Positions 1-64,000 of a stretch of 64,000 nt of DNA are shown here, in pieces. The number at the start of each line of letters is the position of its first letter. Position 1 is the first letter of the stretch. The translations under genes were made by a program, and so were the position numbers. Origin of the DNA: Sediminispirochaeta smaragdinae DSM 11293 (GTDB taxonomy: Bacteria; Spirochaetota; Spirochaetia; DSM-16054; Sediminispirochaetaceae); contig NC_014364.1 of the NCBI RefSeq assembly GCF_000143985.1, positions 3,968,001-4,032,000 of the forward strand, written 5' to 3'. A model generated the notes under the pieces. The model saw only the letters and a program-made list of their open reading frames with translations. It did no database searches and was not told where the DNA came from.

Positions 1-639
1 GATACCACCGGGGCCTATCTTTCGATACGATTCGTCGATAACCCGGTCACCGGCCTTCTGCTCCATGGAAAAATAGTAAACATCTCCACCCTTTTGGTAG
101 ACGAAGAACTCGGAATTCCCCGCCCAGAGCGCCGGGGGATCATTATAACTAATCTCCACCGATGAAGAGACCTGAAAGAGTTCCTCACTTTCCACTTCAT
201 AGAGATAGAGATCCGCGTAGGCATCACCCGTCGGCTCAAGGTAAACAAGAAACCGACCGTCGGGAGAAGAGGATATCTGCAAAAGCTTACCGCTTTCGAT
301 ATCGGCCCCGGAACCGAAACTGGGAAAGGCCCCCACCGTTTCAAGTCCTTTCAGCTCCGACCCGCTTCGAAACACCCCAAAGCGGTTACGAATCTGTATC
401 CGCTCCCCCCTGTCGAGCAAGGCAACCTGCTCGGGAAAAAACGAGAGCTGACTGATCGTTCCCGTGGAAAGATCACTTGCAAGCAGGGTATCGAAAGAAC
501 CATACACAGGGCTTTCGGTACGAGCGGAAAAGAGCAGTTGATCATCCTTGGAAAGGCGAAGCCCTGAAAAGTCGACTTCCGCAGCCAGGGAAGAGGCACA
601 AAACCCCATTATCAGCAGAAACAGTACCGTTCTTCTCAT
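1..639 (-). CDS. Secreted beta-propeller-like protein, C-terminus cut off by window edge
   Basis: The frame opens at the ATG read from 639 and stays open for 213 codons to base 1, so the C-terminus lies outside the window. The N-terminus is a clear signal peptide (MRRTVLFLLIMGFCASSLAA). The rest has TolB/WD40-style propeller strands, for example SGLRLSKDDQLLFSAR near the start and ISSSPDGRFLVYLEP further on. It is probably a periplasmic or surface protein; no enzyme motif is visible. It starts 7 bases after the zinc-ribbon gene ends, so the two are likely co-transcribed. The frame contains no other long ORF of comparable quality. Confidence 0.75.
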   Translation of the reverse strand, partial: MRRTVLFLLIMGFCASSLAAEVDFSGLRLSKDDQLLFSARTESPVYGSFDTLLASDLSTGTISQLSFFPEQVALLDRGERIQIRNRFGVFRSGSELKGLETVGAFPSFGSGADIESGKLLQISSSPDGRFLVYLEPTGDAYADLYLYEVESEELFQVSSSVEISYNDPPALWAGNSEFFVYQKGGDVYYFSMEQKAGDRVIDESYRKIGPGGI

Positions 640-646
640 ATCGATA

Positions 647-916
647 TTATTGTCGGCATGAAGGAATCGCCAGTTCAATAATTTGTTCCAATTCCCGATC
701 AAGTTCTTCAAGTCGCAAGCGGGCCACCTCCAATCGACGCTCATAGCCGCGGAGTGCCACCTTCTCAAGGCGCAGAAAGGAGTTCTCCACAACCTCCTCG
801 AAGCTGAGCGATTCAAACCGGGGCGGATCAACAATTTCGATGCCGCACCCCGGACAGATCCGCTCCCCACGTTCCAGAACATGCCCGCAATGAGGGCAGA
901 AAGATACCGGTTCCAT
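647..916 (-). CDS. Small zinc-ribbon / coiled-coil protein
   Basis: This 89-residue protein begins with a four-cysteine zinc ribbon (C7, C10, C21, C24, in the form CPHCG and CPGCG). A charged, Leu/Glu/Arg-rich helix follows (about 45-80), likely a coiled coil. Proteins of this layout are common small spirochaetal and bacterial proteins of unknown role, probably mediating protein or nucleic-acid contacts. It sits directly upstream of the truncated propeller gene on the same strand. No specific function can be assigned. Confidence 0.7.
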   Translation of the reverse strand: MEPVSFCPHCGHVLERGERICPGCGIEIVDPPRFESLSFEEVVENSFLRLEKVALRGYERRLEVARLRLEELDRELEQIIELAIPSCRQ

Positions 917-1070
917 TACCTACAGTATACCCTTACCCATGGACGGATGCAACTCAAGAAGGGAAGAGGAATGGTCATTGTTTGAGCCAGAGAAAGATAA
1001 CGAAATGAGTTTCGTATATTTATCCTGAACACATCGGTGAAGGCGCTGCCGGATAATACCAGGCCTGCAC

Positions 1071-1868
1071 TCAGCCGAATCCATTGTGTATATCCACCCG
1101 AAATGAGAGCCCGTCCCAGGCCGGTTCCACCCCGGTCGGGAGCATCCTTCGAATATCCTCATGATCGACATCATGGGTAAGGTGGGTAAACCACGCCTTT
1201 TCGGCCCCGATCTTCCGTACCGCCTCAAGGGCCTGGCCGAAGGAAAAATGGGTGGGATGGGGTTCCGGTCTGAGGGCGTCGATAACCACGAAACGGATCC
1301 CCTCAAGCAGTTCATAGCTATATTCGGGAATGATATTGCAATCGGTAAGATAGGCAAAGGGGCCGATTCTGTAACCGAATACGGGAAGGGAGCCGTGGAG
1401 CAACGGTATGGGAATCACTTCAAGGGAACCGATGGTGATATGATCTTCCGGCCCAATGGGCTTGAGCAGAACCTTGGGTTTGCCGCCCCCCTCCTGGCCT
1501 GAGGAAAAGATATAGGAAAAACGGCGGCGTATCTCGTCCATGGTTTCGGCCGACCCGTACAGGGGGATGGGGCCGTTAAAGCTTAAAGGGCGCAGATCGT
1601 CCAAGCCGTGAAGGTGGTCTGCATGGGCATGGGTATAGAAAACCGCATCGATGTGGGCAATTCCCTCCCGCAGTGCCTGGAGGCGAAACTCGGGAGCGGT
1701 ATCAAAAAGAATGACCTCGTCTTCCGCCCCGCGGACCAGGGCACTGGCCCGGCTGCGATGGTTTTTCGGATTCTTTGAACGGCAGACAGGGCAGATACAA
1801 GCGATGACCGGCACGCCGTGGCTGGTCCCGGATCCAAGAATGGTAACGGTACATGATGATTGCTTCAT
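1071..1868 (-). CDS. MBL-fold metal-dependent hydrolase, PhnP-like
   Basis: The 265-residue protein has the metallo-beta-lactamase core motif THAHADH (residues 79-85) followed by GLDDLRP. It also has an N-terminal cysteine cluster C24-I-C26-P-V-C29. This combination is typical of PhnP-like cyclic phosphodiesterases and their relatives. Further metal-ligand histidines occur near the C-terminus (FTHLTHDVDHE). Its ATG overlaps the stop of the upstream PdxR-like regulator (TGATG at 1866-1870), which suggests translational coupling. The substrate is unknown; hydrolysis of a cyclic phosphate is inferred from the family only. Confidence 0.85.
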   Translation of the reverse strand: MKQSSCTVTILGSGTSHGVPVIACICPVCRSKNPKNHRSRASALVRGAEDEVILFDTAPEFRLQALREGIAHIDAVFYTHAHADHLHGLDDLRPLSFNGPIPLYGSAETMDEIRRRFSYIFSSGQEGGGKPKVLLKPIGPEDHITIGSLEVIPIPLLHGSLPVFGYRIGPFAYLTDCNIIPEYSYELLEGIRFVVIDALRPEPHPTHFSFGQALEAVRKIGAEKAWFTHLTHDVDHEDIRRMLPTGVEPAWDGLSFRVDIHNGFG

Positions 1869-3160
1869 CAGAAAATTCCCTTCGGCCCGTCGTTGCCCAA
1901 GGCGTCGAAGACGCCGCCAAGATATTTGAGTCCGGCCACAAAGCGCTCTTCAGACATTCCCATGAAGGAGAGTCGGAACCGGTAGCGGGAAGCAGGATCA
2001 AACGAAAAGTTCTCGCCCCCGGCCCAGGGAGCCGAGGGAAGCGAGGGATCTATGGTACTGGTGACCCAGATGTTGTATCCCAGACGGCCGGCGGTGAAGG
2101 AGAGGAAGGGGTAACGGGCCAGAAGTATTTCAAGGCGTCTCCTCCGATCTTCACAAATCTTTCGGTTGATCAGGATACTCTCTTTTAGGGTTCCCGATTC
2201 AACGAGAGAAGCGACCAGATGCTGCATAAAACTGCTTGTTCCGATATCCGCGGTAAATTTACTGAACAAAAGGTCTTCCCTCAGTGTCCCCGGAGCAACA
2301 AGAATGCCGATCCGAATTCCAGGTGCAGTCACCTTGGACAAGCTTTTTATGTAGATGGTCCGCTCGGGAATCAAATCGAGAAAACGCATAGGCGGATCAT
2401 CAAAAAACGAAGGCAGGAATTCGGAAAGATAGTCGTCTTCGATGATGAGGAACCCGTATGTGGTGGCAAGTTCGGCAATCCGCTTCATAACTTCCGGGGT
2501 ATAACTGATTCCCGTCGGGTTATGTATTTGCGGCATGGCATAGAAAGCCTCGATTCCCTCCCTTGCATGTTTCTCCAGAAGATCGAGGTCGGGACCATTC
2601 TCAAGGAGGGGAACAAAGCGTTTCGGCCTGAAAAGATTGACGGCTCCCGAGTAGGTGGGATCTTCGAAGAGAACAACCTCCGAAAGCGAGTCGGAAAAAA
2701 GCTTGCCGGCAAGATCAAGCCCCTGCTGGGCACCGGAGATAACTACCGTCCTATCCCGCGGTGTGCGGTAAAAGGAGGAGAGGGCATCGAGACAGCGTGA
2801 GTTACCACCAGGCGGGGCTGCGGCAAATAGAGACACACCAACCTCCGCAAAAAGCTCGCCCGTCAATCTCCTGACAGCATCCAGAGGAAAAAGGTCCTCG
2901 CCGATAGACGCAACCTGAAAGGGAAAGAGCCCGCGTTCGGATTCGATTCGGCGAGGGTATTTGACAAAGGAGCCCCTGCCGACACTGTTTTCTATATACC
3001 CTTCGGCCTTGAGGCGATCATATGCCTTTTTGGCCGTCAACTTGTTACACCCCCATCTCTCGGCACACTCGCGAATAGAAGGGAGCTGATCCCCGGGAGC
3101 ATAGCGCCCCTCTTCGATGGCCTGCCGCAATGATTGAACCATAGTTTCGATAAGAGACAT
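1868..3160 (-). CDS. pdxR: MocR/PdxR-type regulator: GntR winged helix fused to aminotransferase domain
   Basis: The N-terminal ~70 residues form a GntR winged helix (PGDQLPSIRECAERWGCNK). The rest is a class I aminotransferase-like fold with typical elements such as NPTGISY and a PLP-lysine region YIKSLSKV. Such MocR proteins bind PLP and control vitamin B6 genes. It is divergent from pdxS-pdxT across a perfect palindrome, so I infer the PdxR role. The ATG at 3160 is chosen because AAGAGG (3166-3171) lies five bases before it. A GTG at 3166 is possible but overlaps that Shine-Dalgarno. The MBL hydrolase gene follows with a one-base overlap. Confidence 0.85.
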   Translation of the reverse strand: MSLIETMVQSLRQAIEEGRYAPGDQLPSIRECAERWGCNKLTAKKAYDRLKAEGYIENSVGRGSFVKYPRRIESERGLFPFQVASIGEDLFPLDAVRRLTGELFAEVGVSLFAAAPPGGNSRCLDALSSFYRTPRDRTVVISGAQQGLDLAGKLFSDSLSEVVLFEDPTYSGAVNLFRPKRFVPLLENGPDLDLLEKHAREGIEAFYAMPQIHNPTGISYTPEVMKRIAELATTYGFLIIEDDYLSEFLPSFFDDPPMRFLDLIPERTIYIKSLSKVTAPGIRIGILVAPGTLREDLLFSKFTADIGTSSFMQHLVASLVESGTLKESILINRKICEDRRRRLEILLARYPFLSFTAGRLGYNIWVTSTIDPSLPSAPWAGGENFSFDPASRYRFRLSFMGMSEERFVAGLKYLGGVFDALGNDGPKGIF

Positions 3161-3177
3161 AAACACCTCTTGACAAA

Positions 3178-3203
3178 ATAGTACAATGATATGATTGTAC
3201 TAT
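3178..3203. promoter_or_regulatory. Perfect palindrome between pdxR and pdxS, probable PdxR operator
   Basis: The arms ATAGTACAAT (3178-3187) and ATTGTACTAT (3194-3203) are perfect reverse complements around a 6-base spacer. The site lies immediately upstream of the pdxR start and overlaps the -35 of a plausible pdxS promoter. Binding by the adjacent regulator is inferred from position. Confidence 0.6.
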
Positions 3204-3223
3204 AAGAGAAAAGAATGTATTAG
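3195..3223 (+). promoter_or_regulatory. Candidate promoter of pdxST
   Basis: TTGTAC (3195-3200) and TATTAG (3218-3223) are separated by 17 bases. The -35 element is part of the right arm of the palindrome, which fits regulator control of RNA polymerase access. The leader to the pdxS ATG is about 75 bases. This is read by eye, with no transcript data. Confidence 0.4.
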
Positions 3224-3306
3224 AGACGGTACATAATCGTCCGCCCCGGAGCCCGTTCTTTAGTCTACCGGCTCCGAAGCATGTTGTCCACGAGAAGGAG
3301 GCAAAG

Positions 3307-4176
3307 ATGGACAGGTCACGAGAAAAGATCAACAAGGGTTTCGCCGAAATGTTCAAGAACGGCGTCATCATGGATGTAACAACCCCAGATCAGGCAAAGC
3401 TCGCCGAAGATGCCGGAGCCTGTGCGGTCATGGCACTTGAACGGGTGCCCGCCGATATCAGAAAGGCGGGGGGCGTGGCACGGATGAGCGATCCGGCCAT
3501 GATCCGTTCGATCATGGAAGCGGTGAGCATCCCTGTGATGGCAAAATGCAGGATAGGTCACATCACCGAGGCACGTATCCTGGAGGCGCTGGAGATAGAC
3601 TTTATCGACGAGAGCGAGGTGCTGACGCCCGCGGATGAAGAACGCCACATAGACAAGAAGCTTTTCAAGGTTCCCTTTGTCTGCGGTGCAAGAAACCTTG
3701 GTGAGGCACTTCGGCGTATCAATGAAGGGGCAAGCATGATCAGAACCAAGGGCGAAGCGGGTACCGGCAACATCGTCGAAGCGGTTCGCCACACCAGAAC
3801 GATTGCAGGCGAGATCGCCGGCCTGCAGGGGCTCGACGAGGAAGGTCTTAAGCGGAAAGCTGCCGAATACCGGGTACCCATAGAACTTGTAGAACAGACG
3901 GCCACATTGAAAAGAGTTCCGCTAGTCAACTTTGCCGCCGGCGGGGTTGCAACACCGGCTGATGCAGCCCTCATGATGGAGCTGGGCAGCGATGGTGTCT
4001 TTGTCGGGTCCGGCATCTTTACCAGCGAACATCCGGAAAAGATGGCGGCGGCGATTGTGGAAGCGGTTATTCACTACCAGGACCCGAAACGCCTGGCCGA
4101 CATCTCATCCGGCTTGGGGGCCGCCATGAAGGGGCTTGAGATAGCCACGCTCCAGACGGTTATGGCGGGAAGATGA
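3307..4176 (+). CDS. pdxS: Pyridoxal 5'-phosphate synthase lyase subunit
   Basis: PdxS combines ribose 5-phosphate, glyceraldehyde 3-phosphate and ammonia (from PdxT) to make PLP in the cytoplasm. The 289-residue protein is full family length and highly conserved, with [20 protein letters not shown] at the N-terminus and the signatures [33 protein letters not shown] and [11 protein letters not shown] strong Shine-Dalgarno (GAAGGAGG) precedes the ATG. It overlaps pdxT by four bases (ATGA), as expected for the two-subunit enzyme. Control by the divergent PdxR-type gene is likely. Confidence 0.97.
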
Positions 4177-4865
4177 GTAAAAATAGACCTGTTGTCGGCA
4201 TCCTCACCTTTCAGGGAGCCGTACAGGAGCACATTGCCCCCCTTGCCCAGGTGGGTGCCGAGTATAGGCTGGTGCGCCTTCCCGAAGAACTCGAGGGGCT
4301 TGATGCACTGATCATCCCGGGTGGTGAAAGCACCGTTATACATCGCTTCCTCCACCGTTACGGAATGATCGCTCCAATGAGAGCCTTTGCGCAAAAAGGA
4401 CACAGGATCTGGGGGATTTGTGCGGGAGCGATTGTCCTGGCGACGAATGTCGACGGAGAGGCGGGAAAAGGTGCATCACTATTGGAGATCCAGGTACGAA
4501 GGAACGACTACGGCAGGCAGCTGGCCAGCGGTGCTAACCTGGTCTTCTCCCCGGAATTTCTCCCCACAGAAGGGGCGATGATGCCCTTCATACGGGCCCC
4601 CCGATTCGCAGCATCCCAAAGCAGGGAGGCGAAGGCCATAGCAACACGAGAAAACGGCGAACCCGTCGGTTTTATCGGCGGCAGCCAGGAGAACATCCTT
4701 GCCACCGCCTTCCATCCGGAACTTACCGACGTAAGGAGTTTCCACGCCTGGGTCGCCGGAGCGACTCTGTCGCGGGATATTAAAGCAACTCGGCGGCAAG
4801 CTCGGCAAGGGGACTTCTCTCGGTATGCTCCAGAAGAACCTGCCCGTAGATGCGCTGCCCCTTGA
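4173..4865 (+). CDS. pdxT: Pyridoxal 5'-phosphate synthase glutaminase subunit
   Basis: PdxT is the class I glutaminase that supplies ammonia to PdxS. The 230-residue product shows GVQ-type N-terminal architecture ([13 protein letters not shown]), the PGGEST oxyanion loop, the nucleophile in WGICAGAI and the catalytic HPEL. The usual family length is about 190-200 residues. This copy carries roughly 25-30 extra basic, Ala/Arg-rich residues after the HPEL region. That tail is encoded where the gene overlaps the convergent phoH gene by 86 bases, so the tail is probably a read-on extension of little function, or marks a frameshift near the end. Translation is coupled to pdxS. Confidence 0.95.
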
Positions 4866-6102
4866 AGGCCTCGACAAGGTAGGTCAGTCCGTTGGAACTT
4901 GCATCAAGGTAGGGGCTGTCGATCTGATAGGGATCACCGGTCAAAACGACCTTGGTGCCCTCCCCTGCCCTGCTGACAATGGTCTTTATCTCGTGGGGAG
5001 AAAGGTTCTGGGCCTCATCGATGATGATGAACTGGTTCGGAAGGCTTCTCCCCCGAATATAGGTGATGGCCTCGATCTCCACCATGTTGCTTGAGATGAT
5101 GGCATCGACACTTTTGAGATTGGGGCGTTTATGGACCGAGAGAATAAACTCGAGGTTATCGAAGAGAGGCTGCATCCAGTGGGAGAGTTTCTCTTCCTTT
5201 GCTCCGGGAAGATAGCCGATATCCTTGCCGAGGGGAACGATGGGACGACTTATCAGCATCCTGCCGTAGGCCGAATCATCAAAAACCTTTTTAAGCCCTG
5301 CGGCAATGGCAAGGAGGGTCTTTCCGGTTCCCGCCTTTCCCACAAGGGTTACGAGTTTCACCGTATCGTCGAGAAGTAACTCAAGGGCCATTCTCTGTTC
5401 CATATTAAGGGGATGGATTCCGCTGATCGCGCCAGGCAGTTCGGACACCAGATCAAGCCCCCCGTCCCGGCCGTTGTAGCGACCTAAAAGGGGTTCGTCA
5501 TGCTCCTTATCTTCCAGAACAACAAATTCGTTTGGGTTGAGGGGATCTTTCCAGTTGAGAAATTCCTCCTGGGAAAAAAACTGATAGCTGTCAGAGCCGA
5601 TATTCGCTCCCCGATAGCCAGAATAGAGTTCGGCGAAATTGACCTTTTGCTTTTCATAGTCGACGGCCTTCAGCCCGAGGGCGGAGGCCTTGACCCGGGC
5701 ATTTATATCCTTCGAGACAAAAAACACCCTTCTGCCGTCCCTGTTTTGTATGGTCAGCGCCGTGAGAATAATCTTGTTGTCGGGTCTGCTTCGATCCAGA
5801 CCTATTTCGATATCGTCATCATAGTGAAGGGCCACCCGCAAAATCGACCCATTCTCCATCTTGGAACCGCTGGTCGGATCCCCATGCTTGGTGATTGAAT
5901 CGAGAAAACGGATTGCATGCCTGGCGTTCCGTCCTCGTTCGTCGCTGTAGGTCTTGAGCTTGTCCAATTCTTCGAGAACCCAGAGGGGTACGACGATTTC
6001 GCTGTCTCGGAAACTCAGGATCGCATCATACTTGTGGATGAAGACGTTGGTATCGATAATAAAGACCTTACGATCATTGCTGTTTCTGTCATCTCCTGCC
6101 AT
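4780..6102 (-). CDS. phoH: PIN domain-PhoH family ATPase
   Basis: From the ATG at 6102 the protein has 440 residues. An N-terminal PIN ribonuclease domain (VFIIDTNVFIH, acidic D17) is fused to a C-terminal PhoH P-loop ATPase. The Walker A is GKAGTGKT (255-262) and the Walker B is IIIDEAQN (359-366). PIN-PhoH proteins act as RNA helicase/nucleases. The start at 6102 is preferred because AAGGAGG lies a few bases upstream; the frame stays open to 6162 but without a better signal. The 3' end overlaps the convergent pdxT by 86 bases. Confidence 0.92.
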   Translation of the reverse strand: MAGDDRNSNDRKVFIIDTNVFIHKYDAILSFRDSEIVVPLWVLEELDKLKTYSDERGRNARHAIRFLDSITKHGDPTSGSKMENGSILRVALHYDDDIEIGLDRSRPDNKIILTALTIQNRDGRRVFFVSKDINARVKASALGLKAVDYEKQKVNFAELYSGYRGANIGSDSYQFFSQEEFLNWKDPLNPNEFVVLEDKEHDEPLLGRYNGRDGGLDLVSELPGAISGIHPLNMEQRMALELLLDDTVKLVTLVGKAGTGKTLLAIAAGLKKVFDDSAYGRMLISRPIVPLGKDIGYLPGAKEEKLSHWMQPLFDNLEFILSVHKRPNLKSVDAIISSNMVEIEAITYIRGRSLPNQFIIIDEAQNLSPHEIKTIVSRAGEGTKVVLTGDPYQIDSPYLDASSNGLTYLVEAFKGQRIYGQVLLEHTERSPLAELAAELL

Positions 6103-6183
6103 GGAGTCCTCCTTGGATGCTTTCTTCCTCCATTGTAGTAGTGGTACGGGCAAAATGTCCAATGAGAAATTGGTAGTGTTTGC

Positions 6184-6213
6184 TAGTGTTCCGAATCCTG
6201 GTGATACTATGCC
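6184..6213 (+). repeat. Dispersed 30-base motif, copy 1
   Basis: The sequence begins TAGTGTTCCGAATCCTGGTG and ends ATACTATGCC. Closely related copies occur at 41999-42029 on the same strand and 58420-58440 on the opposite strand, all in intergenic DNA. It may be an insertion-sequence end or a small palindromic repeat. No transposase is nearby. Confidence 0.55.
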
Positions 6214-6222
6214 TGCACATAG

Positions 6223-6250
6223 AAAAGGGAGCCGAGAAACCCCGGCCCCC
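6223..6250 (-). terminator. Rho-independent terminator after hydA
   Basis: On the minus strand GGGGGCCG pairs with CGGCTCCC (one G-U) around an 8-base loop and is followed by TTTT. It lies 33 bases beyond the hydA stop. The wobble pair exists only in the minus-strand transcript, which supports that direction. The remaining phoH-hydA gap (6103-6282) holds only this and the dispersed motif. Confidence 0.6.
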
Positions 6251-6282
6251 TATATTCAAATGGGTAAAATGAAGAGCTGATA

Positions 6283-8034
6283 CTATTTGCGGTAGAGTGG
6301 TCTCGGCGTATAGCCGGTATGAAGCAACTCGTGGCTCTTGTGGCCCAAAGGTTCACCAAGGAACTCTTTGTAGATCTGAGAGATCTCAGGGTTTTCATGG
6401 CTACAGCGAACAGCAGAGTTAACATCGTCCTTGTAGAGCCCTGCAATTCTCTTTTTTCGGACCTCGTCGGTAGTACCGTAAGGCTGACCACCGCCGGAGA
6501 TACAACCGCCTCGACACGCCATTACCTCGATAAAATGATAAGGGGGCTCTTCGCCCTTTTCACGGGCATCCCGGACCTCATCGAGGATCTGGCTCACATT
6601 GGCCATACCATGGGCAATTGCAACCTTTACCTTTTTGCCGTCGATATCGACCTCTCCCTTTCTCACACCTTCGACACCGCGGACCTCGTTAACCTCAACC
6701 TTTTCCAGCTCCTTGCCGGTAATAAGTTTATGAGCGGTACGTAGCGCAGCCTCCATAACACCTCCGGTAACACCAAAGATGGTACCTGCACCGGAGTATG
6801 CACCGATGGGGCTATCCGCCTTCTCGTCCTTCAGGCTTGCAAAATCGATCCCCATCGCCTTGATGAGACGTGCAAGTTCTCTCGTGGTCAGAACAACATC
6901 GACATCCTGATAACCCGAGCTGTACATCTTTTCACAGCGGGTAATCTCATATTTTTTCGCGGTACAGGGCATGATGGCGGCAGAGTAGATATTTGCCGGA
7001 TCGATCTTCTTTTTCTCGGCATAGTAGGTCTTGGTGATTGCACCCTGCATCATCATGGGACTCTTTGCCGTTGAAAAGTTGGGAATCATATCCGGGTAGT
7101 ACTTTTCCATGAAGTCCGTCCATGCAGGACAACAGCTGGTGATCTGCGGAATCGCACCGGTTCCCTTGGTGAGCCGCTGAACCAGCTCGCTTCCCTCTTC
7201 CATGATGGTAAGGTCGGCGGAAAAATTGGTATCGAATACCGCATCTATCCCCAGCTTGCGCAGTGCAGCATAGATCTTTCCCGTGCTGATCTCCCCAGGT
7301 TCCATACCGAAGGCCTCTCCAAGGGCGACCCTAACTGCGGGAGCAATCTGGACGGCAACATGTTTTTCGGGATCTCTGATGGCAGCAAGCAGTTTTCCGG
7401 TTTCATCCTTTTCGAAGATGGCTCCAACCGGACAGTGGGCCGAACACTGACCACACTTGATACAGGGGCTGTCGTTCAAGGTATCATCGGCAGAGGGTGC
7501 AATTCTTACATTCTCACCACGTCCGATAAACTCGAGGGCCCATACACCCTGCATAACCTGACACACATTGGCACAGCGGCCGCAGTTTACGCACTTTTCC
7601 GGGTTGAACACGATCGACGGAGTCGATGTGTCGGGTTCGATCTCACGTATCCGCTGTTCAAAGGGCTGCTCACGGATACCGAAATCCGCTGCAAGCTTCT
7701 GAAGTTCGCAATTCCCGTTCCGTCCGCATTTAAGGCAGTCGTTGGGATGAGTCGAAAGAATCAATTCAATGACGGTACGTCTGATCTCATGGAGTTCTGG
7801 ATCATGGGTGATGATGCCCATCCCTTCAGAAACAGGGGTGGCGCAGGCCCTAACCATTTTGGGGCTGTTCTCCAACTTTACAACACAAATACCACAGGCG
7901 GCCCAGGGGGGAAGGTCGGGATGATAGCAAAGAACGGGAATCTTTACATTCACCTGCTCTGCTGCCTTGAGAATGGTCGTTCCTTCGGGAACCTGGACCG
8001 ATTCGCCGTTGATTCGTATATTGACGGTTTTCAC
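6283..8034 (-). CDS. hydA: [FeFe] hydrogenase catalytic subunit HydA
   Basis: This subunit reduces protons (or oxidises H2) at the H-cluster. The 583-residue protein carries, in order, a [2Fe-2S] domain (C36, C47, C50, C64), a His-Cys3 [4Fe-4S] site (H96, C100, C103, C109) and two [4Fe-4S] ferredoxin motifs (C148-C158, C191-C201). The three H-cluster loops follow: TSCCPAW (299-305), MPCTAKK (355-361) and MACRGGCISGGGQP (505-518). It is the last gene of a five-gene operon with NuoE- and NuoF-like partners, the arrangement of NAD-linked, often electron-bifurcating HydABC enzymes. Bifurcation itself is inferred. Confidence 0.95.
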   Translation of the reverse strand: MKTVNIRINGESVQVPEGTTILKAAEQVNVKIPVLCYHPDLPPWAACGICVVKLENSPKMVRACATPVSEGMGIITHDPELHEIRRTVIELILSTHPNDCLKCGRNGNCELQKLAADFGIREQPFEQRIREIEPDTSTPSIVFNPEKCVNCGRCANVCQVMQGVWALEFIGRGENVRIAPSADDTLNDSPCIKCGQCSAHCPVGAIFEKDETGKLLAAIRDPEKHVAVQIAPAVRVALGEAFGMEPGEISTGKIYAALRKLGIDAVFDTNFSADLTIMEEGSELVQRLTKGTGAIPQITSCCPAWTDFMEKYYPDMIPNFSTAKSPMMMQGAITKTYYAEKKKIDPANIYSAAIMPCTAKKYEITRCEKMYSSGYQDVDVVLTTRELARLIKAMGIDFASLKDEKADSPIGAYSGAGTIFGVTGGVMEAALRTAHKLITGKELEKVEVNEVRGVEGVRKGEVDIDGKKVKVAIAHGMANVSQILDEVRDAREKGEEPPYHFIEVMACRGGCISGGGQPYGTTDEVRKKRIAGLYKDDVNSAVRCSHENPEISQIYKEFLGEPLGHKSHELLHTGYTPRPLYRK

Positions 8035-8049
8035 CGGTTTCCTCCTTAG

Positions 8050-9837
8050 CTACCGTACGTAGACGGCGTCGAATTTACATGCTTTGTAGCATTCACCGCA
8101 CTTGATACAAATATCATGATCGATTTCATGAAGCTGTCTCCGCTCTCCGTTGATGGCATGAACGGGACACTTTCTGGCACATACACCACAACCGATACAT
8201 TTGTCGGCGAGGATATGGTAGCTGATCAGCGGTTTACACTTTCCTGCGGGACAACGCTTATCCTTGATATGCGCCTTGTACTCGTCCTCGAAATAATGGA
8301 GGGTCGACATGACCGGGTTCGGAGAGGTCTGGCCGAGACCGCAGAGACTTGCCTTCTGCATCGCCTTCCCGATGGTCTTGAGCCTTTCGATATCCTCCAT
8401 CTCTCCTTCGCCTTTTGTGATTCGGTCAAGGATGTTGTAGAGGGTCCGCCCGCCGACACGGCAGGGAGCACACTTTCCGCAAGACTCTTCAACGGTAAAA
8501 CCGAGATAAAACTTGGCGACATCGACGATACAGTCGTCTTCGTCCATGACGATCATTCCGCCGGAACCCATGATAGAACCCAACTTCTGTAGCTGTGAAT
8601 AATCGATGGGGGTATCAAGATAGTCGGCGGTAATAACACCACCGGAGGGGCCACCGGTCTGCACAGCCTTAAAAGCCTTGTTTCCGGGGATCCCGCCGCC
8701 GATATCGTAGACAATCTCTCGTAAGGTGGTTCCCATCGGGACCTCTACCAAACCGGAGTTTCTGATCTTTCCGGTAAGGGCGAACACCTTTGTCCCCTTG
8801 GAATCTTCGGTTCCGATCTTGGCAAACCAATCGCCGCCGCGGGAAATAATGACGGGCACATTCGCCCAGGTTTCAACGTTGTTGATGACCGTGGGACAAC
8901 CCCAAAGTCCCTTGGTAGCGGGAAAGGGAGGCCTCGGTTTCGGCATCCCTCGTTCGCCCTCGATGGAGGCGAGAAGAGCGGTTTCTTCACCGCAGACAAA
9001 GGCACCGGCACCAAGTCTGATCTCTATATCGAAATCGAAACCGCTGCCAAGGATATCTTTGCCCAAAAGGCCATACCCTCTCGACTGCTCCATGGCGATC
9101 TGGAGGCGCTTGATGGCAAGAGGATACTCGGCCCGAATGTAGATATAGCCCTGATGCGCACCGACGGCGATACCTGCGATAGTCATCGCTTCGATGATCG
9201 AATGAGGATCACCCTCAAGGGTCGATCTGTCCATATACGCACCGGGATCACCTTCGTCGGCGTTACAAACGATGTATTTGACATCGCCGGCAGCCTGTTT
9301 GGTGAAGTTCCATTTCATCCAGGTAGGAAAACCGGCTCCGCCACGGCCCCTAAGCCCTGCGGTCTTCAATTCATTGATGATATCCTCGGGCTTCATATCG
9401 AAGAGGGCTCTCTCCAGCGCCTTGTAGCCGTCTCGGGCTATATATTCATCGATATTTTCGGGATTTATAACACCGCAGTTTCTCAAGACAATACGAAACT
9501 GCTTCTGATAGAACTCAATATCCTCGACTCTTGCCCGTTTTTTACTCTCGTCTCTATTGTACAACAGCCGCTTAACCTCACGGCCCTTGACGATATGTTC
9601 GGAAATGAGCTCTTTTGCATCTTCGGGCGAAACACGTACGTAAAAAGAATCTTCAGGAAGAATCTTGACGATTGGTCCCTGTTCGCAGAAACCGAAACAA
9701 CCGGTTTTTACGACCTGGACCGTATCCTTTAAGCCCTGGGCCTCACATTCCGCAATGAGGTTCTTGAATATTTGGTCCGATTTGCTTGATTCACAGCCGG
9801 TACCGCCGCAGACAAGAATATAGTTTGTAAATGCCAT
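8050..9837 (-). CDS. hydB: NuoF-like hydrogenase subunit HydB
   Basis: This subunit carries the FMN/NAD(H) site that links the hydrogenase to NADH. Residues 1-90 are a thioredoxin-like [2Fe-2S] domain (C10, C15, C47, C51). The NuoF core contains LRGRGGAGFPTWMKW, the NAD/FMN-binding stretch NADEGDPGAYMDR and the cluster motif ESCGKCAPCR. Two C-terminal [4Fe-4S] motifs follow (CIGCGVCARKCPV and CIKCGECYKAC). The length of 595 residues matches HydB/HndC subunits. It lies 15 bases upstream of hydA and 13 bases after the ferredoxin-like gene. Confidence 0.95.
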   Translation of the reverse strand: MAFTNYILVCGGTGCESSKSDQIFKNLIAECEAQGLKDTVQVVKTGCFGFCEQGPIVKILPEDSFYVRVSPEDAKELISEHIVKGREVKRLLYNRDESKKRARVEDIEFYQKQFRIVLRNCGVINPENIDEYIARDGYKALERALFDMKPEDIINELKTAGLRGRGGAGFPTWMKWNFTKQAAGDVKYIVCNADEGDPGAYMDRSTLEGDPHSIIEAMTIAGIAVGAHQGYIYIRAEYPLAIKRLQIAMEQSRGYGLLGKDILGSGFDFDIEIRLGAGAFVCGEETALLASIEGERGMPKPRPPFPATKGLWGCPTVINNVETWANVPVIISRGGDWFAKIGTEDSKGTKVFALTGKIRNSGLVEVPMGTTLREIVYDIGGGIPGNKAFKAVQTGGPSGGVITADYLDTPIDYSQLQKLGSIMGSGGMIVMDEDDCIVDVAKFYLGFTVEESCGKCAPCRVGGRTLYNILDRITKGEGEMEDIERLKTIGKAMQKASLCGLGQTSPNPVMSTLHYFEDEYKAHIKDKRCPAGKCKPLISYHILADKCIGCGVCARKCPVHAINGERRQLHEIDHDICIKCGECYKACKFDAVYVR

Positions 9838-9850
9838 GTTCCGGTTCCTC

Positions 9851-10243
9851 CTATTCTACAATGTCGGCGGCGGGCCGGTCGTAGATATGATCGTTGACCA
9901 GAGCCTTACCCTGGATGTGTTTACGCACAATCTTTCGGGCCACCTCTGCATCAACCTTACCGTAGATCACGTCGGGCATATCCGGCATAATTACCTCAAC
10001 CGTGGGCTCAACATAGCAGAGCCCCATACATCCGGTTTGCGTTACCATCACCTTGTCGGTGAGCTTTTTCTCATCAAGCTCCTGAAGGAAGGCATCGAGT
10101 GTCTCCTTCGCACCGGCCGCGATTCCACAAGTCCCCATTCCGACAATGATCTGTATGTTTTTATCAGCAACATCTCGTTTATTGAGTTCTTTTTTCTTGG
10201 AATCTCTCAACTTCCTGAGTTCTTCCAGGGTCATTTTTGCCAT
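9851..10243 (-). CDS. HndB-like thioredoxin-fold [2Fe-2S] protein
   Basis: From the ATG at 10243 the product has 130 residues: a charged N-terminal helix, then a thioredoxin-like ferredoxin domain with GMGTCGIAAGA (C39) and TGCMGLC (C72, C76). This matches the small HndB-type subunit found between NuoE- and NuoF-like subunits in many [FeFe] hydrogenase operons, where it shuttles electrons. The ATG at 10243 has AGGAGG upstream. An in-frame ATG at 10258 overlaps the preceding stop and is a poorer choice. Confidence 0.88.
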   Translation of the reverse strand: MAKMTLEELRKLRDSKKKELNKRDVADKNIQIIVGMGTCGIAAGAKETLDAFLQELDEKKLTDKVMVTQTGCMGLCYVEPTVEVIMPDMPDVIYGKVDAEVARKIVRKHIQGKALVNDHIYDRPAADIVE

Positions 10244-10257
10244 CTCTGGCCTCCTCA

Positions 10258-10809
10258 TTAGTCTCTATCATCTTCCTGACTTATTAGGAAGGTTCGGAGA
10301 AGCGACAGGGAAGAAGCGCTCCGGAAATCTCCAAGCGCATCTGCAAGCTCGCTCCTGGTAATTTCGTACCGATGAAGATCATCACCGGATTTCAAGCTAC
10401 GTCGAAACACCATTTCGTACTCGCTGCTCCAGGTAAGGGCAGGGAGAAGAAAAGCAGGCAACGCCCCGATCGGAGGCAGATCAATGTTATCCTTCGGAAG
10501 AACAAAAGAGATGCAGGTCCCTTTTCCTTTTTCCGAAACAATCTCGACCGTTCCATCGACCTGTTCGACCATTTGCAGTAAGAAGGGAATACCCAAACCT
10601 ACTTTCCTTTGGCGGTGTTTTGTTCCGTCCGAGTAAAACGGGTCTTTCGCCCGTTCCAGCTCCTGCTTGCTCATGCCGCAGCCGTTGTCACGAAGTGTTA
10701 CGGCTATCTGTCTCTCATCCTCATCGAAGCTCAACTCAATGAGCGATGCCTTTGCTTCGATGGAGTTCTGGACAAGATCAAGCAGAAGATCGCAGACGGA
10801 CTCGTGCAT
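10258..10809 (-). CDS. Histidine-kinase-like ATP-binding protein of the hydrogenase operon
   Basis: The 183-residue protein has a GHKL ATPase fold with the N box (LVQNSIEAKAS), the G1 box (DNGCGMS) and a G2-like KVGLGIP segment. There is no phospho-accepting histidine or sensor region, so it is not a full kinase. Similar stand-alone ATPases recur in hydrogenase gene clusters; their role is not established and may be regulatory or in assembly. The ATG overlaps the hydC stop by one base (TGATG at 10807-10811), so it is translated with hydC. Confidence 0.85.
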   Translation of the reverse strand: MHESVCDLLLDLVQNSIEAKASLIELSFDEDERQIAVTLRDNGCGMSKQELERAKDPFYSDGTKHRQRKVGLGIPFLLQMVEQVDGTVEIVSEKGKGTCISFVLPKDNIDLPPIGALPAFLLPALTWSSEYEMVFRRSLKSGDDLHRYEITRSELADALGDFRSASSLSLLRTFLISQEDDRD

Positions 10810-11294
10810 CAGCTCTCCTGAAATTTCGCCAGTATCTCCGGGAGTTGCTCCTTGGTCAGTTTTCCGAACACTTCATCACCGATCACCATCACGGGAGCAA
10901 GGCCGCAACAACCGACACAGCGTACGGCTTCAAGCGAAAACTGTCCGTCGGGAGTAACCTGATTGACACCAATCCCGAGAATATTCTCGAGTTCCTGAAT
11001 GATGTCCTCCCCCCCCTTCAGATAACACGCAGTCCCCATACACACCTGAATATTGTGTTTCCCGGGTTTTGTCAGCTTAAAGAAATGATAAAACGTGACC
11101 ACACCGTAGATTTTTGCCAGTGGGACATCCAACATTGAGGCAACCCGTTTTGCCGCTTCACGAGGAATATAACCGAACTCTTCCTGAACCTTATGCAGGA
11201 TCATAATCAAGTTTCCCGGCTTATTTTTCCACTCCTCAATGAAGGCAACCAACGAATCAGAGAATTTCATCTCAACTTCACTCTGCACAGACAT
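10809..11294 (-). CDS. hydC: NuoE-like hydrogenase subunit HydC
   Basis: This 161-residue thioredoxin-fold [2Fe-2S] subunit has the four NuoE cysteines C85, C90 (CMGTACYLKGG) and C126, C130 (CVGCCGLAP). It also has the helical N-terminal part typical of NuoE (LIMILHKVQEEFGYIP). It passes electrons between HydB and HydA. It is the first gene of the operon and has a good GGAGG before the ATG. The operon is divergent from rex across 326 bases of AT-rich DNA, so regulation by NADH/NAD ratio through Rex is likely. Confidence 0.94.
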   Translation of the reverse strand: MSVQSEVEMKFSDSLVAFIEEWKNKPGNLIMILHKVQEEFGYIPREAAKRVASMLDVPLAKIYGVVTFYHFFKLTKPGKHNIQVCMGTACYLKGGEDIIQELENILGIGVNQVTPDGQFSLEAVRCVGCCGLAPVMVIGDEVFGKLTKEQLPEILAKFQES

Positions 11295-11620
11295 GGAACC
11301 TCCAAAAAAAATTTAACATCTACCCAACACAGTTTCCCTGAGCATATTAGAGCAAAAATCAGACAAAAGGCAAGATAATAATCACTTCTTTTATTTATAT
11401 TGTGAAAAAACATTGGAAAATGATTGCACCAAAGAATAATAAACAGTAGTATGAAGTGATTTTTGTGAAATGCGTTTTTTAAATGTTCGAGTTTGCAACA
11501 AAGAACAACAATTAGGGCTTGCAAAAAAATGAAATATAGCACATTTTCTATTATATGCTATATGTTTCACAGAAAGCACGTAATTTTTCTTAAAAACCAG
11601 AACAAAGGGAACGGTAAAGT
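11295..11620. promoter_or_regulatory. AT-rich rex-hydC divergent control region with Rex-like half-sites
   Basis: No gene lies in these 326 bases. Two TTGTGAA sequences (11400-11406 and 11463-11469) and a reverse TGTGAA (11566-11571) resemble halves of the Rex operator, which typically has TTGTGAA and TTCACAA arms. None has a good second arm. I could not place convincing -35/-10 pairs for either direction. Rex control of this region is inferred from gene order. Confidence 0.35.
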
Positions 11621-12280
11621 ATGAATAAGGATATTATTCTCAGACTTACCAGATACAAAAGACTTTTGTACAAATTAAAAGCCCTCGGTTTTGAGCGAGT
11701 CTTCTCAAACAATCTCGGAGATGCGATTGGCGTAACACCCGCCCTGGTACGAAAAGATTTTTCAACCCTTAACCTCCCGGGTAACAAGCGAGGGGGCTAC
11801 AACATCGATATGCTTATCGAACGGCTGGACAATCTTCTCGGCAGAGACCAGCCCCAGCATGTCATTGTTGTCGGTTGCGGCAGGATTGGAACGGCACTGA
11901 TGCAGTACAGCGGTTTTTCTACCGACGGTATAGAATTTGTTGCAGGCTTCGACATCCGACCCGAGGAGGTACGGCCGCCCTCCACCATTCCGGTCTACGG
12001 AATGGATACACTCGAAGATTTCATTAAGGAACATCATATCAAGGTGGGCGTTATCGCCGTACCCGATACCGAGGCCTCGAAGGTGCTTACCCAGATGGTG
12101 GAAGCCGGTATCAGGGGTGTGCTCAACTTTGCACCGGTAGAATTGAAGTGTCACAATGAAGAGTGCCACAGCAACTGCATCATCCACAATGTAAATATCG
12201 CGTTGGAGATTGAACACCTATTTTACCAGGTAAACGCGAAAGAAGCCGGGGAAGAGGAAGACGGCAACTGTGCCGATTGA
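11621..12280 (+). CDS. rex: Redox-sensing transcriptional repressor Rex
   Basis: Rex senses the NADH/NAD+ ratio and represses fermentation and hydrogenase genes when NADH is low. The 219-residue protein has an N-terminal winged helix with the conserved VRKDFS segment (K45-D46-F47) and NKRGGYN. A Rossmann domain with GCGRIG (85-90) follows, and a C-terminal helix INVALEIEHLF-like (IHNVNIALEIEHLFY) swaps between subunits. It is divergent from the hydrogenase operon, its likely target, and overlaps rmuC by 11 bases at its 3' end. Confidence 0.95.
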   Translation: MNKDIILRLTRYKRLLYKLKALGFERVFSNNLGDAIGVTPALVRKDFSTLNLPGNKRGGYNIDMLIERLDNLLGRDQPQHVIVVGCGRIGTALMQYSGFSTDGIEFVAGFDIRPEEVRPPSTIPVYGMDTLEDFIKEHHIKVGVIAVPDTEASKVLTQMVEAGIRGVLNFAPVELKCHNEECHSNCIIHNVNIALEIEHLFYQVNAKEAGEEEDGNCAD

Positions 12281-13127
12281 TCTACTCTCGATTGCCCTTA
12301 TCGGCATTTTTCTCCTTTTTCTTCTCCTTCTTATCATTTTCTTTAGAAGACGGCCTTCTCAAACCGTCGATCAGACCTTACTGCGGGAAAGCTTCAACCG
12401 CCTGGAAGAGATGGCCCGCAGGCTGGACGATATCGGTCGCATCTTTTTGTTGCCCCGAACAAGGGGAGGAATCGGAGAAACCCTCCTGGAACAGTTGCTT
12501 GGCAACTGGCTTCCTGCTGCCGCATGGAGACGACAATACCGTTTTTCCGATGGGGGAAGGGTTGATGCCGTCATCCGCGCAGGCTCCTTTTTGGTTCCCA
12601 TCGATTCAAAATTCCCCCTGGAACGGGTTGCCGGACTGCTGAAGGATGATACCACAGGAGAAGATCGGAGGATTCCGCCCGCAGAACGAAAGGTATTTAC
12701 CGCCTACGCGCGGGAAATCTCGGAAAAATACATCCGCCCGGAGGAAGGGACCCTTCAATTTGCCCTCCTTTATCTTCCATCGGAACATATCTATTATCGC
12801 TGTTTCGTTGAAGACCCATCGCTCTCGGAAGAACTCCTATCCTTCCACGTGGTACCTGTCGGCCCTTCGGCACTCTTTCTCTATCTCCAGACAGTGGCCT
12901 ACGGTCTGAAAGGGCTCTCCCTCCCGCAGAAAGCCAAAGAACTTCGTTCCCATATCCAAAGAATCAAGTCGGAGACCGAGCGCCTGGAACGCCTCTTTTC
13001 AACCTCTTCCACACATCTGAAAAACCTTCAAGCCAGCTTCGACGATTCCCGTACAGCCCTGGCAAGACTATCCACAACCAGTCATCGCCTTGGCGATGAC
13101 AACACTGAAGCCTCCGAAAAGGAGTAG
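12270..13127 (+). CDS. rmuC: RmuC family protein, short form
   Basis: RmuC proteins are membrane-anchored, nuclease-fold proteins that limit DNA rearrangement. This 285-residue version starts at a GTG inside the end of rex. It has a single N-terminal membrane segment (residues ~6-25), a short helix, then the core GGIGETLLEQLLGNWLP and VDAVIRAG...VPIDSKFPLE and YLPSEHIYY motifs, and a C-terminal coiled coil. It lacks the long N-terminal coiled coil of the ~475-residue E. coli protein. The pairing with rex looks like simple co-transcription. Confidence 0.88.
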   Translation: MPIDLLSIALIGIFLLFLLLLIIFFRRRPSQTVDQTLLRESFNRLEEMARRLDDIGRIFLLPRTRGGIGETLLEQLLGNWLPAAAWRRQYRFSDGGRVDAVIRAGSFLVPIDSKFPLERVAGLLKDDTTGEDRRIPPAERKVFTAYAREISEKYIRPEEGTLQFALLYLPSEHIYYRCFVEDPSLSEELLSFHVVPVGPSALFLYLQTVAYGLKGLSLPQKAKELRSHIQRIKSETERLERLFSTSSTHLKNLQASFDDSRTALARLSTTSHRLGDDNTEASEKE

Positions 13128-13134
13128 CACACGA

Positions 13135-14226
13135 TCATTCGGAGCGAAGGGTTGCCACAATCGGAAGATGATCTGAATAACCATAGCCATCCCGCATACG
13201 ATAGGAAACCGGAATCCCATCCTCATCACACCAGGGAGCTTCAGCCGCAACGCTGAAAGAGTCAAGGTCGATCCCCCTGCCGTCGACCAGCGCCGCGGAA
13301 AAAAGCATATGATCGATACCTTCCCATCCCCCCCGATAGTAGTAGCTTCCGTTGCAATCGCAGCTTGGCCAGGGAGTATACAGAGGAAGCCCGCAACCAT
13401 CGGCTCCTGCATCTTCCCGATCTCCGCTAATCCATAAGCCCTCAGCTTCATCGAAGAGTACGCCACCATTCTCAAGCTCCCCGGATTGCCTTTTCGCCGA
13501 AACAGGAAGCAAGGCCGTCTGGTATGCACCGCCGACAAGGTCCCACTCATTCCATGCCTCGTTGAGGTCGCCCACGACAATCACCTGCCGCCCCTCAAGC
13601 TCCTGTATGCGCTTTCGGACCAAGGAGGCCGAGGCAATACGAAGGGGCTCAGTATCCTCTGCACCACCGGACTTTGATTTCCAGTGGCAAACAAAGAGAA
13701 AAAGGGGCTCCCCCTCTTCCATCTCAAGCTCGACTTCAAAGATCGGCCGAAGCGAGGGAGAAGAAGGCAGATGGATCGACCTGGAGCGGGCCTTGCGAAT
13801 AGGGAAACGGCTCAAAATTCCAAGCTGTACCGCCGAATCAGCCCCCTGGGAAGCGGCCCAATAGTCGTATCCAAGCCCCTGCACGTAATCGTTTGCCAGA
13901 TCATCAAGAACACCCCCATGCTCGATCTCCATAAGCATGACCACATCCGCACCTCCCGGCACGGCCAGCCTGATCACCTCCGAAAGCGAAGCCAGTCGCC
14001 CCCGGTAATCCCCGAGGCCCCAGCCCGAAGCAGGATCGAACTCCGGATATTCCGTCCCGTCGTCCCGAGCATCGAATACGTTTTGCACATTCCAGCTCAT
14101 GAGAGAGATGCGGTCATCACGCCGGGACTCCGTGGGCCAGGAACATCCCGTACAGGAGGAAAGAAAAACGGCCATTGCGAAAACGAAAAATTCGAAAGAT
14201 AAAATAGTGATTTTTCCCTCTTTCAT
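13135..14226 (-). CDS. Endonuclease/exonuclease/phosphatase-family lipoprotein
   Basis: The 363-residue product starts with a hydrophobic leader and a lipobox-like VFLSSC, so it is probably a membrane-anchored lipoprotein. The EEP fold follows with SWNVQNVFD, the metal-binding glutamate in MEIEHGG, LGILSRFPI, the GDLNE motif and the terminal SDHLPI. Substrate could be DNA, a phospholipid or a phosphorylated sugar; the sequence does not decide. It converges on rmuC with an 8-base gap and is divergent from the acyl-CoA synthetase gene. The Shine-Dalgarno is weak. Confidence 0.82.
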   Translation of the reverse strand: MKEGKITILSFEFFVFAMAVFLSSCTGCSWPTESRRDDRISLMSWNVQNVFDARDDGTEYPEFDPASGWGLGDYRGRLASLSEVIRLAVPGGADVVMLMEIEHGGVLDDLANDYVQGLGYDYWAASQGADSAVQLGILSRFPIRKARSRSIHLPSSPSLRPIFEVELEMEEGEPLFLFVCHWKSKSGGAEDTEPLRIASASLVRKRIQELEGRQVIVVGDLNEAWNEWDLVGGAYQTALLPVSAKRQSGELENGGVLFDEAEGLWISGDREDAGADGCGLPLYTPWPSCDCNGSYYYRGGWEGIDHMLFSAALVDGRGIDLDSFSVAAEAPWCDEDGIPVSYRMRDGYGYSDHLPIVATLRSE

Positions 14227-14347
14227 AATTGTTAAGACTCGTTAAGCGGTTCATACTATTCAAAATTTTCCTTTTTTCAGGGGAAAACTTTCGATACGGC
14301 TACTACTGGTTTATAATATGCAACCAGAAACGTAAGAAGGAGGCACC

Positions 14348-16279
14348 ATGCGAACAATTGTTACGCTGCTACACCAGGCCGAAAAACGGTATGGTGACCG
14401 TCCCTATCTCACAACCAAAACAGACGAAGGGTGGAGTCCGATATCCTTTCACAGCGCGGATACCCTCTCCCGGACCGCCGCAGCCTGGTTTTTACATCAA
14501 AAGGGGAAGAGAGGCGATCGGGTTGCCCTCCTCGCCGAAGGACGCCCCGAATGGGTTATTTCAGAGTTCGCAATGATCAAGGCGGGCCTCGTGTCGGTCC
14601 CCCTTTCCATTAAGCTCCTCTCCGAAGAAGTTCCCTTCAGACTGAACCACTCCTCGTGTCGGTATGTGGTTCTCAGCCGTATCACCCTTGGAAAACTTCT
14701 CGATACCTGGAAGCAGGTAGAGACAAAGCCACTCTTAATCCTCCTCGACGATCCCGATGACGACGAGCATAATCGAATGGAGGGGCTGGGCATCACCAAA
14801 GGCCCGGGATGGATAAGCTGGAGCAGCATCATCAAAGAGGGACGGCTTCTACTTGAAGCGGAACCGGAACTGGTCGAGCAGTCGGAAGCGCTCATCGCAG
14901 AAGATGATACGGTCAATATCTGCTATACCAGCGGGACCACGGGAAACCCCAAAGGGATCATGCTCACCCATCTCAATTACTGGACCAATGCAAACGATGC
15001 GGTAAACCATTTCAAGCTTCCCGATGCCGAATGTGAAACCCTGGTGATCCTCCCCCTCGACCACTCCTTCGCCCACACCGTGGCGATCTATGCCGCTCTT
15101 GCCCGGGGAATCACCCTCCATTTTGTGGATGCCCGCGGCGGATCCATGAGTATACTGCGAAACATCCCAGTGAATCTGACCGAAACAAACCCGACCTTTC
15201 TCCTTACGGTCCCGGCCCTTTCCGGGAATTTCATGAAAAAGATCATTCACGGCATCGCTCAACAGGGAAGCCTCGTTGAGAAACTGTTTCATAGCGGCAT
15301 TACAGCGGGGATAGTCCTGGAGGGGGACGGCTTTCACAAGCCATCCCTGTCGACAAGGTTACGCTACACGCCGATACACCGCATGGCAAAGGCCCTGGTC
15401 TTCAACAAGGTCAAGGCAATCTTCGGCAACCGCATCGGTTTCTGTGTCGGAGGCGGCGCCCTTTTAGAGGTAAAACAGCAACAGTTTTTCGCGGCCCTGG
15501 GTGTTCCCATCTTTCAAGGCTACGGTCTGACCGAGGCCGCCCCCATCATCAGTGCAAATACTCCCCACAGGCACAAATACGGCACCAGCGGAAGCATCAT
15601 GCCTTCGGTAACCTGTAAGATCATGAAAAGCGAAACCGAGGAGGCAAAGGTCGGGGAGATCGGCGAAATCGTCATCAAGGGCGACAACGTCATGAAGGGA
15701 TACTACCGTAATCCCGAGGCTTCGGCAGAGGCCCTCAGGGATGGTTGGCTATGGACCGGGGATCTTGCCGCCTATGATGAAGACGGATTTCTGGTGGTGG
15801 TGGGCCGGCAAAAGGCGCTCCTGATCAGCAGCGACGGGGAAAAATATCCCCCGGAGGAGATCGAAGAGGCGATAAGCAATGCAAGCGACGCCTTCAACCA
15901 CATCATGGTCTACAATGAACAGCGGAAGTTTACCACTGCTCTTGTTACACTGAACGAAGAGCACTGCCGACAACTTTTTTATAGGGAAGGGGTACAGGAG
16001 GCCCACAAGGCCCTCGAACTCATCAGGGAGGAATTCTTCCGCTTCAAAGAAGCCGGGAGAGGAGGGAAAAAGGTACCCTCGGCCTGGGCCCCCGCTTTTT
16101 TTGAGCTCATCGGCAAGCAATTTGACGAAAAAGAGGGCCTTATCAACAGCACCATGAAAATGGTCCGCTACAAGGTGACCGACCGCTATCGTGACCGGAT
16201 AGAGGCAATGTACCAAGACGAGGACTTTTTTAACCAACGAAACATAGAGACCTTACAAAAGCTCTTTGACCTTCGTTGA
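14348..16279 (+). CDS. AMP-forming long-chain acyl-CoA synthetase
   Basis: The 643-residue enzyme activates carboxylic acids, probably long-chain fatty acids, to acyl-CoA through an acyl-adenylate. It shows the P-loop YTSGTTGNPKG (about 193-203), the acyl-binding GYGLTEAAPIIS motif, GWLWTGDLA and the C-terminal lysine-containing hinge region around DGEKYPPEEIEEA. Length and motif order fit the FadD/FAA1-like group with a long C-terminal extension. AAGGAGG precedes the ATG. A GNAT gene follows after 31 bases. Confidence 0.92.
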   Translation: MRTIVTLLHQAEKRYGDRPYLTTKTDEGWSPISFHSADTLSRTAAAWFLHQKGKRGDRVALLAEGRPEWVISEFAMIKAGLVSVPLSIKLLSEEVPFRLNHSSCRYVVLSRITLGKLLDTWKQVETKPLLILLDDPDDDEHNRMEGLGITKGPGWISWSSIIKEGRLLLEAEPELVEQSEALIAEDDTVNICYTSGTTGNPKGIMLTHLNYWTNANDAVNHFKLPDAECETLVILPLDHSFAHTVAIYAALARGITLHFVDARGGSMSILRNIPVNLTETNPTFLLTVPALSGNFMKKIIHGIAQQGSLVEKLFHSGITAGIVLEGDGFHKPSLSTRLRYTPIHRMAKALVFNKVKAIFGNRIGFCVGGGALLEVKQQQFFAALGVPIFQGYGLTEAAPIISANTPHRHKYGTSGSIMPSVTCKIMKSETEEAKVGEIGEIVIKGDNVMKGYYRNPEASAEALRDGWLWTGDLAAYDEDGFLVVVGRQKALLISSDGEKYPPEEIEEAISNASDAFNHIMVYNEQRKFTTALVTLNEEHCRQLFYREGVQEAHKALELIREEFFRFKEAGRGGKKVPSAWAPAFFELIGKQFDEKEGLINSTMKMVRYKVTDRYRDRIEAMYQDEDFFNQRNIETLQKLFDLR

Positions 16280-16310
16280 AGATAACAGACCCACCACGTA
16301 AGGAGTCCCT

Positions 16311-17435
16311 ATGGATATTGAGTTGAAAGCGGTTAGAACCTCTGCAGATAGAAAAGCTTACGCCCTCTTTCCTTTCTCCCTATTTAAAAAAGAGCCCCTC
16401 TGGGTCCCTCCGCTTCTGCAGGATGAGCTTAAGGTGCTCGATCCCGCGAAGAACCCGTCGCTGAAATTTTCACCCCATGAAAGCTGGATCGCCTACCGCG
16501 ATGGAAGGGCCGTCGGAAGAATCACCGTCCTTATCAACACCCGTCTCAATGAGGCAAAGGGAGAACATGAGGCAAACTTCCATATGTTTGACTTTATCGA
16601 CGATATCGAAGTCTCCGGAGCACTTCTTGAAAGGGCCGCCGCCTGGGCCGAAGAGAAAGGAGCAACGGCCCTCACCGGTCCCCTGGGCTTCCACCATCTC
16701 GAGCATCTCGGCTTTTTGGCTGAAGGTTTCGAAGAGCTGCCGACCATAGCCGGGCCCTGGAATCCCCCCTACTACATCGAACATCTGCAGAAGCTGGGCT
16801 ATGAAAAAAAGACCGGCTACATCGAGTTTCGTATTACCGTTCCGAAAGAAATTCCCGATAAGCTTCGCCGCCTCAACGAACTGATAAAAAAGCGAAGCAA
16901 ACTGACCCTTGTGAACTTCCAAAATAGAAAGGAGGTCCTCCCTTACGCCCATGAAATCTTCGGGATTATCAATGAAGCGTACAGGCCCCTGTCATCGGTA
17001 GCAGATATCGCACAGGAAGAGATCGAGCTCCTGATACAGCAATACTTTTCCTTCGTCCTTCCCCAATACGTAAAGGTTGTGAAGAATGAAAAGGGGGATG
17101 TGGTAGGCTTCGGCGTGGCAATGCACTCCATGAGCAGGGCCTTTCAAAAGGCAAAGGGCAGACTTTTTCCTTTTGGCTTCATTCACATCCTGCGTGCGCT
17201 CAAGCACGAGGAAACCCTGGACCTCTATCTTGTCGGGGTACTGCCGGAATATCAATCCATGGGAATTCCCGCCCTGCTGATCTACGAAATTCTGAAAACC
17301 AGCATGGAACGAGGCATCAAATGGGCAGAAACCACTGCAGAACTTGAGGACAACCATAGGGTCCAGGAACTTTGGAGCATGTTCGAACGCCGCCAGCATA
17401 AGGCGCGGAGAATCTATAGAAAGCTTCTCACCTAA
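16311..17435 (+). CDS. GNAT-like N-acetyltransferase family protein
   Basis: This 374-residue protein has the large conserved family form with WVPPLLQDE near the N-terminus, GPLGFHHLEHLGFL and GPWNPPYYIEHLQKLGYEKK in the middle, and an acetyl-CoA-binding segment GVLPEYQSMGIPALL near residue 308. The acceptor is unknown. AAGGAG precedes the ATG. It follows the acyl-CoA synthetase closely, so it may act on the same pathway, for example an acyl group transfer, but that is speculation. It converges on clpP with 13 bases between stops. Confidence 0.82.
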   Translation: MDIELKAVRTSADRKAYALFPFSLFKKEPLWVPPLLQDELKVLDPAKNPSLKFSPHESWIAYRDGRAVGRITVLINTRLNEAKGEHEANFHMFDFIDDIEVSGALLERAAAWAEEKGATALTGPLGFHHLEHLGFLAEGFEELPTIAGPWNPPYYIEHLQKLGYEKKTGYIEFRITVPKEIPDKLRRLNELIKKRSKLTLVNFQNRKEVLPYAHEIFGIINEAYRPLSSVADIAQEEIELLIQQYFSFVLPQYVKVVKNEKGDVVGFGVAMHSMSRAFQKAKGRLFPFGFIHILRALKHEETLDLYLVGVLPEYQSMGIPALLIYEILKTSMERGIKWAETTAELEDNHRVQELWSMFERRQHKARRIYRKLLT

Positions 17436-17448
17436 TTATGAGTGCCCT

Positions 17449-18060
17449 CTACACTCCGAGTTCGTCACGGGTTTTTGCCACTCTGGAAATCAAACCGTAA
17501 TCAACGGCCTCTGTTCCATTGAGCCAGTAATCACGATCGGTCTCTTTTTCGACCTTATCGAGGTCCCTGCCCGTCTCTTCACTAATGAGTTGGTTGATCC
17601 TGATCCGCAGTTTTTGAAGCTCCCGGGCATGAATCTCTATCTCGGTGGCAACACCGCGAATCCCGGAAAGGGGCTGATGAATCAGATAATGGCTGTTGGG
17701 CAGACCGATGCGGTGCTCTACAGGGGCTGCCAAAAGAATAATGGCTGCGGCACTGGCAACCAAGCCCATGCCGATGGTGTACACATCGGGCTTAATGAAA
17801 CGCATCATATCAAAGATGGCAAAGCCTGCATCGGCATCGCCTCCGGGGCTGTCGATAAAAACCTTGATGGGATCATCGCTTTGAGCTTCCAGCAAGATCA
17901 ACTGGCGCACTACCCGTTCGGCAAGCTCCTTGTTGATCTCTCCGGACAAAATGATGGTTCTCGTCTCCATCATCTTTTCCATCAGCGGGTCGGGACCGCC
18001 CTTTTTGGCATCATTGGTATCGTTCTCTTCCTCTTCGATCCGGAAGATGGAATCTCTCAT
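17449..18060 (-). CDS. clpP: ATP-dependent Clp protease proteolytic subunit
   Basis: ClpP forms the barrel protease used by Clp ATPases. The 203-residue product has the catalytic triad S103 (GLVASAAA), H128 (LIHQPL) and D177 (TDRDYWL), with the FIDSPGGD substrate-binding loop. The residues around the serine and the N-terminal extension rich in Asp/Glu differ from the canonical GQAASMGA form, so it may be the second ClpP type many spirochaetes carry. The ATG at 18060 is chosen over an upstream ATG at 18132 because AGAGGGG precedes it. No clpX or clpA is in the window. Confidence 0.9.
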   Translation of the reverse strand: MRDSIFRIEEEENDTNDAKKGGPDPLMEKMMETRTIILSGEINKELAERVVRQLILLEAQSDDPIKVFIDSPGGDADAGFAIFDMMRFIKPDVYTIGMGLVASAAAIILLAAPVEHRIGLPNSHYLIHQPLSGIRGVATEIEIHARELQKLRIRINQLISEETGRDLDKVEKETDRDYWLNGTEAVDYGLISRVAKTRDELGV

Positions 18061-18078
18061 ATCTGTTCCCCTCTTACT

Positions 18079-18117
18079 CTTTGCTTGCTTATCTTTTGAG
18101 TATACCAACAAGCAAAG
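18079..18117. repeat. Inverted repeat upstream of clpP
   Basis: CTTTGCTTG (18079-18087) and CAAGCAAAG (18109-18117) are perfect reverse complements with a 21-base spacer, just upstream of the clpP start. It could be an operator. No T-run follows, so it is not a terminator. Confidence 0.35.
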
Positions 18118-18155
18118 CGAAAGGCAACGCACTTCGTTCCATAGCTTCGTTCCAT

Positions 18156-18183
18156 AACCGGCATAGCCTTGAGAAAATGCCGG
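18156..18183. repeat. Inverted repeat upstream of era
   Basis: ACCGGCAT (18156-18163) and ATGCCGGT (18176-18183) flank a 12-base loop, ending 16 bases before the era start. It could be an operator or a leader hairpin that shields the era ribosome binding site. A short direct repeat CTTCGTTCCATA lies just before it. Confidence 0.35.
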
Positions 18184-18199
18184 TCATGGGATAGACTCC

Positions 18200-19084
18200 A
18201 TGGCAATGAAATCAGCATGGATAACCCTTATCGGCCGCCCCTCGGTGGGTAAATCGACCCTGGTTAATTGCCTTTGCGGTAGAAAAATCTCTATTGTGGC
18301 CCCTTCTCCCCAAACCACAAGGAGTACCGTCAGGGGAATCCTCACCGAAGAACGGGGACAGTTGGTGTTTGCCGATACCCCGGGCTACCACATCTCGGAT
18401 AAGAAACTGAATCGTTACCTAAAAACGGCGACCGAAGCAGCCCTGGAAGAGTGTGAATTAGTTCTCTATATCATCGACGCCACAAGGTCGGCGGGGCAGG
18501 AAGAGCGGGAGATAGCAGGGCTTCTCGCTCCCCTGGCCGAAAAGCTTGTGGTTGCGATCAACAAAAACGATCTTCCGGAAGCCTCTGTCCCAGCCGCCGA
18601 AACGGCAGCCGCCGAGGCCTTTCCCGGTCGGCCGATTTTCACCATATCCGCCGAAACAGGCGAGGGAACCGAAGCGCTTTTGAACACCCTCTTTGAGCTC
18701 TCCCCCGAAGGGGAACTCCTCTATCCCGAGGAGTTCTACACCGATCAGGACCCGGAATTCCGTGTCACCGAGATCATTAGGGAACAGGTAATCGGAAGGC
18801 TGAGGCAGGAGCTGCCCCACGCCGTCTACGTTGCCGTCGAAGATATGGAAAGCGACGGGAAGGGGGAAAAGCTCTGGATCAGGGCCGTTATTTATGTCGA
18901 AAGGGAGAGCCAGAAGGGAATCGTCGTAGGAAAGGGCGGAAGCGGCATCGCCGCCATACGGAAAGCATCCCAGGCCGAGATCGCCCGCCTTTTCCCCTAC
19001 CGCATCTACCTCGACCTGCGGGTCAAAAGCGATCCCAAGTGGCGTAATCGGGACCAGCTTTTGAAACGCATGACCGGTAATTAG
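18200..19084 (+). CDS. era: GTPase Era
   Basis: Era binds 16S rRNA and acts in 30S ribosome maturation. The 294-residue protein has G1 GRPSVGKST (12-20), a TTR-type G2, G3 DTPG (59-62) and G4 NKND (121-124). A C-terminal KH domain carries the VVGKGGSGI loop. Length and domain order match the family. It is divergent from clpP and convergent with lysS, with only 14 bases between the era and lysS stops. Confidence 0.95.
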   Translation: MAMKSAWITLIGRPSVGKSTLVNCLCGRKISIVAPSPQTTRSTVRGILTEERGQLVFADTPGYHISDKKLNRYLKTATEAALEECELVLYIIDATRSAGQEEREIAGLLAPLAEKLVVAINKNDLPEASVPAAETAAAEAFPGRPIFTISAETGEGTEALLNTLFELSPEGELLYPEEFYTDQDPEFRVTEIIREQVIGRLRQELPHAVYVAVEDMESDGKGEKLWIRAVIYVERESQKGIVVGKGGSGIAAIRKASQAEIARLFPYRIYLDLRVKSDPKWRNRDQLLKRMTGN

Positions 19085-19098
19085 CGATTGCGTACCAG

Positions 19099-20676
19099 CT
19101 AGGAAAGTACTCGATCAAGAATGGCAAGGATCTTATCCCTCCCGACGGTTAGGATGAAGGAGGCAAGTCGCGGCCCCTTTTCCTTACCAATGAGAACCTG
19201 GTAGCAGAGGGTAAAGAGCTCCTTTGCATCAAGACCGGCCTCTTCCGCCACGGCATAGATCGCCTCGGCAAGGCTCTTCTCGTCGTGATCCGCCAAGGCA
19301 TCGACCTGATCGCGGAGAAGAGAAAGGGCCTTCTTCTCCGAATCGCTGATCTTAGGCAGTTCATCGCCGCTCTTTCGCAGAGAGAAACGAAAATCCTCGG
19401 GACTGAAGGTGGTGATCCAATTCCAGGCACAGCGACAGCGTACCTCAAGCCTTTTGCGCTGGAGCGGCTTCAGGTCCGGATAGAGATCGAGCACCGCCTC
19501 TATGTCCCCCTCATTAACCTGAAGAAGGTTGCAAAGGTGGCGAAGGGGTACCTGATAGGGCATCACCCCGGGAAGGTCAGATACCTGAGAAAGCTCGTAG
19601 ATGCGCTTCTCCTTATCCGCCTTTTTGGCACTGATCTCCTGGACCCCGAAATAAACCCGTTCACATTTATCGTAGTCTTCATAAATCTTCAGCACATCAA
19701 GGTCGAAGCTAATGGCGAACTCGGCATTCGGCCTGGTTCCGGCAAAGAGATAGCGCACGATCTCGGGTTGGTAGACCTCAAGGACATCGGGAAGGGCGAT
19801 GACCTCACCGCTGGAAGAAGAAATCTTACCGCCCCGCCCCTTTATCCTGATAAAGTCGTACTGAAAGGAAACAGGGGCCTTTCCCCCGTAGACCTGCTCA
19901 ACAACCTTACGGGCTGTATCGAAGGAACCGCCTTCCGAATGGTGGTCCTTTCCGGCAGGCTCGAAATCCACCCCTTCCAGGGCCCAGCGCATGGGCCAGT
20001 CAACCCGCCAGGGTAACTTCACCGCAGCGGTCGTACGAAGATCGAGGGACTCTTCCTTGCCCGTCTCATCGCAGCGGTAGCGCAGGCCCCACTCGCCGTC
20101 CCAGTCGAGAACGGTGGTCGTGTCCTTATCGGTGAAGGTGGAAAACACGGAAACAGGCCACCACTCATCGGGAAGGGGGCTGGTCCTGTGCTCATTCAAA
20201 ATCGCGCGTATGGTATCACGCTTTTCAAGGGCCTGCCTGATCCCTTCCGCATAGTAGGAAGAGCGGTATCTGGATGCCTGATAGATGTACTCAGGTTCGA
20301 CCCCTACACCGGGCAGAAGAGCCTCGAGCTCCTTCTCGTTGGCCTCGGCATAGCTTGCGTAACGTCCCGAGGTATCGGGAACAATGGTGATCGGCTTGCG
20401 CAGATAGGTCTCAAGCAATTCCGGCTTGGGCATATTCTTGGGGACCTTACGAAAGACATCGTAATCGTCCCAACTGTAGATAAAACGAACCTTCTTGCCC
20501 CGCTCCCTCAGCGCTCTGACAACCAATTCAACCGAGATAATCTCTCTGAAATTACCAATATGGACCGTTCCCGAGGGGGTAATCCCTGAAGCACAGGTGT
20601 AAACCTCTTTATCGCCCCGTTCACGGATAATCTTCTCGGCGGTAACATCCGCCCAGTGGAAAGCATTCGTACTCAT
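19099..20676 (-). CDS. lysS: Lysyl-tRNA synthetase, class I
   Basis: The enzyme charges tRNA-Lys. This 525-residue protein is the class I (Rossmann-fold) type found in most archaea, spirochaetes and a few other bacteria, unrelated to the usual class II enzyme. It shows the HIGH-like motif HIGN (39-42) and the KMSKS-like KISSSSG (about 283-289), plus the DYDVFRKVPKN segment and the AGKDHHSEGGSF motif. The presence of this type is one of the better lineage markers in the window. Confidence 0.95.
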   Translation of the reverse strand: MSTNAFHWADVTAEKIIRERGDKEVYTCASGITPSGTVHIGNFREIISVELVVRALRERGKKVRFIYSWDDYDVFRKVPKNMPKPELLETYLRKPITIVPDTSGRYASYAEANEKELEALLPGVGVEPEYIYQASRYRSSYYAEGIRQALEKRDTIRAILNEHRTSPLPDEWWPVSVFSTFTDKDTTTVLDWDGEWGLRYRCDETGKEESLDLRTTAAVKLPWRVDWPMRWALEGVDFEPAGKDHHSEGGSFDTARKVVEQVYGGKAPVSFQYDFIRIKGRGGKISSSSGEVIALPDVLEVYQPEIVRYLFAGTRPNAEFAISFDLDVLKIYEDYDKCERVYFGVQEISAKKADKEKRIYELSQVSDLPGVMPYQVPLRHLCNLLQVNEGDIEAVLDLYPDLKPLQRKRLEVRCRCAWNWITTFSPEDFRFSLRKSGDELPKISDSEKKALSLLRDQVDALADHDEKSLAEAIYAVAEEAGLDAKELFTLCYQVLIGKEKGPRLASFILTVGRDKILAILDRVLS

Positions 20677-20805
20677 AGAAGGCCATTATAGGCAGATAAG
20701 CCCAAGGCACGCAAGCGGTCCCAAAAGGTCGAAGTGCCGGACAGCTACCTTCCCATTATCTTTCGTTTCTGTTATTTTTTCGTTACATTTCTATCAGGAG
20801 TACCA

Positions 20806-22476
20806 ATGATCTATACCATCCTCCAGATAGCGGGGAGCCTCGGACTTTTCCTCTTCGGAATGCGAACCATGAGTGACGGCATCCAGAAGGCGGCGGGAGA
20901 ACGCCTCCAGGCTATCCTTAATTTTATGACCGGCAACCGTTTTGCGGCCATTTTTACAGGATTCGCCATTACGGCCATCATCCAGTCATCATCCGCAACC
21001 ACCGTCATGGTCGTCAGTTTCGTAAATGCAGGGCTCCTACAGCTCACCCAGGCCATCGGTGTCATTATGGGTGCGAACATAGGAACCACCGTTACCGGAT
21101 GGATCGTGGCGATCCTCGGCTTTAAGGTAAAAATATCGGCAATGGCCCTGCCGGCTATCGGCATCGGCCTACCCCTTATCATCATCAAAAAACTGGAAAA
21201 AGAAGAGGTCGGAGAGGCCATCATCGGCTTCGGCATTCTCTTCCTCGGTCTATCCTTTCTGAAGGATTCCGTTCCTGACATAAAAAACCATCCCGAAATT
21301 CTTCAATTTCTGAGTAACCTTACCGGCAGCGGTCTCGGTCCCTTCCTTCTCTTCGTCATGGTGGGCACGCTCCTAACCATCGTCGTGCAATCCTCCTCTG
21401 CCGCCATGGCCATCACCCTTACCATGGCATATGCAGGATGGATCGACTTCCAAACCGCCGCAGCCATCGTCCTCGGAGAGAATATAGGAACCACCGTCAC
21501 CGCCTATCTTGCATCCATAGGCACAAGCGTAAACGCACGGAGGGCAAGCCGGGCCCACACCCTTTTCAATGTTTTCGGTGTCTTCTGGATGATGATATTC
21601 TTCCGTCCCTTCCTTGCCATGATAAATATGATGGTCCCGGGAGATGTCTTTGCCCCCGGCAGCGCAAATCTCATCCCGAGCCATCTTGCAATGTTTCATA
21701 CCATGTTCAACATCACCAATACCATCATCTGCAGCTTTTTCATCAAACAGATCGCTCTTGTTGTAACAACCCTCGTTCCGGAAGAAAAGGGAAATGTGTC
21801 GGGAAATTATCGTCTCAAGTACATATCGGCGTCCCTTCAGGACACGCCGGAGCTTTACCTTCTGACGATAAAGAAAGAGCTTGCAAAAATGACGAGCATC
21901 GTCAGCGAGATGTTCGACCGCTTTTGGGAGGTCTTCGATCATCCGGATAAAAAAATGGGCGGCGAAGTCGAACGACTGAAAGGCATGGAAGATTTTACCG
22001 ATCAGATGCAGGAAGAGATAACACGATTTCTCTCTTCATGCAGCCTGGACAGCATGAACAAGGTAAGCGCAGCCAATGTTTACAGCATGATGAGAATCAC
22101 CAACGAACTGGAAAGCATAGGAGACGGCTGCTATAACCTTATCGTCCTTGCCGAACGTCGATACAAAAAGAAGCTGAAAATCGACAAAGAGGCCGTCGAA
22201 GATCTGCGCCCCTATGCAGATCTGGTCCATGAATTCCTTGAATTCATAACAAGTCACCTCAACGCGCACCTTTCCCGGCAAGACCTTGAGGTGGCGCAGA
22301 AGATAGAGACGAAAATCAACAAGCGGCGAAACACCCTGAAAAAGAACGCTACCAAGCGACTTCAGCACGGCGCAGAAGTCAAAGCGGAGCTCCTCTATAT
22401 CGATGTCGTTCGTCACGTCGAACGGATCGGGGATCACTGCCTGAATGTCGCCGAGAGCCTGCGTCAGGTCTACTAA
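20806..22476 (+). CDS. Na+/phosphate cotransporter family protein with C-terminal PhoU-like domain
   Basis: From the ATG at 20806 (CAGGAG upstream) the product has 556 residues. Two related membrane halves carry the family's QSSSATTVMVV and QSSSAAMAITL repeats and the GANIGTTVTG / GENIGTTVTAY repeats. A cytoplasmic helical PhoU-like domain follows from about residue 350, with ELESIGDGCYNL and HVERIGDHCLN. It should import phosphate with sodium. The frame stays open upstream to 20734, without a better start. It overlaps the convergent argH by four bases. Confidence 0.92.
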   Translation: MIYTILQIAGSLGLFLFGMRTMSDGIQKAAGERLQAILNFMTGNRFAAIFTGFAITAIIQSSSATTVMVVSFVNAGLLQLTQAIGVIMGANIGTTVTGWIVAILGFKVKISAMALPAIGIGLPLIIIKKLEKEEVGEAIIGFGILFLGLSFLKDSVPDIKNHPEILQFLSNLTGSGLGPFLLFVMVGTLLTIVVQSSSAAMAITLTMAYAGWIDFQTAAAIVLGENIGTTVTAYLASIGTSVNARRASRAHTLFNVFGVFWMMIFFRPFLAMINMMVPGDVFAPGSANLIPSHLAMFHTMFNITNTIICSFFIKQIALVVTTLVPEEKGNVSGNYRLKYISASLQDTPELYLLTIKKELAKMTSIVSEMFDRFWEVFDHPDKKMGGEVERLKGMEDFTDQMQEEITRFLSSCSLDSMNKVSAANVYSMMRITNELESIGDGCYNLIVLAERRYKKKLKIDKEAVEDLRPYADLVHEFLEFITSHLNAHLSRQDLEVAQKIETKINKRRNTLKKNATKRLQHGAEVKAELLYIDVVRHVERIGDHCLNVAESLRQVY

Positions 22477-23837
22477 ACGACAGAAAAATCGATTCCCAGC
22501 AGGGCCTTACGGGCCTCGGCCCAGCGGCCGCGCCGTGAAGCCAGCCGCTCCCGTGCTCCGTCGATCCCCTCCTGACTCAAGTCCAGCCGCAAATTTCCGG
22601 CAGTTCCTGCGGCGGTGCGGTTACGAATACTCTCCACCGGGTCCCGTCCGCTTACCTGGTCCAGCTCCGTTCCCACCTTTCGATAGGCATCCCGAAAACT
22701 CATGCCCCCGGCAACCAGCTCCAGCGCCGCATCGGTGGCGAAAATCTCGGGGGTAAAGGCGTCGAAAAGCCGCTGCCGGTTCACTTCGAGGCGGGAGATG
22801 GTACGCTCCATCACTAGAGCGGCCTGAAGAGCAAGCTCAAGACCGAGGATAAAGGGTTCCTTGGTCTCCTGAAAATCACGGTTATAGCCGCTGGGAAGGG
22901 AGCGAATGATGCCCTTCACCTGGGATGCCCAGGCGCTCATTGAAGCGGCCTTTGCCCGCATCAGCTCAAGCCCGTCGGGGTTCTTCTTCTGCGGCATAAT
23001 ACTCGATCCGGAGCACAGCTCTTTCGGCAGAGAAAAATAGCCGAACTCCGGAAGGGAAAAGAGGATGAGGTCCTGACTCATCTTGCTGAAGGTCTGCATC
23101 AGCTGATCGAGGGCGTCGAGGATCATCGCCTCAAACTTTCCCCGACTGTTGTTCGCGTATAAGACATTATTCTGAAGCTTGGAAAATCCCAGGAGCCTTG
23201 CACTCATCTCCCGGTCCAGGGGCAGAGGCACACCGTAGCTTGCCGCAGAGCCCAGGGGGCTTTGATCGTACATAGCGATGGTAAACTCAAGGAGGGCAAG
23301 ATCGTCGCCGATCTCCTCGGCCCAGGCCGCAGCCCACAGCCCTACAGAAGAGGGCATGGCCACCTGCATGTGGGTCCGTCCCGGCATGGGGACATCCCTA
23401 TTCTCTTCGGCACATTTCAGGAGCCACTGCTGCAGATCAAGCCCCGCCTCAAGCACCTTACCGGCAGCCTCTCTACCGTAAACCCGCAGGGCCGTAAGTA
23501 CCTGGTCGTTTCTGCTCCGCCCGGTGTGGATCTTCTTTCCCGCATCCCCGCAGGATGCAACCAGAAAATTCTCAATGGCGGTATGGCAATCCTCATCCTC
23601 TCGACGGATCGGAAACTCTCCCTTCTCATCGGCCAGGACGATAGCCTTCAGCCCTTCGAGCAACAGCTCCAGCTCCTTTCGCTTCAGGAGCCCCACAGCC
23701 TCGAGCATGGTCGCATGGGCGGCGCTTGCCGTGCAGTCGGCGGCCACAAGCCTCCCGTCAAGCTCCCAATCACGTCCGACGGTGAACGCTTCGATCAGGG
23801 TATCGAGCTCGTACCCCTTCTGCCACAACTTTGCCAT
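22473..23837 (-). CDS. argH: Argininosuccinate lyase
   Basis: The enzyme splits argininosuccinate into arginine and fumarate. The 454-residue protein has the fumarase/lyase superfamily signature GSSIMPQKKNP (about 276-286), HTGRSRNDQV and PGRTHMQVAMP. The length matches the family. GAAGGAGC precedes the ATG. It stands alone: no argG or other arginine gene adjoins it. It is divergent from the DUF364-type gene across a GC-rich repeat region. Confidence 0.95.
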   Translation of the reverse strand: MAKLWQKGYELDTLIEAFTVGRDWELDGRLVAADCTASAAHATMLEAVGLLKRKELELLLEGLKAIVLADEKGEFPIRREDEDCHTAIENFLVASCGDAGKKIHTGRSRNDQVLTALRVYGREAAGKVLEAGLDLQQWLLKCAEENRDVPMPGRTHMQVAMPSSVGLWAAAWAEEIGDDLALLEFTIAMYDQSPLGSAASYGVPLPLDREMSARLLGFSKLQNNVLYANNSRGKFEAMILDALDQLMQTFSKMSQDLILFSLPEFGYFSLPKELCSGSSIMPQKKNPDGLELMRAKAASMSAWASQVKGIIRSLPSGYNRDFQETKEPFILGLELALQAALVMERTISRLEVNRQRLFDAFTPEIFATDAALELVAGGMSFRDAYRKVGTELDQVSGRDPVESIRNRTAAGTAGNLRLDLSQEGIDGARERLASRRGRWAEARKALLGIDFSVV

Positions 23838-23870
23838 TTATAGCTCCTTCTTTGCTATTTCCTTATTTGG

Positions 23871-23980
23871 GCGCCCCGGACCGCCGGAGCGGTCCGGCCG
23901 GCTGTGCTCCGGGGTCCGCCTCACGGCTTCCGTCCGGCTTCGCCGGACTGCCTTCGGCACCCTCCGCCTGCCTGGCGCGG
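23871..23980. repeat. GC-rich palindromic intergenic block
   Basis: This block is much more GC-rich than its surroundings and packed with hairpins: GGACCGC/GCGGTCC (23878-23895) and GTCCGGC-TTC-GCCGGAC (23932-23948). No ORF or ribosome binding site is convincing. A block of similar texture precedes the ilvE gene near 59690. It looks like a dispersed REP-like element, though I cannot count copies beyond this window. Confidence 0.45.
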
Positions 23981-24018
23981 AAAGAATTCACAGCAAAAAC
24001 CATACTCACAGAAAGAAG

Positions 24019-24051
24019 CCCTGTCAACGCTCGGCCTTCGCGTTGACAGGG
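24019..24051 (+). promoter_or_regulatory. Perfect 12-bp hairpin in the leader of the DUF364-type gene
   Basis: CCCTGTCAACGC (24019-24030) pairs with GCGTTGACAGGG (24040-24051) around a 9-base loop. It lies 28 bases before the downstream ATG and has no T-run. It could be an operator or an RNA element. The regulator is unknown. Confidence 0.4.
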
Positions 24052-24078
24052 AGGAGATTACGGCGATAGGATAGATCC

Positions 24079-24855
24079 ATGCAATCAGAACTTTATCGCA
24101 ACCTGATAGAGGCCACACTGGAGCGATCCGAAGGTCGTTTTGTCGATACCATATCCATCGGACTCGGCTATACCGCCGTAACCACCAGCGACGGAAGCTG
24201 CGGTGTTTCTTTTACCTACCTGGACAAGAAAGAGGGATGCACCGTAGTCAAGGACCCTATGGATTATGAAGGTAAACCGGTCAGCGAATTGTTAAAGCTC
24301 CTCGACTCGGAAAAACTCGTGGAACGATCGGCCGCGATCGCCCTCATCAATGCCGTCAACAACCCCGCCTCGGCCGAACTGCCCGAAGACGACGGAACCC
24401 TTTTTGCAAAGCTCGGTATCGCAAAGGAAACCCGCTGCGCCATGGTTGGCTACTTCGGCCCGGTCGTCGCCCAAATGGAAAAGGCGGGGGCCCACCTCGA
24501 AGTAATCGACGAGGGGAAAGAAATGGGGAATGCCGAACGTTTTTTCCGCTACATGGAGAGCGAAGCGGAGGCGCTGATCCTTACCAGTACCAGCATCATC
24601 AACGGGAGTACCGAATCGATCCTGGAACGGCTTCGCCCTGGTGCCCGCTGCGCCATGCTGGGGCCCACCACCCCGATCATGCCCGAAGCCTTCCGTTTTT
24701 TACCCGTGGACTATCTGGGAGGCATATCCGTCGTCAATCCGGAAGGGGTATTAGCGGCCGTACGCCATGGAAAAGGCACACCGGCCATCAATCGCCACGC
24801 TAAAAAGGTGCTCTGCCAGGTTCACCCGCCGAAATCCACCACGGCAGGCAGCTGA
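24079..24855 (+). CDS. DUF4213/DUF364-type Rossmann protein, possible metal chelation
   Basis: The 258-residue protein matches the layout of DUF364 proteins with an N-terminal DUF4213-like enolase-N fold (ISIGLGYTAV). A C-terminal Rossmann-like part has VGYFGPVV, LTSTSIINGSTESIL and MLGPTTPIMPEAF. Relatives have been proposed to bind heavy metals and often sit near metal transporters, but no metal gene adjoins it here. The ABC importer downstream on the other strand may or may not be related. The ribosome binding site is weak. Confidence 0.75.
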   Translation: MQSELYRNLIEATLERSEGRFVDTISIGLGYTAVTTSDGSCGVSFTYLDKKEGCTVVKDPMDYEGKPVSELLKLLDSEKLVERSAAIALINAVNNPASAELPEDDGTLFAKLGIAKETRCAMVGYFGPVVAQMEKAGAHLEVIDEGKEMGNAERFFRYMESEAEALILTSTSIINGSTESILERLRPGARCAMLGPTTPIMPEAFRFLPVDYLGGISVVNPEGVLAAVRHGKGTPAINRHAKKVLCQVHPPKSTTAGS

Positions 24856-25370
24856 AGCCGACCGGGATCTCTCGACACAGAAGAAAAATAGGCAAAACGG
24901 GTGAGAAAGGTACGCATAAAAGAACATTCAAGCTTCTCGTCACAATCGCGAAAGAGAAAAAAGGTTTGTCCTTCAGCGGTATCGAGAAGATAAGTCCGCC
25001 CGACATCACCTTCGTGCAGTAAGGCCCCGGCCATCGGACAAGAGGCATTGGCCCAGGCATCGGAAAGGAGCACCTCCCGGTCGGGGAAAAAAATCGTCAC
25101 CTCTCCTTTATCGAATAGATAGATCCCTCCCCGATAGGAAATAACGTTGGTTGAGATGAAGGGCAGCCCCTTTGCCGTGAATGGCCCCCGGGCCAGCAAC
25201 GCGACACCGGCCTCGGGACGATGGGCCTCCGGGGTAAGATTTTCCTGAGCCGCAGGGGACAGGAGGATCATTACAAGAAATAAGAACATCAGGCCTCGGC
25301 GAAATAGACAAACCAAGCCGAGGGTCTCCGTCGTTCTGCCGGAACCAACATCCATATCTACCGAAACCAT
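24822..25370 (-). CDS. Secreted or membrane-anchored hypothetical protein
   Basis: From the ATG at 25370, preceded by CGGAGGG, the product has 182 residues. A hydrophobic segment (LMFLFLVMILLSPAAQ, around residues 28-43) follows an arginine pair and looks like a late signal peptide. The rest is mostly beta-type sequence with three scattered cysteines. I do not recognise a family. The frame is open further upstream to 25481 but lacks a better start. The 3' end overlaps the convergent DUF364-type gene by 34 bases. The 138-base gap before the ABC genes holds nothing I recognise. Confidence 0.5.
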   Translation of the reverse strand: MVSVDMDVGSGRTTETLGLVCLFRRGLMFLFLVMILLSPAAQENLTPEAHRPEAGVALLARGPFTAKGLPFISTNVISYRGGIYLFDKGEVTIFFPDREVLLSDAWANASCPMAGALLHEGDVGRTYLLDTAEGQTFFLFRDCDEKLECSFMRTFLTRFAYFSSVSRDPGRLQLPAVVDFGG

Positions 25371-25508
25371 CGCCACCCTCCGAAACAAATGTAGCACAGA
25401 GTCATGATCGCGGCAAAGGCACCCAAAGCATTGGTTAAGCCTCTCCATGGCCGTTTTTGTCTCTTGCCGGGAGGGCTGCACGGCCGGGCAGATCCCGGCC
25501 GGAATCGA

Positions 25509-26462
25509 TTACTCAAAGGCGGTATCGCTGATGCAGCTTCGGGGATCCACCGCTTCCCTCAGCATTCCGTTCTCAACCATAAACGTGACGTCATCCTCCA
25601 TGGTCTTCACATCTTCTTCGGTAAGCGCGGTAATATACTGGGTCCAGTGATAGAGCTTGGCAGCATCTTCAACGGAGATACCCTGTTCGCGGGCGCCGAT
25701 TTCCAGGGCCTCATCGAGATTGGCCTCCATCCATGCCATTGCCGAACGGTGGACCTCCAGGTATCGTTCTACCGCTTCGGGATGTTCGTCGAGGAATTTT
25801 CCCCGCGCAGCGATCACAAGCTTTGGCGTGACGTAGCCCTTTGCGGTGGTAATGACGTGGGCCCCGCTTTTTTGGGCCTGAATAAGCAGGCTCCCCGCCA
25901 AAAGGGCTGCATCGATCTGCCCTGAAAGCATGGCTGTGGAGGCCTGTGGCAGCCCCATCTCCAGAAGATCGACATCATTCATGCCGTATCCCTTTGCATC
26001 CAAAGCAGCCGCCAGCAGCTGATGAAGCACCGTGCCTTTCGGTCCTCCGACCTTTTTCCCTTTCAGATCGGCAATGGAAGTGATGCCGGGGTCCATGGCC
26101 ACGATGGCGAAAACATCCACCGGACGGCTGAAGCCCGCGATGATACGAACATCGTTACCTGCGCTTCGGGCAAGCAGAACCGAGGTGGTGTTCATCACTC
26201 CCCCGATATCAAGAGAATCGGCAGCCATGGCCTCTGCCTGTTTTGCTCCGGAGGTGATCTCGTGATAAGCGACCTTCACTCCCTCATCCGCAAAGGCCTC
26301 TTCGAGCATCCCCTTCTCTTTCATGAGGATGAGAGGAAGATTAAAAGGGGATTTCACATAGGAGACATCGATCGTTTTCAGACTATCCTCCTTGCTTCCT
26401 CCGGCATAGAGGGCAGGGACCAGCAAGGCCATCACCGTAATAATCGCATACAGTTTTTTCAT
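25509..26462 (-). CDS. ABC importer substrate-binding protein, SsuA/TauA-like
   Basis: The 317-residue protein has an SPase I-type signal peptide (cleavage after ALYA, before GGSKE). It has the periplasmic-binding fold of nitrate/sulfonate/taurine/pyrimidine-precursor binders (FNLPLILMKEKGMLEE, GGVMNTTSVLLARSAG, LKGKKVGGPKGTVLHQLL). The ligand cannot be read from sequence. It is the last gene of a permease-ATPase-binding protein operon. Its ATG overlaps the ATPase stop by one base (TAATG at 26460-26464), with AAGGAG upstream. Confidence 0.9.
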   Translation of the reverse strand: MKKLYAIITVMALLVPALYAGGSKEDSLKTIDVSYVKSPFNLPLILMKEKGMLEEAFADEGVKVAYHEITSGAKQAEAMAADSLDIGGVMNTTSVLLARSAGNDVRIIAGFSRPVDVFAIVAMDPGITSIADLKGKKVGGPKGTVLHQLLAAALDAKGYGMNDVDLLEMGLPQASTAMLSGQIDAALLAGSLLIQAQKSGAHVITTAKGYVTPKLVIAARGKFLDEHPEAVERYLEVHRSAMAWMEANLDEALEIGAREQGISVEDAAKLYHWTQYITALTEEDVKTMEDDVTFMVENGMLREAVDPRSCISDTAFE

Positions 26463-27229
26463 TACACACTCCTTGATTCAGTTGTTTGATGCGGAAGAAC
26501 AGATCCATCCTCCCGCAATATTGCTTCGAGTACCTTCTCCCGCAGGGAGATGAACTCCGCCGATCCGGGATTCCGGGGATAGGCAAGAGGCACCGGAATT
26601 TCCAGTCGCACCTCTCCCTGATCCATGACGCAAACCTTCCGTCCCAGGAGGACCGCTTCCGCCACATCGTGGGTGACGAAAAGGATGGTGATTTCCCGAT
26701 CGAGGTATATCCTGACCAGTTCCTCCTGCAACCGTTTTCTATTCAGAGCATCGAGGGCACCAAAGGGCTCGTCCATCAGCAACAGCTCGGGTTCACGACA
26801 AAGGGCCCTGCCGAGGGCCACCCGCTGTGCCATCCCTCCCGAGAGCTGGCAGGGCAGGGCCTTGCGGAAGGCGGTAAGCCCCAGCACTTCCAGGGTATGG
26901 TCGAGGACCATCTCTTTTCTGGCTGGATTTTTCTCATGTTTCAGTGCCAAAGCCATGTTTTTCTCCACCGAGAGTGCCGCCACCAGGCGCGGTTCCTGAA
27001 AAACCATGGCAGTACGTCCATCCATACCGTCGAAGAAGAGACTGCCTTCATCGGAGTGCTGCAGCCCCATGATCACGTTAAGAAGGGTCGTTTTTCCGCA
27101 GCCGCTGTAGCCGACGATCGAGACAAAAGCCCCCTTGGGGACCGAGAGCTTGACCCGCTTCAGGGCGCCTATCGTCCGCCCGTCCACCTGAAAGCGTTTG
27201 GAAATGTTCGACAGGAGCACTCCTTCCAT
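26462..27229 (-). CDS. ABC importer ATP-binding protein, SsuB/TauB-like
   Basis: From the ATG at 27229 the product has 255 residues. It has Walker A GYSGCGKTT, the Q-loop FQEPRL, the signature LSGGMAQRVALGRAL, Walker B LLLMDEPFGALD and the H-loop VTHDV. It energises the adjoining permease. The start at 27229 overlaps the permease stop by one base (TGATG), a typical coupling. An upstream in-frame ATG at 27283 lies inside the permease and is less likely. Confidence 0.92.
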   Translation of the reverse strand: MEGVLLSNISKRFQVDGRTIGALKRVKLSVPKGAFVSIVGYSGCGKTTLLNVIMGLQHSDEGSLFFDGMDGRTAMVFQEPRLVAALSVEKNMALALKHEKNPARKEMVLDHTLEVLGLTAFRKALPCQLSGGMAQRVALGRALCREPELLLMDEPFGALDALNRKRLQEELVRIYLDREITILFVTHDVAEAVLLGRKVCVMDQGEVRLEIPVPLAYPRNPGSAEFISLREKVLEAILREDGSVLPHQTTESRSV

Positions 27230-28002
27230 CAGACCTGCCCCCTGATCCAGGGAAAGGCCTTCTCCAGCCCTTTCATCGAACAATAATCCATGAGGAGTCC
27301 CAGAGATCCGATGGAGAGAATACCGATGAAGACCTTATCGGTTCTGGCTAGGAGCTCGGCATCAAGGATCAGATAGCCGAGCCCACTGGAAGCGGCTATC
27401 ATCTCAGCCCCGATCAGGGCCCTCCAGCTGTAACCGAAGCCGAGCCGCAATCCGGTCAACATAGATGGGAGTGCCTCGGGAAACAGGATGTGAAGCGTTT
27501 GCTCTTTTCTGCTGAGCTCAAGGGTTTCTCCCATTTCCAGCAGGCGATGATCGACCTGCTGCAATCCGTTCAGGGTATTGAGAAAGATTGGAAAAAAACA
27601 GGCAAGGACGATAAGAGCCAGCTTGGAGCCCTCACCGATACCAAACCAGAGGATAAGCAGCGGGACCATCGCCAAAGGCGGGGTGTTGCGGAGAAAATGA
27701 AGGAGGCCCGAGCAGTATTCCGAAAGAAGCGGGAAGAAGTAACATAACAACGCAAGGGGGAGAGCAATGCCGGCAGCCAGAAAAAAACCAAGGAAGACCC
27801 GACGAAGTGAAATCAGTATATGCATCACCAGGCTTCCATCCAGCAGCATGGATATAAAGGCCTGTCCGATTTGTCCGGGAGGAGGTATCAAATAGGGATT
27901 CACCCAGCCGGTAAGGGTAACAATAAGATAGGCGCAAAGAACCATAGCGGGCAAAAGAAGCCGTTTGGCAGCCCTTCCAAAGTGTGTTTCATGTTCTTTC
28001 AT
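27229..28002 (-). CDS. ABC importer permease, SsuC/TauC-like
   Basis: The 257-residue membrane protein has about six hydrophobic segments. The cytoplasmic EAA-like loop FPEALPSMLTGLRLGFGYSW contacts the ATPase. It is the first gene of the three-gene importer and has AGAGG before the ATG. Substrate class (sulfonate, nitrate, riboflavin or thiamine precursor) is undetermined. The 241-base region upstream, shared with the divergent hydrolase gene, shows no riboswitch I can recognise. Confidence 0.9.
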   Translation of the reverse strand: MKEHETHFGRAAKRLLLPAMVLCAYLIVTLTGWVNPYLIPPPGQIGQAFISMLLDGSLVMHILISLRRVFLGFFLAAGIALPLALLCYFFPLLSEYCSGLLHFLRNTPPLAMVPLLILWFGIGEGSKLALIVLACFFPIFLNTLNGLQQVDHRLLEMGETLELSRKEQTLHILFPEALPSMLTGLRLGFGYSWRALIGAEMIAASSGLGYLILDAELLARTDKVFIGILSIGSLGLLMDYCSMKGLEKAFPWIRGQV

Positions 28003-28182
28003 CGAAAGACCTCTTTTCCGTCAGACAATCCCCCGGGATCAATCCTGCGGATCAGATACTATTGGAGAAACCGGCAAGTCAGTATCACCCTTCCTGCCTG
28101 TTATGACGATAGCCACCGTACCACAAAAGAGGTGTACCTGCAAGAGAGCCTCGACCGGTGGACATAAGAAGGTACATCACAG

Positions 28183-28211
28183 TTGTCACACAACAAGACC
28201 GAATCTACACT
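28183..28211 (+). promoter_or_regulatory. Candidate promoter of the hydrolase-sigma-DUF3795 operon
   Basis: TTGTCA (28183-28188) and TACACT (28206-28211) are 17 bases apart, 33 bases before the hydrolase ATG. It is a by-eye match to a housekeeping promoter. An additional promoter for the encoded sigma factor was not identified. Confidence 0.3.
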
Positions 28212-28243
28212 CATAGTGATATACCACAAAAAGGGATTGATTA

Positions 28244-29425
28244 ATGAAATACAAGCAACTTTCTTTTAAAACCGGCTACAAGCTCTATATCGACGAGGTC
28301 GGAGGCTTCAATTTCCAGCTGAACCGCTGGGTCACCACGGGTTTCGCATCTCAAGAGGAGATCGAAAGTATCGCCGGCGACATTGAGGGCTTCGGCACAT
28401 GGCAGAGCCGTTTCCTCCACTTGGCGAAAACAGCCGAACATGAAAAACGGCTGTTGCATGCCGCCATCTATTATCGGGCCGTTGATTTTTTTGCCGAAGC
28501 AGGTACTGCCCAAAAAGCGGATGCCTACCACTCCTTTCTGAACCTTTTTTCCGAAGCCATGAAAGATCAGGATATCGAGCGTATAGAGGTCCCCTATGAG
28601 TCTGCGTTTCTGCCGCTGTTACGGCTGCGTCCGGAAGGTCGTGCAAAGGGAACCATACTCATCCACGGGGGATACGACTCATATAAAGAGGAACTCTATC
28701 CCATGGCAAGCTACCTCGCAAACAGAGGATACGAAATCGTGCTGTTCGACGGCCCTGGCCAGGGTGAGAGCCTTCACCGCTACGGTTTAACACTAACGCC
28801 CGATTGGCATTATCCCGTTTCGGCAATCATCGACCATTTGGGACTCGACGATGTCACGGTTGTGGGAATTTCCCTGGGCGGCTGTCTCGCCCTCCGGGCC
28901 GCAGCCTTTGAAAAGCGAATCACCAGGGTGGTAGCCTTAGACCATTTTTACGATTGGGGACGCTGCATGGCGAAAAGGAGGCATGACCCGTATCACAGCA
29001 GCATTTTGGCCTACGCTCTTTTACGGGTTATGCTATGTTTTCCCCGGAGCTTCGACAGGCGACTTTTGAAAAAGTTGGAAACAAACTACAAGGCCGCGTG
29101 GGTCTTCAACCAGGGATGCCATATCACCGGATCGAAGAGCCCCCACGCCTATTTCGAGGCAATCATGCGTTACTCAACCAAACCGATTAACAGGCTCATT
29201 ACCCAGGACGTGCTGATCCTTGCGGGAGAAGAGGACCATGCCGTCCCCGTCGATCTTTATCCCAAACAGCTGAGGGCCCTGAACAATGCAGCTTCGGTCG
29301 AAGGACGTCTCTTTACCGTCAAAGAAGAAGGAGCCCAACATTGCCAAATCGGCAATCTTCCCCTTGTTCTGGATTATATTCTGGAGTGGACGATGAGAAA
29401 AACCCGGAATACAGTATCATTATGA
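28244..29425 (+). CDS. Alpha/beta hydrolase
   Basis: The 393-residue protein has an N-terminal helical region (1-125) and an alpha/beta hydrolase core: the oxyanion segment ILIHGGYDSYKEELYP, FDGPGQGES, the nucleophile elbow GISLGG, the acid region LAGEEDHAVP and the late histidine in GAQHCQ. It resembles FrsA/EstB-like long hydrolases. Substrate unknown. Its stop overlaps the start of the sigma-factor gene (ATGA at 29422-29425), so the two are translated together. This is an unusual partner for a sigma factor. Confidence 0.85.
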   Translation: MKYKQLSFKTGYKLYIDEVGGFNFQLNRWVTTGFASQEEIESIAGDIEGFGTWQSRFLHLAKTAEHEKRLLHAAIYYRAVDFFAEAGTAQKADAYHSFLNLFSEAMKDQDIERIEVPYESAFLPLLRLRPEGRAKGTILIHGGYDSYKEELYPMASYLANRGYEIVLFDGPGQGESLHRYGLTLTPDWHYPVSAIIDHLGLDDVTVVGISLGGCLALRAAAFEKRITRVVALDHFYDWGRCMAKRRHDPYHSSILAYALLRVMLCFPRSFDRRLLKKLETNYKAAWVFNQGCHITGSKSPHAYFEAIMRYSTKPINRLITQDVLILAGEEDHAVPVDLYPKQLRALNNAASVEGRLFTVKEEGAQHCQIGNLPLVLDYILEWTMRKTRNTVSL

Positions 29426-30147
29426 GCGGTGAGCTCCTGACCTCAAGCATGATACAAGAATACGGACCTCTCATCACATCGCTTTGCCGCCGTATGGTCA
29501 GCGACGACCACAAGGCCAAGGATGCTGCCCAGGAGATTTGGTATGAGATCATCAGGAGCCTCCCCTCCTTCAAGGGCGAGGCAAAGCTTTCTACCTGGAT
29601 ATATACCCTTGCCAGACGAACCCTCTGGCGTTTCATCGATGACGAAAAAAGCTTTACGACCCGTTTTCTTTCCGACTTTTTCGTCGAACAAGAATCCAAG
29701 GGCATGACGGAAATGGAGGAGCTGGCCACGGAAGATAGAATGGCATGGGTTAAGCTGCAATGCCATGACTGTATTACCGGTATTATCCACTGTCTCGACA
29801 ACGAATCACGGCTGATCTATCTCATGAGGGCGCTTTCTCCGCTCTCCTACCAGGATCTCTCAAGGGTTTTTGGAAAACGGGAAGAGAGCATCAGGCAGAG
29901 TTTTTCGCGCTCTTCCCGAAAAATCAACCGTTTTCTCAACGGACACGGCTTCCTCTACAACCCCAAGGGCACCTGCCGCTGTAAATTAAAGGCCCCCATT
30001 CAGGCCGAAGACCTTGAACGGGAACATGAAAAGGTGCAGCTGCTTGTTAATAAATTTGTTTTTATAAAGCGTGTGGAGAGTTTTACCGAACGACGAAATT
30101 ACTGGCTCGAAATTGCAGGCAAAGAGTGTGGAAGGATATATATATGA
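29422..30147 (+). CDS. ECF-type RNA polymerase sigma factor
   Basis: From the ATG at 29422 the product has 242 residues. Sigma region 2 (DDHKAKDAAQEIWYEIIRSL ... STWIYTLARRTLWR) and region 4 (LSYQDLSRVFGKREESIRQS) are present and region 3 is missing, as in ECF factors. A C-terminal extension of ~60 residues carries CRCKL. No anti-sigma gene with a membrane segment follows. Instead a Cys-rich small protein gene overlaps it by four bases (ATGA at 30144-30147). An in-frame start at 29341 would lie deep inside the hydrolase and is unlikely. Confidence 0.85.
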   Translation: MSGELLTSSMIQEYGPLITSLCRRMVSDDHKAKDAAQEIWYEIIRSLPSFKGEAKLSTWIYTLARRTLWRFIDDEKSFTTRFLSDFFVEQESKGMTEMEELATEDRMAWVKLQCHDCITGIIHCLDNESRLIYLMRALSPLSYQDLSRVFGKREESIRQSFSRSSRKINRFLNGHGFLYNPKGTCRCKLKAPIQAEDLEREHEKVQLLVNKFVFIKRVESFTERRNYWLEIAGKECGRIYI

Positions 30148-30572
30148 ACTCGAATTTCATCGCCCCATGCGGGGTGGATTGCGTGAACTGTGATTTCTTT
30201 TATCAAAACTGCACCCCGGCGTTTCTCGAACGAATGGCCACAGCGGCAGGAAAAACACCGAGCGAACTTGTATGCAAAGGGTGCAGAGAACAGGGAGGAT
30301 GCCCGCTCACCGGCACCTGCGACACGCTTGCATGCATACGGCAACAAGGAAAGGACTTTTGCTACGAATGCGACCGCTTTCCTTGTGAACGGTTGCTACC
30401 GGCAAAAGACAAGGCTGACAAACTCCCCCATAATCTCAAGGTATACAATCTCTGCCGTATCAAAGCCGTCGGGTTATCACGCTTTATTGAAGAAGCCAAG
30501 GGGATTCGGGACCGCTATTTCAACGGCTCCATGATAATCGGAAAAGGACCACAGTTACCAGACGATATGTGA
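30144..30572 (+). CDS. Cys-rich DUF3795-like protein
   Basis: The 142-residue protein has about fourteen cysteines in its first 95 residues (APCGVDCVNCDFF, CKGCREQGGC, GTCDTLACI, FCYECDRFPCE). The layout matches DUF3795-type proteins, which probably bind metal. GGAAGG precedes the ATG at 30144, which overlaps the sigma stop. In this position it could sense metal or redox state and act on the sigma factor, but that is only inferred from coupling. Confidence 0.8.
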   Translation: MNSNFIAPCGVDCVNCDFFYQNCTPAFLERMATAAGKTPSELVCKGCREQGGCPLTGTCDTLACIRQQGKDFCYECDRFPCERLLPAKDKADKLPHNLKVYNLCRIKAVGLSRFIEEAKGIRDRYFNGSMIIGKGPQLPDDM

Positions 30573-30707
30573 CGCTACACCATGGCGGCATCTCTGGCCA
30601 AAGGAAGGTCGAGCTAATAGCGCAGAAATATCCCCCGATAAAAGAAATCACACAAAACCCTATTGTTGGTATAGAGTATAGAGAGTGTTGCAGGAAGGGA
30701 TAGCGGG

Positions 30708-31583
30708 ATGGAACGACTTTCTATTGGAAAAATGGCGTTTCTCAATGGCGTGACGGTCCAGACGCTACGACTGTACGACCGCCTTGGGCTTCTGAAGCCG
30801 GAAGAGGTGGATGCAATCTCGGGCTATCGCTACTACGATCTAAAGCAGTCCGCGCGCCTGGATGCAATTCAGCACCTAAAGACATTGGGCATGCCACTCA
30901 AGGCCATCAAAGAGCAATTTGACCGTAAGGATATGGGGCGGTACAAGGACCTGCTCAGGGCGCAGGCCCGGCTCATCGAGAAACGGCGTGAAGAGCTCAA
31001 CCTGATGAGTCGGGCCGTGGAACGTGCTCTGGAAAACTGCAGACGGTATGAAGAAGCGCCGACCGAGGGGCTTATAGTACTGGAACACCTCCCCGAGCGC
31101 CTGATATTTCGCTACAACGGCGGCATCGACATCTACGAATGCGGCCTCGAGGGATACGAGACATTACTTAGACGATTAAAGGCCCGGGTTGCACTTCGAG
31201 GCCTTCCAATGGCTTATTTCTGTAATGTCGGTTCCATCGTCCGTAAAAGCGACCTGGAAATAGGAAGGATGCGCTCTGCGGATATCTTCCTCTTTGTCGA
31301 CAACGAATTTGCCGAGCGCTATCAATCCCGTGAATCGACTGCCGACGACTCCGAAGAAAGAGCCGAAGGGATCGAAAGTATAGCAGAAGGCGTCTTCGCC
31401 TGCGTCTATTTCCGAGGATTCGAAAAAGAGCTGGGCTTTGCAGAACGATTGCTCAACCACATCGCGGCCAACAGGATGAGGATCAACGGTGATTATCTCT
31501 GCGAGGTAGTTGCCGAACTCCCCCTTTTTCCGACGGCAAGCAGAGATATGCTGGTCAAACTGGAAATTCCCGTCATGTTCTGA
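30708..31583 (+). CDS. MerR family regulator with BmrR-like effector domain
   Basis: The 291-residue protein begins with a MerR winged helix (LSIGKMAFLNGVTVQTLRLY ... SGYRYYDLKQ) and a dimerising helix (80-115). A C-terminal part resembles GyrI-like multidrug-binding domains. MerR/BmrR proteins twist promoters with long spacers in response to a ligand. No efflux gene adjoins it; the next gene is a dehydrogenase. The 135 bases before it hold no recognised feature. Confidence 0.85.
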   Translation: MERLSIGKMAFLNGVTVQTLRLYDRLGLLKPEEVDAISGYRYYDLKQSARLDAIQHLKTLGMPLKAIKEQFDRKDMGRYKDLLRAQARLIEKRREELNLMSRAVERALENCRRYEEAPTEGLIVLEHLPERLIFRYNGGIDIYECGLEGYETLLRRLKARVALRGLPMAYFCNVGSIVRKSDLEIGRMRSADIFLFVDNEFAERYQSRESTADDSEERAEGIESIAEGVFACVYFRGFEKELGFAERLLNHIAANRMRINGDYLCEVVAELPLFPTASRDMLVKLEIPVMF

Positions 31584-31720
31584 GAACATATAGGAATATG
31601 TAAATGGATATTTTTTTATTGACTCTATTCCATGAGCAGGGTTTAGCTTCTGTATGTGACCTGAACAACCCCGGTCGTGGAATTACGTCGCCGGGTATTT
31701 TATCTGAAAAGGAGTATACC

Positions 31721-32758
31721 ATGCACGCAAAAATTCGAGTCATTCAGTATGGTTGCGGGAAGATGGGACGTGTGTTTCTCCGCTACCTCCAAGAGAAGGG
31801 GGCAGAGATCGTAGGGGCCATAGACATGAATCCTGCCCTGGAGGGAAAGGATGCCGGCGAAGTGGCAGGGCTTGGCATGAAACTTAATGTGCCAATCACT
31901 TCTAACGCCGAGGCTGTTTTCTCTTCATGCGATGCCGATGCCTGCATCATTGCGGTTAAAAGTCTCATGACCGATGTCGAACCCGCCTTCGAAATCGCGG
32001 CCCGTTACGGGGTAAACGCCATTTCGACCTGCGAGGAGTCCTTCTATCCATGGACGACCTCCTGCGCAATTACCAATCGCCTTGATCGCCTTGCCAAGGA
32101 GCACAACTGCACCCTTTCCGGTTCAGGCTACCAGGATGTCTTCTGGGGAAATCTGGTAACCGCTATCGCCGGTGCAACACACAGAATCGACCGCATCGAA
32201 GGCTCATCAAGCTATAACGTAGAGGAATACGGCATTGCCCTGGCAGAGGTCCATGGTGCGGGGCTTTCGCCTGAGGACTTTGAAGAGAAAATAGCAAAGA
32301 ACGCCAATCTTCCTTCGTATATGTGGAACACAAACGAATGGCTCTGTTCTCAACTTGGACTGTCCATTGCATCGATGAAGCAGAAACTGGTCCCACTCTT
32401 CCACGATAAGGATCTGAAATCAGAAACCCTCGGCCATGTCATCAAGGCCGGTCAGGCAACCGGGATGTCCGCCGTCGTCACAACAGAAACCTACCAAGGC
32501 ATCACCCTGGTCACCCAGTGCATCGGTAAGGTCTATGCACCCGGAGAGGTCGATACCAACGAATGGAGCGTGAAGGGCGAACCCGATACCACCATAACCG
32601 TAACACAGCCAGCCACGGTAGAACTGACCTGTGCCACCATTGTCAACCGTCTCCCGATTCTCATCGAATCCCCTGCAGGATTCTACACAACAGAGAAGAT
32701 GCCTCCGGCACGATATCTGCCCTATCCGATGCACGTTGGATTGAGAAAGCTTTCCTAA
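31721..32758 (+). CDS. NAD(P)-dependent dehydrogenase, 2,4-diaminopentanoate dehydrogenase/DapB-like
   Basis: The ATG at 31721 follows AAAAGGAG and gives 345 residues. A Rossmann N-terminus (QYGCGKMGRVFLRYLQ) resembles dihydrodipicolinate reductase. The segment SGSGYQDVFWGNLVTAIAGA and the overall length match the 2,4-diaminopentanoate dehydrogenase group of ornithine fermentation. No other ornithine-fermentation gene is in the window, so the substrate is uncertain. An in-frame ATG at 31604 with a weaker AGGAA exists but adds an unlikely N-terminus. Confidence 0.75.
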   Translation: MHAKIRVIQYGCGKMGRVFLRYLQEKGAEIVGAIDMNPALEGKDAGEVAGLGMKLNVPITSNAEAVFSSCDADACIIAVKSLMTDVEPAFEIAARYGVNAISTCEESFYPWTTSCAITNRLDRLAKEHNCTLSGSGYQDVFWGNLVTAIAGATHRIDRIEGSSSYNVEEYGIALAEVHGAGLSPEDFEEKIAKNANLPSYMWNTNEWLCSQLGLSIASMKQKLVPLFHDKDLKSETLGHVIKAGQATGMSAVVTTETYQGITLVTQCIGKVYAPGEVDTNEWSVKGEPDTTITVTQPATVELTCATIVNRLPILIESPAGFYTTEKMPPARYLPYPMHVGLRKLS

Positions 32759-32782
32759 ATCGATACGCCTTTATAAGGCATC

Positions 32783-32813
32783 ATCCGCGCCGTGGCAAAA
32801 ACATGGCGCGGAT
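32783..32813 (+). terminator. Strong hairpin after the dehydrogenase gene
   Basis: ATCCGCGCCGTG (32783-32794) pairs with CATGGCGCGGAT (32802-32813), with one G-U pair, around a 7-base A-rich loop. It starts 25 bases beyond the dehydrogenase stop. No T-run follows, so termination is uncertain. A smaller hairpin GCCTT/AAGGC lies at 32767-32779. Confidence 0.4.
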
Positions 32814-32852
32814 CTATTGACGCAGGAGAGAAAATCATGATTCTCCTTATAT

Positions 32853-35630
32853 ATGCAGAAATTACGAATCCCTGCTTTTCTGGTTATTGTTTTTCTTTGG
32901 CTTTGCCCGCCATCCGGTCTGTCCATCTGGGGTCAAAGCTCTTCGGTGCTTGCCGTCAGCGGCCATCAGTGGCGGCTTATTAAAACGGAACATTACGATA
33001 TCGTCTGCCCCGCAGACATCCTGGCTTCGGGACAATATGTCGCTAATCTGCTTGAACTTCTTGTCCCGTATCAGCAGCAAAGCCTGCACCCGGAAAAAAA
33101 CTACCGTTATACGATCATCCTTGATGAGGAAATGTTTACGGCCAATGGTTTTGTAACGATTCTTCCGCGCTTCAGCATGTTTTTCGGGCTGCCAAGCACG
33201 GAACTGGGCTTCGAATGGTACCCCCTGCTTGCCGTTCATGAAGGACGGCACATGTTTCAACTCGATACGGGCAGACAGGGAACCACCAAGGTATTAACCT
33301 GGCTTTTGGGGGAACAGGGGCTGGCCCCTTTCTTTATCAGTCCCTCCTGGCTCTTTGAAGGGGATGCCGTCGTAACAGAAACCCTTCTAAGCCCATCAGG
33401 CCGGGGCCGGAATCCCTTTTTCAGCCTGCCGTTCAAGGCCATAGCCCTCTCTCAACAGCCGCCCTCCTATCAGGCAATGCTTCTCGGATCCTACAAAACC
33501 AAAACCCCGGGGGCCTACCCTCTCGGCTACATGCTCTACACCAGGGCCCGAAGCGAATATGATTCCCAGGCCTCCGATACCGTTTTTTCCGCCCTGGCAC
33601 ACGTTCCGCTGCCGGTACTGGGGCCCTATATAGGGGTCCACCGGGCAACTAACCTCTCTCCTGCAGAGCTTTATCGGGAAACCGTGGAGACATACGGTGA
33701 TTTTTGGCGCCGCCAGTCCGAGATTTTGCCCAAGGATACCCTTACCCGCCTCACCCCCCTGGCCCAAGATGGTTTTCAGATCTATCGGAATCTCAGGCTG
33801 AGCTCCGACGGAATGCTTATTGCCTGGTTTTACAGCTTCAACAGGGGAAATGAAATCCATATTCTTTCCAAAGAGGGAAAACTACTGGAAAGGGTGGCGG
33901 CGGAACCCCTCGGCAACATCGACGCAGGCGGCCCATACATCATATGGGATGAGAATATCGAGGATGCCAAGTTCATGAAATCATCGAATCGCATTATGCT
34001 GTATGACCGCCGAACAGGAAAACGGCGTTCTCTCGTCGGAAAGGGCCGTTATACCGCCCCCTCTTTGAACAGCGACGGTACGCTTGCCGGCTTGCTGCGC
34101 TGGAATGAAGATCAGAGCGGAGAACTGCTGATCGTGGAGACCGAAACAGGGACCACGCTTGAGCGCTTCGACCTGCCGCAGGGTGAATTCTGGTTCTCCT
34201 TCGACTGGAGTGACGACGGAAAACGAATTTGTTACCTTAGTAGCGGGATTCTCGGCCAGACGATCGGAGAGATCGACCGTGAAACAGGAAAGACCAAAAC
34301 GCTCGCAGCATCCACGGAATTCACCTTCCAGTCGCCCAGATTCATCGACGGCGGTATCCTCTTTACCTCGAGCTACTCCGGGGTCCCGGCGGTCTATCGG
34401 CTTCGGTCTGGAGACACAGAACCCGAGCTGGTCTTTCACCGTAACCTCGCGACATTCGATGCCGACGTTTTCAGCGGCGAGCAGCTGATCTATTTTATCG
34501 ACTATTACGGCATCCGGGGCAACTGCATCGGCAGCGCCGAGCTGCCATCCTCAAAAGGAATACCGGAGAGCCTGGTTCCGGTAATGCGGGAAGATTTCTT
34601 TCGACCGCTGCTTGAACAAGAGCCGGGGGCGGGAATCCTGCAGGCGGATAACATACCGAAGGAAGTGTATCCGGATGAGGCATACAACTTTTCGACCAAG
34701 GGGCTGAAACTCCACTCATGGAGCCTCCAGCCCCGTTCTGCGGACATGCTGAACAACCCAACCATCGGCCTGACCCTGAGGGCAGATACCATCGCCCATA
34801 CCATGAGCCATCAGGCAGATATGGTCTATAACCTAAACGAAGAAACCTTCGGTGCCGAATACACCTTTACTTTTCGGCAATTCCGGCCCGATATCTTTTT
34901 CCAGGCTGATTCGAAGGGACGTGATAACGGAGAGGATCGCTGGACGGAAATAGGAGGAACAGCAGGGATGGCACTCCCCTTCGGAGCCTCGTGGGGTACC
35001 CAATCTTGGGCCTTGACGCCTGAGGTGAGTCTGAGAGGCGAAAGGGATCTGGACGCAGAAGCCAGTGACGCTCAGATGGAGCTCAGCTACCAGGTTGAGG
35101 CTTCACGTCTTGGTCCCTCTACGTTTCGCAGTCTCCAGCCGAGGTGGGGAGTAAGCGGAAGCATTGGATATACCGACGATCCCTTTACCGGCACTCCCGG
35201 GGATCACTTTGTGCTCGAAGCGAGTATGATGCTTCCCGGCCTGCAGGCCAACCATGGGATGCGATTCGGAGCTGCCTTTGAGCAGTGCAGCAACGACGAT
35301 TCAGGGCTCGTCTCCTTTCCCCGGGGCTGGGACTACCGGGAAACGGAAAAACTGGCGGCGATGAAGAGCGAGTACATCTTTCCCATAGCCTATCCCGATG
35401 CAGCCCTCGGCGCCCTGGCGTTCTTCAAGCGGCTGAGGGGCGGAGTCTATTACGATATGCTCCAGGATATGGAGGAGGATTCCTTCTACAGCTCTGCGGG
35501 GGCCGAACTCAACCTTGATTTCAACCTTCTGCAGCTCCCAATTGAACTCTCCGTCGGCATACGGGAGTACTACCGCTTCGAGTCGGGAGAATCCGGAGTG
35601 CAGATCCTCCTTTTGGGGAGCTCCCCGTAA
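32853..35630 (+). CDS. Peptidase_MA-like / beta-propeller / outer membrane barrel fusion
   Basis: The 925-residue protein has a signal peptide (about 1-27). A domain with HEGRH (129-133) and WLFEGDAVVTE (167-177) matches the HEXXH and downstream glutamate of gluzincin metallopeptidases (MA clan). A TolB-like propeller follows at about 270-560. From about 600 onward, amphipathic strands look like an outer membrane barrel. I infer an outer-membrane-anchored, periplasm- or surface-facing peptidase or binding protein. The start at 32853 has a poor ribosome site; AGGAG instead serves an out-of-frame ATG at 32837. Proteins of this composite type are known in bacteria but their role is not established. 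Confidence 0.7.
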   Translation: MQKLRIPAFLVIVFLWLCPPSGLSIWGQSSSVLAVSGHQWRLIKTEHYDIVCPADILASGQYVANLLELLVPYQQQSLHPEKNYRYTIILDEEMFTANGFVTILPRFSMFFGLPSTELGFEWYPLLAVHEGRHMFQLDTGRQGTTKVLTWLLGEQGLAPFFISPSWLFEGDAVVTETLLSPSGRGRNPFFSLPFKAIALSQQPPSYQAMLLGSYKTKTPGAYPLGYMLYTRARSEYDSQASDTVFSALAHVPLPVLGPYIGVHRATNLSPAELYRETVETYGDFWRRQSEILPKDTLTRLTPLAQDGFQIYRNLRLSSDGMLIAWFYSFNRGNEIHILSKEGKLLERVAAEPLGNIDAGGPYIIWDENIEDAKFMKSSNRIMLYDRRTGKRRSLVGKGRYTAPSLNSDGTLAGLLRWNEDQSGELLIVETETGTTLERFDLPQGEFWFSFDWSDDGKRICYLSSGILGQTIGEIDRETGKTKTLAASTEFTFQSPRFIDGGILFTSSYSGVPAVYRLRSGDTEPELVFHRNLATFDADVFSGEQLIYFIDYYGIRGNCIGSAELPSSKGIPESLVPVMREDFFRPLLEQEPGAGILQADNIPKEVYPDEAYNFSTKGLKLHSWSLQPRSADMLNNPTIGLTLRADTIAHTMSHQADMVYNLNEETFGAEYTFTFRQFRPDIFFQADSKGRDNGEDRWTEIGGTAGMALPFGASWGTQSWALTPEVSLRGERDLDAEASDAQMELSYQVEASRLGPSTFRSLQPRWGVSGSIGYTDDPFTGTPGDHFVLEASMMLPGLQANHGMRFGAAFEQCSNDDSGLVSFPRGWDYRETEKLAAMKSEYIFPIAYPDAALGALAFFKRLRGGVYYDMLQDMEEDSFYSSAGAELNLDFNLLQLPIELSVGIREYYRFESGESGVQILLLGSSP

Positions 35631-35635
35631 ATGTG

Positions 35636-37462
35636 CTATTCCACCGTAACACTCTTGGCCAGGTTTCGGGGCTGATCGACATTTCTGCCCAGCTCCAGGG
35701 CACAGTAATAGGCAAAAAGCTGAAGCGGTACCACCATGAGAAAGGGGTACATCAGCTCCTCGGTGTGCGGGATATAGAGATAGTCGTCGGCGATGTCGGC
35801 AACCTCTTCATCCCCTTCTACGGCCACGGCGATGACCCTTCCACGGCGGGCCTTCACCTCTTTCATACTGGTAATGACCTTCTCCCGCAAAGAATCGTCC
35901 GAAACCAGGAAGAGGCTGGGGGTCTGTTCATTGATCAGGGCAATGGGGCCGTGCTTGATTTCGGCGGCGCTGTAGCCTTCGGCATGGATGTAGCTAATCT
36001 CCTTTAGCTTGAGGGCCCCTTCCATGGCGACAGGATAGTTTATTCCCCTGCCGAGAAAGAGAAAATTCTGGTAGCGGGCATACTTTTTCGCCAAACGGCG
36101 GATTGGTTCGGTCTGTCCGAGGATCGTTTCGATCTGAGAGGGAATATGCTTAAGCGCCTTGGCAAAATCGATGCCCGCCTCCCAGGACATGTGCCGCATA
36201 CGAGCCATGAGCAGAGTAAAGATATAGAAGACGGAAATCTGGCTGGTAAAGGCCTTGGTCGAGGCAACGGCGATCTCCGGCCCCGAGTGGATATACACGC
36301 CACCGTCGCTCTCCCGCGCAATGGTGGAGCCAACCACATTACATACCCCGAGCACCTTACCGCCCTTTCGCTGAAGCTCCCTGAGGGCGTAGAGGGTGTC
36401 GATGGTCTCTCCCGACTGACTCACGGCGAAGTAGAGGCTGCCGGGGGTCACAATGGGGTTTTTATAGCGGACCTCGGAGGAGAGCTCGGCAGAGCTCTTG
36501 ATTCGTGCCACACTTTCCAAGAGATACGCACCGACCATCCCCGCGTAATAACTGGTACCCGCGGCAACGATACCTACATTATCCACGCCAAGCAAATCAC
36601 GCGCACTCATGTTAAGCCCGCCAAGATGACCGGTGGCCCCGTCGAGGTTGATTCTACCGGAAATGGCCCGTTCAACCGACGCAGGCTGTTCGTGGATCTC
36701 CTTTTCCATGAAAAAGGGGAAACCGTGTTTCTCGATCTGTTCCAGCTCCCAGCCGATCTCATGGACCTCCTTGGTAATTCTCCGCTCGCTGCTGTCGGAG
36801 GTAACGTGCCCGTCCCTGGTGATGCTCACCATCTCGCCATCGTTGAGATAGATCACCTGTTTGGTATAGGCAAGCATGGGAGTGACGTCGCTGGCAAGGA
36901 ACATCTCTCCCTCACCAACCCCCACAACCAAGGGTGAGCCGTTACGAGCGCCGACAACCTTTCCCGGTTCATCGGCATGGACCACTGCAATGCCGTAGGT
37001 TCCCTTTAGAAGAAAAATGGCTTCCCGTACCGCCTTTTCAAGATCTCCCTGATAGAGATCGGCGATCAGGTGAGCGATCACCTCGGAATCGGTATCGCTG
37101 ACAAATCTATGCCCGTCGGCAATAAGACGCTCTTTCAAGGGAATATAATTCTCGATAATACCGTTATGGACCAGCGTCACCTTTCCAGTGTCGTCGCTGT
37201 GAGGATGGGCATTGATATCATTGACCTCTCCATGGGTGGCCCATCTGGTATGACCGATGCCCCAACCGCCTGCCGCATCATCGGGAACAATCGCACGCAG
37301 ATCCGCAATCTTTCCTGTACGTTTGTAGGTATGAAGGCCCCCATCCTCGCCGTCGACACAGATACCTGCAGAATCATAACCCCGATATTCGAGGCGCTTA
37401 AGCCCATCCAGCAGGACCTCGGCGGCAGGTCGCGGGCCACAGTAACCGATTATTCCGCACAT
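35636..37462 (-). CDS. glmS: Glutamine-fructose-6-phosphate aminotransferase (isomerising)
   Basis: GlmS makes glucosamine 6-phosphate, the first step to UDP-GlcNAc. The 608-residue protein has the N-terminal Cys2 glutaminase (MCGIIGYCG), RWATHGEVN and HNGIIENY. Two SIS domains follow, with TSYYAG, SQSGETIDT and KEISYIHAEGYSAAEIKHGP, and the conserved tail LAKSVTVE. Length and motifs are complete. AAGGAG lies upstream with long spacing. No glmS ribozyme is evident in the 69-base leader, which is too short for one. Confidence 0.96.
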   Translation of the reverse strand: MCGIIGYCGPRPAAEVLLDGLKRLEYRGYDSAGICVDGEDGGLHTYKRTGKIADLRAIVPDDAAGGWGIGHTRWATHGEVNDINAHPHSDDTGKVTLVHNGIIENYIPLKERLIADGHRFVSDTDSEVIAHLIADLYQGDLEKAVREAIFLLKGTYGIAVVHADEPGKVVGARNGSPLVVGVGEGEMFLASDVTPMLAYTKQVIYLNDGEMVSITRDGHVTSDSSERRITKEVHEIGWELEQIEKHGFPFFMEKEIHEQPASVERAISGRINLDGATGHLGGLNMSARDLLGVDNVGIVAAGTSYYAGMVGAYLLESVARIKSSAELSSEVRYKNPIVTPGSLYFAVSQSGETIDTLYALRELQRKGGKVLGVCNVVGSTIARESDGGVYIHSGPEIAVASTKAFTSQISVFYIFTLLMARMRHMSWEAGIDFAKALKHIPSQIETILGQTEPIRRLAKKYARYQNFLFLGRGINYPVAMEGALKLKEISYIHAEGYSAAEIKHGPIALINEQTPSLFLVSDDSLREKVITSMKEVKARRGRVIAVAVEGDEEVADIADDYLYIPHTEELMYPFLMVVPLQLFAYYCALELGRNVDQPRNLAKSVTVE

Positions 37463-37531
37463 GCTTGTATAGACTCCTTTTCGATCATGTTCAGTTATTA
37501 GAAAACAAGATACCCGCTTTTTCTTCTTCTG

Positions 37532-38161
37532 TCAGGATCGGGAGGGGCGATTTTCGGCAAGGGCCGACAATCGTCTTCGGTCCATAAGGCAAAGGGTATC
37601 TTGATTGGTCAGCTCAAGGATGTCGTCCCTTCGCAACTCTTCGATAAAGTCCCGAATATGCTCCTGAGGGACCTCCATGGAAAGGCTCAGTTCCCGCAGC
37701 AGCCTGACATATTCCACACCCCCGCCCTCTCCCGACTGGACGGTAAAGGCGTAGAGAATATTGAGGGCAATCAGCCCCCGTTCATTTCGCCGGACCAGGT
37801 GTTGTATCTGAAGATTCGCCTGCTGAAGACGCCTGCTTAGTTTATCAATGATATTGAGGGCGATCTTGGCATTCTTCTCAATCATGCTGATAAAGCCCTC
37901 ACGGTTGAAGCTCAGGAGCTTCACCGTTGTCGCAGCAGTGGCGCTGGCACTACGGGGCATACGACTCACAATCGCCATCTCGCCGAAGAAATCCCCTTTC
38001 CCGAGAACGGCAAGAACATGCTCTTTTTCGCCCATGGTCTTTGTTATCCGGATACTGCCTTCCTGGATGATATACATCCGATCCCCTTCTTCCCCTTCCC
38101 GGAAAATGATCTTTCCACTGTCAAAGGTCTGGCCGTATTTCGAAAAAAGATTCTCATCCAT
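37532..38161 (-). CDS. CRP/FNR-family cyclic nucleotide-binding regulator
   Basis: The 209-residue protein has a cyclic nucleotide-binding jelly roll (GKIIFREGEEGDRMYIIQEG, GKGDFFGEMAIV, PRSASATAA), the phosphate-binding cassette and a long dimer helix. The C-terminal ~70 residues appear to form a winged helix, but it is more diverged than in CRP. Ligand and targets are unknown. It lies 69 bases upstream of glmS on the same strand and is divergent from a lipoprotein gene. Confidence 0.82.
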   Translation of the reverse strand: MDENLFSKYGQTFDSGKIIFREGEEGDRMYIIQEGSIRITKTMGEKEHVLAVLGKGDFFGEMAIVSRMPRSASATAATTVKLLSFNREGFISMIEKNAKIALNIIDKLSRRLQQANLQIQHLVRRNERGLIALNILYAFTVQSGEGGGVEYVRLLRELSLSMEVPQEHIRDFIEELRRDDILELTNQDTLCLMDRRRLSALAENRPSRS

Positions 38162-38221
38162 AGCCTTCTCCGTCTTGAATCATCACGGCTGTTTTTCCCG
38201 TGTAATAACCAGGAGGTTATC

Positions 38222-39265
38222 ATGAAAACAGCCCGTATGGTTCTCTATTCGACGCCACTGATTGCAACGCTTCTTATCTCCGGCTGCGTACCGCTGGAAG
38301 AACCGAGCCTCTTTGATCTCGGAGACCTGGCCCCACCGATCTTCCTCGGCCTTTCCCAACCCGATGACCGGACGCTCTCACTGGAATTCAGCGAAGCGGT
38401 TACGGCAAAAGAGGGAACAGTTCGTATCACGGGCAGCTCCGGTGAAAGCGTCACGGTGACACAGATCCTTGACCACAAGCATACACTGGATCTCACTTTT
38501 GTACAGCCTCCGGAGGCGGGAATACGTTGCACCGCCGAGCTCTCCGTTTCCGACGAGGCCGGAAACAGCCTCGATCTACTGGTTCCCTTTTACGGTATCA
38601 ACCCCGATCTCCCCGCAATGCTGATAAACGAAATCACAACCCAAGGCTCTTCCTCTTCGCCGGATATGGTGGAACTGCGGGTAAGTGAAGCGGGAAATCT
38701 TGCGGGGGCCCTTCTCTGTGAAGGGATAGATGGGGATTGTATCCAGGAAATCGTATTTCCACCGATCGAAGCCCTCGCCGGTGATTTCGTCATCATTCAT
38801 TTCAAACCGCAGGGAATTGAAGAAGAGATAAATGAGACGGACGATCCCGCAGCATCCGGCGGCCTAAAAGCCCATCCACAGGCCTGGGACCTGTGGGTGC
38901 AGGGAGGAAGCGGCCTTTCCGGCAATAACGGCGTGATCGCACTCTACACAAGACCGGGAGGCCCTGCGATAGATGCCTTTCTCTACAGCAACAGGACCAG
39001 TGAATCGGATAGCGACTATCGGGGCTTCGGAAGCTCGGCCGTTCTAAGACGAGCGGAAGCCATTTGTGAAGCAGGGATGTGGATGGCCGCCGATGGGCCG
39101 GTGCGTCCGGAAGATGCCGTGAATCCGGAGCCAAGCACCGCCACCAGATCAATGTTTCGTAAACCGGAAGAGGCAGATACGAACAGCTCCGTCGATTGGT
39201 TTATCGCCCCAACCGGCGGAGCAAGCTTCGGATCGGCCAATGGAAATGAAGTCTATGAACCGTAA
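38222..39265 (+). CDS. Lipoprotein with Big_5-like and lamin-tail-like domains
   Basis: The ATG at 38222 follows CCAGGAGG and gives 347 residues. A lipobox LISGC marks a lipoprotein. Residues ~40-125 resemble a bacterial Ig-like Big_5 fold (TLSLEFSEAVTAKEGTVRI). Residues ~135-300 start LINEITTQGSSSSPDMVELR and look like a lamin-tail (LTD) domain, which usually precedes extracellular nucleases or surface proteins. A role in the outer envelope is inferred. An in-frame start in the 5' region overlaps the divergent CRP gene and is not credible. Confidence 0.72.
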   Translation: MKTARMVLYSTPLIATLLISGCVPLEEPSLFDLGDLAPPIFLGLSQPDDRTLSLEFSEAVTAKEGTVRITGSSGESVTVTQILDHKHTLDLTFVQPPEAGIRCTAELSVSDEAGNSLDLLVPFYGINPDLPAMLINEITTQGSSSSPDMVELRVSEAGNLAGALLCEGIDGDCIQEIVFPPIEALAGDFVIIHFKPQGIEEEINETDDPAASGGLKAHPQAWDLWVQGGSGLSGNNGVIALYTRPGGPAIDAFLYSNRTSESDSDYRGFGSSAVLRRAEAICEAGMWMAADGPVRPEDAVNPEPSTATRSMFRKPEEADTNSSVDWFIAPTGGASFGSANGNEVYEP

Positions 39266-39270
39266 TGTTT

Positions 39271-39594
39271 TTAGATATAATCGGCAAAAAGCTTTTCAAT
39301 GGCGTCCCGGCTACCGGCGCCCACCTGCTGATTTACAACCTCACCCCCCTTGAAAACCATCAAGGTCGGAATGCTGATAATGTTGAAACGACCGGCAAGT
39401 GCTTCTTCCTGATCCACATTAATCTTTCCGACCTTGATTTTCCCATCAAAGGCTTCCGCAATTTCTTCAAGAATAGGGCTAATCATCTTACAAGGCACGC
39501 ACCATTCGGCCCAAAAGTCGACAAGTACGGGAATAGCAGAGTTCTGGACCTCATCTTCAAAGTTGGCAGAGGTAAGCGTTACTTCTTTTGCCAT
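39271..39594 (-). CDS. trxA: Thioredoxin with WCVPC active site
   Basis: This 107-residue protein is a typical thioredoxin: VLVDFWAEWCVPCKMISP, the cis-proline region SIPTLMVFKGG and full length. The active-site pair is C32 and C35, but the usual WCGPC is WCVPC (V33 for G). That change should alter redox potential or partner choice. It lies three bases after the hypothetical gene, in a likely ssb-hypothetical-trxA operon, and converges on the lipoprotein gene. Confidence 0.95.
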   Translation of the reverse strand: MAKEVTLTSANFEDEVQNSAIPVLVDFWAEWCVPCKMISPILEEIAEAFDGKIKVGKINVDQEEALAGRFNIISIPTLMVFKGGEVVNQQVGAGSRDAIEKLFADYI

Positions 39595-39597
39595 GTA

Positions 39598-40539
39598 TTA
39601 CTCCTTCCTGCGTTTCAGATCTTGTAACCGAAAATTACTCAGTATAGTATGCACGAATTCCGCAGCACTTTCCACCTGTTTTCGCTCCTTTCCGTCGACG
39701 GAACCCTCCTGCTCCAGGTCCCGTAGTGCGGCTTCAAGCTCGTGGAGGAAAAAGGACGCATCCAGCATTGCACGCATCGACTCCTGCCCTAACTGTCGTT
39801 CGTCCCGTGGAAAACGGTTTTCAAGATTGTTGTAAGCGTAGAGGCGTGGAGGGAAACCGTCGCCGCCATAACCGGTAAATTCAAAAAGATTACGTTCTAA
39901 TTCGACAAGAGGGCCCGAATAACGAGAAGGATAAATCCTCCGGAACACCTTCGCAATCGAAGCCCAATACTCAGACTCGAACTGTCGCATCGCGCCGTAG
40001 AGCCTATCCAGATCGTAGGACTCATCCCAACGAAGACCAATTCCGGGATATATATCCATCTTTTCACGCAGCCTGCGTAATATCCGGTCTGCAAAATCTT
40101 CCCGTTTGGCAGCCACTCTCTTCCTATCAACGCCGTTTCCGGAGTCTGCAAGCCTTCGGTTCTCATCGGCAATTCTGCGCTGCTCACAATCGGCGGAAAG
40201 CTCTTTAAGTGCCTGCATTTCCGCCGCCAGGAAATTTTTCATGTCGATCCTGGCACGAAGCGCCTGAAGATAACGATCTTCAAAGCCCGACTTCAAGCGG
40301 GGGCTAAGCATGTAGCCAACGATGATCGAATCGTATGTACGACGAAGTTTATCGACCGCCTTGCCGACCTCCTCTTGCGAGAGAGGTTTGGCTTTAGGCG
40401 GTCGGTGTTTTCCACGCTGGGCATCTTTTGAGGCCATTTGATCCATAGCATCTAACAGCCTCACCCCGCTTGTCAACCGGCTCTGCCTGACAAACCATCC
40501 ACCGTCCTTATCCGCCGAGGAGAATAACGGGTGATTCAT
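39598..40539 (-). CDS. Conserved-looking hypothetical helical protein
   Basis: From the ATG at 40539 the product has 313 residues; GGGGAG-like bases precede it. Alternatives are an ATG at 40566 and internal ATGs near residue 30. The protein is mostly helical, charged and basic, without signal peptide or membrane segment. The sequence DRLYGAMRQFESEYWASIAK and GYGGDGFPPRLYAYNN are distinctive but not tied to a family I know. It lies between ssb and trxA on the same strand. Confidence 0.65.
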   Translation of the reverse strand: MNHPLFSSADKDGGWFVRQSRLTSGVRLLDAMDQMASKDAQRGKHRPPKAKPLSQEEVGKAVDKLRRTYDSIIVGYMLSPRLKSGFEDRYLQALRARIDMKNFLAAEMQALKELSADCEQRRIADENRRLADSGNGVDRKRVAAKREDFADRILRRLREKMDIYPGIGLRWDESYDLDRLYGAMRQFESEYWASIAKVFRRIYPSRYSGPLVELERNLFEFTGYGGDGFPPRLYAYNNLENRFPRDERQLGQESMRAMLDASFFLHELEAALRDLEQEGSVDGKERKQVESAAEFVHTILSNFRLQDLKRRKE

Positions 40540-40572
40540 CCCCCCACACTCCCCGGCGTTTATCATACGGTA

Positions 40573-40995
40573 TCAAACGGCCTTCAGAAGCTCATCCTCT
40601 TCAATAGAAATGATCTCCGGTTTCGGTGCATCATCACCTTTACCACCCCCTTCATGCTTCTCTTTCGGTCTCCGTCCGAACTCAACCCGGTTCGCCACGA
40701 TCTTTACCCTTTCATGCCTGCCACCCTCAGCATCGGTCCAGCGATCCTGCTGCAATCGACCGATAACGTGCACCTCCCGCCCCTTTTCCAGATAGGTGGC
40801 ACAGTTTTCAGCAAGGGTAGCCCAGGTCTCAATGGTAAAAAAAGAGACATCCTTTTTCTCTTCCTCCCCCGCCTGGTAATCTCTGTTGACGGCGATAGAA
40901 AAAGTACATACCGCCCTTCCGCCCGGAGTTTTCTTCAAGCCCGGATCTTTTGTCAAATTTCCCGCAACAAATACATGATTTCCCCAAGTCAGCAT
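40573..40995 (-). CDS. ssb: Single-stranded DNA-binding protein
   Basis: The ATG at 40995 follows CAGGAGGAA and gives 140 residues. An OB fold is evident (GNLTKDPGLKKTPGGRAVCTFSIAVNR, split by the typical loop; FFTIETWATLAENCATYLEKGREVHVIG). The C-terminus is acidic (SIEEDELLKAV) but lacks the usual DDDIPF tip, which recruits partner proteins. It may be a secondary SSB. An upstream in-frame ATG at 41076 has no ribosome site. Confidence 0.88.
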   Translation of the reverse strand: MLTWGNHVFVAGNLTKDPGLKKTPGGRAVCTFSIAVNRDYQAGEEEKKDVSFFTIETWATLAENCATYLEKGREVHVIGRLQQDRWTDAEGGRHERVKIVANRVEFGRRPKEKHEGGGKGDDAPKPEIISIEEDELLKAV

Positions 40996-41111
40996 ATCGA
41001 CGTTCCTCCTGTAATGGACGCTTCCGGAATGACGTCTACACACTCTATTACCGAAGAAACGACACCGACAATTCAATATACCGTCCCTTAATTCATGCTA
41101 TAGTAGGCCTC

Positions 41112-41990
41112 ATGAACAACAACAGACGCAATAGACGGCTAAAGATACATACACAGACCCTTGGCGTACTGGCCATGAGCCTGATACTCATCGGCCGGAT
41201 TTCGGCTGCAGAAAGCAGCACCACCCTGAAACTTATCGGAAGTTCGGCACCGGAAATCCAGGTACAGGGGAACTACTCCCTATGCTTGCCCATGCTGACA
41301 GGCTCAGGGGCACTGACCAGAGGAAACAACCTCACCATTGATCTTAGCGGTAAGCTTTCCCCCATCAGTACCCAGGGATCGGCAACAGCAACATTGACGC
41401 CCCTTGCAATCCTCCAGCTCTCCGCCGGAGGCAATATCGGCACAGGATGGTCTATCCCCCTCTTGGACGGTATGGAGGGCATACAGGTCGGCCGGTATGG
41501 AACAGAACTGAAAAGTGATGCCTTCGGAGGGATCTACCTCAAAGGCAAGGTCGGCGCAGCCGTACAGTTCGACACCGGCGCGCTCTTTCCCAGCCCCTGG
41601 AAATCGATCCTGCTGCGAAGCTATCATGAAATAAATCATACAGCCTACACTGGTGCGGACGAAGATGAGCTATGGGATTTCGAGCTTTCGGGCGGCAGGG
41701 TAAACGGTTTCAACTACTATGCCAGCTACTTCATAGGATACAGGATGCCCCTTGCGCTCGAAACCGTCGGCGTGCTTTTAGAGGTCGACGAACTCGACCT
41801 CGGCGGGAAGACATTTCCCGATCCCTTCTATACCATCGGGTTGGTTTCAAACATCCGAATCGGTAAAACCTTTTCTATGGCTCTTATCCCTCAGATCACT
41901 ACAAGGAAAATCGACAAGGATACGCGGACCAGCAGTAGTGAAAACTTCTTTTTCAAACGTTTTGCATTTCAGCTGGAGTGGAAGCGGTAG
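41112..41990 (+). CDS. Secreted outer-membrane-type protein of unknown function
   Basis: The ATG at 41112 gives 292 residues. A signal peptide is present (hydrophobic core around VLAMSLILIG, cleavage near ISAAES). The mature part is rich in alternating hydrophobic beta strands and glycines, and ends FAFQLEWKR; it is probably a small outer membrane barrel. No family is recognised. It is divergent from ssb. The gap to the porin terminator downstream holds the dispersed motif copy 2. Confidence 0.65.
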   Translation: MNNNRRNRRLKIHTQTLGVLAMSLILIGRISAAESSTTLKLIGSSAPEIQVQGNYSLCLPMLTGSGALTRGNNLTIDLSGKLSPISTQGSATATLTPLAILQLSAGGNIGTGWSIPLLDGMEGIQVGRYGTELKSDAFGGIYLKGKVGAAVQFDTGALFPSPWKSILLRSYHEINHTAYTGADEDELWDFELSGGRVNGFNYYASYFIGYRMPLALETVGVLLEVDELDLGGKTFPDPFYTIGLVSNIRIGKTFSMALIPQITTRKIDKDTRTSSSENFFFKRFAFQLEWKR

Positions 41991-41998
41991 TCTGCCGG

Positions 41999-42029
41999 TA
42001 GTGTCCCGAATCCTGGTGGTAATTATGCC
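41999..42029 (+). repeat. Dispersed 30-base motif, copy 2
   Basis: The sequence begins TAGTGTCCCGAATCCTGGTG and ends ATTATGCC, a near match to 6184-6213 with one extra base. It lies 9 bases beyond the stop of the small outer membrane protein gene. The rest of the 42030-42203 gap shows nothing recognisable. Confidence 0.55.
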
Positions 42030-42203
42030 CATTCCAAGGCAAAACCCTTTCTTTTAGCCCCCGGTCTGTCTTTTTCCCATGGTTGTCCCCCTACATGACT
42101 ATGGAAAAACGAGCTGCGGGGTATGTATCACCAATATTCCTGACAGTAGCAAAAAGAAAGCCTGCCCGCGTTCCCAGCCATTGGGCATAGGCTTGCAGAC
42201 ATC

Positions 42204-42233
42204 AAAAAAGCCATCCGCCCGAAGGCGGATGGC
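42204..42233 (-). terminator. Rho-independent terminator of the porin-like gene
   Basis: On the minus strand GCCATCCGCC pairs with GGCGGATGGC around a TTCG tetraloop (plus-strand arms 42210-42219 and 42224-42233) and is followed by TTTTTT. It lies 35 bases beyond the porin stop. This is a textbook terminator. Confidence 0.9.
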
Positions 42234-42267
42234 CCTATAAAAATCTTTGCTTTGCTTTTAGATAGGA

Positions 42268-43353
42268 TTAGAAATCCACGCAAACCTTGAAGTAGACGCC
42301 GCCATCAGCAAGAGCAGGAATAGAGTTATAGTTTGCAGCCTTACCATTACCATCAGAGTAGAGGTAACCAAGGGTATAGGCAGCACCACCGATAGCATAG
42401 GTAGCACTTACATCAAGACCAAGAAAATTATCATCAGCATCATCGGTCAGATCAAAAATCGTTCCAACATCGGCAGAAAGAGCATCGGTAAGGGCATAGG
42501 TTGCATCAAGACCAAGCTGGTTAATAGCATCATCATCATTACCATTCATGCTCACGCCAAAACCGGCAGCAGCAACGGTAAAGAACGCACCAGCACCATA
42601 TTCGACTTCCTGGTTGACATCAGCAGCAGTTACACTACCGTCACCATTTCCATCAAGAGATGGAGCAACATCATAATCTAAGTCATATGCAAGAGAGGCA
42701 CTAAGTGCAAGTCCCATGCCATTACCAAGATCCATCTCATACTTATCTTCGGTGTAGAAAATATTATGAGCATAGGTATCATCGGAGGAGACAAAACCAA
42801 CGGTTATACCCAGAGCATCATTCTGGAAAGTACCACCGACAAGAATGCCAGGATTATTGTCGACATCCGCATCAAAGGTTCCCGCAAGAAGCAGGGTAAT
42901 CATGTCGTTAGGCATAATTTCAAGCTGTCCGGCACCTTCGGTAGCAAGACCGATACCACCAAGATCTTCCAGAGACCAGCCGGTGATGTCGAAATCGTCG
43001 CCGATGCTGAAACCGTCATAACCAACGGTGGATACGATACCGATAGGAAGACCAAGCTGGGCGCCCCAGTCGGTCACGATCTCCGCATAACCAAGGTGCA
43101 AATTACCAGCTGCTCCAGCAGTAAGATCATTCGATCCGTCAGCATCCTCAATCTCAGCCTTGAATGTGTTGTAGTCATCCATGGTTACCGCAAAATCAAG
43201 TTCGATTTTATCAAACTTTCCAGTAAAACCAGGTCCCGCATCGGGGTCACCGGCCATGAAACCGTAGTCGAATTCGCCGGTCAGGCTCACTTCGGCAGAT
43301 ACAACAAAAACACATGCCAAAGCCAAGATAAGAACAAGAGCAATTTTTTTCAT
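42268..43353 (-). CDS. Porin-like outer membrane protein with an EF-hand-like loop
   Basis: The ATG at 43353 follows GGAGGAA and gives 361 residues. It has a classic signal peptide (MKKIALVLILALACVFVVSA). The mature part is acidic, beta-rich and ends in F, as expected for a barrel inserted by BamA. A segment near residue 234 reads DGNGDGSVTAAD, an exact EF-hand/dockerin calcium loop (D1, N3, D5, S7, D12), apparently in an extracellular loop. Strong terminator and good ribosome site suggest high expression. It is divergent from the first TetR gene. Confidence 0.82.
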   Translation of the reverse strand: MKKIALVLILALACVFVVSAEVSLTGEFDYGFMAGDPDAGPGFTGKFDKIELDFAVTMDDYNTFKAEIEDADGSNDLTAGAAGNLHLGYAEIVTDWGAQLGLPIGIVSTVGYDGFSIGDDFDITGWSLEDLGGIGLATEGAGQLEIMPNDMITLLLAGTFDADVDNNPGILVGGTFQNDALGITVGFVSSDDTYAHNIFYTEDKYEMDLGNGMGLALSASLAYDLDYDVAPSLDGNGDGSVTAADVNQEVEYGAGAFFTVAAAGFGVSMNGNDDDAINQLGLDATYALTDALSADVGTIFDLTDDADDNFLGLDVSATYAIGGAAYTLGYLYSDGNGKAANYNSIPALADGGVYFKVCVDF

Positions 43354-43418
43354 CCGTTCTTCCTCCATTGTGTTTTAGGGAGCCAAGCATACCGCCCGAC
43401 TAATTCCCTTTCTCAATT

Positions 43419-43436
43419 TATACTGTGGCCAGTATA
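43419..43436. promoter_or_regulatory. Inverted repeat upstream of the porin-like gene
   Basis: TATACTG (43419-43425) and CAGTATA (43430-43436) flank TGGC. It lies 66 bases before the porin start and 140 bases before tetR. Operator function is inferred from symmetry only. It does not match the operators near the RND genes. Confidence 0.35.
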
Positions 43437-43576
43437 TCAATCCCCGTTCAACGCTGTCAAGCAAAAAACCTTGTTTCAAATGTTAGCAAAGTATCAGAAT
43501 GATGGTTGATCAAAACAAAACAGGCGCGCAATAATGTAACATACGGTAAGGATCTATCGCTGAAGGTATATAAACC

Positions 43577-44212
43577 ATGGGCATAAACGAACGAAAGCTT
43601 CGCGACAAGGAACGAAGGGTCGCAGAAATTCTCGAGGCGGCAAAGGGCCTGTTTCTCGACAAGGGCTATCTCCATACCACGATGCTGGACATCGCTGAAC
43701 GGTCGGAGCTGAGCAGACGGACCATCTATCTCTATTTCAGAAGTAAAGAGGAGATAACCTTTGCGGTGATGGTCGGCTCCTTCGGATTGCTTCGCGATAA
43801 GCTGAAGGAAGCGGTAAAGAAGGCATCGACGGCACTGGGTCAGCTCTACCGGATGAAGGAGGCCTATTTCGACTTCTATCGCAACCATTTCGACGACTTT
43901 TACTCTACCCTCTACTTCGATCTCAAGCTCAACACGAAGAATATCACGACGGAAGATGCCAGGACCTGTTTCAATATCATAACCGAAATCGTACAGTTGC
44001 TTTCGGATGTGCTGCAGCGGGGGATGGAAGATAAGACGCTTCGCCCCATAGAAAAGGTCGACCGTACCGCCTTTACCATGGCCACCATTATCATGAGCAC
44101 GATGCAAAAGGCGGCCATTCGCAAGGAACTGCTTGAGTACGCCACGGATTTCAGCGAGGAGGAGATAATCAGCGAGATGTTCGACCTTCTCTTCCTTTCG
44201 GTTAAGCATTAA
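43577..44212 (+). CDS. TetR family regulator of cassette 1
   Basis: The 211-residue protein has the TetR helix-turn-helix (ILEAAKGLFLDKGYLHTTM, IAERSELSRRTIYLYFRSKEE) and a helical ligand-binding domain. It lies 108 bases before the first RND transporter gene. A perfect palindrome overlaps that gene's likely promoter, so it is probably the local repressor. The ligand may be the transported lipophile. The second cassette has its own diverged TetR in the same place. Confidence 0.88.
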   Translation: MGINERKLRDKERRVAEILEAAKGLFLDKGYLHTTMLDIAERSELSRRTIYLYFRSKEEITFAVMVGSFGLLRDKLKEAVKKASTALGQLYRMKEAYFDFYRNHFDDFYSTLYFDLKLNTKNITTEDARTCFNIITEIVQLLSDVLQRGMEDKTLRPIEKVDRTAFTMATIIMSTMQKAAIRKELLEYATDFSEEEIISEMFDLLFLSVKH

Positions 44213-44248
44213 TTCTCTACATATTTATCGCTTTTTCTTCTCCTCTGA

Positions 44249-44300
44249 TTGACGACGGATGATGTGATTGTTATGTTTATTGCACATAGAGTGCAATAAA
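44249..44300 (+). promoter_or_regulatory. Promoter and palindromic operator of RND cassette 1
   Basis: TTGACG (44249-44254) and TATGTT (44272-44277) are 17 bases apart. The palindrome TTTATTGCAC (44276-44285) and GTGCAATAAA (44291-44300), with a 5-base spacer, begins at the end of the -10 box. This layout would block polymerase when TetR is bound. The second cassette has the same layout with a different operator sequence. Confidence 0.6.
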
Positions 44301-44320
44301 TACACGCAAAGGATGTTTAC

Positions 44321-47092
44321 ATGAAAAAGATTGTGCAGCACCCAAAACTGATCATAGGCATCATCCTTGTCGTCACCCTTGTATTGGGGTTTCAGATCCC
44401 CAATATCGTGATCGACAATGATGTGAAGAACTACTTTCCGGAAGATCATCCCTCCAATATTCGTATGGAAGAGTTGGATGATATCTTCAGCGGTCAGGTT
44501 ATGATGGCAATCTCCGTAACCAATGACGAGGGGACGATTTTCACCCCCGAGGTGATCGATGCCGTCTCCAATCTGGTCGAAGCGATCGAACCAATGGCCC
44601 ATGTAGAGGATGTCGATGCGCTGACAAACTCGGACTTTCCAACGGGAACAGTCGACGGCATGGCGGTAGGCCCACTGGTATGGGATGATTTCGACAATAG
44701 TCCAGAGGCCTTTGCCACCCTGAAAGAGCATCTTCTGGAGTGGCCGCAGATGTATCGACGGGCCCTCTTTTCCGATGATTTCACCTCGACGCAGTTGATC
44801 GTTTCCATCGAAGAGGGGCTTCCCTCCGAAGAGATGAGCGTTATCTACAAGAATGTCGAAGATGATATCGCCAAGCAGAAAGAGCTGCACGAGGGCCTGA
44901 CCTTCAGGTTAGCCGGTGATCCGGTCATCTTCGAGCGGGCAAAGGACTATATGTACAGCGACCTGGGTCATCTTGTTCCCGTCGTTATTCTGGTGGTCCT
45001 GCTCTGTCTCTACTTTTCCTTCCGCAGGATACGAGGGACCCTCCTTCCCCTGATCGCCGTCACCATCAGCACCATCTGGACCATCGGCATTATGGCCCTT
45101 TTCGGTGTCAAGTTTACGGTTGTGTCCACCTGTCTGCCGGTTTTGCTCATCGCCGTGGGAAGCGCCTACGGTATCCACATGATGAACCACTATTATGCCG
45201 AGATTGCAGGCAAGGAGGGAAAGGTCTCCTTTGACGAGCACAGGGCTTTGGTTACGGCCTCTTCGGCCCACGTCGCAAAACCCATTCTCCTTGCCGGTTT
45301 TACCACCATCGTCGGCTTTGCCTCGGTCACCACCAGCCCCATCGTACCGCTGAAGCAGTTCGGAATTTTTGCCGCGGTGGGATCGGCCATCGCCCTGCTC
45401 CTCTCCCTTACCTTCATCCCCGCAATCTTGGTAGTAAGCCCTCCCAAGCAGCGGAAGCATGAAGAAAAACAGCACAAGGCAGAGGAAGGAGAAGGAACAT
45501 TGATGAAGATCTACGGTGCGTTAAGCAGGCGCCACTGGAAGATCATCTTCATTTCCCTGGTCGTCGTCGGGGTGTCCCTCTGGGGCCTCTTGCGACTGGA
45601 TATCCAGAGCGCCCTTCTCGATTATTTTCCCAGCCACAGCACCATGCGCGTGGATACCGACTACATCAGCGATAAATTCGGCGGAACGACAACCTTCAGC
45701 GCCGTGGTCCGGGCCGATGAGGGGAAATCCATTATCGATCCCGAACTTCTCAAGAGCATGGACGACCTGAGCCTCCACCTCCAGGAACATCACCCCGAGA
45801 TCGGGAAAATCATCTCCTTTACCGACTTCATCAAACGGATGAATCAGATCATGAATTATCCGCCGGCCACCGTCGAGGCGACAAGCCCTGAGACGGGGAC
45901 GGAATCCGGCCAGGGTTCCGATCAGGGCTTCGGAATGGATAGTTTTTTTGACGACGATACGAGCCTGGCCAACGAACCTGCTGCTACGGCAGAGGCTTCC
46001 GACGACGGTTTCGGCAGCTTCTTCGACGATGCGGAGCCGGGCGGGGAAGCAGAAGCGGCTGCCGCCACGGCGGATACGCACGAGGCAGGCCAGGATCCCA
46101 CGGAGAAATACAACTACGATACCTACAGCACCGAGATGACCTACCGTGATTTTCTCGCTCTGCTTGAGGATGCCATTTCGAAACGGGCCGGCTACACCAT
46201 GAGTGTCGACGAACTGGTGAAGGGCATCGAGAAAGGCTTCAACTATAAGGGCGCAGATTACTATGAGATCCCCTACGATCCGGCAAAGTATCCGGTCGCC
46301 AGCAGGGAGGAGTTGGGAAATCTGGTCAGCCAGTATCTGCTTCTTTACTCAGGATCCCTGGATGATTATGCGAACGACCCCCTTGATCCGGATATTGCCC
46401 GCATGCTGATTCAGCTAAAAACCCATAAAACCAGCGACACCGATGCGGTAATCAAGGATATCAACACCTATGTGGCGAAGCATTTCCCCGAAGGATATCG
46501 CGTGGAATGCACCGGTGTGGCAGAGATGGAAAAGACCCTGACCGACATGGTGATCAGCTCTCAGCTCGTCAGCCTTTTTGCGGCCCTCCTGATCGTCTTT
46601 GTCATTGTCGCTATCTCCTACCGTTCCCTGGCTGCCGGAATCTTCGGTATTATTCCCCTCTCCATGGCCATTCTGGTTAATTTCGGCATCATGGGGATCA
46701 CCGGCATCAGACTGGACATGGTTACCTCGATAATCGCATCCATAGCCATTGGAATCGGCGTCGATTATACCATTCACTTCCTCGACAACTATCACCACGA
46801 ACGGCTGGCCAGTGATGATCTGGAGCTGGTAACCCGAAATACGATACTCCTTTCAGGTCAGGCCATCATCATCAATGCGGTATCGGTCGCCCTCGGCTTT
46901 CTGGTACTTACCCTTTCATCCTTCGTGGTGCTTAGATATATCGGGCTGCTGGTGGCCATCATTATGATTACCTCATCCCTTGCAGCAATGACCATCCTGC
47001 CCGTTCTTCTAAACATCTTTAAACCGGCCTTTATCAGCAGACCGGCGAACATCAAACGACCGGGAGCGGAGACTTCCGGGAAGGAAGAGTAA
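44321..47092 (+). CDS. RND/MMPL-family transporter, cassette 1
   Basis: The 923-residue protein has an N-terminal membrane helix, a periplasmic loop, a block of about five membrane helices, then a repeat of this pattern: twelve helices in all. Motifs include VGSAYGIHMMNHYY in the first half and SIAIGIGVDYTIHFLDNY in the second, typical of MMPL/HpnN-like transporters of lipids and hydrophobic compounds. The second periplasmic domain has an acidic, low-complexity insert (about 525-600) with SFFDDD and SFFDDA. The gene is followed two bases later by a LolA-like gene. The last 45 bases are nearly identical to the cassette 2 transporter, while the rest has diverged. Confidence 0.9.
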   Translation: MKKIVQHPKLIIGIILVVTLVLGFQIPNIVIDNDVKNYFPEDHPSNIRMEELDDIFSGQVMMAISVTNDEGTIFTPEVIDAVSNLVEAIEPMAHVEDVDALTNSDFPTGTVDGMAVGPLVWDDFDNSPEAFATLKEHLLEWPQMYRRALFSDDFTSTQLIVSIEEGLPSEEMSVIYKNVEDDIAKQKELHEGLTFRLAGDPVIFERAKDYMYSDLGHLVPVVILVVLLCLYFSFRRIRGTLLPLIAVTISTIWTIGIMALFGVKFTVVSTCLPVLLIAVGSAYGIHMMNHYYAEIAGKEGKVSFDEHRALVTASSAHVAKPILLAGFTTIVGFASVTTSPIVPLKQFGIFAAVGSAIALLLSLTFIPAILVVSPPKQRKHEEKQHKAEEGEGTLMKIYGALSRRHWKIIFISLVVVGVSLWGLLRLDIQSALLDYFPSHSTMRVDTDYISDKFGGTTTFSAVVRADEGKSIIDPELLKSMDDLSLHLQEHHPEIGKIISFTDFIKRMNQIMNYPPATVEATSPETGTESGQGSDQGFGMDSFFDDDTSLANEPAATAEASDDGFGSFFDDAEPGGEAEAAAATADTHEAGQDPTEKYNYDTYSTEMTYRDFLALLEDAISKRAGYTMSVDELVKGIEKGFNYKGADYYEIPYDPAKYPVASREELGNLVSQYLLLYSGSLDDYANDPLDPDIARMLIQLKTHKTSDTDAVIKDINTYVAKHFPEGYRVECTGVAEMEKTLTDMVISSQLVSLFAALLIVFVIVAISYRSLAAGIFGIIPLSMAILVNFGIMGITGIRLDMVTSIIASIAIGIGVDYTIHFLDNYHHERLASDDLELVTRNTILLSGQAIIINAVSVALGFLVLTLSSFVVLRYIGLLVAIIMITSSLAAMTILPVLLNIFKPAFISRPANIKRPGAETSGKEE

Positions 47093-47093
47093 C

Positions 47094-47870
47094 ATGAAAA
47101 AACGAACCATCATTGCGTTGGCGGCAGCCTTCCTGCTGCCGGCGACAAGCTTCGCCCTTACCGGGACCGAAATCGCTCAGAAAGCCTACGATGTGGAAGA
47201 CGGTACCACCCGACATACCGCCGTTCAGATGGACCTCATCGATAAAGACGGTTCGGTAGATGCACGGCTCATCGAAGAGTGGGGCAAGGACGATGCGAAC
47301 GACCTCACCTCCGTGGTCATGGTCTTCAGAAGCCCGGCCTCCGTCCGCGACACCAGGTTCCTCCAGATCGAAAACAAGGGACGGGACGACGATAAGTGGA
47401 TCTACCTCCCCGCCCTCAAACGGGTCAGGAGGATCGCTTCCAGCGAAGGCGACAAGTCATTCATGGGATCGGATGCCACCTACGACGACATGGACACCAG
47501 AGAGGTCGAACAGGATACCCACGACCTTATCAGGGAAGAGAGCGTCGGCCAGTGGAACTGCTACGTGGTCAAAGACACACCGGTCGATCCATCCGACAGC
47601 CAGTATTCCTACCGCATCTCCTGGATCGACAAGCAATCCTTTGTTCCCGTCAAGATGGAGATGTACGACAAGCAGGGTGAGCTGGTAAAGGTGCTCACCG
47701 TGGAAAAGCTTGAGAAGGTCCAGGGATACTGGACTCCCCTCCAGAACCTCCTGAAGAACGTACAGACCGGTCACTCCACCAGGCTGACGGTCAAGAAGAT
47801 CGTCTTTGACGAGAGTCAGCCCGACGCCCTGTATACCACCAACTTTCTCCAGACCGGACGGGTCCAGTAG
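47094..47870 (+). CDS. LolA-like outer membrane lipoprotein-sorting protein, cassette 1
   Basis: The 258-residue product has a signal peptide (MKKRTIIALAAAFLLPATSF, cleavage near FA-LTG). It then has a LolA-like half-barrel with the segments ARLIEEWGKDD, RDTRFLQIENKGRDDDKWIY, LPALKRVRRI and SFMGSDATYDDMDTRE. This type (PF17131-like) carries lipophilic cargo in the periplasm and typically travels with MMPL/RND genes. It follows the RND gene by two bases and precedes the barrel gene by ten. Its twin at 53099 is almost identical. Confidence 0.88.
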   Translation: MKKRTIIALAAAFLLPATSFALTGTEIAQKAYDVEDGTTRHTAVQMDLIDKDGSVDARLIEEWGKDDANDLTSVVMVFRSPASVRDTRFLQIENKGRDDDKWIYLPALKRVRRIASSEGDKSFMGSDATYDDMDTREVEQDTHDLIREESVGQWNCYVVKDTPVDPSDSQYSYRISWIDKQSFVPVKMEMYDKQGELVKVLTVEKLEKVQGYWTPLQNLLKNVQTGHSTRLTVKKIVFDESQPDALYTTNFLQTGRVQ

Positions 47871-47879
47871 GAGGGAGGT

Positions 47880-49280
47880 ATGAGCAGCTTGAAAAGAACA
47901 GCAACGGTGGCCTTCACGGCCGCCGCCCTCCTGCTGGCGGGGGTAAGCCTTCCGGCAGACGACTTTTCCTTTGACGACTTCGGCAGCTCCGACTTTGGCG
48001 ATGACACGGGGACAGCGACTGCAGGAAACAGCTCTGCCTTGGAAGTGCACGGAGAGCTGGACGGAAGCCTGCGGGCAACCGTGGGGGAGGATGCACTCTC
48101 GGATATCGGTGCTATAAGCAGCGAGGACGACAGTATCGAATACGGCAGCGAAGCAAAACTCAACCTCACCTACACCGGGGACAAGATCGATGCCTTCATC
48201 AACCTTCAGCTTGATCCGGACCGGCTTGACGAGGATATGAGCACCCTGTTCGACGAGGCCTATCTTCGCTACTACGGTTCCGGCTTCGACTTTGAGACCG
48301 GACTGATGAAGGTGGTCTGGGGGAAGGGGGACCAGCTGCATGTTGTGGACCTGCTGAACTCCGATGACTTGACCGATTTCATCAACCCCGACTATATCGA
48401 CCGGAGGATTGCCGTACCCATGGCAAAACTCAATGTGCAGGTGGGGGGCCAGGGGAAGCTTGAGTTCGTCTACATCCCCACCCTCACCCCCAATACCAAC
48501 CCCACCAGCGGGGCATGGGCCACACAGCAGGCCCAGGATCTTGCTGCCGCTGTAACAAGCTATCTGGACACCTTAGCTGGTAGTGATGCAGTCTTTACCA
48601 CCCTGAACAGCTACGAGGATATGCTCTACCCCGATACCGACACCCTCGACTACAGTCAGGCGGCGGTGAGGTGGACCGACAGTTTCGGCGGGATGGATGT
48701 CGGGGCCCTCTACTACTGCGGCTTTCTCAAGGATCCTTCGGTTGATGTCGCAAACCTCGATATCTCCTATGACCGGCTTCATGCCTTCGGTCTTGAGGCA
48801 GGAGGAATCCTTGCGGGCTTCAATCTCAGGAGTGAGGCGGCCTACTACATGACCGAAGACATTGCGGGGGATGATCCTGTGGTGCACAACAACTCGCTGA
48901 ACTATCTGGTGGGCTTCGACCGGGACCTGCCGCTGCACAACATCAACCTGAATATGCAGGCGACAGGCAGTTACATCCTGAACAACGATGAGATTTCAAG
49001 CGGGGATATTGAGTATGACAGTGACGACGATTACTCGAGTAATCTGATTGTCTGCAAGATCTCCGACACCTTCAATCACGAAAAGGTGAGTATAGAGGCG
49101 AAAGGGATCTATGAGATTGAGGATGAGGATTGGATGATAGGGCCGGTGATAACCCTTGCACCCAATGGGGAGTTTGAGTTTTCCGCCGAGGCGAGGTTCT
49201 TTGGCGGGGATGATGACGGAAGGCTCGGACAGTTCGACGAGAGCAGTTACCTTCAACTCAAGGTCAAAGCCATGTTTTAA
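47880..49280 (+). CDS. DUF1302-like outer membrane beta-barrel protein, cassette 1
   Basis: The 466-residue protein has a signal peptide ending at A26. The mature N-terminus is acidic and phenylalanine-rich (DDFSFDDFGSSDFGDD, 27-42). The barrel ends in F. The segment FDEAYLRYYGSGF ... MKVVWGKGDQLHVVD ... NSDDLTDFINP resembles the DUF1302/alginate-export group, where partner genes are MMPL and LolA-like. A loop near residues 220-250 differs strongly from the cassette 2 copy, as does a second near 285. GGAGGGAGG precedes the ATG. Confidence 0.82.
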   Translation: MSSLKRTATVAFTAAALLLAGVSLPADDFSFDDFGSSDFGDDTGTATAGNSSALEVHGELDGSLRATVGEDALSDIGAISSEDDSIEYGSEAKLNLTYTGDKIDAFINLQLDPDRLDEDMSTLFDEAYLRYYGSGFDFETGLMKVVWGKGDQLHVVDLLNSDDLTDFINPDYIDRRIAVPMAKLNVQVGGQGKLEFVYIPTLTPNTNPTSGAWATQQAQDLAAAVTSYLDTLAGSDAVFTTLNSYEDMLYPDTDTLDYSQAAVRWTDSFGGMDVGALYYCGFLKDPSVDVANLDISYDRLHAFGLEAGGILAGFNLRSEAAYYMTEDIAGDDPVVHNNSLNYLVGFDRDLPLHNINLNMQATGSYILNNDEISSGDIEYDSDDDYSSNLIVCKISDTFNHEKVSIEAKGIYEIEDEDWMIGPVITLAPNGEFEFSAEARFFGGDDDGRLGQFDESSYLQLKVKAMF

Positions 49281-49315
49281 GCCTTGCTTCAATTGCAAGG
49301 AAGGAGTGATGCGAT

Positions 49316-49456
49316 ATGAAAAGGGTGTTGCAAACGGCGCTGATCGTCTTGATTACGGCGATATTTCTCAGCAGTTGTCTCAGCCTCAAGCCTTTCACCG
49401 ATGAAGAGATCGACCGTCTAACCGTGGTCGAATCGAATACGACGATTATTACATAA
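49316..49456 (+). CDS. Small 46-residue lipoprotein, cassette 1 only
   Basis: The ATG at 49316 follows AAGGAG at a normal distance. The product reads MKRVLQTALIVLITAIF then LSSCLSLKPF, so C21 is a lipobox cysteine; the mature protein is only 26 residues and ends at TAA (49454-49456). It lies 35 bases after the barrel gene and just before the 115-base element. The matching place in cassette 2 has lost it: the barrel stop runs almost directly into the element. A small accessory of the transport system is inferred. Confidence 0.7.
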   Translation: MKRVLQTALIVLITAIFLSSCLSLKPFTDEEIDRLTVVESNTTIIT

Positions 49457-49465
49457 ATTAACGAC

Positions 49466-49580
49466 GCTGTCGGTTCTCGGCAGGATGAGCCTTCCTCCTA
49501 TCCGGCTGGCACCGGTGGGGATTACCGGGAAGCAGTCCCTGCGGAACGTCAGAACTTTACGGGAACCGACAGCTTTTTTT
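49466..49580 (+). terminator. 115-base structured element with T-run, copy 1
   Basis: GCTGTCGGTTC (49466-49476) pairs with GAACCGACAGC (49563-49573) to close an ~86-base structured interior, and TTTTTTT follows (49574-49580). Inside are small hairpins such as CCGGT/ACCGG and GCAG/CTGC. It could be a terminator, a structured RNA or both. It ends cassette 1. Copy 2 at 55378-55490 differs by one base in the body, and that change keeps a G-U pair. Confidence 0.6.
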
Positions 49581-49666
49581 CCACAAGCCTGTATCGAAAG
49601 AAAAATAATGACAACTTGAGTTATTGATACAAGTCCTATACACTTTTGATGCTCGACGGAGGACCT

Positions 49667-50275
49667 ATGACGCGTGAAGAAAAAATTTGTAGTGCCGCCT
49701 TTTCTCTTTACATCAAACATGGCCCTCAGAGGGTCAGCATGCAGGAAATTGCCGATACGGCAGGTGTCAGTAAAAAAACCCTTTACAACCGATTTGGCAA
49801 TAGAGAGAAATTACTTGATCGTACCATTGAGTGGCATTCTCGTCGTATGGTTGGCTTTTTCGAAAACTTAATGGAAAGCGATGTATCGATTGCGGAAAAA
49901 CTGGTGAAAGCTATAGAGTTTGTATCCAGGGAACTCGACCGGGAAATCGAAGCCCTCCAACAGGAACTGGTGCGGCCCAATCCTTACCTAAAGGATATTC
50001 CCGTCAACTTTATACACAAGAAGATACGATTGATGCTCGAACAGTTGGTTGAGCAGGCAAAAGATGCCGGTCTCTGCCGAACCGATTATTCGACTCGGAT
50101 GATCATCTATATCATCCTTTCTATGATAAAAGGGCTTACAAGCTGGAAAGCCGTGAGTGATGTGTATACCGATAGCAAGTATTTATTCGGAACAACCATG
50201 AAATTTATTTTAGATGCGTTTCTCACGGAAAAAGGGAAAAAAGTTCTCCCCGTCGATACATTTCAAACCCTCTAA
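49667..50275 (+). CDS. TetR family regulator of cassette 2
   Basis: The ATG at 49667 follows CGGAGGA and gives 202 residues. The helix-turn-helix is clear (SMQEIADTAGVSKKTLYNRF). The rest is helical and diverged from the cassette 1 regulator. It lies 122 bases before the second RND gene, with an 11-bp-arm palindrome between. Upstream in-frame ATG/TTG codons at 49646-49649 lack a ribosome site. Confidence 0.87.
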   Translation: MTREEKICSAAFSLYIKHGPQRVSMQEIADTAGVSKKTLYNRFGNREKLLDRTIEWHSRRMVGFFENLMESDVSIAEKLVKAIEFVSRELDREIEALQQELVRPNPYLKDIPVNFIHKKIRLMLEQLVEQAKDAGLCRTDYSTRMIIYIILSMIKGLTSWKAVSDVYTDSKYLFGTTMKFILDAFLTEKGKKVLPVDTFQTL

Positions 50276-50321
50276 GAATCTGAGAAATCCATTATTTCGT
50301 TGTTAATATGAGTGATTTCTC

Positions 50322-50380
50322 TTGTTTTTTGTATTCTTCGTCACTATATTACACTTATAACACATTATGAGTGTAATATA
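50322..50380 (+). promoter_or_regulatory. Promoter and palindromic operator of RND cassette 2
   Basis: TTGTTT (50322-50327) and TATATT (50345-50350) are 17 bases apart. The palindrome TATATTACACT (50345-50355) and AGTGTAATATA (50370-50380), with a 14-base spacer, starts at the -10 box. This matches the layout of cassette 1 but with different bases, as expected for a diverged TetR. Confidence 0.6.
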
Positions 50381-50397
50381 AGCAAGCGGAGGAAAAT

Positions 50398-53097
50398 TTG
50401 AAAAAGCTTTATCGCTATCCGTTAGTAAATATCATCGTCATCGCCTTGGTGACACTTTTCTTCGGACTGCAGATTCCCAAAATCACTTATGATAACGATA
50501 CGATGAATTTTGTTCCCGATGATGATCCGGCTCTCACAGCCTTCGAGGATTTTGAAGATCAGTTTGGCAGTGCCCTGGTCATCGATCTCGTTATTAATAG
50601 TGATGTACATTCTATTATCAGTCCGGAAAGCCTCGCCATTATCCAAAAGCTTAGCGATGAGCTGGAGCTCTTAAAGGGCCAGGAGAAAATCCAATCCATC
50701 ACAAACACCGACTATATACGAGGAAAGGATGGAACCCTTACGGTAGGTCCGGTGTCGGAAAACGAAGATGGAAAGCTCATTCCCGCAGATACCCTGCGAA
50801 AACGATTAAATAGCTGGAAGAGTATGTACGACAAGATGCTCCTCTCCAAGGATGAGCATTCAACACAAATTGGCATCACCATTGATTACAACCTATCGAT
50901 CGAAGAGCGCGAAACCATATACAATGATATCCAAGAGCTCGCAAAAAAGATCTTACCCGATGGATATTCCTATTATCTTGCAGGTCTTCCGGCAACTACT
51001 ATCCAGGTCAGCGAAAATATGCGGCATGACCTTTCGGCTCTGATTCCCCTTGTTTCATTATTCGTTCTCATTATTCTTTTCATCAGCTTCAAAACCATCG
51101 GAGGAGTGGTGCTCCCCTTTCTAAATGTCATCATCAGCACCATCTGGACCATCGGATTAATGAGCCTGACAGGGACTCCTCTGACTATTTTGGGAGCGAC
51201 AATTCCCATCCTCATGGTAGCAGTGGGCAGTGCCTACGGGATACACATCGTCAGTCATTACTATGACGAATTGAGAAATCCCGAAAATTCAGGGATGACC
51301 AACAAAGAAATTGTCTACAAAACAATGGATGCCGTTGGCAGCCCAGTATTTTTAGCAGGCCTGACTACCTTCATAGGCTTTGCTTCCCTGGCGGTCAGTA
51401 CCGTAGTACCGATGAAATTTTTTGGCTTTTTTTCTGCTTTCGGTGTTCTTTCAGCCCTCTTTGTCGCCTTTGTTTTCATTCCCTCGGTATTCTTAATGGC
51501 ACGAGGTACGGGAGAGATCAAAAAAGAGAAACAAGCGAAGCCGGAACGGAACTATGTTTTTTTGAAGATCCTCAGCAACACAGCCACGAAACACACAACC
51601 ATGGTACCGCTTGTCAGCATTCTGCTTGCAGGCCTTTCGATATTCTTTATTCCGAAGGTCGTTGTGGAAAACAATCTCATCGACTTTTTCAAGAAGGATA
51701 CAGAGATCCGGCAAGCCGACAGATTTATCCGTCAGGAATTCGCCGGCACCAGCAGTTTCAACATCACCATCGAGGGGCAAGAAAAGGGAGACTTGAACAA
51801 TCCCGAAATACTCCAGAGTATGGAAAACACTGCCGACTATATTCGGACAAACTATCCGGAAGTCAGTAAGGTTATCTCCTATTCGGAATATATCAAGCGG
51901 ATAAATCAGGTCCTTAACGAGGATCTTCCGGGCAAGATAGCTCTCAAGTCGGAAAGCAATGGCACTTCAGACGGGACCATGGTCCAACAACAAGAGGCTT
52001 CGACCGCCGATAGTACCGGCGATAACTTTTTCGAGGACAGCTTTTTCGGCGATGCTTTCGGTGATACTGCCATTGGCCAGGAGGAAGACCAGGCTGCGGA
52101 AAAGGCGACAAGCCCGATGTCGACGGATGCTGCTCAGAATAGTATGCCGGACAATAAACCGGAGAAAGTCGATATGCTCGAAGCACTATTCGATGCCTAC
52201 CGAACAGACCCCGATCATTTTATCGATGAGCTGGGACGGCTGACAAATTACGACGGTCTTGATTACTATGAGATTCCCACTGACTTGGATAAGTATCATC
52301 TTGCAAATAAGGATGAATTCAAGAATCTTATCAGCCAGTATCTGCTTCTGTACTCCGGCTCCCTCGATGATTGGTCCGATAACGCCCTTGAACCACAGAA
52401 AGCACGGATTTTGGTACAGCTTGGAAAAAGCGGAAGTATTATTGCCTCGCGCATAACAAAAGCAATTGTTCCTGCAATTGAAATGATGCTGCCGGAAGGC
52501 TACACCTTTACGATCAGCGGTTCATCATTGGTCGAGAGTTCTTTGACGAACCTGATTGTTACATCATCTATTGCAAGTATAATCCTCTCAATCATCCTGG
52601 TCTTTATTATTCTTACGATTGTCTATCACTCCGTCCTTACGGGATTAATAGGTATCGTTCCTCTGCTGCTTACGGTTCTGATCAACATGGGGATCATGGG
52701 ACTTACGGGCATCAAGCTCGATATCAGCACTGCGATGGTAGGAAGCATCTCAATCGGAATAGGTATCGACTATACCATTCATTTCCTTTCAAGTTACGCA
52801 ACAAACCTGCGATCTTTATCCTCCAGGGATGAGACAACCGTAAAGGCAATATTTACCACAGGGAAGGCGATCATATTCAATGCCGTATCGGTTGCGGCCG
52901 GATTCTTCGTGCTTACATTTTCCAGATTTACTCCCTTGATATACTTCGGAATCCTGGTCATCATCACCATGACGGTATCTTCGATCAGCTCGCTCATTCT
53001 CCTGCCCCAGCTTCTGAAACATCTCGATGAAAAACATCTTATCCGCTCAACGAACATCAAACGACCGGGAGCCGAGACTTCCGGGAAGGAAGAGTAA
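50398..53097 (+). CDS. RND/MMPL-family transporter, cassette 2
   Basis: The 899-residue protein starts at a TTG with GGAGGAAAA just upstream; no ATG fits better. It has the same twelve-helix RND layout, with VGSAYGIHIVSHYYDE and SISIGIGIDYTIHFLSSY. Its periplasmic insert near 542-560 is acidic with FFEDSFFGDAFGD. It is clearly homologous to the cassette 1 transporter but diverged over its length, except for the last 15 residues (NIKRPGAETSGKEE), which fall in the near-identical repeat. The cargo may differ from that of cassette 1. Confidence 0.9.
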   Translation: MKKLYRYPLVNIIVIALVTLFFGLQIPKITYDNDTMNFVPDDDPALTAFEDFEDQFGSALVIDLVINSDVHSIISPESLAIIQKLSDELELLKGQEKIQSITNTDYIRGKDGTLTVGPVSENEDGKLIPADTLRKRLNSWKSMYDKMLLSKDEHSTQIGITIDYNLSIEERETIYNDIQELAKKILPDGYSYYLAGLPATTIQVSENMRHDLSALIPLVSLFVLIILFISFKTIGGVVLPFLNVIISTIWTIGLMSLTGTPLTILGATIPILMVAVGSAYGIHIVSHYYDELRNPENSGMTNKEIVYKTMDAVGSPVFLAGLTTFIGFASLAVSTVVPMKFFGFFSAFGVLSALFVAFVFIPSVFLMARGTGEIKKEKQAKPERNYVFLKILSNTATKHTTMVPLVSILLAGLSIFFIPKVVVENNLIDFFKKDTEIRQADRFIRQEFAGTSSFNITIEGQEKGDLNNPEILQSMENTADYIRTNYPEVSKVISYSEYIKRINQVLNEDLPGKIALKSESNGTSDGTMVQQQEASTADSTGDNFFEDSFFGDAFGDTAIGQEEDQAAEKATSPMSTDAAQNSMPDNKPEKVDMLEALFDAYRTDPDHFIDELGRLTNYDGLDYYEIPTDLDKYHLANKDEFKNLISQYLLLYSGSLDDWSDNALEPQKARILVQLGKSGSIIASRITKAIVPAIEMMLPEGYTFTISGSSLVESSLTNLIVTSSIASIILSIILVFIILTIVYHSVLTGLIGIVPLLLTVLINMGIMGLTGIKLDISTAMVGSISIGIGIDYTIHFLSSYATNLRSLSSRDETTVKAIFTTGKAIIFNAVSVAAGFFVLTFSRFTPLIYFGILVIITMTVSSISSLILLPQLLKHLDEKHLIRSTNIKRPGAETSGKEE

Positions 53098-53098
53098 C

Positions 53099-53875
53099 AT
53101 GAAAAAACGAACCATTATTGCGTTGGCGGCGGCCCTGCTGCTGCCGGCGACAAGCTTCGCCCTTACCGGGACTGAAATCGCTCAGAAAGCCTACGACGTG
53201 GAAGACGGTACCACCCGACATACCGCCGTTCAAATGGACCTCATCGACAAAGACGGTTCGGTGGACGCACGGCTCATCGAGGAATGGGGCAAAGACGATG
53301 AGAACGACCTCACCTCCGTGGTCATGGTCTTCAGAAGCCCCGCCTCCGTCCGCGATACCAGGTTCCTCCAGATCGAAAACAAGGGCAGGGACGATGATAA
53401 ATGGATCTACCTGCCCGCCCTCAAGCGAGTCAGGAGAATCGCTTCCAGCGAAGGTGACAAGTCATTCATGGGTTCGGATGCCACCTACGACGACATGGAC
53501 ACCAGAGAGGTCGAACAGGATACCCACGACCTTATCAAAGAAGAGAGCGTCGGTCAGTGGGACTGCTATGTACTCAAAGATACCCCGGTCGATCCCTCCG
53601 ACAGCCAGTATTCCTACCGCATCTCCTGGATCGACAAGCAATCCTTTGTTCCGGTCAAGATGGAGATGTACGACAAGCAGGGTGAGCTGGTAAAGGTGCT
53701 CACCGTGGAAAAGCTTGAACAGGTCCAGGGATACTGGACTCCTTTACAGAACCTTCTGAAAAACGTACAGACCGGTCACGCCACCAGGCTGACCATCAAG
53801 AAGATCGTCTTTGACGAAAGTCAGCCCGACGCCCTCTATACCACCAACTTTCTCCAGACCGGACGGGTTCGATAG
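53099..53875 (+). CDS. LolA-like outer membrane lipoprotein-sorting protein, cassette 2
   Basis: The 258-residue product is almost the same as the cassette 1 protein, with nine substitutions scattered along it (for example AAALLLP for AAAFLLP and the C-terminal GRVR for GRVQ). The start at 53099 follows the RND stop by one base and has the same AAGGAAG site; an in-frame start at 53027 lies inside the RND gene and is not credible. It should carry cargo from the second transporter to the barrel. Confidence 0.88.
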   Translation: MKKRTIIALAAALLLPATSFALTGTEIAQKAYDVEDGTTRHTAVQMDLIDKDGSVDARLIEEWGKDDENDLTSVVMVFRSPASVRDTRFLQIENKGRDDDKWIYLPALKRVRRIASSEGDKSFMGSDATYDDMDTREVEQDTHDLIKEESVGQWDCYVLKDTPVDPSDSQYSYRISWIDKQSFVPVKMEMYDKQGELVKVLTVEKLEQVQGYWTPLQNLLKNVQTGHATRLTIKKIVFDESQPDALYTTNFLQTGRVR

Positions 53876-53884
53876 GAGGGAGCT

Positions 53885-55363
53885 ATGAGCAGCTTGAGAA
53901 GAATAACAACGGTGGCCTTCACGGCCGCCGCCCTTCTGCTGGCAGGGGTAAGCCTTTCGGCAGACGACTTTTCCTTTGACGACTTCGGTAGCTCCGACTT
54001 TGGTGATGACACCGGGACAGCGACTGCAGGAAGCAGCTCTGCCATCGAAGTGCACGGGGAGCTGGACGGAAGCCTGAGGGCTACCGTGGGGGAGGATGCA
54101 CTCTCGGATATCGGTGCTATAAGCAGCGAAGAGGACAGCATCGAATACGGCAGTGAAGCAAAACTCAACCTCACCTACACCGGGGATACGATTGATGCCT
54201 TCATCAACCTTCAAATCGATCCGGAGAGGCTTGAAGATGATATGAGCACCCTGTTCGACGAGGCCTACATTCGCTACTACGGTTCCGGCTTCGATTTCGA
54301 GACCGGACTGATGAAGGTGGTCTGGGGTAAAGGAGACCAGCTGCATGTTGTGGACCTACTGAACTCCGATGACTTAACCGATTTCGTCAACCCCGACTAT
54401 ATCGACCGGCGGCTTGCCGTACCCATGGCAAAACTCAATGTGCAGGTAGGGGTTCAGGGAAAGCTTGAGTTCGTCTACATCCCCACCCTCACCCCCAATA
54501 CCAACCCCACCAGCGGGGCATGGGCTACACAGCAGGCGCAGGATCTTGTAGACAAAACAGAAGAATATATAACTTACGTTGCTCTTTCTGCTTATAATGA
54601 AACTTATACTGCGACCAGCTCTGAAGCCGCCGCGACCCTTGCCGAAGCCTCGATACTGGAGAAGTATAGCGACGGAAGCGCCCTCTACCCCGATACCGAC
54701 ACCCTCGACTACAGTCAGGCGGCGGTAAGGTGGACCGACAGTTTCGGCGGAATAGATGTCGGGGCCCTCTACTACTGCGGCTTTCTCAAGGATCCTTCGA
54801 TATCCTATACCGTCGATGGCAGCGGAACGCCTACAGCCATCGATATCTCCTATGACAGGCTTCATGCCTTCGGCCTTGAGGCAGGGGGAATTGTCGGAGG
54901 ATTCAATCTCAGGAGTGAGGCGGCCTACTACATGACCGAAGACATTGCAGGGGATGATCCTGTGGTACACAACAACTCGCTGAACTATCTGGTGGGGTTT
55001 GACCGGGATCTGCCGCTGCACAACATCAACCTGAATATGCAGGCGACAGGAAGTTATATCCTGAACAACGATGAGATTTCAAATGGGGATATTGAGTATG
55101 ACGGTGACGACGATTACTCGAGTAATCTGATTGTCTGTAAGATCTCCGACACCTTCAATCACGAGAAGGTGAGCATCGAGGCGAAGGGGATCTATGAGAT
55201 TGAGGATGAGGATTGGATGATAGGGCCGGAGATAACCCTTGCACCCAATGGGGAGTTTGAGTTTTCCGCCGAGGCGAGGTTCTTTGGCGGGGATGACGAT
55301 GGTCGGCTTGGACAGTTTGACGAGAGTAGTTACCTTCAGTTCAAGGTCAAAGCCATGTTTTAA
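53885..55363 (+). CDS. DUF1302-like outer membrane beta-barrel protein, cassette 2
   Basis: The 492-residue protein matches the cassette 1 barrel over most of its length, including the acidic N-terminal FSFDDFGSSDFGDD. It differs in two loops: after ATQQAQDL it has a longer, unrelated stretch (about residues 220-260), and after CGFLKDPS it carries ISYTVDGSGTPTA where cassette 1 has a short sequence. Loop changes in an otherwise conserved barrel usually sit on the cell surface. GGAGGGAG precedes the ATG. Confidence 0.82.
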   Translation: MSSLRRITTVAFTAAALLLAGVSLSADDFSFDDFGSSDFGDDTGTATAGSSSAIEVHGELDGSLRATVGEDALSDIGAISSEEDSIEYGSEAKLNLTYTGDTIDAFINLQIDPERLEDDMSTLFDEAYIRYYGSGFDFETGLMKVVWGKGDQLHVVDLLNSDDLTDFVNPDYIDRRLAVPMAKLNVQVGVQGKLEFVYIPTLTPNTNPTSGAWATQQAQDLVDKTEEYITYVALSAYNETYTATSSEAAATLAEASILEKYSDGSALYPDTDTLDYSQAAVRWTDSFGGIDVGALYYCGFLKDPSISYTVDGSGTPTAIDISYDRLHAFGLEAGGIVGGFNLRSEAAYYMTEDIAGDDPVVHNNSLNYLVGFDRDLPLHNINLNMQATGSYILNNDEISNGDIEYDGDDDYSSNLIVCKISDTFNHEKVSIEAKGIYEIEDEDWMIGPEITLAPNGEFEFSAEARFFGGDDDGRLGQFDESSYLQFKVKAMF

Positions 55364-55377
55364 GCCTTGCTTTCGAT

Positions 55378-55490
55378 GCTGTCGGTTCTCGGCAGGATGA
55401 GCCTTCCTCCTATCCGGCTGGCACCGGTGGGGATTACCGGGAAGCAGTCCCTGCGGAACGTCAGAACTTTACGGGAATCGACAGCTTTTT
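55378..55490 (+). terminator. 115-base structured element, copy 2
   Basis: GCTGTCGGTTC (55378-55388) pairs with GAATCGACAGC (55475-55485), followed by TTTTT. The C to T change against copy 1 turns a G-C pair into G-U, so the stem is kept. It begins 14 bases after the barrel stop. Part of it (55414-55471) also resembles 55580-55634, the end and terminator of the next, opposite gene. Confidence 0.6.
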
Positions 55491-55568
55491 CTTCCATAAA
55501 AACCTACAATATGACGTCTAACACGATGCGATATCGCTATTTGTGCTGCATGGTTCAGCCTGCCATAT

Positions 55569-55597
55569 AAAAAAACCCGCCGGCTGGCACCGGCGGG
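55569..55597 (-). terminator. Rho-independent terminator of the outer membrane protein at 55624
   Basis: On the minus strand CCCGCCGG pairs with CCGGCGGG around a 6-base loop, followed by TTTTTTT (plus-strand As at 55569-55575). It lies 26 bases past the stop. The rest of 55491-55568 holds nothing I recognise. Confidence 0.88.
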
Positions 55598-55623
55598 ATG
55601 TACAAAGCAGTCTCTGCGGAACG

Positions 55624-56601
55624 TCAGAACTTCATGTAGGCCTTGACTTGGAAAACAGCCGCCTGAAGGGCAGAAGCCTGTTCCCCCCAAAGGGGAATCC
55701 GATAGTTAAACGAAAACTCAAGGGGTACGAGGCTCCTGGTAACAAATACATTTACTCCGGGAGCGACCCGAAGAAGTTTGCTGTCATCATCCTGTCCCTC
55801 TCCATCCAGTTCAGTTTCGGGAGTCATCACATAGGTAACCGGCAGCATAGCACCAAGCTCAATCCCTTCGGCGACGGTAACATCGTAGTGAGGCTCTACT
55901 TCAAGGGTTAGATCATAGCCGTAGTCGATTTCATCAATTTCATCGCCACCAAGCATAACAGAGTAAGCAGAGTTCAAAGCAGCACTAAAGGACTTGTCTG
56001 TATCAACAGGGAAATAGTATTTGTACTCACTGTAGAGGTTGAGATAAAAATCATCGTTTACAACATAGTCACCATAAAAGCGGGCCCCAAGGCCATAGGC
56101 GTTATGGGAAGGAAGAACCTGGTATGATTTTCCTGTCATAAAGTTAGAAACCTCGTCTTCGGCATCATAACCAAAGGCCATGGGGATAATAATACCGCCG
56201 GCAAAAGCGACACGAAACTTTTCACTGTAGACCGGGGCAGCTTGGCCGATAACTTGAACCTTCGCACCGGCAAAAAGTTCATATGCACCCGTATACTCAC
56301 CATCATCATTTGAATCATCAAGCGTATCGTTATTACCGACAAACGTGTATCCCGGGGTCCACTGGAAGGCGGCACTAATAAAATCGGTAATACCATATTC
56401 GGCGGCAATGCCAAGGTTAAAGTAAGACTGCTCATCCCCGTCAACCTTATCGCCATCGCTGTCGAATTCCTGATCACCAAAGGAATACGAGGGTACGAAA
56501 TAGAGCCTCAGAACCCCTTTCGGAAGCATTTTCGCTTTGTCCGCCATCAGCATAGGCGCGAACATCGTCAGGGTGATCATCACAACAAGAAATTTCTTCA
56601 T
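55624..56601 (-). CDS. Outer membrane beta-barrel protein
   Basis: The 325-residue protein has a signal peptide (MKKFLVVMITLTMFAPMLMA). The mature sequence is beta-rich and acidic, with strands such as RLYFVPSYSFGDQEF and EYGITDFISAAFQWTPGY. It ends in MKF, a terminal phenylalanine typical of BamA clients. It may be a transporter or structural barrel; no family is recognised. GAAGGAGA precedes the ATG. A promoter candidate and a strong terminator flank it, so it is a single-gene unit, convergent with cassette 2. Confidence 0.8.
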   Translation of the reverse strand: MKKFLVVMITLTMFAPMLMADKAKMLPKGVLRLYFVPSYSFGDQEFDSDGDKVDGDEQSYFNLGIAAEYGITDFISAAFQWTPGYTFVGNNDTLDDSNDDGEYTGAYELFAGAKVQVIGQAAPVYSEKFRVAFAGGIIIPMAFGYDAEDEVSNFMTGKSYQVLPSHNAYGLGARFYGDYVVNDDFYLNLYSEYKYYFPVDTDKSFSAALNSAYSVMLGGDEIDEIDYGYDLTLEVEPHYDVTVAEGIELGAMLPVTYVMTPETELDGEGQDDDSKLLRVAPGVNVFVTRSLVPLEFSFNYRIPLWGEQASALQAAVFQVKAYMKF

Positions 56602-56665
56602 GTGAAATCTCCTTCTTTGGAATTACAGCCGGATACCCGGCTGGGCCGCCATGGCGGCTATTATT

Positions 56666-56693
56666 ATCATAATACAGTCGGCGAATATTACAA
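56666..56693 (-). promoter_or_regulatory. Candidate promoter of the outer membrane protein gene
   Basis: On the minus strand TTGTAA (plus 56688-56693) and TATGAT (plus 56666-56671) are 16 bases apart. The leader of about 60 bases contains a perfect GCCGCCATGGCGGC palindrome (56645-56658) and a CAGCCGG/CCGGCTG hairpin. The remaining 56694-56850 shows nothing clear. Confidence 0.4.
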
Positions 56694-56850
56694 TGGATAG
56701 CATACATAATTTCAGCCGATGGCCGAATAATAAGTAGGATACAGAAGAAAGTAAAGTACATATATGCCCCTTTCCATGAATTTTCCGGCCGGAGCCTTGG
56801 GGACAGAGGGGGAAAAACTGTGATACACTGAAAAAAATGAGGAGTATTGT

Positions 56851-57426
56851 ATGAGAGTTGTTGCATTTAACGGAAGCCCTCGTAAAGGAGGAAACACCAG
56901 CCGTTACATTGATGCAGCCCTTGAGCCCATTCGAAACAAGGGGCACGAGGCCGAAAAGGTGCAGATCGGCGGCCATATGGTACGGGGCTGCACAGCCTGT
57001 CTGAGCTGCAGGAAAACAGGCGACGGAAGATGCATATACGACGATGATCCGATGAACAGCTGGATCGAGGCCATGAAAAAGGCTGATGCGGTCATTATTG
57101 CCTCGCCGGTTTATTTCTCAGACATGACCCCGGAGGTAAAGGCCCTGATAGATCGAGCCGGTTATGCCCTGCGGGGGATGGAGAAGAATCCCCTGACACG
57201 CAAAATCGGTGCAGGGATCGCCGTTGCCAGGCGTGCCGGCCATACCCACACCCTCATGAGCATCAACCAATTTTTCTTTATCAACGACATGGTCGTCCCG
57301 GGATCGACTTACTGGAATGTGGGGATTGCCAGAGCCATCGGCGATGCCGAGGCAGATGAAGAGGGGCTGAAAACCATGAGGCGCCTGGGCGAGAATATTT
57401 GCTGGCTCCTGGAGAAGCTCGGGTGA
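56851..57426 (+). CDS. Flavodoxin-fold NADPH-dependent FMN reductase / iron-sulfur flavoprotein-like
   Basis: The 191-residue protein starts with the FMN phosphate loop FNGSPRKGGNTS. It has a cysteine cluster GCTACLSCRKTGDGRCIYDDD, as in Methanosarcina-type iron-sulfur flavoproteins, and the flavin-binding ASPVYFSDMTPEVKALIDR. It probably moves electrons in the cytoplasm. GAGGAG precedes the ATG. It overlaps the next gene by four bases (GTGA), so the two are translated together. Confidence 0.9.
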   Translation: MRVVAFNGSPRKGGNTSRYIDAALEPIRNKGHEAEKVQIGGHMVRGCTACLSCRKTGDGRCIYDDDPMNSWIEAMKKADAVIIASPVYFSDMTPEVKALIDRAGYALRGMEKNPLTRKIGAGIAVARRAGHTHTLMSINQFFFINDMVVPGSTYWNVGIARAIGDAEADEEGLKTMRRLGENICWLLEKLG

Positions 57427-58394
57427 ACAGCGCGCTGGAACGCCGAATATCCGGCGACTGGTTTGATGTACGGGAAGTATCCACCGACCCTGTCGCAGCA
57501 GCCAAGGCGGCAGGGCTTTCCGTATCCCTTCTGCAAAGGGAAGCGGATGAGCTGCGTTCCTGCATCGAAGAGGGGATCATAGAATACAAAACAAGTGTCC
57601 TCAGAAGGGTTCTTGCCCCTCTGGCTTCCCTCGCCTATGATTCCCGGGGGCTCGATTCGGTAATAGGCGGAGCCGCTACCACGGGAGGTGGGATCTGGGC
57701 ATCCCTTCAGCAGCGAAGAATCGCCTCCGGCAGGCTAGCAGAAGCAGAGCAAAAAATAAAAGAAGGCGAAACTCCATCAGGAAAATCGGACGTTTTTGTA
57801 CCATCCAACCCGACCGAGCTCCTTAGAGCCGTCCAGCGGCTCTTTACCGAAGCCCCGGAAAAGCGGCAGGAGGCTGCAGGGAAGATGATACTGCTTCAGC
57901 TGAAGCAGTACCACCAGGAGATGGAGAAGCTGAAAGAGCTGCTCGCCTCCATTCCCGAAGAGAAACGGGGAGCGTTGAAGGAAAATTTCGCCTACCGGCT
58001 CCGAGATATCCTGCGAAAGGTTGGCCAGGGATATGTAACCCTGATCGAAAAAGAGGATTCGGACGGCGGACAAAGGGGAACAGGACCGATGCTGGAGAGG
58101 ATCGATAAGAAGACCTTTGCATCGATGACAAAACTCTTCCACAAAGAGGCAGAGCTCTTTTCCCGTATTCGTTCCACGCTTCTTTTTGTTGCTGACGAGC
58201 GTTTTCGAAGCAGGCAAATCCTGCTTTCCCTCGAGGGAATAGAAAAAGAGCTGCATGATCTCTTCGAAAAGGAGAGGCAATACTATCGCACCCTTGCTCC
58301 CTTTGGAGAAGATGCACGGCGTCTCGGCGTTGAGATCGCCGTAAGGATACGTGAGATAGCACTGGAAAGTGCCGAGGCCCTTACGAAGGAGTAG
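57423..58394 (+). CDS. Coiled-coil protein of unknown function
   Basis: The GTG at 57423 overlaps the flavoprotein stop and has GGAGAAG upstream; it gives 323 residues. The sequence is charged and helical with coiled-coil stretches (LLQLKQYHQEMEKLKELL, GIEKELHDLFEKERQYY). A short glycine/alanine-rich segment VIGGAATTGGGIWASL could insert in a membrane but is not a clear helix. I do not recognise a family. Coupling to the flavoprotein is the only functional hint. Confidence 0.7.
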   Translation: MNSALERRISGDWFDVREVSTDPVAAAKAAGLSVSLLQREADELRSCIEEGIIEYKTSVLRRVLAPLASLAYDSRGLDSVIGGAATTGGGIWASLQQRRIASGRLAEAEQKIKEGETPSGKSDVFVPSNPTELLRAVQRLFTEAPEKRQEAAGKMILLQLKQYHQEMEKLKELLASIPEEKRGALKENFAYRLRDILRKVGQGYVTLIEKEDSDGGQRGTGPMLERIDKKTFASMTKLFHKEAELFSRIRSTLLFVADERFRSRQILLSLEGIEKELHDLFEKERQYYRTLAPFGEDARRLGVEIAVRIREIALESAEALTKE

Positions 58395-58419
58395 CTTTTC
58401 CGTCCCGAAGCCTGGAAGT

Positions 58420-58440
58420 CACCAGGATTCAGGACACTAT
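58420..58440 (-). repeat. Dispersed motif, copy 3 (short form)
   Basis: On the minus strand the sequence reads ATAGTGTCCTGAATCCTGGT plus G, the core of the motif at 6184 and 41999. It lies between the coiled-coil gene and manC. Confidence 0.55.
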
Positions 58441-58446
58441 AGAGAC

Positions 58447-59562
58447 CTACAAAAGCCGATTAAACCCTTTCTCGCGAAAAGTTTCCACAGCCTTTTTGAC
58501 AAGTTGCCCCTCTCCTTTTTTGCAAACCAGCAAAACACCGTTCTCTTGTACCACGATAAGATCGTCGACCCCGCAAAGGGCAACGGGAAGATCCGAATGG
58601 ACAAAGCACCCCTCACTGGCGATTGCAATGGCCTTTCCACCCTCTTGCTCGGATATCTCAAGGTCGTTGTCAATGACCTGGGAAAGTTCATCCCAACTGC
58701 CGATATCGTTCCAGATAAAAGAAGCCTCAACCATCGCAGTCCGACGGCACTTTTCCATCACGGCATAATCGACCGACTCCTTGGGGCTACGGCCGTAGGC
58801 CTCTTTCACATCGGGATCGCGAAAGAACAGATCCATGCCGGAAAGCCGCTGCGAAGGTTCACGAACCTCTATCGACGAGAAGACCTCGGCGATATCCGCC
58901 CTGCCTGCCTCAAGCTCTTCAAAAAAGCGATCGATGCGAAAACAAAACATGCCGCTGTTCCAGAAAAAGTCTCCGGAACGACAAAACGCTTCGGCAGTCC
59001 CGAGATCGGGCTTCTCGCGGAAACGGCGAACGAGACGCCCTCCCTCAACCGCCTCGCCAGCCTCGATATAGCCGTAGCCGGTCTCGGGCCGTGACGGATG
59101 GATACCGAAGGTAACGAGAAAACCACGTGAAGCCAGAGACGCGGCAGCTTTCATATCAGCGGCAAAAGCTTCGGTTGGGGTAATAAGGTGATCGGAGGGC
59201 AGAACCGCCATGGTTTCATCGGATCGGTGATTGTTGCGCAGTATGGTTGCCGCTGCAGCTATCGCGGGAGCCGTATTTCGCGGTGCTGGCTCGGCCACTA
59301 GTTTGATACGCTCTTTGCCGACGGAAAGCTTTGCACACTCTTCGGCTACGCTGTCGATCTGCTCGTCCAGGGTAACAATGAAGAGATCGCCAGTTCCCAG
59401 TGCAAGAGCACGTTCAACGGTAAGCAAAAGAAGACTCTTTCCCTCATGGACAGGTATGAACTGCTTCGGTCTCCTGGAGTTGCTGGCGGGCCAGAGCCTG
59501 GTTCCCGATCCTCCTGCAAGAATGCAGACATTGTCGACACCGGTGGTTTCTGTCGTACTCAT
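58447..59562 (-). CDS. manC: Mannose-1-phosphate guanylyltransferase
   Basis: The enzyme makes GDP-mannose from GTP and mannose 1-phosphate for glycan synthesis. The 371-residue product has the nucleotidyltransferase motif GGSGTRLWP (17-25), RPKQF (31-35), the metal region AVLPSDHLI, and FREKP. It lacks the C-terminal isomerase domain of bifunctional ManC. The ATG at 59562 has GGAGGAG upstream; ATGs at 59565 and 59574 are less well placed. It is divergent from ilvE. Confidence 0.9.
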   Translation of the reverse strand: MSTTETTGVDNVCILAGGSGTRLWPASNSRRPKQFIPVHEGKSLLLLTVERALALGTGDLFIVTLDEQIDSVAEECAKLSVGKERIKLVAEPAPRNTAPAIAAAATILRNNHRSDETMAVLPSDHLITPTEAFAADMKAAASLASRGFLVTFGIHPSRPETGYGYIEAGEAVEGGRLVRRFREKPDLGTAEAFCRSGDFFWNSGMFCFRIDRFFEELEAGRADIAEVFSSIEVREPSQRLSGMDLFFRDPDVKEAYGRSPKESVDYAVMEKCRRTAMVEASFIWNDIGSWDELSQVIDNDLEISEQEGGKAIAIASEGCFVHSDLPVALCGVDDLIVVQENGVLLVCKKGEGQLVKKAVETFREKGFNRLL

Positions 59563-59689
59563 CATCTCCTCCATACCGCTTTTTTCTCATTATGAACGAT
59601 TCTTTCTTCGTCGACAAGGAAGGCTTTCTTGACCGGCTGTCGGGTGGGGAATAGAATGACTCTATCTACCGAAACGCGCAAGGGATTGC

Positions 59690-59850
59690 AGCGAAGGCCC
59701 TGGAGCCGACGGCGGTGCGGCAGGGCGATCGGGAGTGAGCCCGTAAGCCGCAGCGGAATACCGGAGGCGAAGCGCCGCAGCGGAAAGCCCGTGCCCCGAA
59801 CCCTTGGTTCGGGGCTGCGCCAAAAAGAACAAACAACTAAGGAGGATGAA
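59690..59850 (+). promoter_or_regulatory. GC-rich leader with repeats and hairpin before ilvE
   Basis: The leader holds a repeated GCCGCAGCGGAA (59747-59758 and 59774-59785) and a strong hairpin CCCCGAACC/GGTTCGGGG (59794-59814). The ribosome site AAGGAGG and the ATG at 59851 follow. It resembles the GC-rich block at 23871. I see no leader peptide or T-box. It could be an attenuator or a REP-like repeat. Confidence 0.4.
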
Positions 59851-60942
59851 ATGGCAAAGGGATTCACACTTTCGATCTACCCCTGGGTCTATGTCGCCCG
59901 GTTCGCAGAGGAATGGACCGAGGAGTATGTCGAGAAACCCCACAAAAGTCCCGCGGAGGAGGCGGAGCTGGATGAAGCGCATAGGGACGAGTTGCTGGCG
60001 AAGCGAAACAGTTTTCCCGACCTCCCCCTGGTCAACTACACAACCCAATACGGAATGGGCTGCTTTGAGGGAATGAAGGCTTTTCCGCAGAAGGATGGAC
60101 GACTCAAGCTCTTTCGTCCGGACCAAAATGCCGCCAGGTTTTACCGTTCGATGAAGGGACTCATGATGCCCCCCTTCCCCCAGGAACGTTTTGTCGAGGC
60201 CTCGCGACAGGTCGTGGCTCGCAACAAAAAACTCGGTTTTGCGCCGGACTACGATTCGGCCTGGGAGCGGGATGATTTTACCAGCGGAGAATCGATCTAC
60301 CTTCGGCCTTTTTCTTACTCGGAACCTGCTATCGGGCTTGGAATTGCAAAGCATCCCTTCGTTGTTATTGTTTCGACACCGGTGGGCTCCTACTTTGCAC
60401 CGGGAAGTAGTAAGGCAGTGGTTTCGGAAAAGGTGCGGGCCTTCCCCGGAGGAACGGGGTGGATTAAGTGCGACTCCAACTATGTCGTTCCTATCCTGGA
60501 GAAAAAGGCGGCCGAGGCTGCGGGCTATATGGAAACGGTTTTCCTCGATGCGGTGGAGCATCGATACGTTGAGGAGGGTTCTTCCTGTAACATTTTCTTC
60601 CTCCTGAAGAACGATACCCTGGTGACACCGGCCTTGGGTAATACGATCCTTCCCGGCATTACCCGCTCTTCGATTCTGAAGATTGCTTCCGAAATGCTCG
60701 GTGTGAAGACCGAAGAGCGGAAGATATCCATCGATGAGGCCATGGAGGATGCCAAGGAGTGTTTCGTCTCCGGTACTGCGGCGGGCCTGAGCCATCTTGA
60801 GTCGATCACCATGAAGGATAAAACAGCACGTTTCGGCAACGGTGAGATGGGAGAGCTTTCACGCTCCCTGCTCAAGACGCTGAAGGGGATCCAGTACGGC
60901 AAGATTGAGGATCGTTTCGGCTGGATGGTCGATGTAGAATAG
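59851..60942 (+). CDS. ilvE: Branched-chain amino acid aminotransferase
   Basis: The enzyme is a PLP-dependent class IV transaminase for leucine, isoleucine and valine. The ATG at 59851 follows AAGGAGG and gives 363 residues. Motifs include YGMGCFEGMKAF, the PLP-lysine region AFPGGTGWIKCDSNYV and the distal VEEGSSCNIFF and NTILPGITRSSIL. The length matches the long BCAT type. An in-frame extension upstream runs through the GC-rich leader and is not credible. Confidence 0.94.
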   Translation: MAKGFTLSIYPWVYVARFAEEWTEEYVEKPHKSPAEEAELDEAHRDELLAKRNSFPDLPLVNYTTQYGMGCFEGMKAFPQKDGRLKLFRPDQNAARFYRSMKGLMMPPFPQERFVEASRQVVARNKKLGFAPDYDSAWERDDFTSGESIYLRPFSYSEPAIGLGIAKHPFVVIVSTPVGSYFAPGSSKAVVSEKVRAFPGGTGWIKCDSNYVVPILEKKAAEAAGYMETVFLDAVEHRYVEEGSSCNIFFLLKNDTLVTPALGNTILPGITRSSILKIASEMLGVKTEERKISIDEAMEDAKECFVSGTAAGLSHLESITMKDKTARFGNGEMGELSRSLLKTLKGIQYGKIEDRFGWMVDVE

Positions 60943-60959
60943 CCTGAACAGCAGCCGGC

Positions 60960-63956
60960 TTAGTCGGCGAAGAAGAGCGATTCGGGGTCCTTGGGGATTT
61001 CCGGATAGATTTGGGGATCGTAATCGCTGTTGGGGTATACCATGCCTTGCTGATTGAGAAACGCGAGATTCTTCAATTCCGTTCTCACCAGCGATTCCGG
61101 GTCGCGATGTTCGTTTTCAAAAAGTTCGTTGGCACTACTGAGATAGCGGAGGGAATCGGTATAAAAACTTCCCCTCGCTGTCCGTTTATACATCTGATAG
61201 AGGGTAACGGCGAGGTTGTTGTCGGCCCGTATCAGATTTTCCACCACGGCGCGATGGGAACTTCGCTCTTCGGGCATGAAGTTTTCAAGACTTTGTCTCC
61301 GATCATTGAGATGGTCGACGATGCTTCGATAATAACCTTCGGCGGCCTGCAGATTGTTGCGCCGGTAGAGGGTGTTTGCAATGGCGAAGTTAAGGACGTC
61401 ATTGGAGCTGAAGCCCTCGGTCGCGGAGGAGAAATTCAGGAGAGCCTTCCGATATTCTTCCTTCCGGTAGTGGATGTAGCCGATTTTGTAGTCGACCTTC
61501 GGTTCGGCATAGCGATTTGCCTTCGCCTTTTTCAGGTAATCGAGGGCAAGATCGAGGTCTCCGCCGACATAGTAGGGGATGTCCGCCCTGTCTGAGTAGA
61601 GGATTCCCGCTTCTTGTTTTACAGGCATAATGCCCCGTGCCCGTGCCGACTCATAGAGGGCAATGCCTTTGTCATAGGCGGATTCGGCCTCCAAAAATTC
61701 CGACCGGGCAAAGTGGATCTCCCCAATGCGGCGATAGCTGTCCATAAACATGAAGTGTCTGTCGCCGTTTAAGATCGGTAGTGCGGACATGAGTTCAATG
61801 CTATTGATCAGGGCCTTTTCTTCCTCGACTGTATCGTCGACTGTATCGAAAAAACGGGCAAGGTTGTAGTGGGCCTCCGGTAGCCTCGGTTCCTGCTCTT
61901 TTGCCCGAAAAAGAACCTCACGAACCTCGTCGATACGCCCCTTGTCCAAAAGATACCCCCCCAGTTCGGCATAGGCTGCCGCGTCCACCTCCAGCTTCGG
62001 CTCGGCCTGAAAGCGACGTCTGAGGGTCTCAACCTCCTGGAGGTTGTCGGTACGAATGAAATAGCGCAGCATACGAAAGAGGAATTCGTTTTGGATCCCG
62101 TAATTGTTCATCAAGGCGGCAAGGGCAAAGCGGGCATCCTCCAGTTTGCTCGAATCATCCTTGCCCCACTCAAGGTTGATGTCGCTGGAAAGAAGAAGTG
62201 CATCGTAATCGTCTATATGCTCTTCATCGGAAAGAAAGGTTTTGAGAATGGATGTGGCCTTGGGATAATTGGCAAGATCCTCATACTCCATCCGTGCATA
62301 ATCAAGGGTTCCCTGTTTGTCCAGGCGATAACGGGAAAGAAGTCGTTCGTAGATGGCCTCGGCACGGGGCCACTGTCCGGCGCTCCTGTAGCCCTCGGCA
62401 TAACGGTAGAACTGGCCTTTCATCGGCCAGATGTCCGTAGCCTGATCGAAATAGCTGCCGGACTGAGGGTACTCCTCGACACTCAGATGCTTGTAGCCTT
62501 TCTGGTAGAGGGTATAAGCCTTCACCGGTCGGTAGATAAAACGATAGGAAAGAAAGATGACAAGAGCGAAGGCCGCTGCCGTCAACAGAGCCGTTCTGAT
62601 AACGGGCAGGACATTTCGTCTGAAGCGATAGGAAAAGGAATCCCGCGCCTCTTCGAAGGCTGTACCGGTACGCTTTTCATACTCCCGAGGAATTTTGACC
62701 CGTTTACCGGTGATTTTACCAACGAGGTTTGCGATATCTTTCGGAGAACGACCGCTTTTCAGACTCTCCAAAAGCTGTTTGAGTTCGTTACCGGAAAGCT
62801 CCGCCTCACCGATCTGCTCCTCGATGAGCAACTTTAGGTTGAGAGGCAAAGAGCCGAGATGCTCTTTGACGTGATCGAAATCCTTATCTTCCAGGGAAAT
62901 CTCTTGGACAGCGGATTCGAAGAACTCACCTTCACCTGCTTCGGCCGAGGGACCTCCGAGATCGAATCCCGGTGTCTCAGGAGTCTCTTCCAAAACGTCG
63001 AAATCTTGTCCGAGATCGCCCAGGCTGAACTCATCTAGTTCGAAATCCTCGTCTTCGATCTCCTGAAGCTCTTCAGCCTCTTCCTCGTCGCTAACATTGC
63101 CGAAATCGGGCAGCTCAAATTCTTCGCCTTCTTCCTCGAAGTCGGGCAGTGAAAAGGCATCTGGAGAAGCCTCTTCTTCACTTGCGGCGGCTTCACCGGA
63201 CTCCGAAGTCTCTTCGGCAAAGAGATCCTCGTCCATCTCCGGCAACTCGAGTTCCTCGGGCTCCTCGAGTTCAAAGGAGCTTTCAAGCTCTTCAGGCTCT
63301 TGTTCTTCCGCATGTTCTTCCGCAGATTCCGTTTCCTCTTCTTCCGGCTCCCACAGTGCCGGCTCTTCTTCCGCCGCTTCTTCCTCTCCGGCGGGCTCAC
63401 CGGCCGCCGGAGCCTCTTCGGCAAAGAGATCCTCGTCCATCTCCGGCAACTCGAGTTCTTCGAGTTCCTCGGTTTCGAAGGGGCTTTCAAGCTCCTCAGG
63501 CTCTTGTTCTTCCGCATGTTCTTCCGCAGATTCCGTTTTCTCTTCTTCCGGCTCCCACGGCGCCGGCTCTTCCTCCGGCTCCTCCCCCTCTGCGGCGGCT
63601 TCGCCGGCCTCCGGAACCTCTTCGGCAAAGAGATCCTCGTCCATCCCGGCGGCCTGTTCGTCAAAGGAAGCTAAAAAATCATCAAGGTCCGGTGTCTCTT
63701 CAGAGGCCGCCTCTTCGGTATCGAGGGGAATCTCAGCAGGCCCTTCTGATGTCTGGGTACGATCATCCTCCTGGCCAGATTCGATACCGAGTTCTTGATC
63801 AACCTCGTCGAGAAGAAGAGAAAGATCCTCACTCAAGCCCGATTCAGGAGCAGAGACATCCCGAACCTTCTCTCCTTTCCCGGCAAGGATAGAGGGTTCA
63901 CTACCGACAACGAGAAAATTGGATTTGAACTGTTCAATATCCTGGATTTCGGGCAT
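60960..63956 (-). CDS. Large TPR protein, probable FlcA-type flagellar collar protein
   Basis: The 998-residue protein has a long acidic N-terminal part (to about 350) with tandem 68-residue repeats starting MDEDLFAEE, then a helical segment (about 360-440). One membrane helix follows (about 450-472, VIRTALLTAAAFALVIFLSY), then TPR-like repeats to the C-terminus. This layout, cytoplasmic acidic tail plus one helix plus periplasmic TPRs, resembles the spirochaetal collar protein FlcA (Borrelia BB0326), which organises periplasmic flagella. No flagellar gene adjoins it here, so the match is by layout. It converges on ilvE. Confidence 0.65.
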   Translation of the reverse strand: MPEIQDIEQFKSNFLVVGSEPSILAGKGEKVRDVSAPESGLSEDLSLLLDEVDQELGIESGQEDDRTQTSEGPAEIPLDTEEAASEETPDLDDFLASFDEQAAGMDEDLFAEEVPEAGEAAAEGEEPEEEPAPWEPEEEKTESAEEHAEEQEPEELESPFETEELEELELPEMDEDLFAEEAPAAGEPAGEEEAAEEEPALWEPEEEETESAEEHAEEQEPEELESSFELEEPEELELPEMDEDLFAEETSESGEAAASEEEASPDAFSLPDFEEEGEEFELPDFGNVSDEEEAEELQEIEDEDFELDEFSLGDLGQDFDVLEETPETPGFDLGGPSAEAGEGEFFESAVQEISLEDKDFDHVKEHLGSLPLNLKLLIEEQIGEAELSGNELKQLLESLKSGRSPKDIANLVGKITGKRVKIPREYEKRTGTAFEEARDSFSYRFRRNVLPVIRTALLTAAAFALVIFLSYRFIYRPVKAYTLYQKGYKHLSVEEYPQSGSYFDQATDIWPMKGQFYRYAEGYRSAGQWPRAEAIYERLLSRYRLDKQGTLDYARMEYEDLANYPKATSILKTFLSDEEHIDDYDALLLSSDINLEWGKDDSSKLEDARFALAALMNNYGIQNEFLFRMLRYFIRTDNLQEVETLRRRFQAEPKLEVDAAAYAELGGYLLDKGRIDEVREVLFRAKEQEPRLPEAHYNLARFFDTVDDTVEEEKALINSIELMSALPILNGDRHFMFMDSYRRIGEIHFARSEFLEAESAYDKGIALYESARARGIMPVKQEAGILYSDRADIPYYVGGDLDLALDYLKKAKANRYAEPKVDYKIGYIHYRKEEYRKALLNFSSATEGFSSNDVLNFAIANTLYRRNNLQAAEGYYRSIVDHLNDRRQSLENFMPEERSSHRAVVENLIRADNNLAVTLYQMYKRTARGSFYTDSLRYLSSANELFENEHRDPESLVRTELKNLAFLNQQGMVYPNSDYDPQIYPEIPKDPESLFFAD
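63236..63644 (-). repeat. 204-base tandem repeats inside the TPR protein gene
   Basis: The codons for MDEDLFAEE recur at 63644, 63440 and 63236, exactly 204 bases (68 residues) apart. The units are acidic, rich in EEP, EPE and EEHAEEQEPEEL. A third unit is partial and degrades towards 63180. The number of units could vary between strains. Confidence 0.8.
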
Positions 63957-64000
63957 ATGCTTCCTTTAGTTAGTTTCGGTGCAAACCACCGGCCGCGTTA

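Follow-up and report, generated by a model that had tools for sequence, protein, structure and literature searches.

Tandem TetR–RND–LolA_like–barrel cassettes of Sediminispirochaeta smaragdinae: a candidate export line for a lipophilic compound and a chimeric second cassette

What might two adjacent gene cassettes, each joining an inner-membrane pump, a periplasmic carrier, and an outer-membrane barrel, carry across the envelope of a spirochaete, and how did they come to lie side by side? The window examined here, a 64,000-nucleotide stretch of the complete 4,653,970-base genome of S. smaragdinae DSM 11293, contains eight intact plus-strand genes in the order TetR–RND–LolA_like–barrel, arranged as a tandem pair (cassette 1, 43577–49280; cassette 2, 49667–55363). 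Intact open reading frames (ORFs) and Pfam matches (TetR_N, MMPL, and LolA_like) bear out this four-gene make-up and order, which had been proposed from the sequence of the window. The original prediction extended the pair over 43577-55490; its end is too far downstream, as the last gene stops at 55363 and 55374-55496 is a repeat outside the cassette genes.

43577..44212, + strand: TetR-family regulator 1, 211 aa (TetR_N Pfam E 4.1e-15)
44321..47092, + strand: RND/MMPL pump 1, 923 aa, 12 transmembrane helices (MMPL E 3.5e-49; AF2 pLDDT 79.4; Foldseek)
47094..47870, + strand: LolA_like carrier 1, 258 aa, with signal peptide (PF17131 E 5.5e-69; PDB 9tp6 and 3bk5)
47880..49280, + strand: outer-membrane beta-barrel 1, 466 aa (89% amino acid identity to the modelled barrel 2)
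49667..50275, + strand: TetR-family regulator 2 (TetR_N E 2.3e-13; 25% amino acid identity to TetR1)
50398..53097, + strand: RND/MMPL pump 2, 899 aa (MMPL E 1.5e-47; in the tree, not the sister of pump 1)
53099..53875, + strand: LolA_like carrier 2 (PF17131 E 3.4e-69; 96.5% amino acid identity to carrier 1)
53885..55363, + strand: outer-membrane beta-barrel 2, 492 aa (AF2 model, 18 strands; porin-like Foldseek matches)

For the second regulator, the ATG at 49667 is a likelier start than the TTG at 49646. In both cassettes, 1 base separates the RND stop from the LolA start and 9 bases separate the LolA stop from the barrel start, spacing which implies that pump, carrier, and barrel share one transcript.

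Structure prediction, a check put forward with the original prediction, gave pump and barrel models that fold as expected, and the carrier has solved homologues. The pump model contains the twelve helices that had been anticipated for an RND/MMPL transporter; with two periplasmic domains and an MMPL domain matched twice per pump by Pfam, it falls within the HAE3/MMPL type of the RND superfamily. Foldseek matches of the model were MmpL5, MmpL4, NPC1/NCR1, NPC1L1, HpnN, and Patched, and no AcrB-type pump was among its best 50 matches. The best-scoring NCBIfam model, TIGR00921 (HAE3), gave 284 and 247 bits, below its cut-off of 351.9; TIGR03480 (HpnN; 127 and 97 bits, cut-off 751.85) and NF045600 (BstA; 45 and 43 bits, cut-off 1400) also fell short. 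The pumps are therefore like HpnN and MmpL3/4/5 in fold (Foldseek), but unlike them in that NCBIfam scores lie far below the cut-offs. BstABC reportedly shares with the cassettes an RND-type inner-membrane transporter and a periplasmic lipid carrier, and BstB and BstC have folds other than those found here. The BstABC system of Methylococcus serves sterol transport (PMC10942540). HpnN has been described as operating without periplasmic or outer-membrane partners of its own (PMC6394551). RND pumps of archaea that are paired with an extracellular protein were considered and set aside as a parallel, since the partner there is a different one, an Ig-like fibre (PMC11349517).

The carriers, correctly recognised beforehand as LolA-like periplasmic proteins, score 232 bits against PF17131, for which the gathering score is 30, and have four solved homologues, including PDB 9tp6 (E 2.4e-48) and 3bk5 (E 1.5e-31). 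The proposal of a DUF1302-like barrel survives in part. The AF2 model of barrel 2 (pLDDT 80.8, pTM 0.77) is an 18-stranded barrel whose turns are short on one side and whose loops are long on the opposite side, with phenylalanine as the last residue, and its Foldseek matches are generic porins and AlgE. However, neither barrel of the window has a Pfam match, DUF1302 (PF06980) included; DUF1302 is matched by 1 of 50 barrel-family members and, above cut-off, by barrel paralogues in similar operons elsewhere in the genome (E 1.5e-8 and 7e-12). The two barrels of the window differ from each other mainly in two loops:

54521..54715, + strand: barrel 2 loop L4, aa 213-277, variable between copies (model and alignment)
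54782..54859, + strand: barrel 2 loop L5, aa 300-325, variable between copies (model and alignment)

The copies differ at 25 of 65 aligned residues in L4 and L5 compared with 23 of 401 elsewhere (p 1e-11, an overstated value, as the comparison was devised after viewing the alignment, although the loop positions themselves come from the structure model), and these two loops also hold all 26 inserted residues. In the usual porin topology such loops point outward, and by analogy L4 and L5 are predicted to be extracellular.

The component assignments agree with the earlier idea of a substrate route from the inner to the outer membrane, and we give a slightly better than even chance to the explanation that each cassette is a TetR-controlled, proton-driven export line, made up of pump, carrier, and barrel, for a lipophilic compound. 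Judging from position, the TetR protein would repress the pump-carrier-barrel operon at a palindrome ahead of the pump gene and release it upon binding a ligand. By fold and precedent, the MmpL/NPC1-like RND pump would draw the compound from the inner membrane and load the LolA-like carrier, which would traverse the periplasm and unload at the 18-stranded barrel; the barrel, in turn, would release the compound outside or into the outer leaflet. The likeness of the pump fold to the lipid-type RND proteins MmpL4/5, NPC1/NCR1, NPC1L1, HpnN, and Patched counts for lipophilic export; the lipid cargo named in the original prediction would follow solely from pump fold and precedent.

The nearest studied relative and functional precedent is AmeABCD of Castellaniella defragrans, the deletion of which lowers monoterpene tolerance, and which likewise unites an HAE3-type RND pump, a DUF1302 outer-membrane protein, and a DUF1329/LolA-superfamily periplasmic protein in one cassette (PMC6394551). 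The combination of RND pump, LolA-superfamily protein, and outer-membrane barrel in a single cassette is present here as well. AmeABCD differs in having a fourth protein, AmeC (COG4447), whereas no extra gene lies between pump and barrel in either cassette here; the present cassettes differ in turn by a PF17131 carrier, putative TetR control, a barrel family without a Pfam match, and the pump and barrel tags described below. It had been stated that no studied version was known in spirochaetes. A studied relative does exist, but it is proteobacterial (PMC6394551), and the gene set is common in Spirochaetota; for an HAE3–LolA_like–barrel system described in spirochaetes, literature searches yielded only AmeABCD and Borrelia BBJ23-29 as relevant. 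The AmeABCD mutant phenotype, intolerance, also bears on the opposite direction of transport, in which the barrel would admit a hydrophobic nutrient, the carrier would pass it inward, and the RND protein would work in the NPC1-like inward sense. Although the barrel is porin-like with large loops, its best structural matches are general porins, and the pump fold is NPC1/NPC1L1-like, the characterised bacterial HAE3/MmpL pumps export, and with the AmeABCD phenotype (PMC6394551) set beside this we regard import as very improbable.

If the four-gene cassette is a functional unit, how far does it recur? The search for its gene order that had been suggested found pump, carrier, and barrel in this order in 48 of 63 named genome loci (a count that includes locus L162), which is far from chance. 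A barrel profile run against 149 whole genomes gave 22 strong matches (E < 1e-22), 20 of which adjoin a LolA_like gene, so that the genes are not routinely found apart, the outcome that had been named as adverse to the prediction. The two exceptions are L242, where the barrel gene is beside a pump gene with an unrelated 262-aa ORF between them, and L241, where it stands alone. An iterated barrel profile that joined RND- and ABC-type barrels was discarded as drift; the seed-only profile matches 50 RND-linked and 3 ABC-linked barrels. Outside Spirochaetota, the cassette is present in Orenia metallireducens (Bacillota). The S. smaragdinae genome holds six LolA_like genes, two in the window and four elsewhere, of which two accompany RND pumps and two accompany ABC transporters. 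Head-to-head cassette pairs were seen in Treponema (L171, L176, L183, and L178); at L178, ABC-type and RND-type cassettes are back to back.

Among 104 LolA_like genes of Spirochaetota (about 100 loci), an RND pump adjoins 53, an FtsX/ABC transporter of LolCDE/MacB type adjoins 45, and 6 have neither; none of the 104 has both pump types in one same-strand neighbourhood. The carrier tree requires 1 change of pump-type label, compared with a mean of 32.8 when labels are shuffled, and the branch that parts RND-linked from ABC-linked carriers has a support of 84. This clean split provides strong evidence that carrier and transporter work together, and two gene fusions point the same way. In-frame RND-LolA_like fusions occur at L098:4489-7584 and L240:6367-9954, in different families and independently; the L240 fusion has TetR and barrel genes alongside, and both fusions retain a hydrophobic segment at the position of the former carrier signal peptide. 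For either fusion, a sequencing slip is a small residual possibility. L162 was also considered as a pump-carrier fusion and rejected, its long ORF being an out-of-frame extension.

Parallel ABC/FtsX-LolA_like operons with an outer-membrane-type protein were observed at L031, L032, and 43 more loci, and apparently constitute a sister system powered by ATP, with barrels of another family. They raise the possibility that the cassettes of the window deliver lipoproteins or membrane lipids: the RND pump would replace LolCDE and load the LolA-type carrier with lipoproteins or structural lipids destined to remain in the outer membrane, and the barrel would aid insertion or surface display. Such delivery would suit the LolA_like fold of the carrier and the fact that 45 of 104 loci pair its superfamily with ABC transporters of LolCDE/MacB type, and it has been proposed for Borrelia BBJ23-29, with an ABC transporter (PMC13078400). 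In LolCDE-LolA and BBJ23-29, as here, an inner-membrane transporter loads a LolA-fold carrier for the outer membrane, but they use an ABC transporter and ATP rather than an RND pump, and BBJ25 is of Omp85 type (PMC13078400). Neither operon of the window includes a LolCDE-type ABC transporter; the RND pump stands in its place. A dedicated TetR regulator and the presence of several paralogous cassettes in one genome point instead to small-molecule export that is inducible, the carriers divide by pump type, and AmeABCD guards against monoterpenes (PMC6394551). On balance we consider Lol-like delivery unlikely, if worth keeping in mind. Export of a lipophilic compound, by comparison, would define a widespread spirochaetal module driven by the proton gradient, parallel to the ATP-driven LolCDE-LolA route.

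The comparison extends to a reduced genome, G041 (locus L112; 1,139,633 bases), which has the size of a Treponema pallidum genome and in which an 888-aa pump of the same clade lies directly before a 258-aa carrier. This arrangement resembles the RND-LolA_like pair TP0790/TP0789 of T. pallidum, 888 aa being a reported length of TP0790 (PMC3373638). Pump and carrier are kept in G041, and no barrel of the same family was found there, a point against the proposed export line. A published model treats TP0790 as an AcrB that operates with the MacA-like TP0965 (PMC8407342), and TP0789 is an abundant LolA homologue (PMC10600179). Gene neighbourhood and tree suggest that TP0790 works with TP0789, not with a MacA/TolC channel.

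Returning to the window, the tandem arrangement with separate regulators stands as first described, but the two cassettes are not equal copies. Cassette 2 is a modular chimera: its carrier and barrel genes are copies of those in cassette 1, and joined to them are another regulator and pump, a pair that is either foreign or old. DNA identity between the cassettes is ∼93% for LolA and ∼92% for the barrel in the cassette alignment, compared with 67% for RND and 66% for TetR in gappy alignments; at the amino acid level the carriers are 96.5% identical, the pumps 38%, and the regulators 25%. Synonymous divergence (dS) is 0.30 for both LolA and barrel and is saturated for the pumps. High identity starts sharply inside the last ∼15 RND codons (47046/53051) and continues through LolA and barrel to nine bases beyond the barrel stop. 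In trees, the two carriers are sisters and so are the two barrels (support 100 each), and pump 1, carrier 1, and barrel 1 all group with Marispirochaeta. Constraining the two pumps to be sisters lowers the log-likelihood by 154 units, and that topology is rejected (p-AU 8.6e-6). Sister carriers and barrels, nonsister pumps, and an identity boundary at the end of the pump gene establish the chimera, and the nonsister pumps and 25% regulator identity rule out a plain tandem duplication of the whole cassette. Pump and regulator are exchangeable while carrier and barrel stay, and the outer half may have been reused in cassette 2 for a second inducer or substrate.

In the sister species (genome G151), the carrier segment is 98.1% identical in DNA to copy 1, and the end of the barrel gene is 98.0% identical to copy 1 and is followed by the flank that follows cassette 2 here. 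Copies 1 and 2 within S. smaragdinae are 93.5% identical; with 6.5% divergence between the copies against 1.9% to G151, the copies are older than the species split, and a recent duplication after that split is not supported. TetR2 and RND2 were not found in the G151 assembly, which breaks inside its barrel gene (end of L224, and L229). With copies older than the split, cassette 2 would either have been lost in G151 or have been brought into the present genome. The number of barrel genes in G151 is uncertain, as the gap lies within one. Upstream of cassette 1, the minus-strand gene at 42268-43368 encodes a 366-aa outer-membrane-type protein with an EF-hand-like DGNGDGSVTAADVN loop; it is unusually variable, with 74-83% identity to G151 between flanks at 97-99%.

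Exchange of the regulator raises the question of whether the two operons carry different control sites. Each has a palindrome just upstream of its pump gene:

44276..44300, no strand: putative operator 1, perfect 10-bp arms TTTATTGCAC-N5-GTGCAATAAA, just upstream of RND1
50345..50380, no strand: putative operator 2, 16-bp arms 94% complementary, just upstream of RND2

Equally good palindromes arose in 2 of 300 shuffles for operator 1 (25 bases) and in 0 of 300 for operator 2 (36 bases). The two are unlike in sequence, both stop ∼20 bases short of the pump start codon, and operator 1 is unchanged in G151; no comparable palindrome was found in the regions upstream of the two TetR genes. Two regulators, two putative operators, and two pumps that share one type of outer half point to induction of each cassette on its own. 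As a special case of the export explanation, the cassettes would be two detoxification pumps that expel toxic hydrophobic chemicals, each upon a different inducer, through a common outer half. TetR regulators accompanied by unlike palindromes, a pump swapped while carrier and barrel are conserved, and the reduced monoterpene tolerance of the AmeABCD deletion (PMC6394551) speak for this reading; however, a non-systematic look recognised no xenobiotic-metabolism gene beside the cassettes, and the barrel loop differences are equally explicable by exposure to phage or proteins. This narrower version of lipophilic export seems to us quite unlikely.

How would a periplasmic carrier find both membrane partners? 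Pump and barrel share disordered segments with acidic-phenylalanine repeats:

45842..46135, + strand: pump 1 disordered insertion in the second periplasmic loop (pLDDT < 50 at aa 517-605)
45926-45958, + strand: GFGMDSFFDDD repeat in the pump 1 insertion (sequence)
46001-46030, + strand: DDGFGSFFDD repeat in the pump 1 insertion (sequence)
47958..48005, + strand: barrel 1 disordered N-terminal tag DDFSFDDFGSSDFGDD (barrel model and sequence)
52024..52065, + strand: tag NFFEDSFFGDAFGD in the pump 2 insertion (sequence)
53963..54010, + strand: barrel 2 N-terminal tag DDFSFDDFGSSDFGDD, identical to that of barrel 1 (sequence)

The pump insertion is ∼90 residues long, and the mature barrel begins, in the model, with a disordered stretch. 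Elsewhere the wording of the repeat changes in pump and barrel together: SFFEEE and SFFEE, respectively, at L062; DSFFDDED and DSFFDDSD at L081; LPPLGFE (twice) and PPPLGFD at L087; SFGDESFSSFGDE and EFGSFGDSF at L166; and DGWDSGFGS and DDWDGGWDDS at L188. Among 45 cluster representatives, a repeat-bearing barrel accompanies 19 of 21 pumps with the insertion and 5 of 24 without it (p 3e-6), and dipeptide similarity around F/W is 0.555 between an insertion and its own barrel tail compared with 0.343 to the tails of other cassettes (p 5e-5); the motif and these tests were devised after viewing the sequences, and the clusters are not fully independent. Controls were flat, whether the insertion was compared with the barrel outside its tail (p 0.88) or the tail with the pump outside its insertion (p 0.47). 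At least 4 repeat hits per 40 aa were present in 45 of 120 pumps and 27 of 169 barrels, compared with 19 of 1129 other ORFs. In the head-to-head pairs L171 and L176, one cassette has repeats in both pump and barrel and the other has neither insertion nor repeat, a within-genome contrast that excludes genome composition as the sole cause. The fused pumps of L098 and L240 have no disordered insertion, and in G041 the tag is reduced to a remnant, TDDFGVFKTF. The insertion is missing from roughly half of the cluster representatives, which mostly have no tag either, so the tag is not essential to such systems.

The co-occurring, covarying repeats suggest a common docking tag on pump and barrel. Most simply, both tags would bind the same partner, the carrier, and draw it to its loading and unloading stations. 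Tentatively, and at somewhat less than even confidence, we propose a ferry with two baits in place of a fixed tripartite channel or bridge: a fast-evolving, cassette-specific disordered tag, the same on pump and barrel, would dock the shared LolA-like carrier first to the one and afterwards to the other. This offers a concrete hypothesis for how a periplasmic carrier finds both membrane partners. The copper channel PcoB, whose disordered N terminus is needed for the stability of its periplasmic operon partner PcoA (PMC12509749), is a precedent for a barrel tail acting on a periplasmic partner. Carriers of tag-bearing systems have a mean net charge of -2.2, compared with +3.0 in tag-less systems, and a slightly acidic carrier speaks against the capture of acidic tags by simple electrostatics. 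Tag-bearing and tag-less systems also differ at certain carrier residues (R88, K101, K160, R174, F251, and R256), but these differences are confounded by ancestry and the residues were kept as candidates only. The repeats could instead simply follow from composition, or they could serve in binding to one another, to metal ions, or to the Bam machinery, a possibility to which we likewise assign a little under an even chance: acidic low-complexity segments evolve fast and clustering leaves some shared ancestry, but the same-genome contrast at L171 and L176, the flat rest-of-protein controls, and the concentration of dense repeats in pumps and barrels weigh against it.

Small elements lie around the barrel genes:

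49316..49456, + strand: small lipoprotein-like ORF, 46 aa, lipobox LSSC, beginning MKRVLQTALIVLITAIFLSSCLSL (sequence)
49462..49579, no strand: post-barrel repeat, copy 1 (98% identical to 55374-55496)
55374..55496, no strand: post-barrel repeat, copy 2 (cassette alignment)

The 46-aa ORF sits after barrel 1 and is preceded by a ribosome-binding site; it is absent after barrel 2 and at the matching junction in the sister species. The inter-cassette repeat was rejected as a structured RNA (no Rfam match, a folding z-score of just -1.7, and presence at this locus only). A third local copy of the repeat was noted at 55580-55632, and the three copies are probably scars of the rearrangement that created the tandem. 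In sequence, the repeats resemble the convergent OMP gene at 55624-56601 at its 3′ end and terminator.
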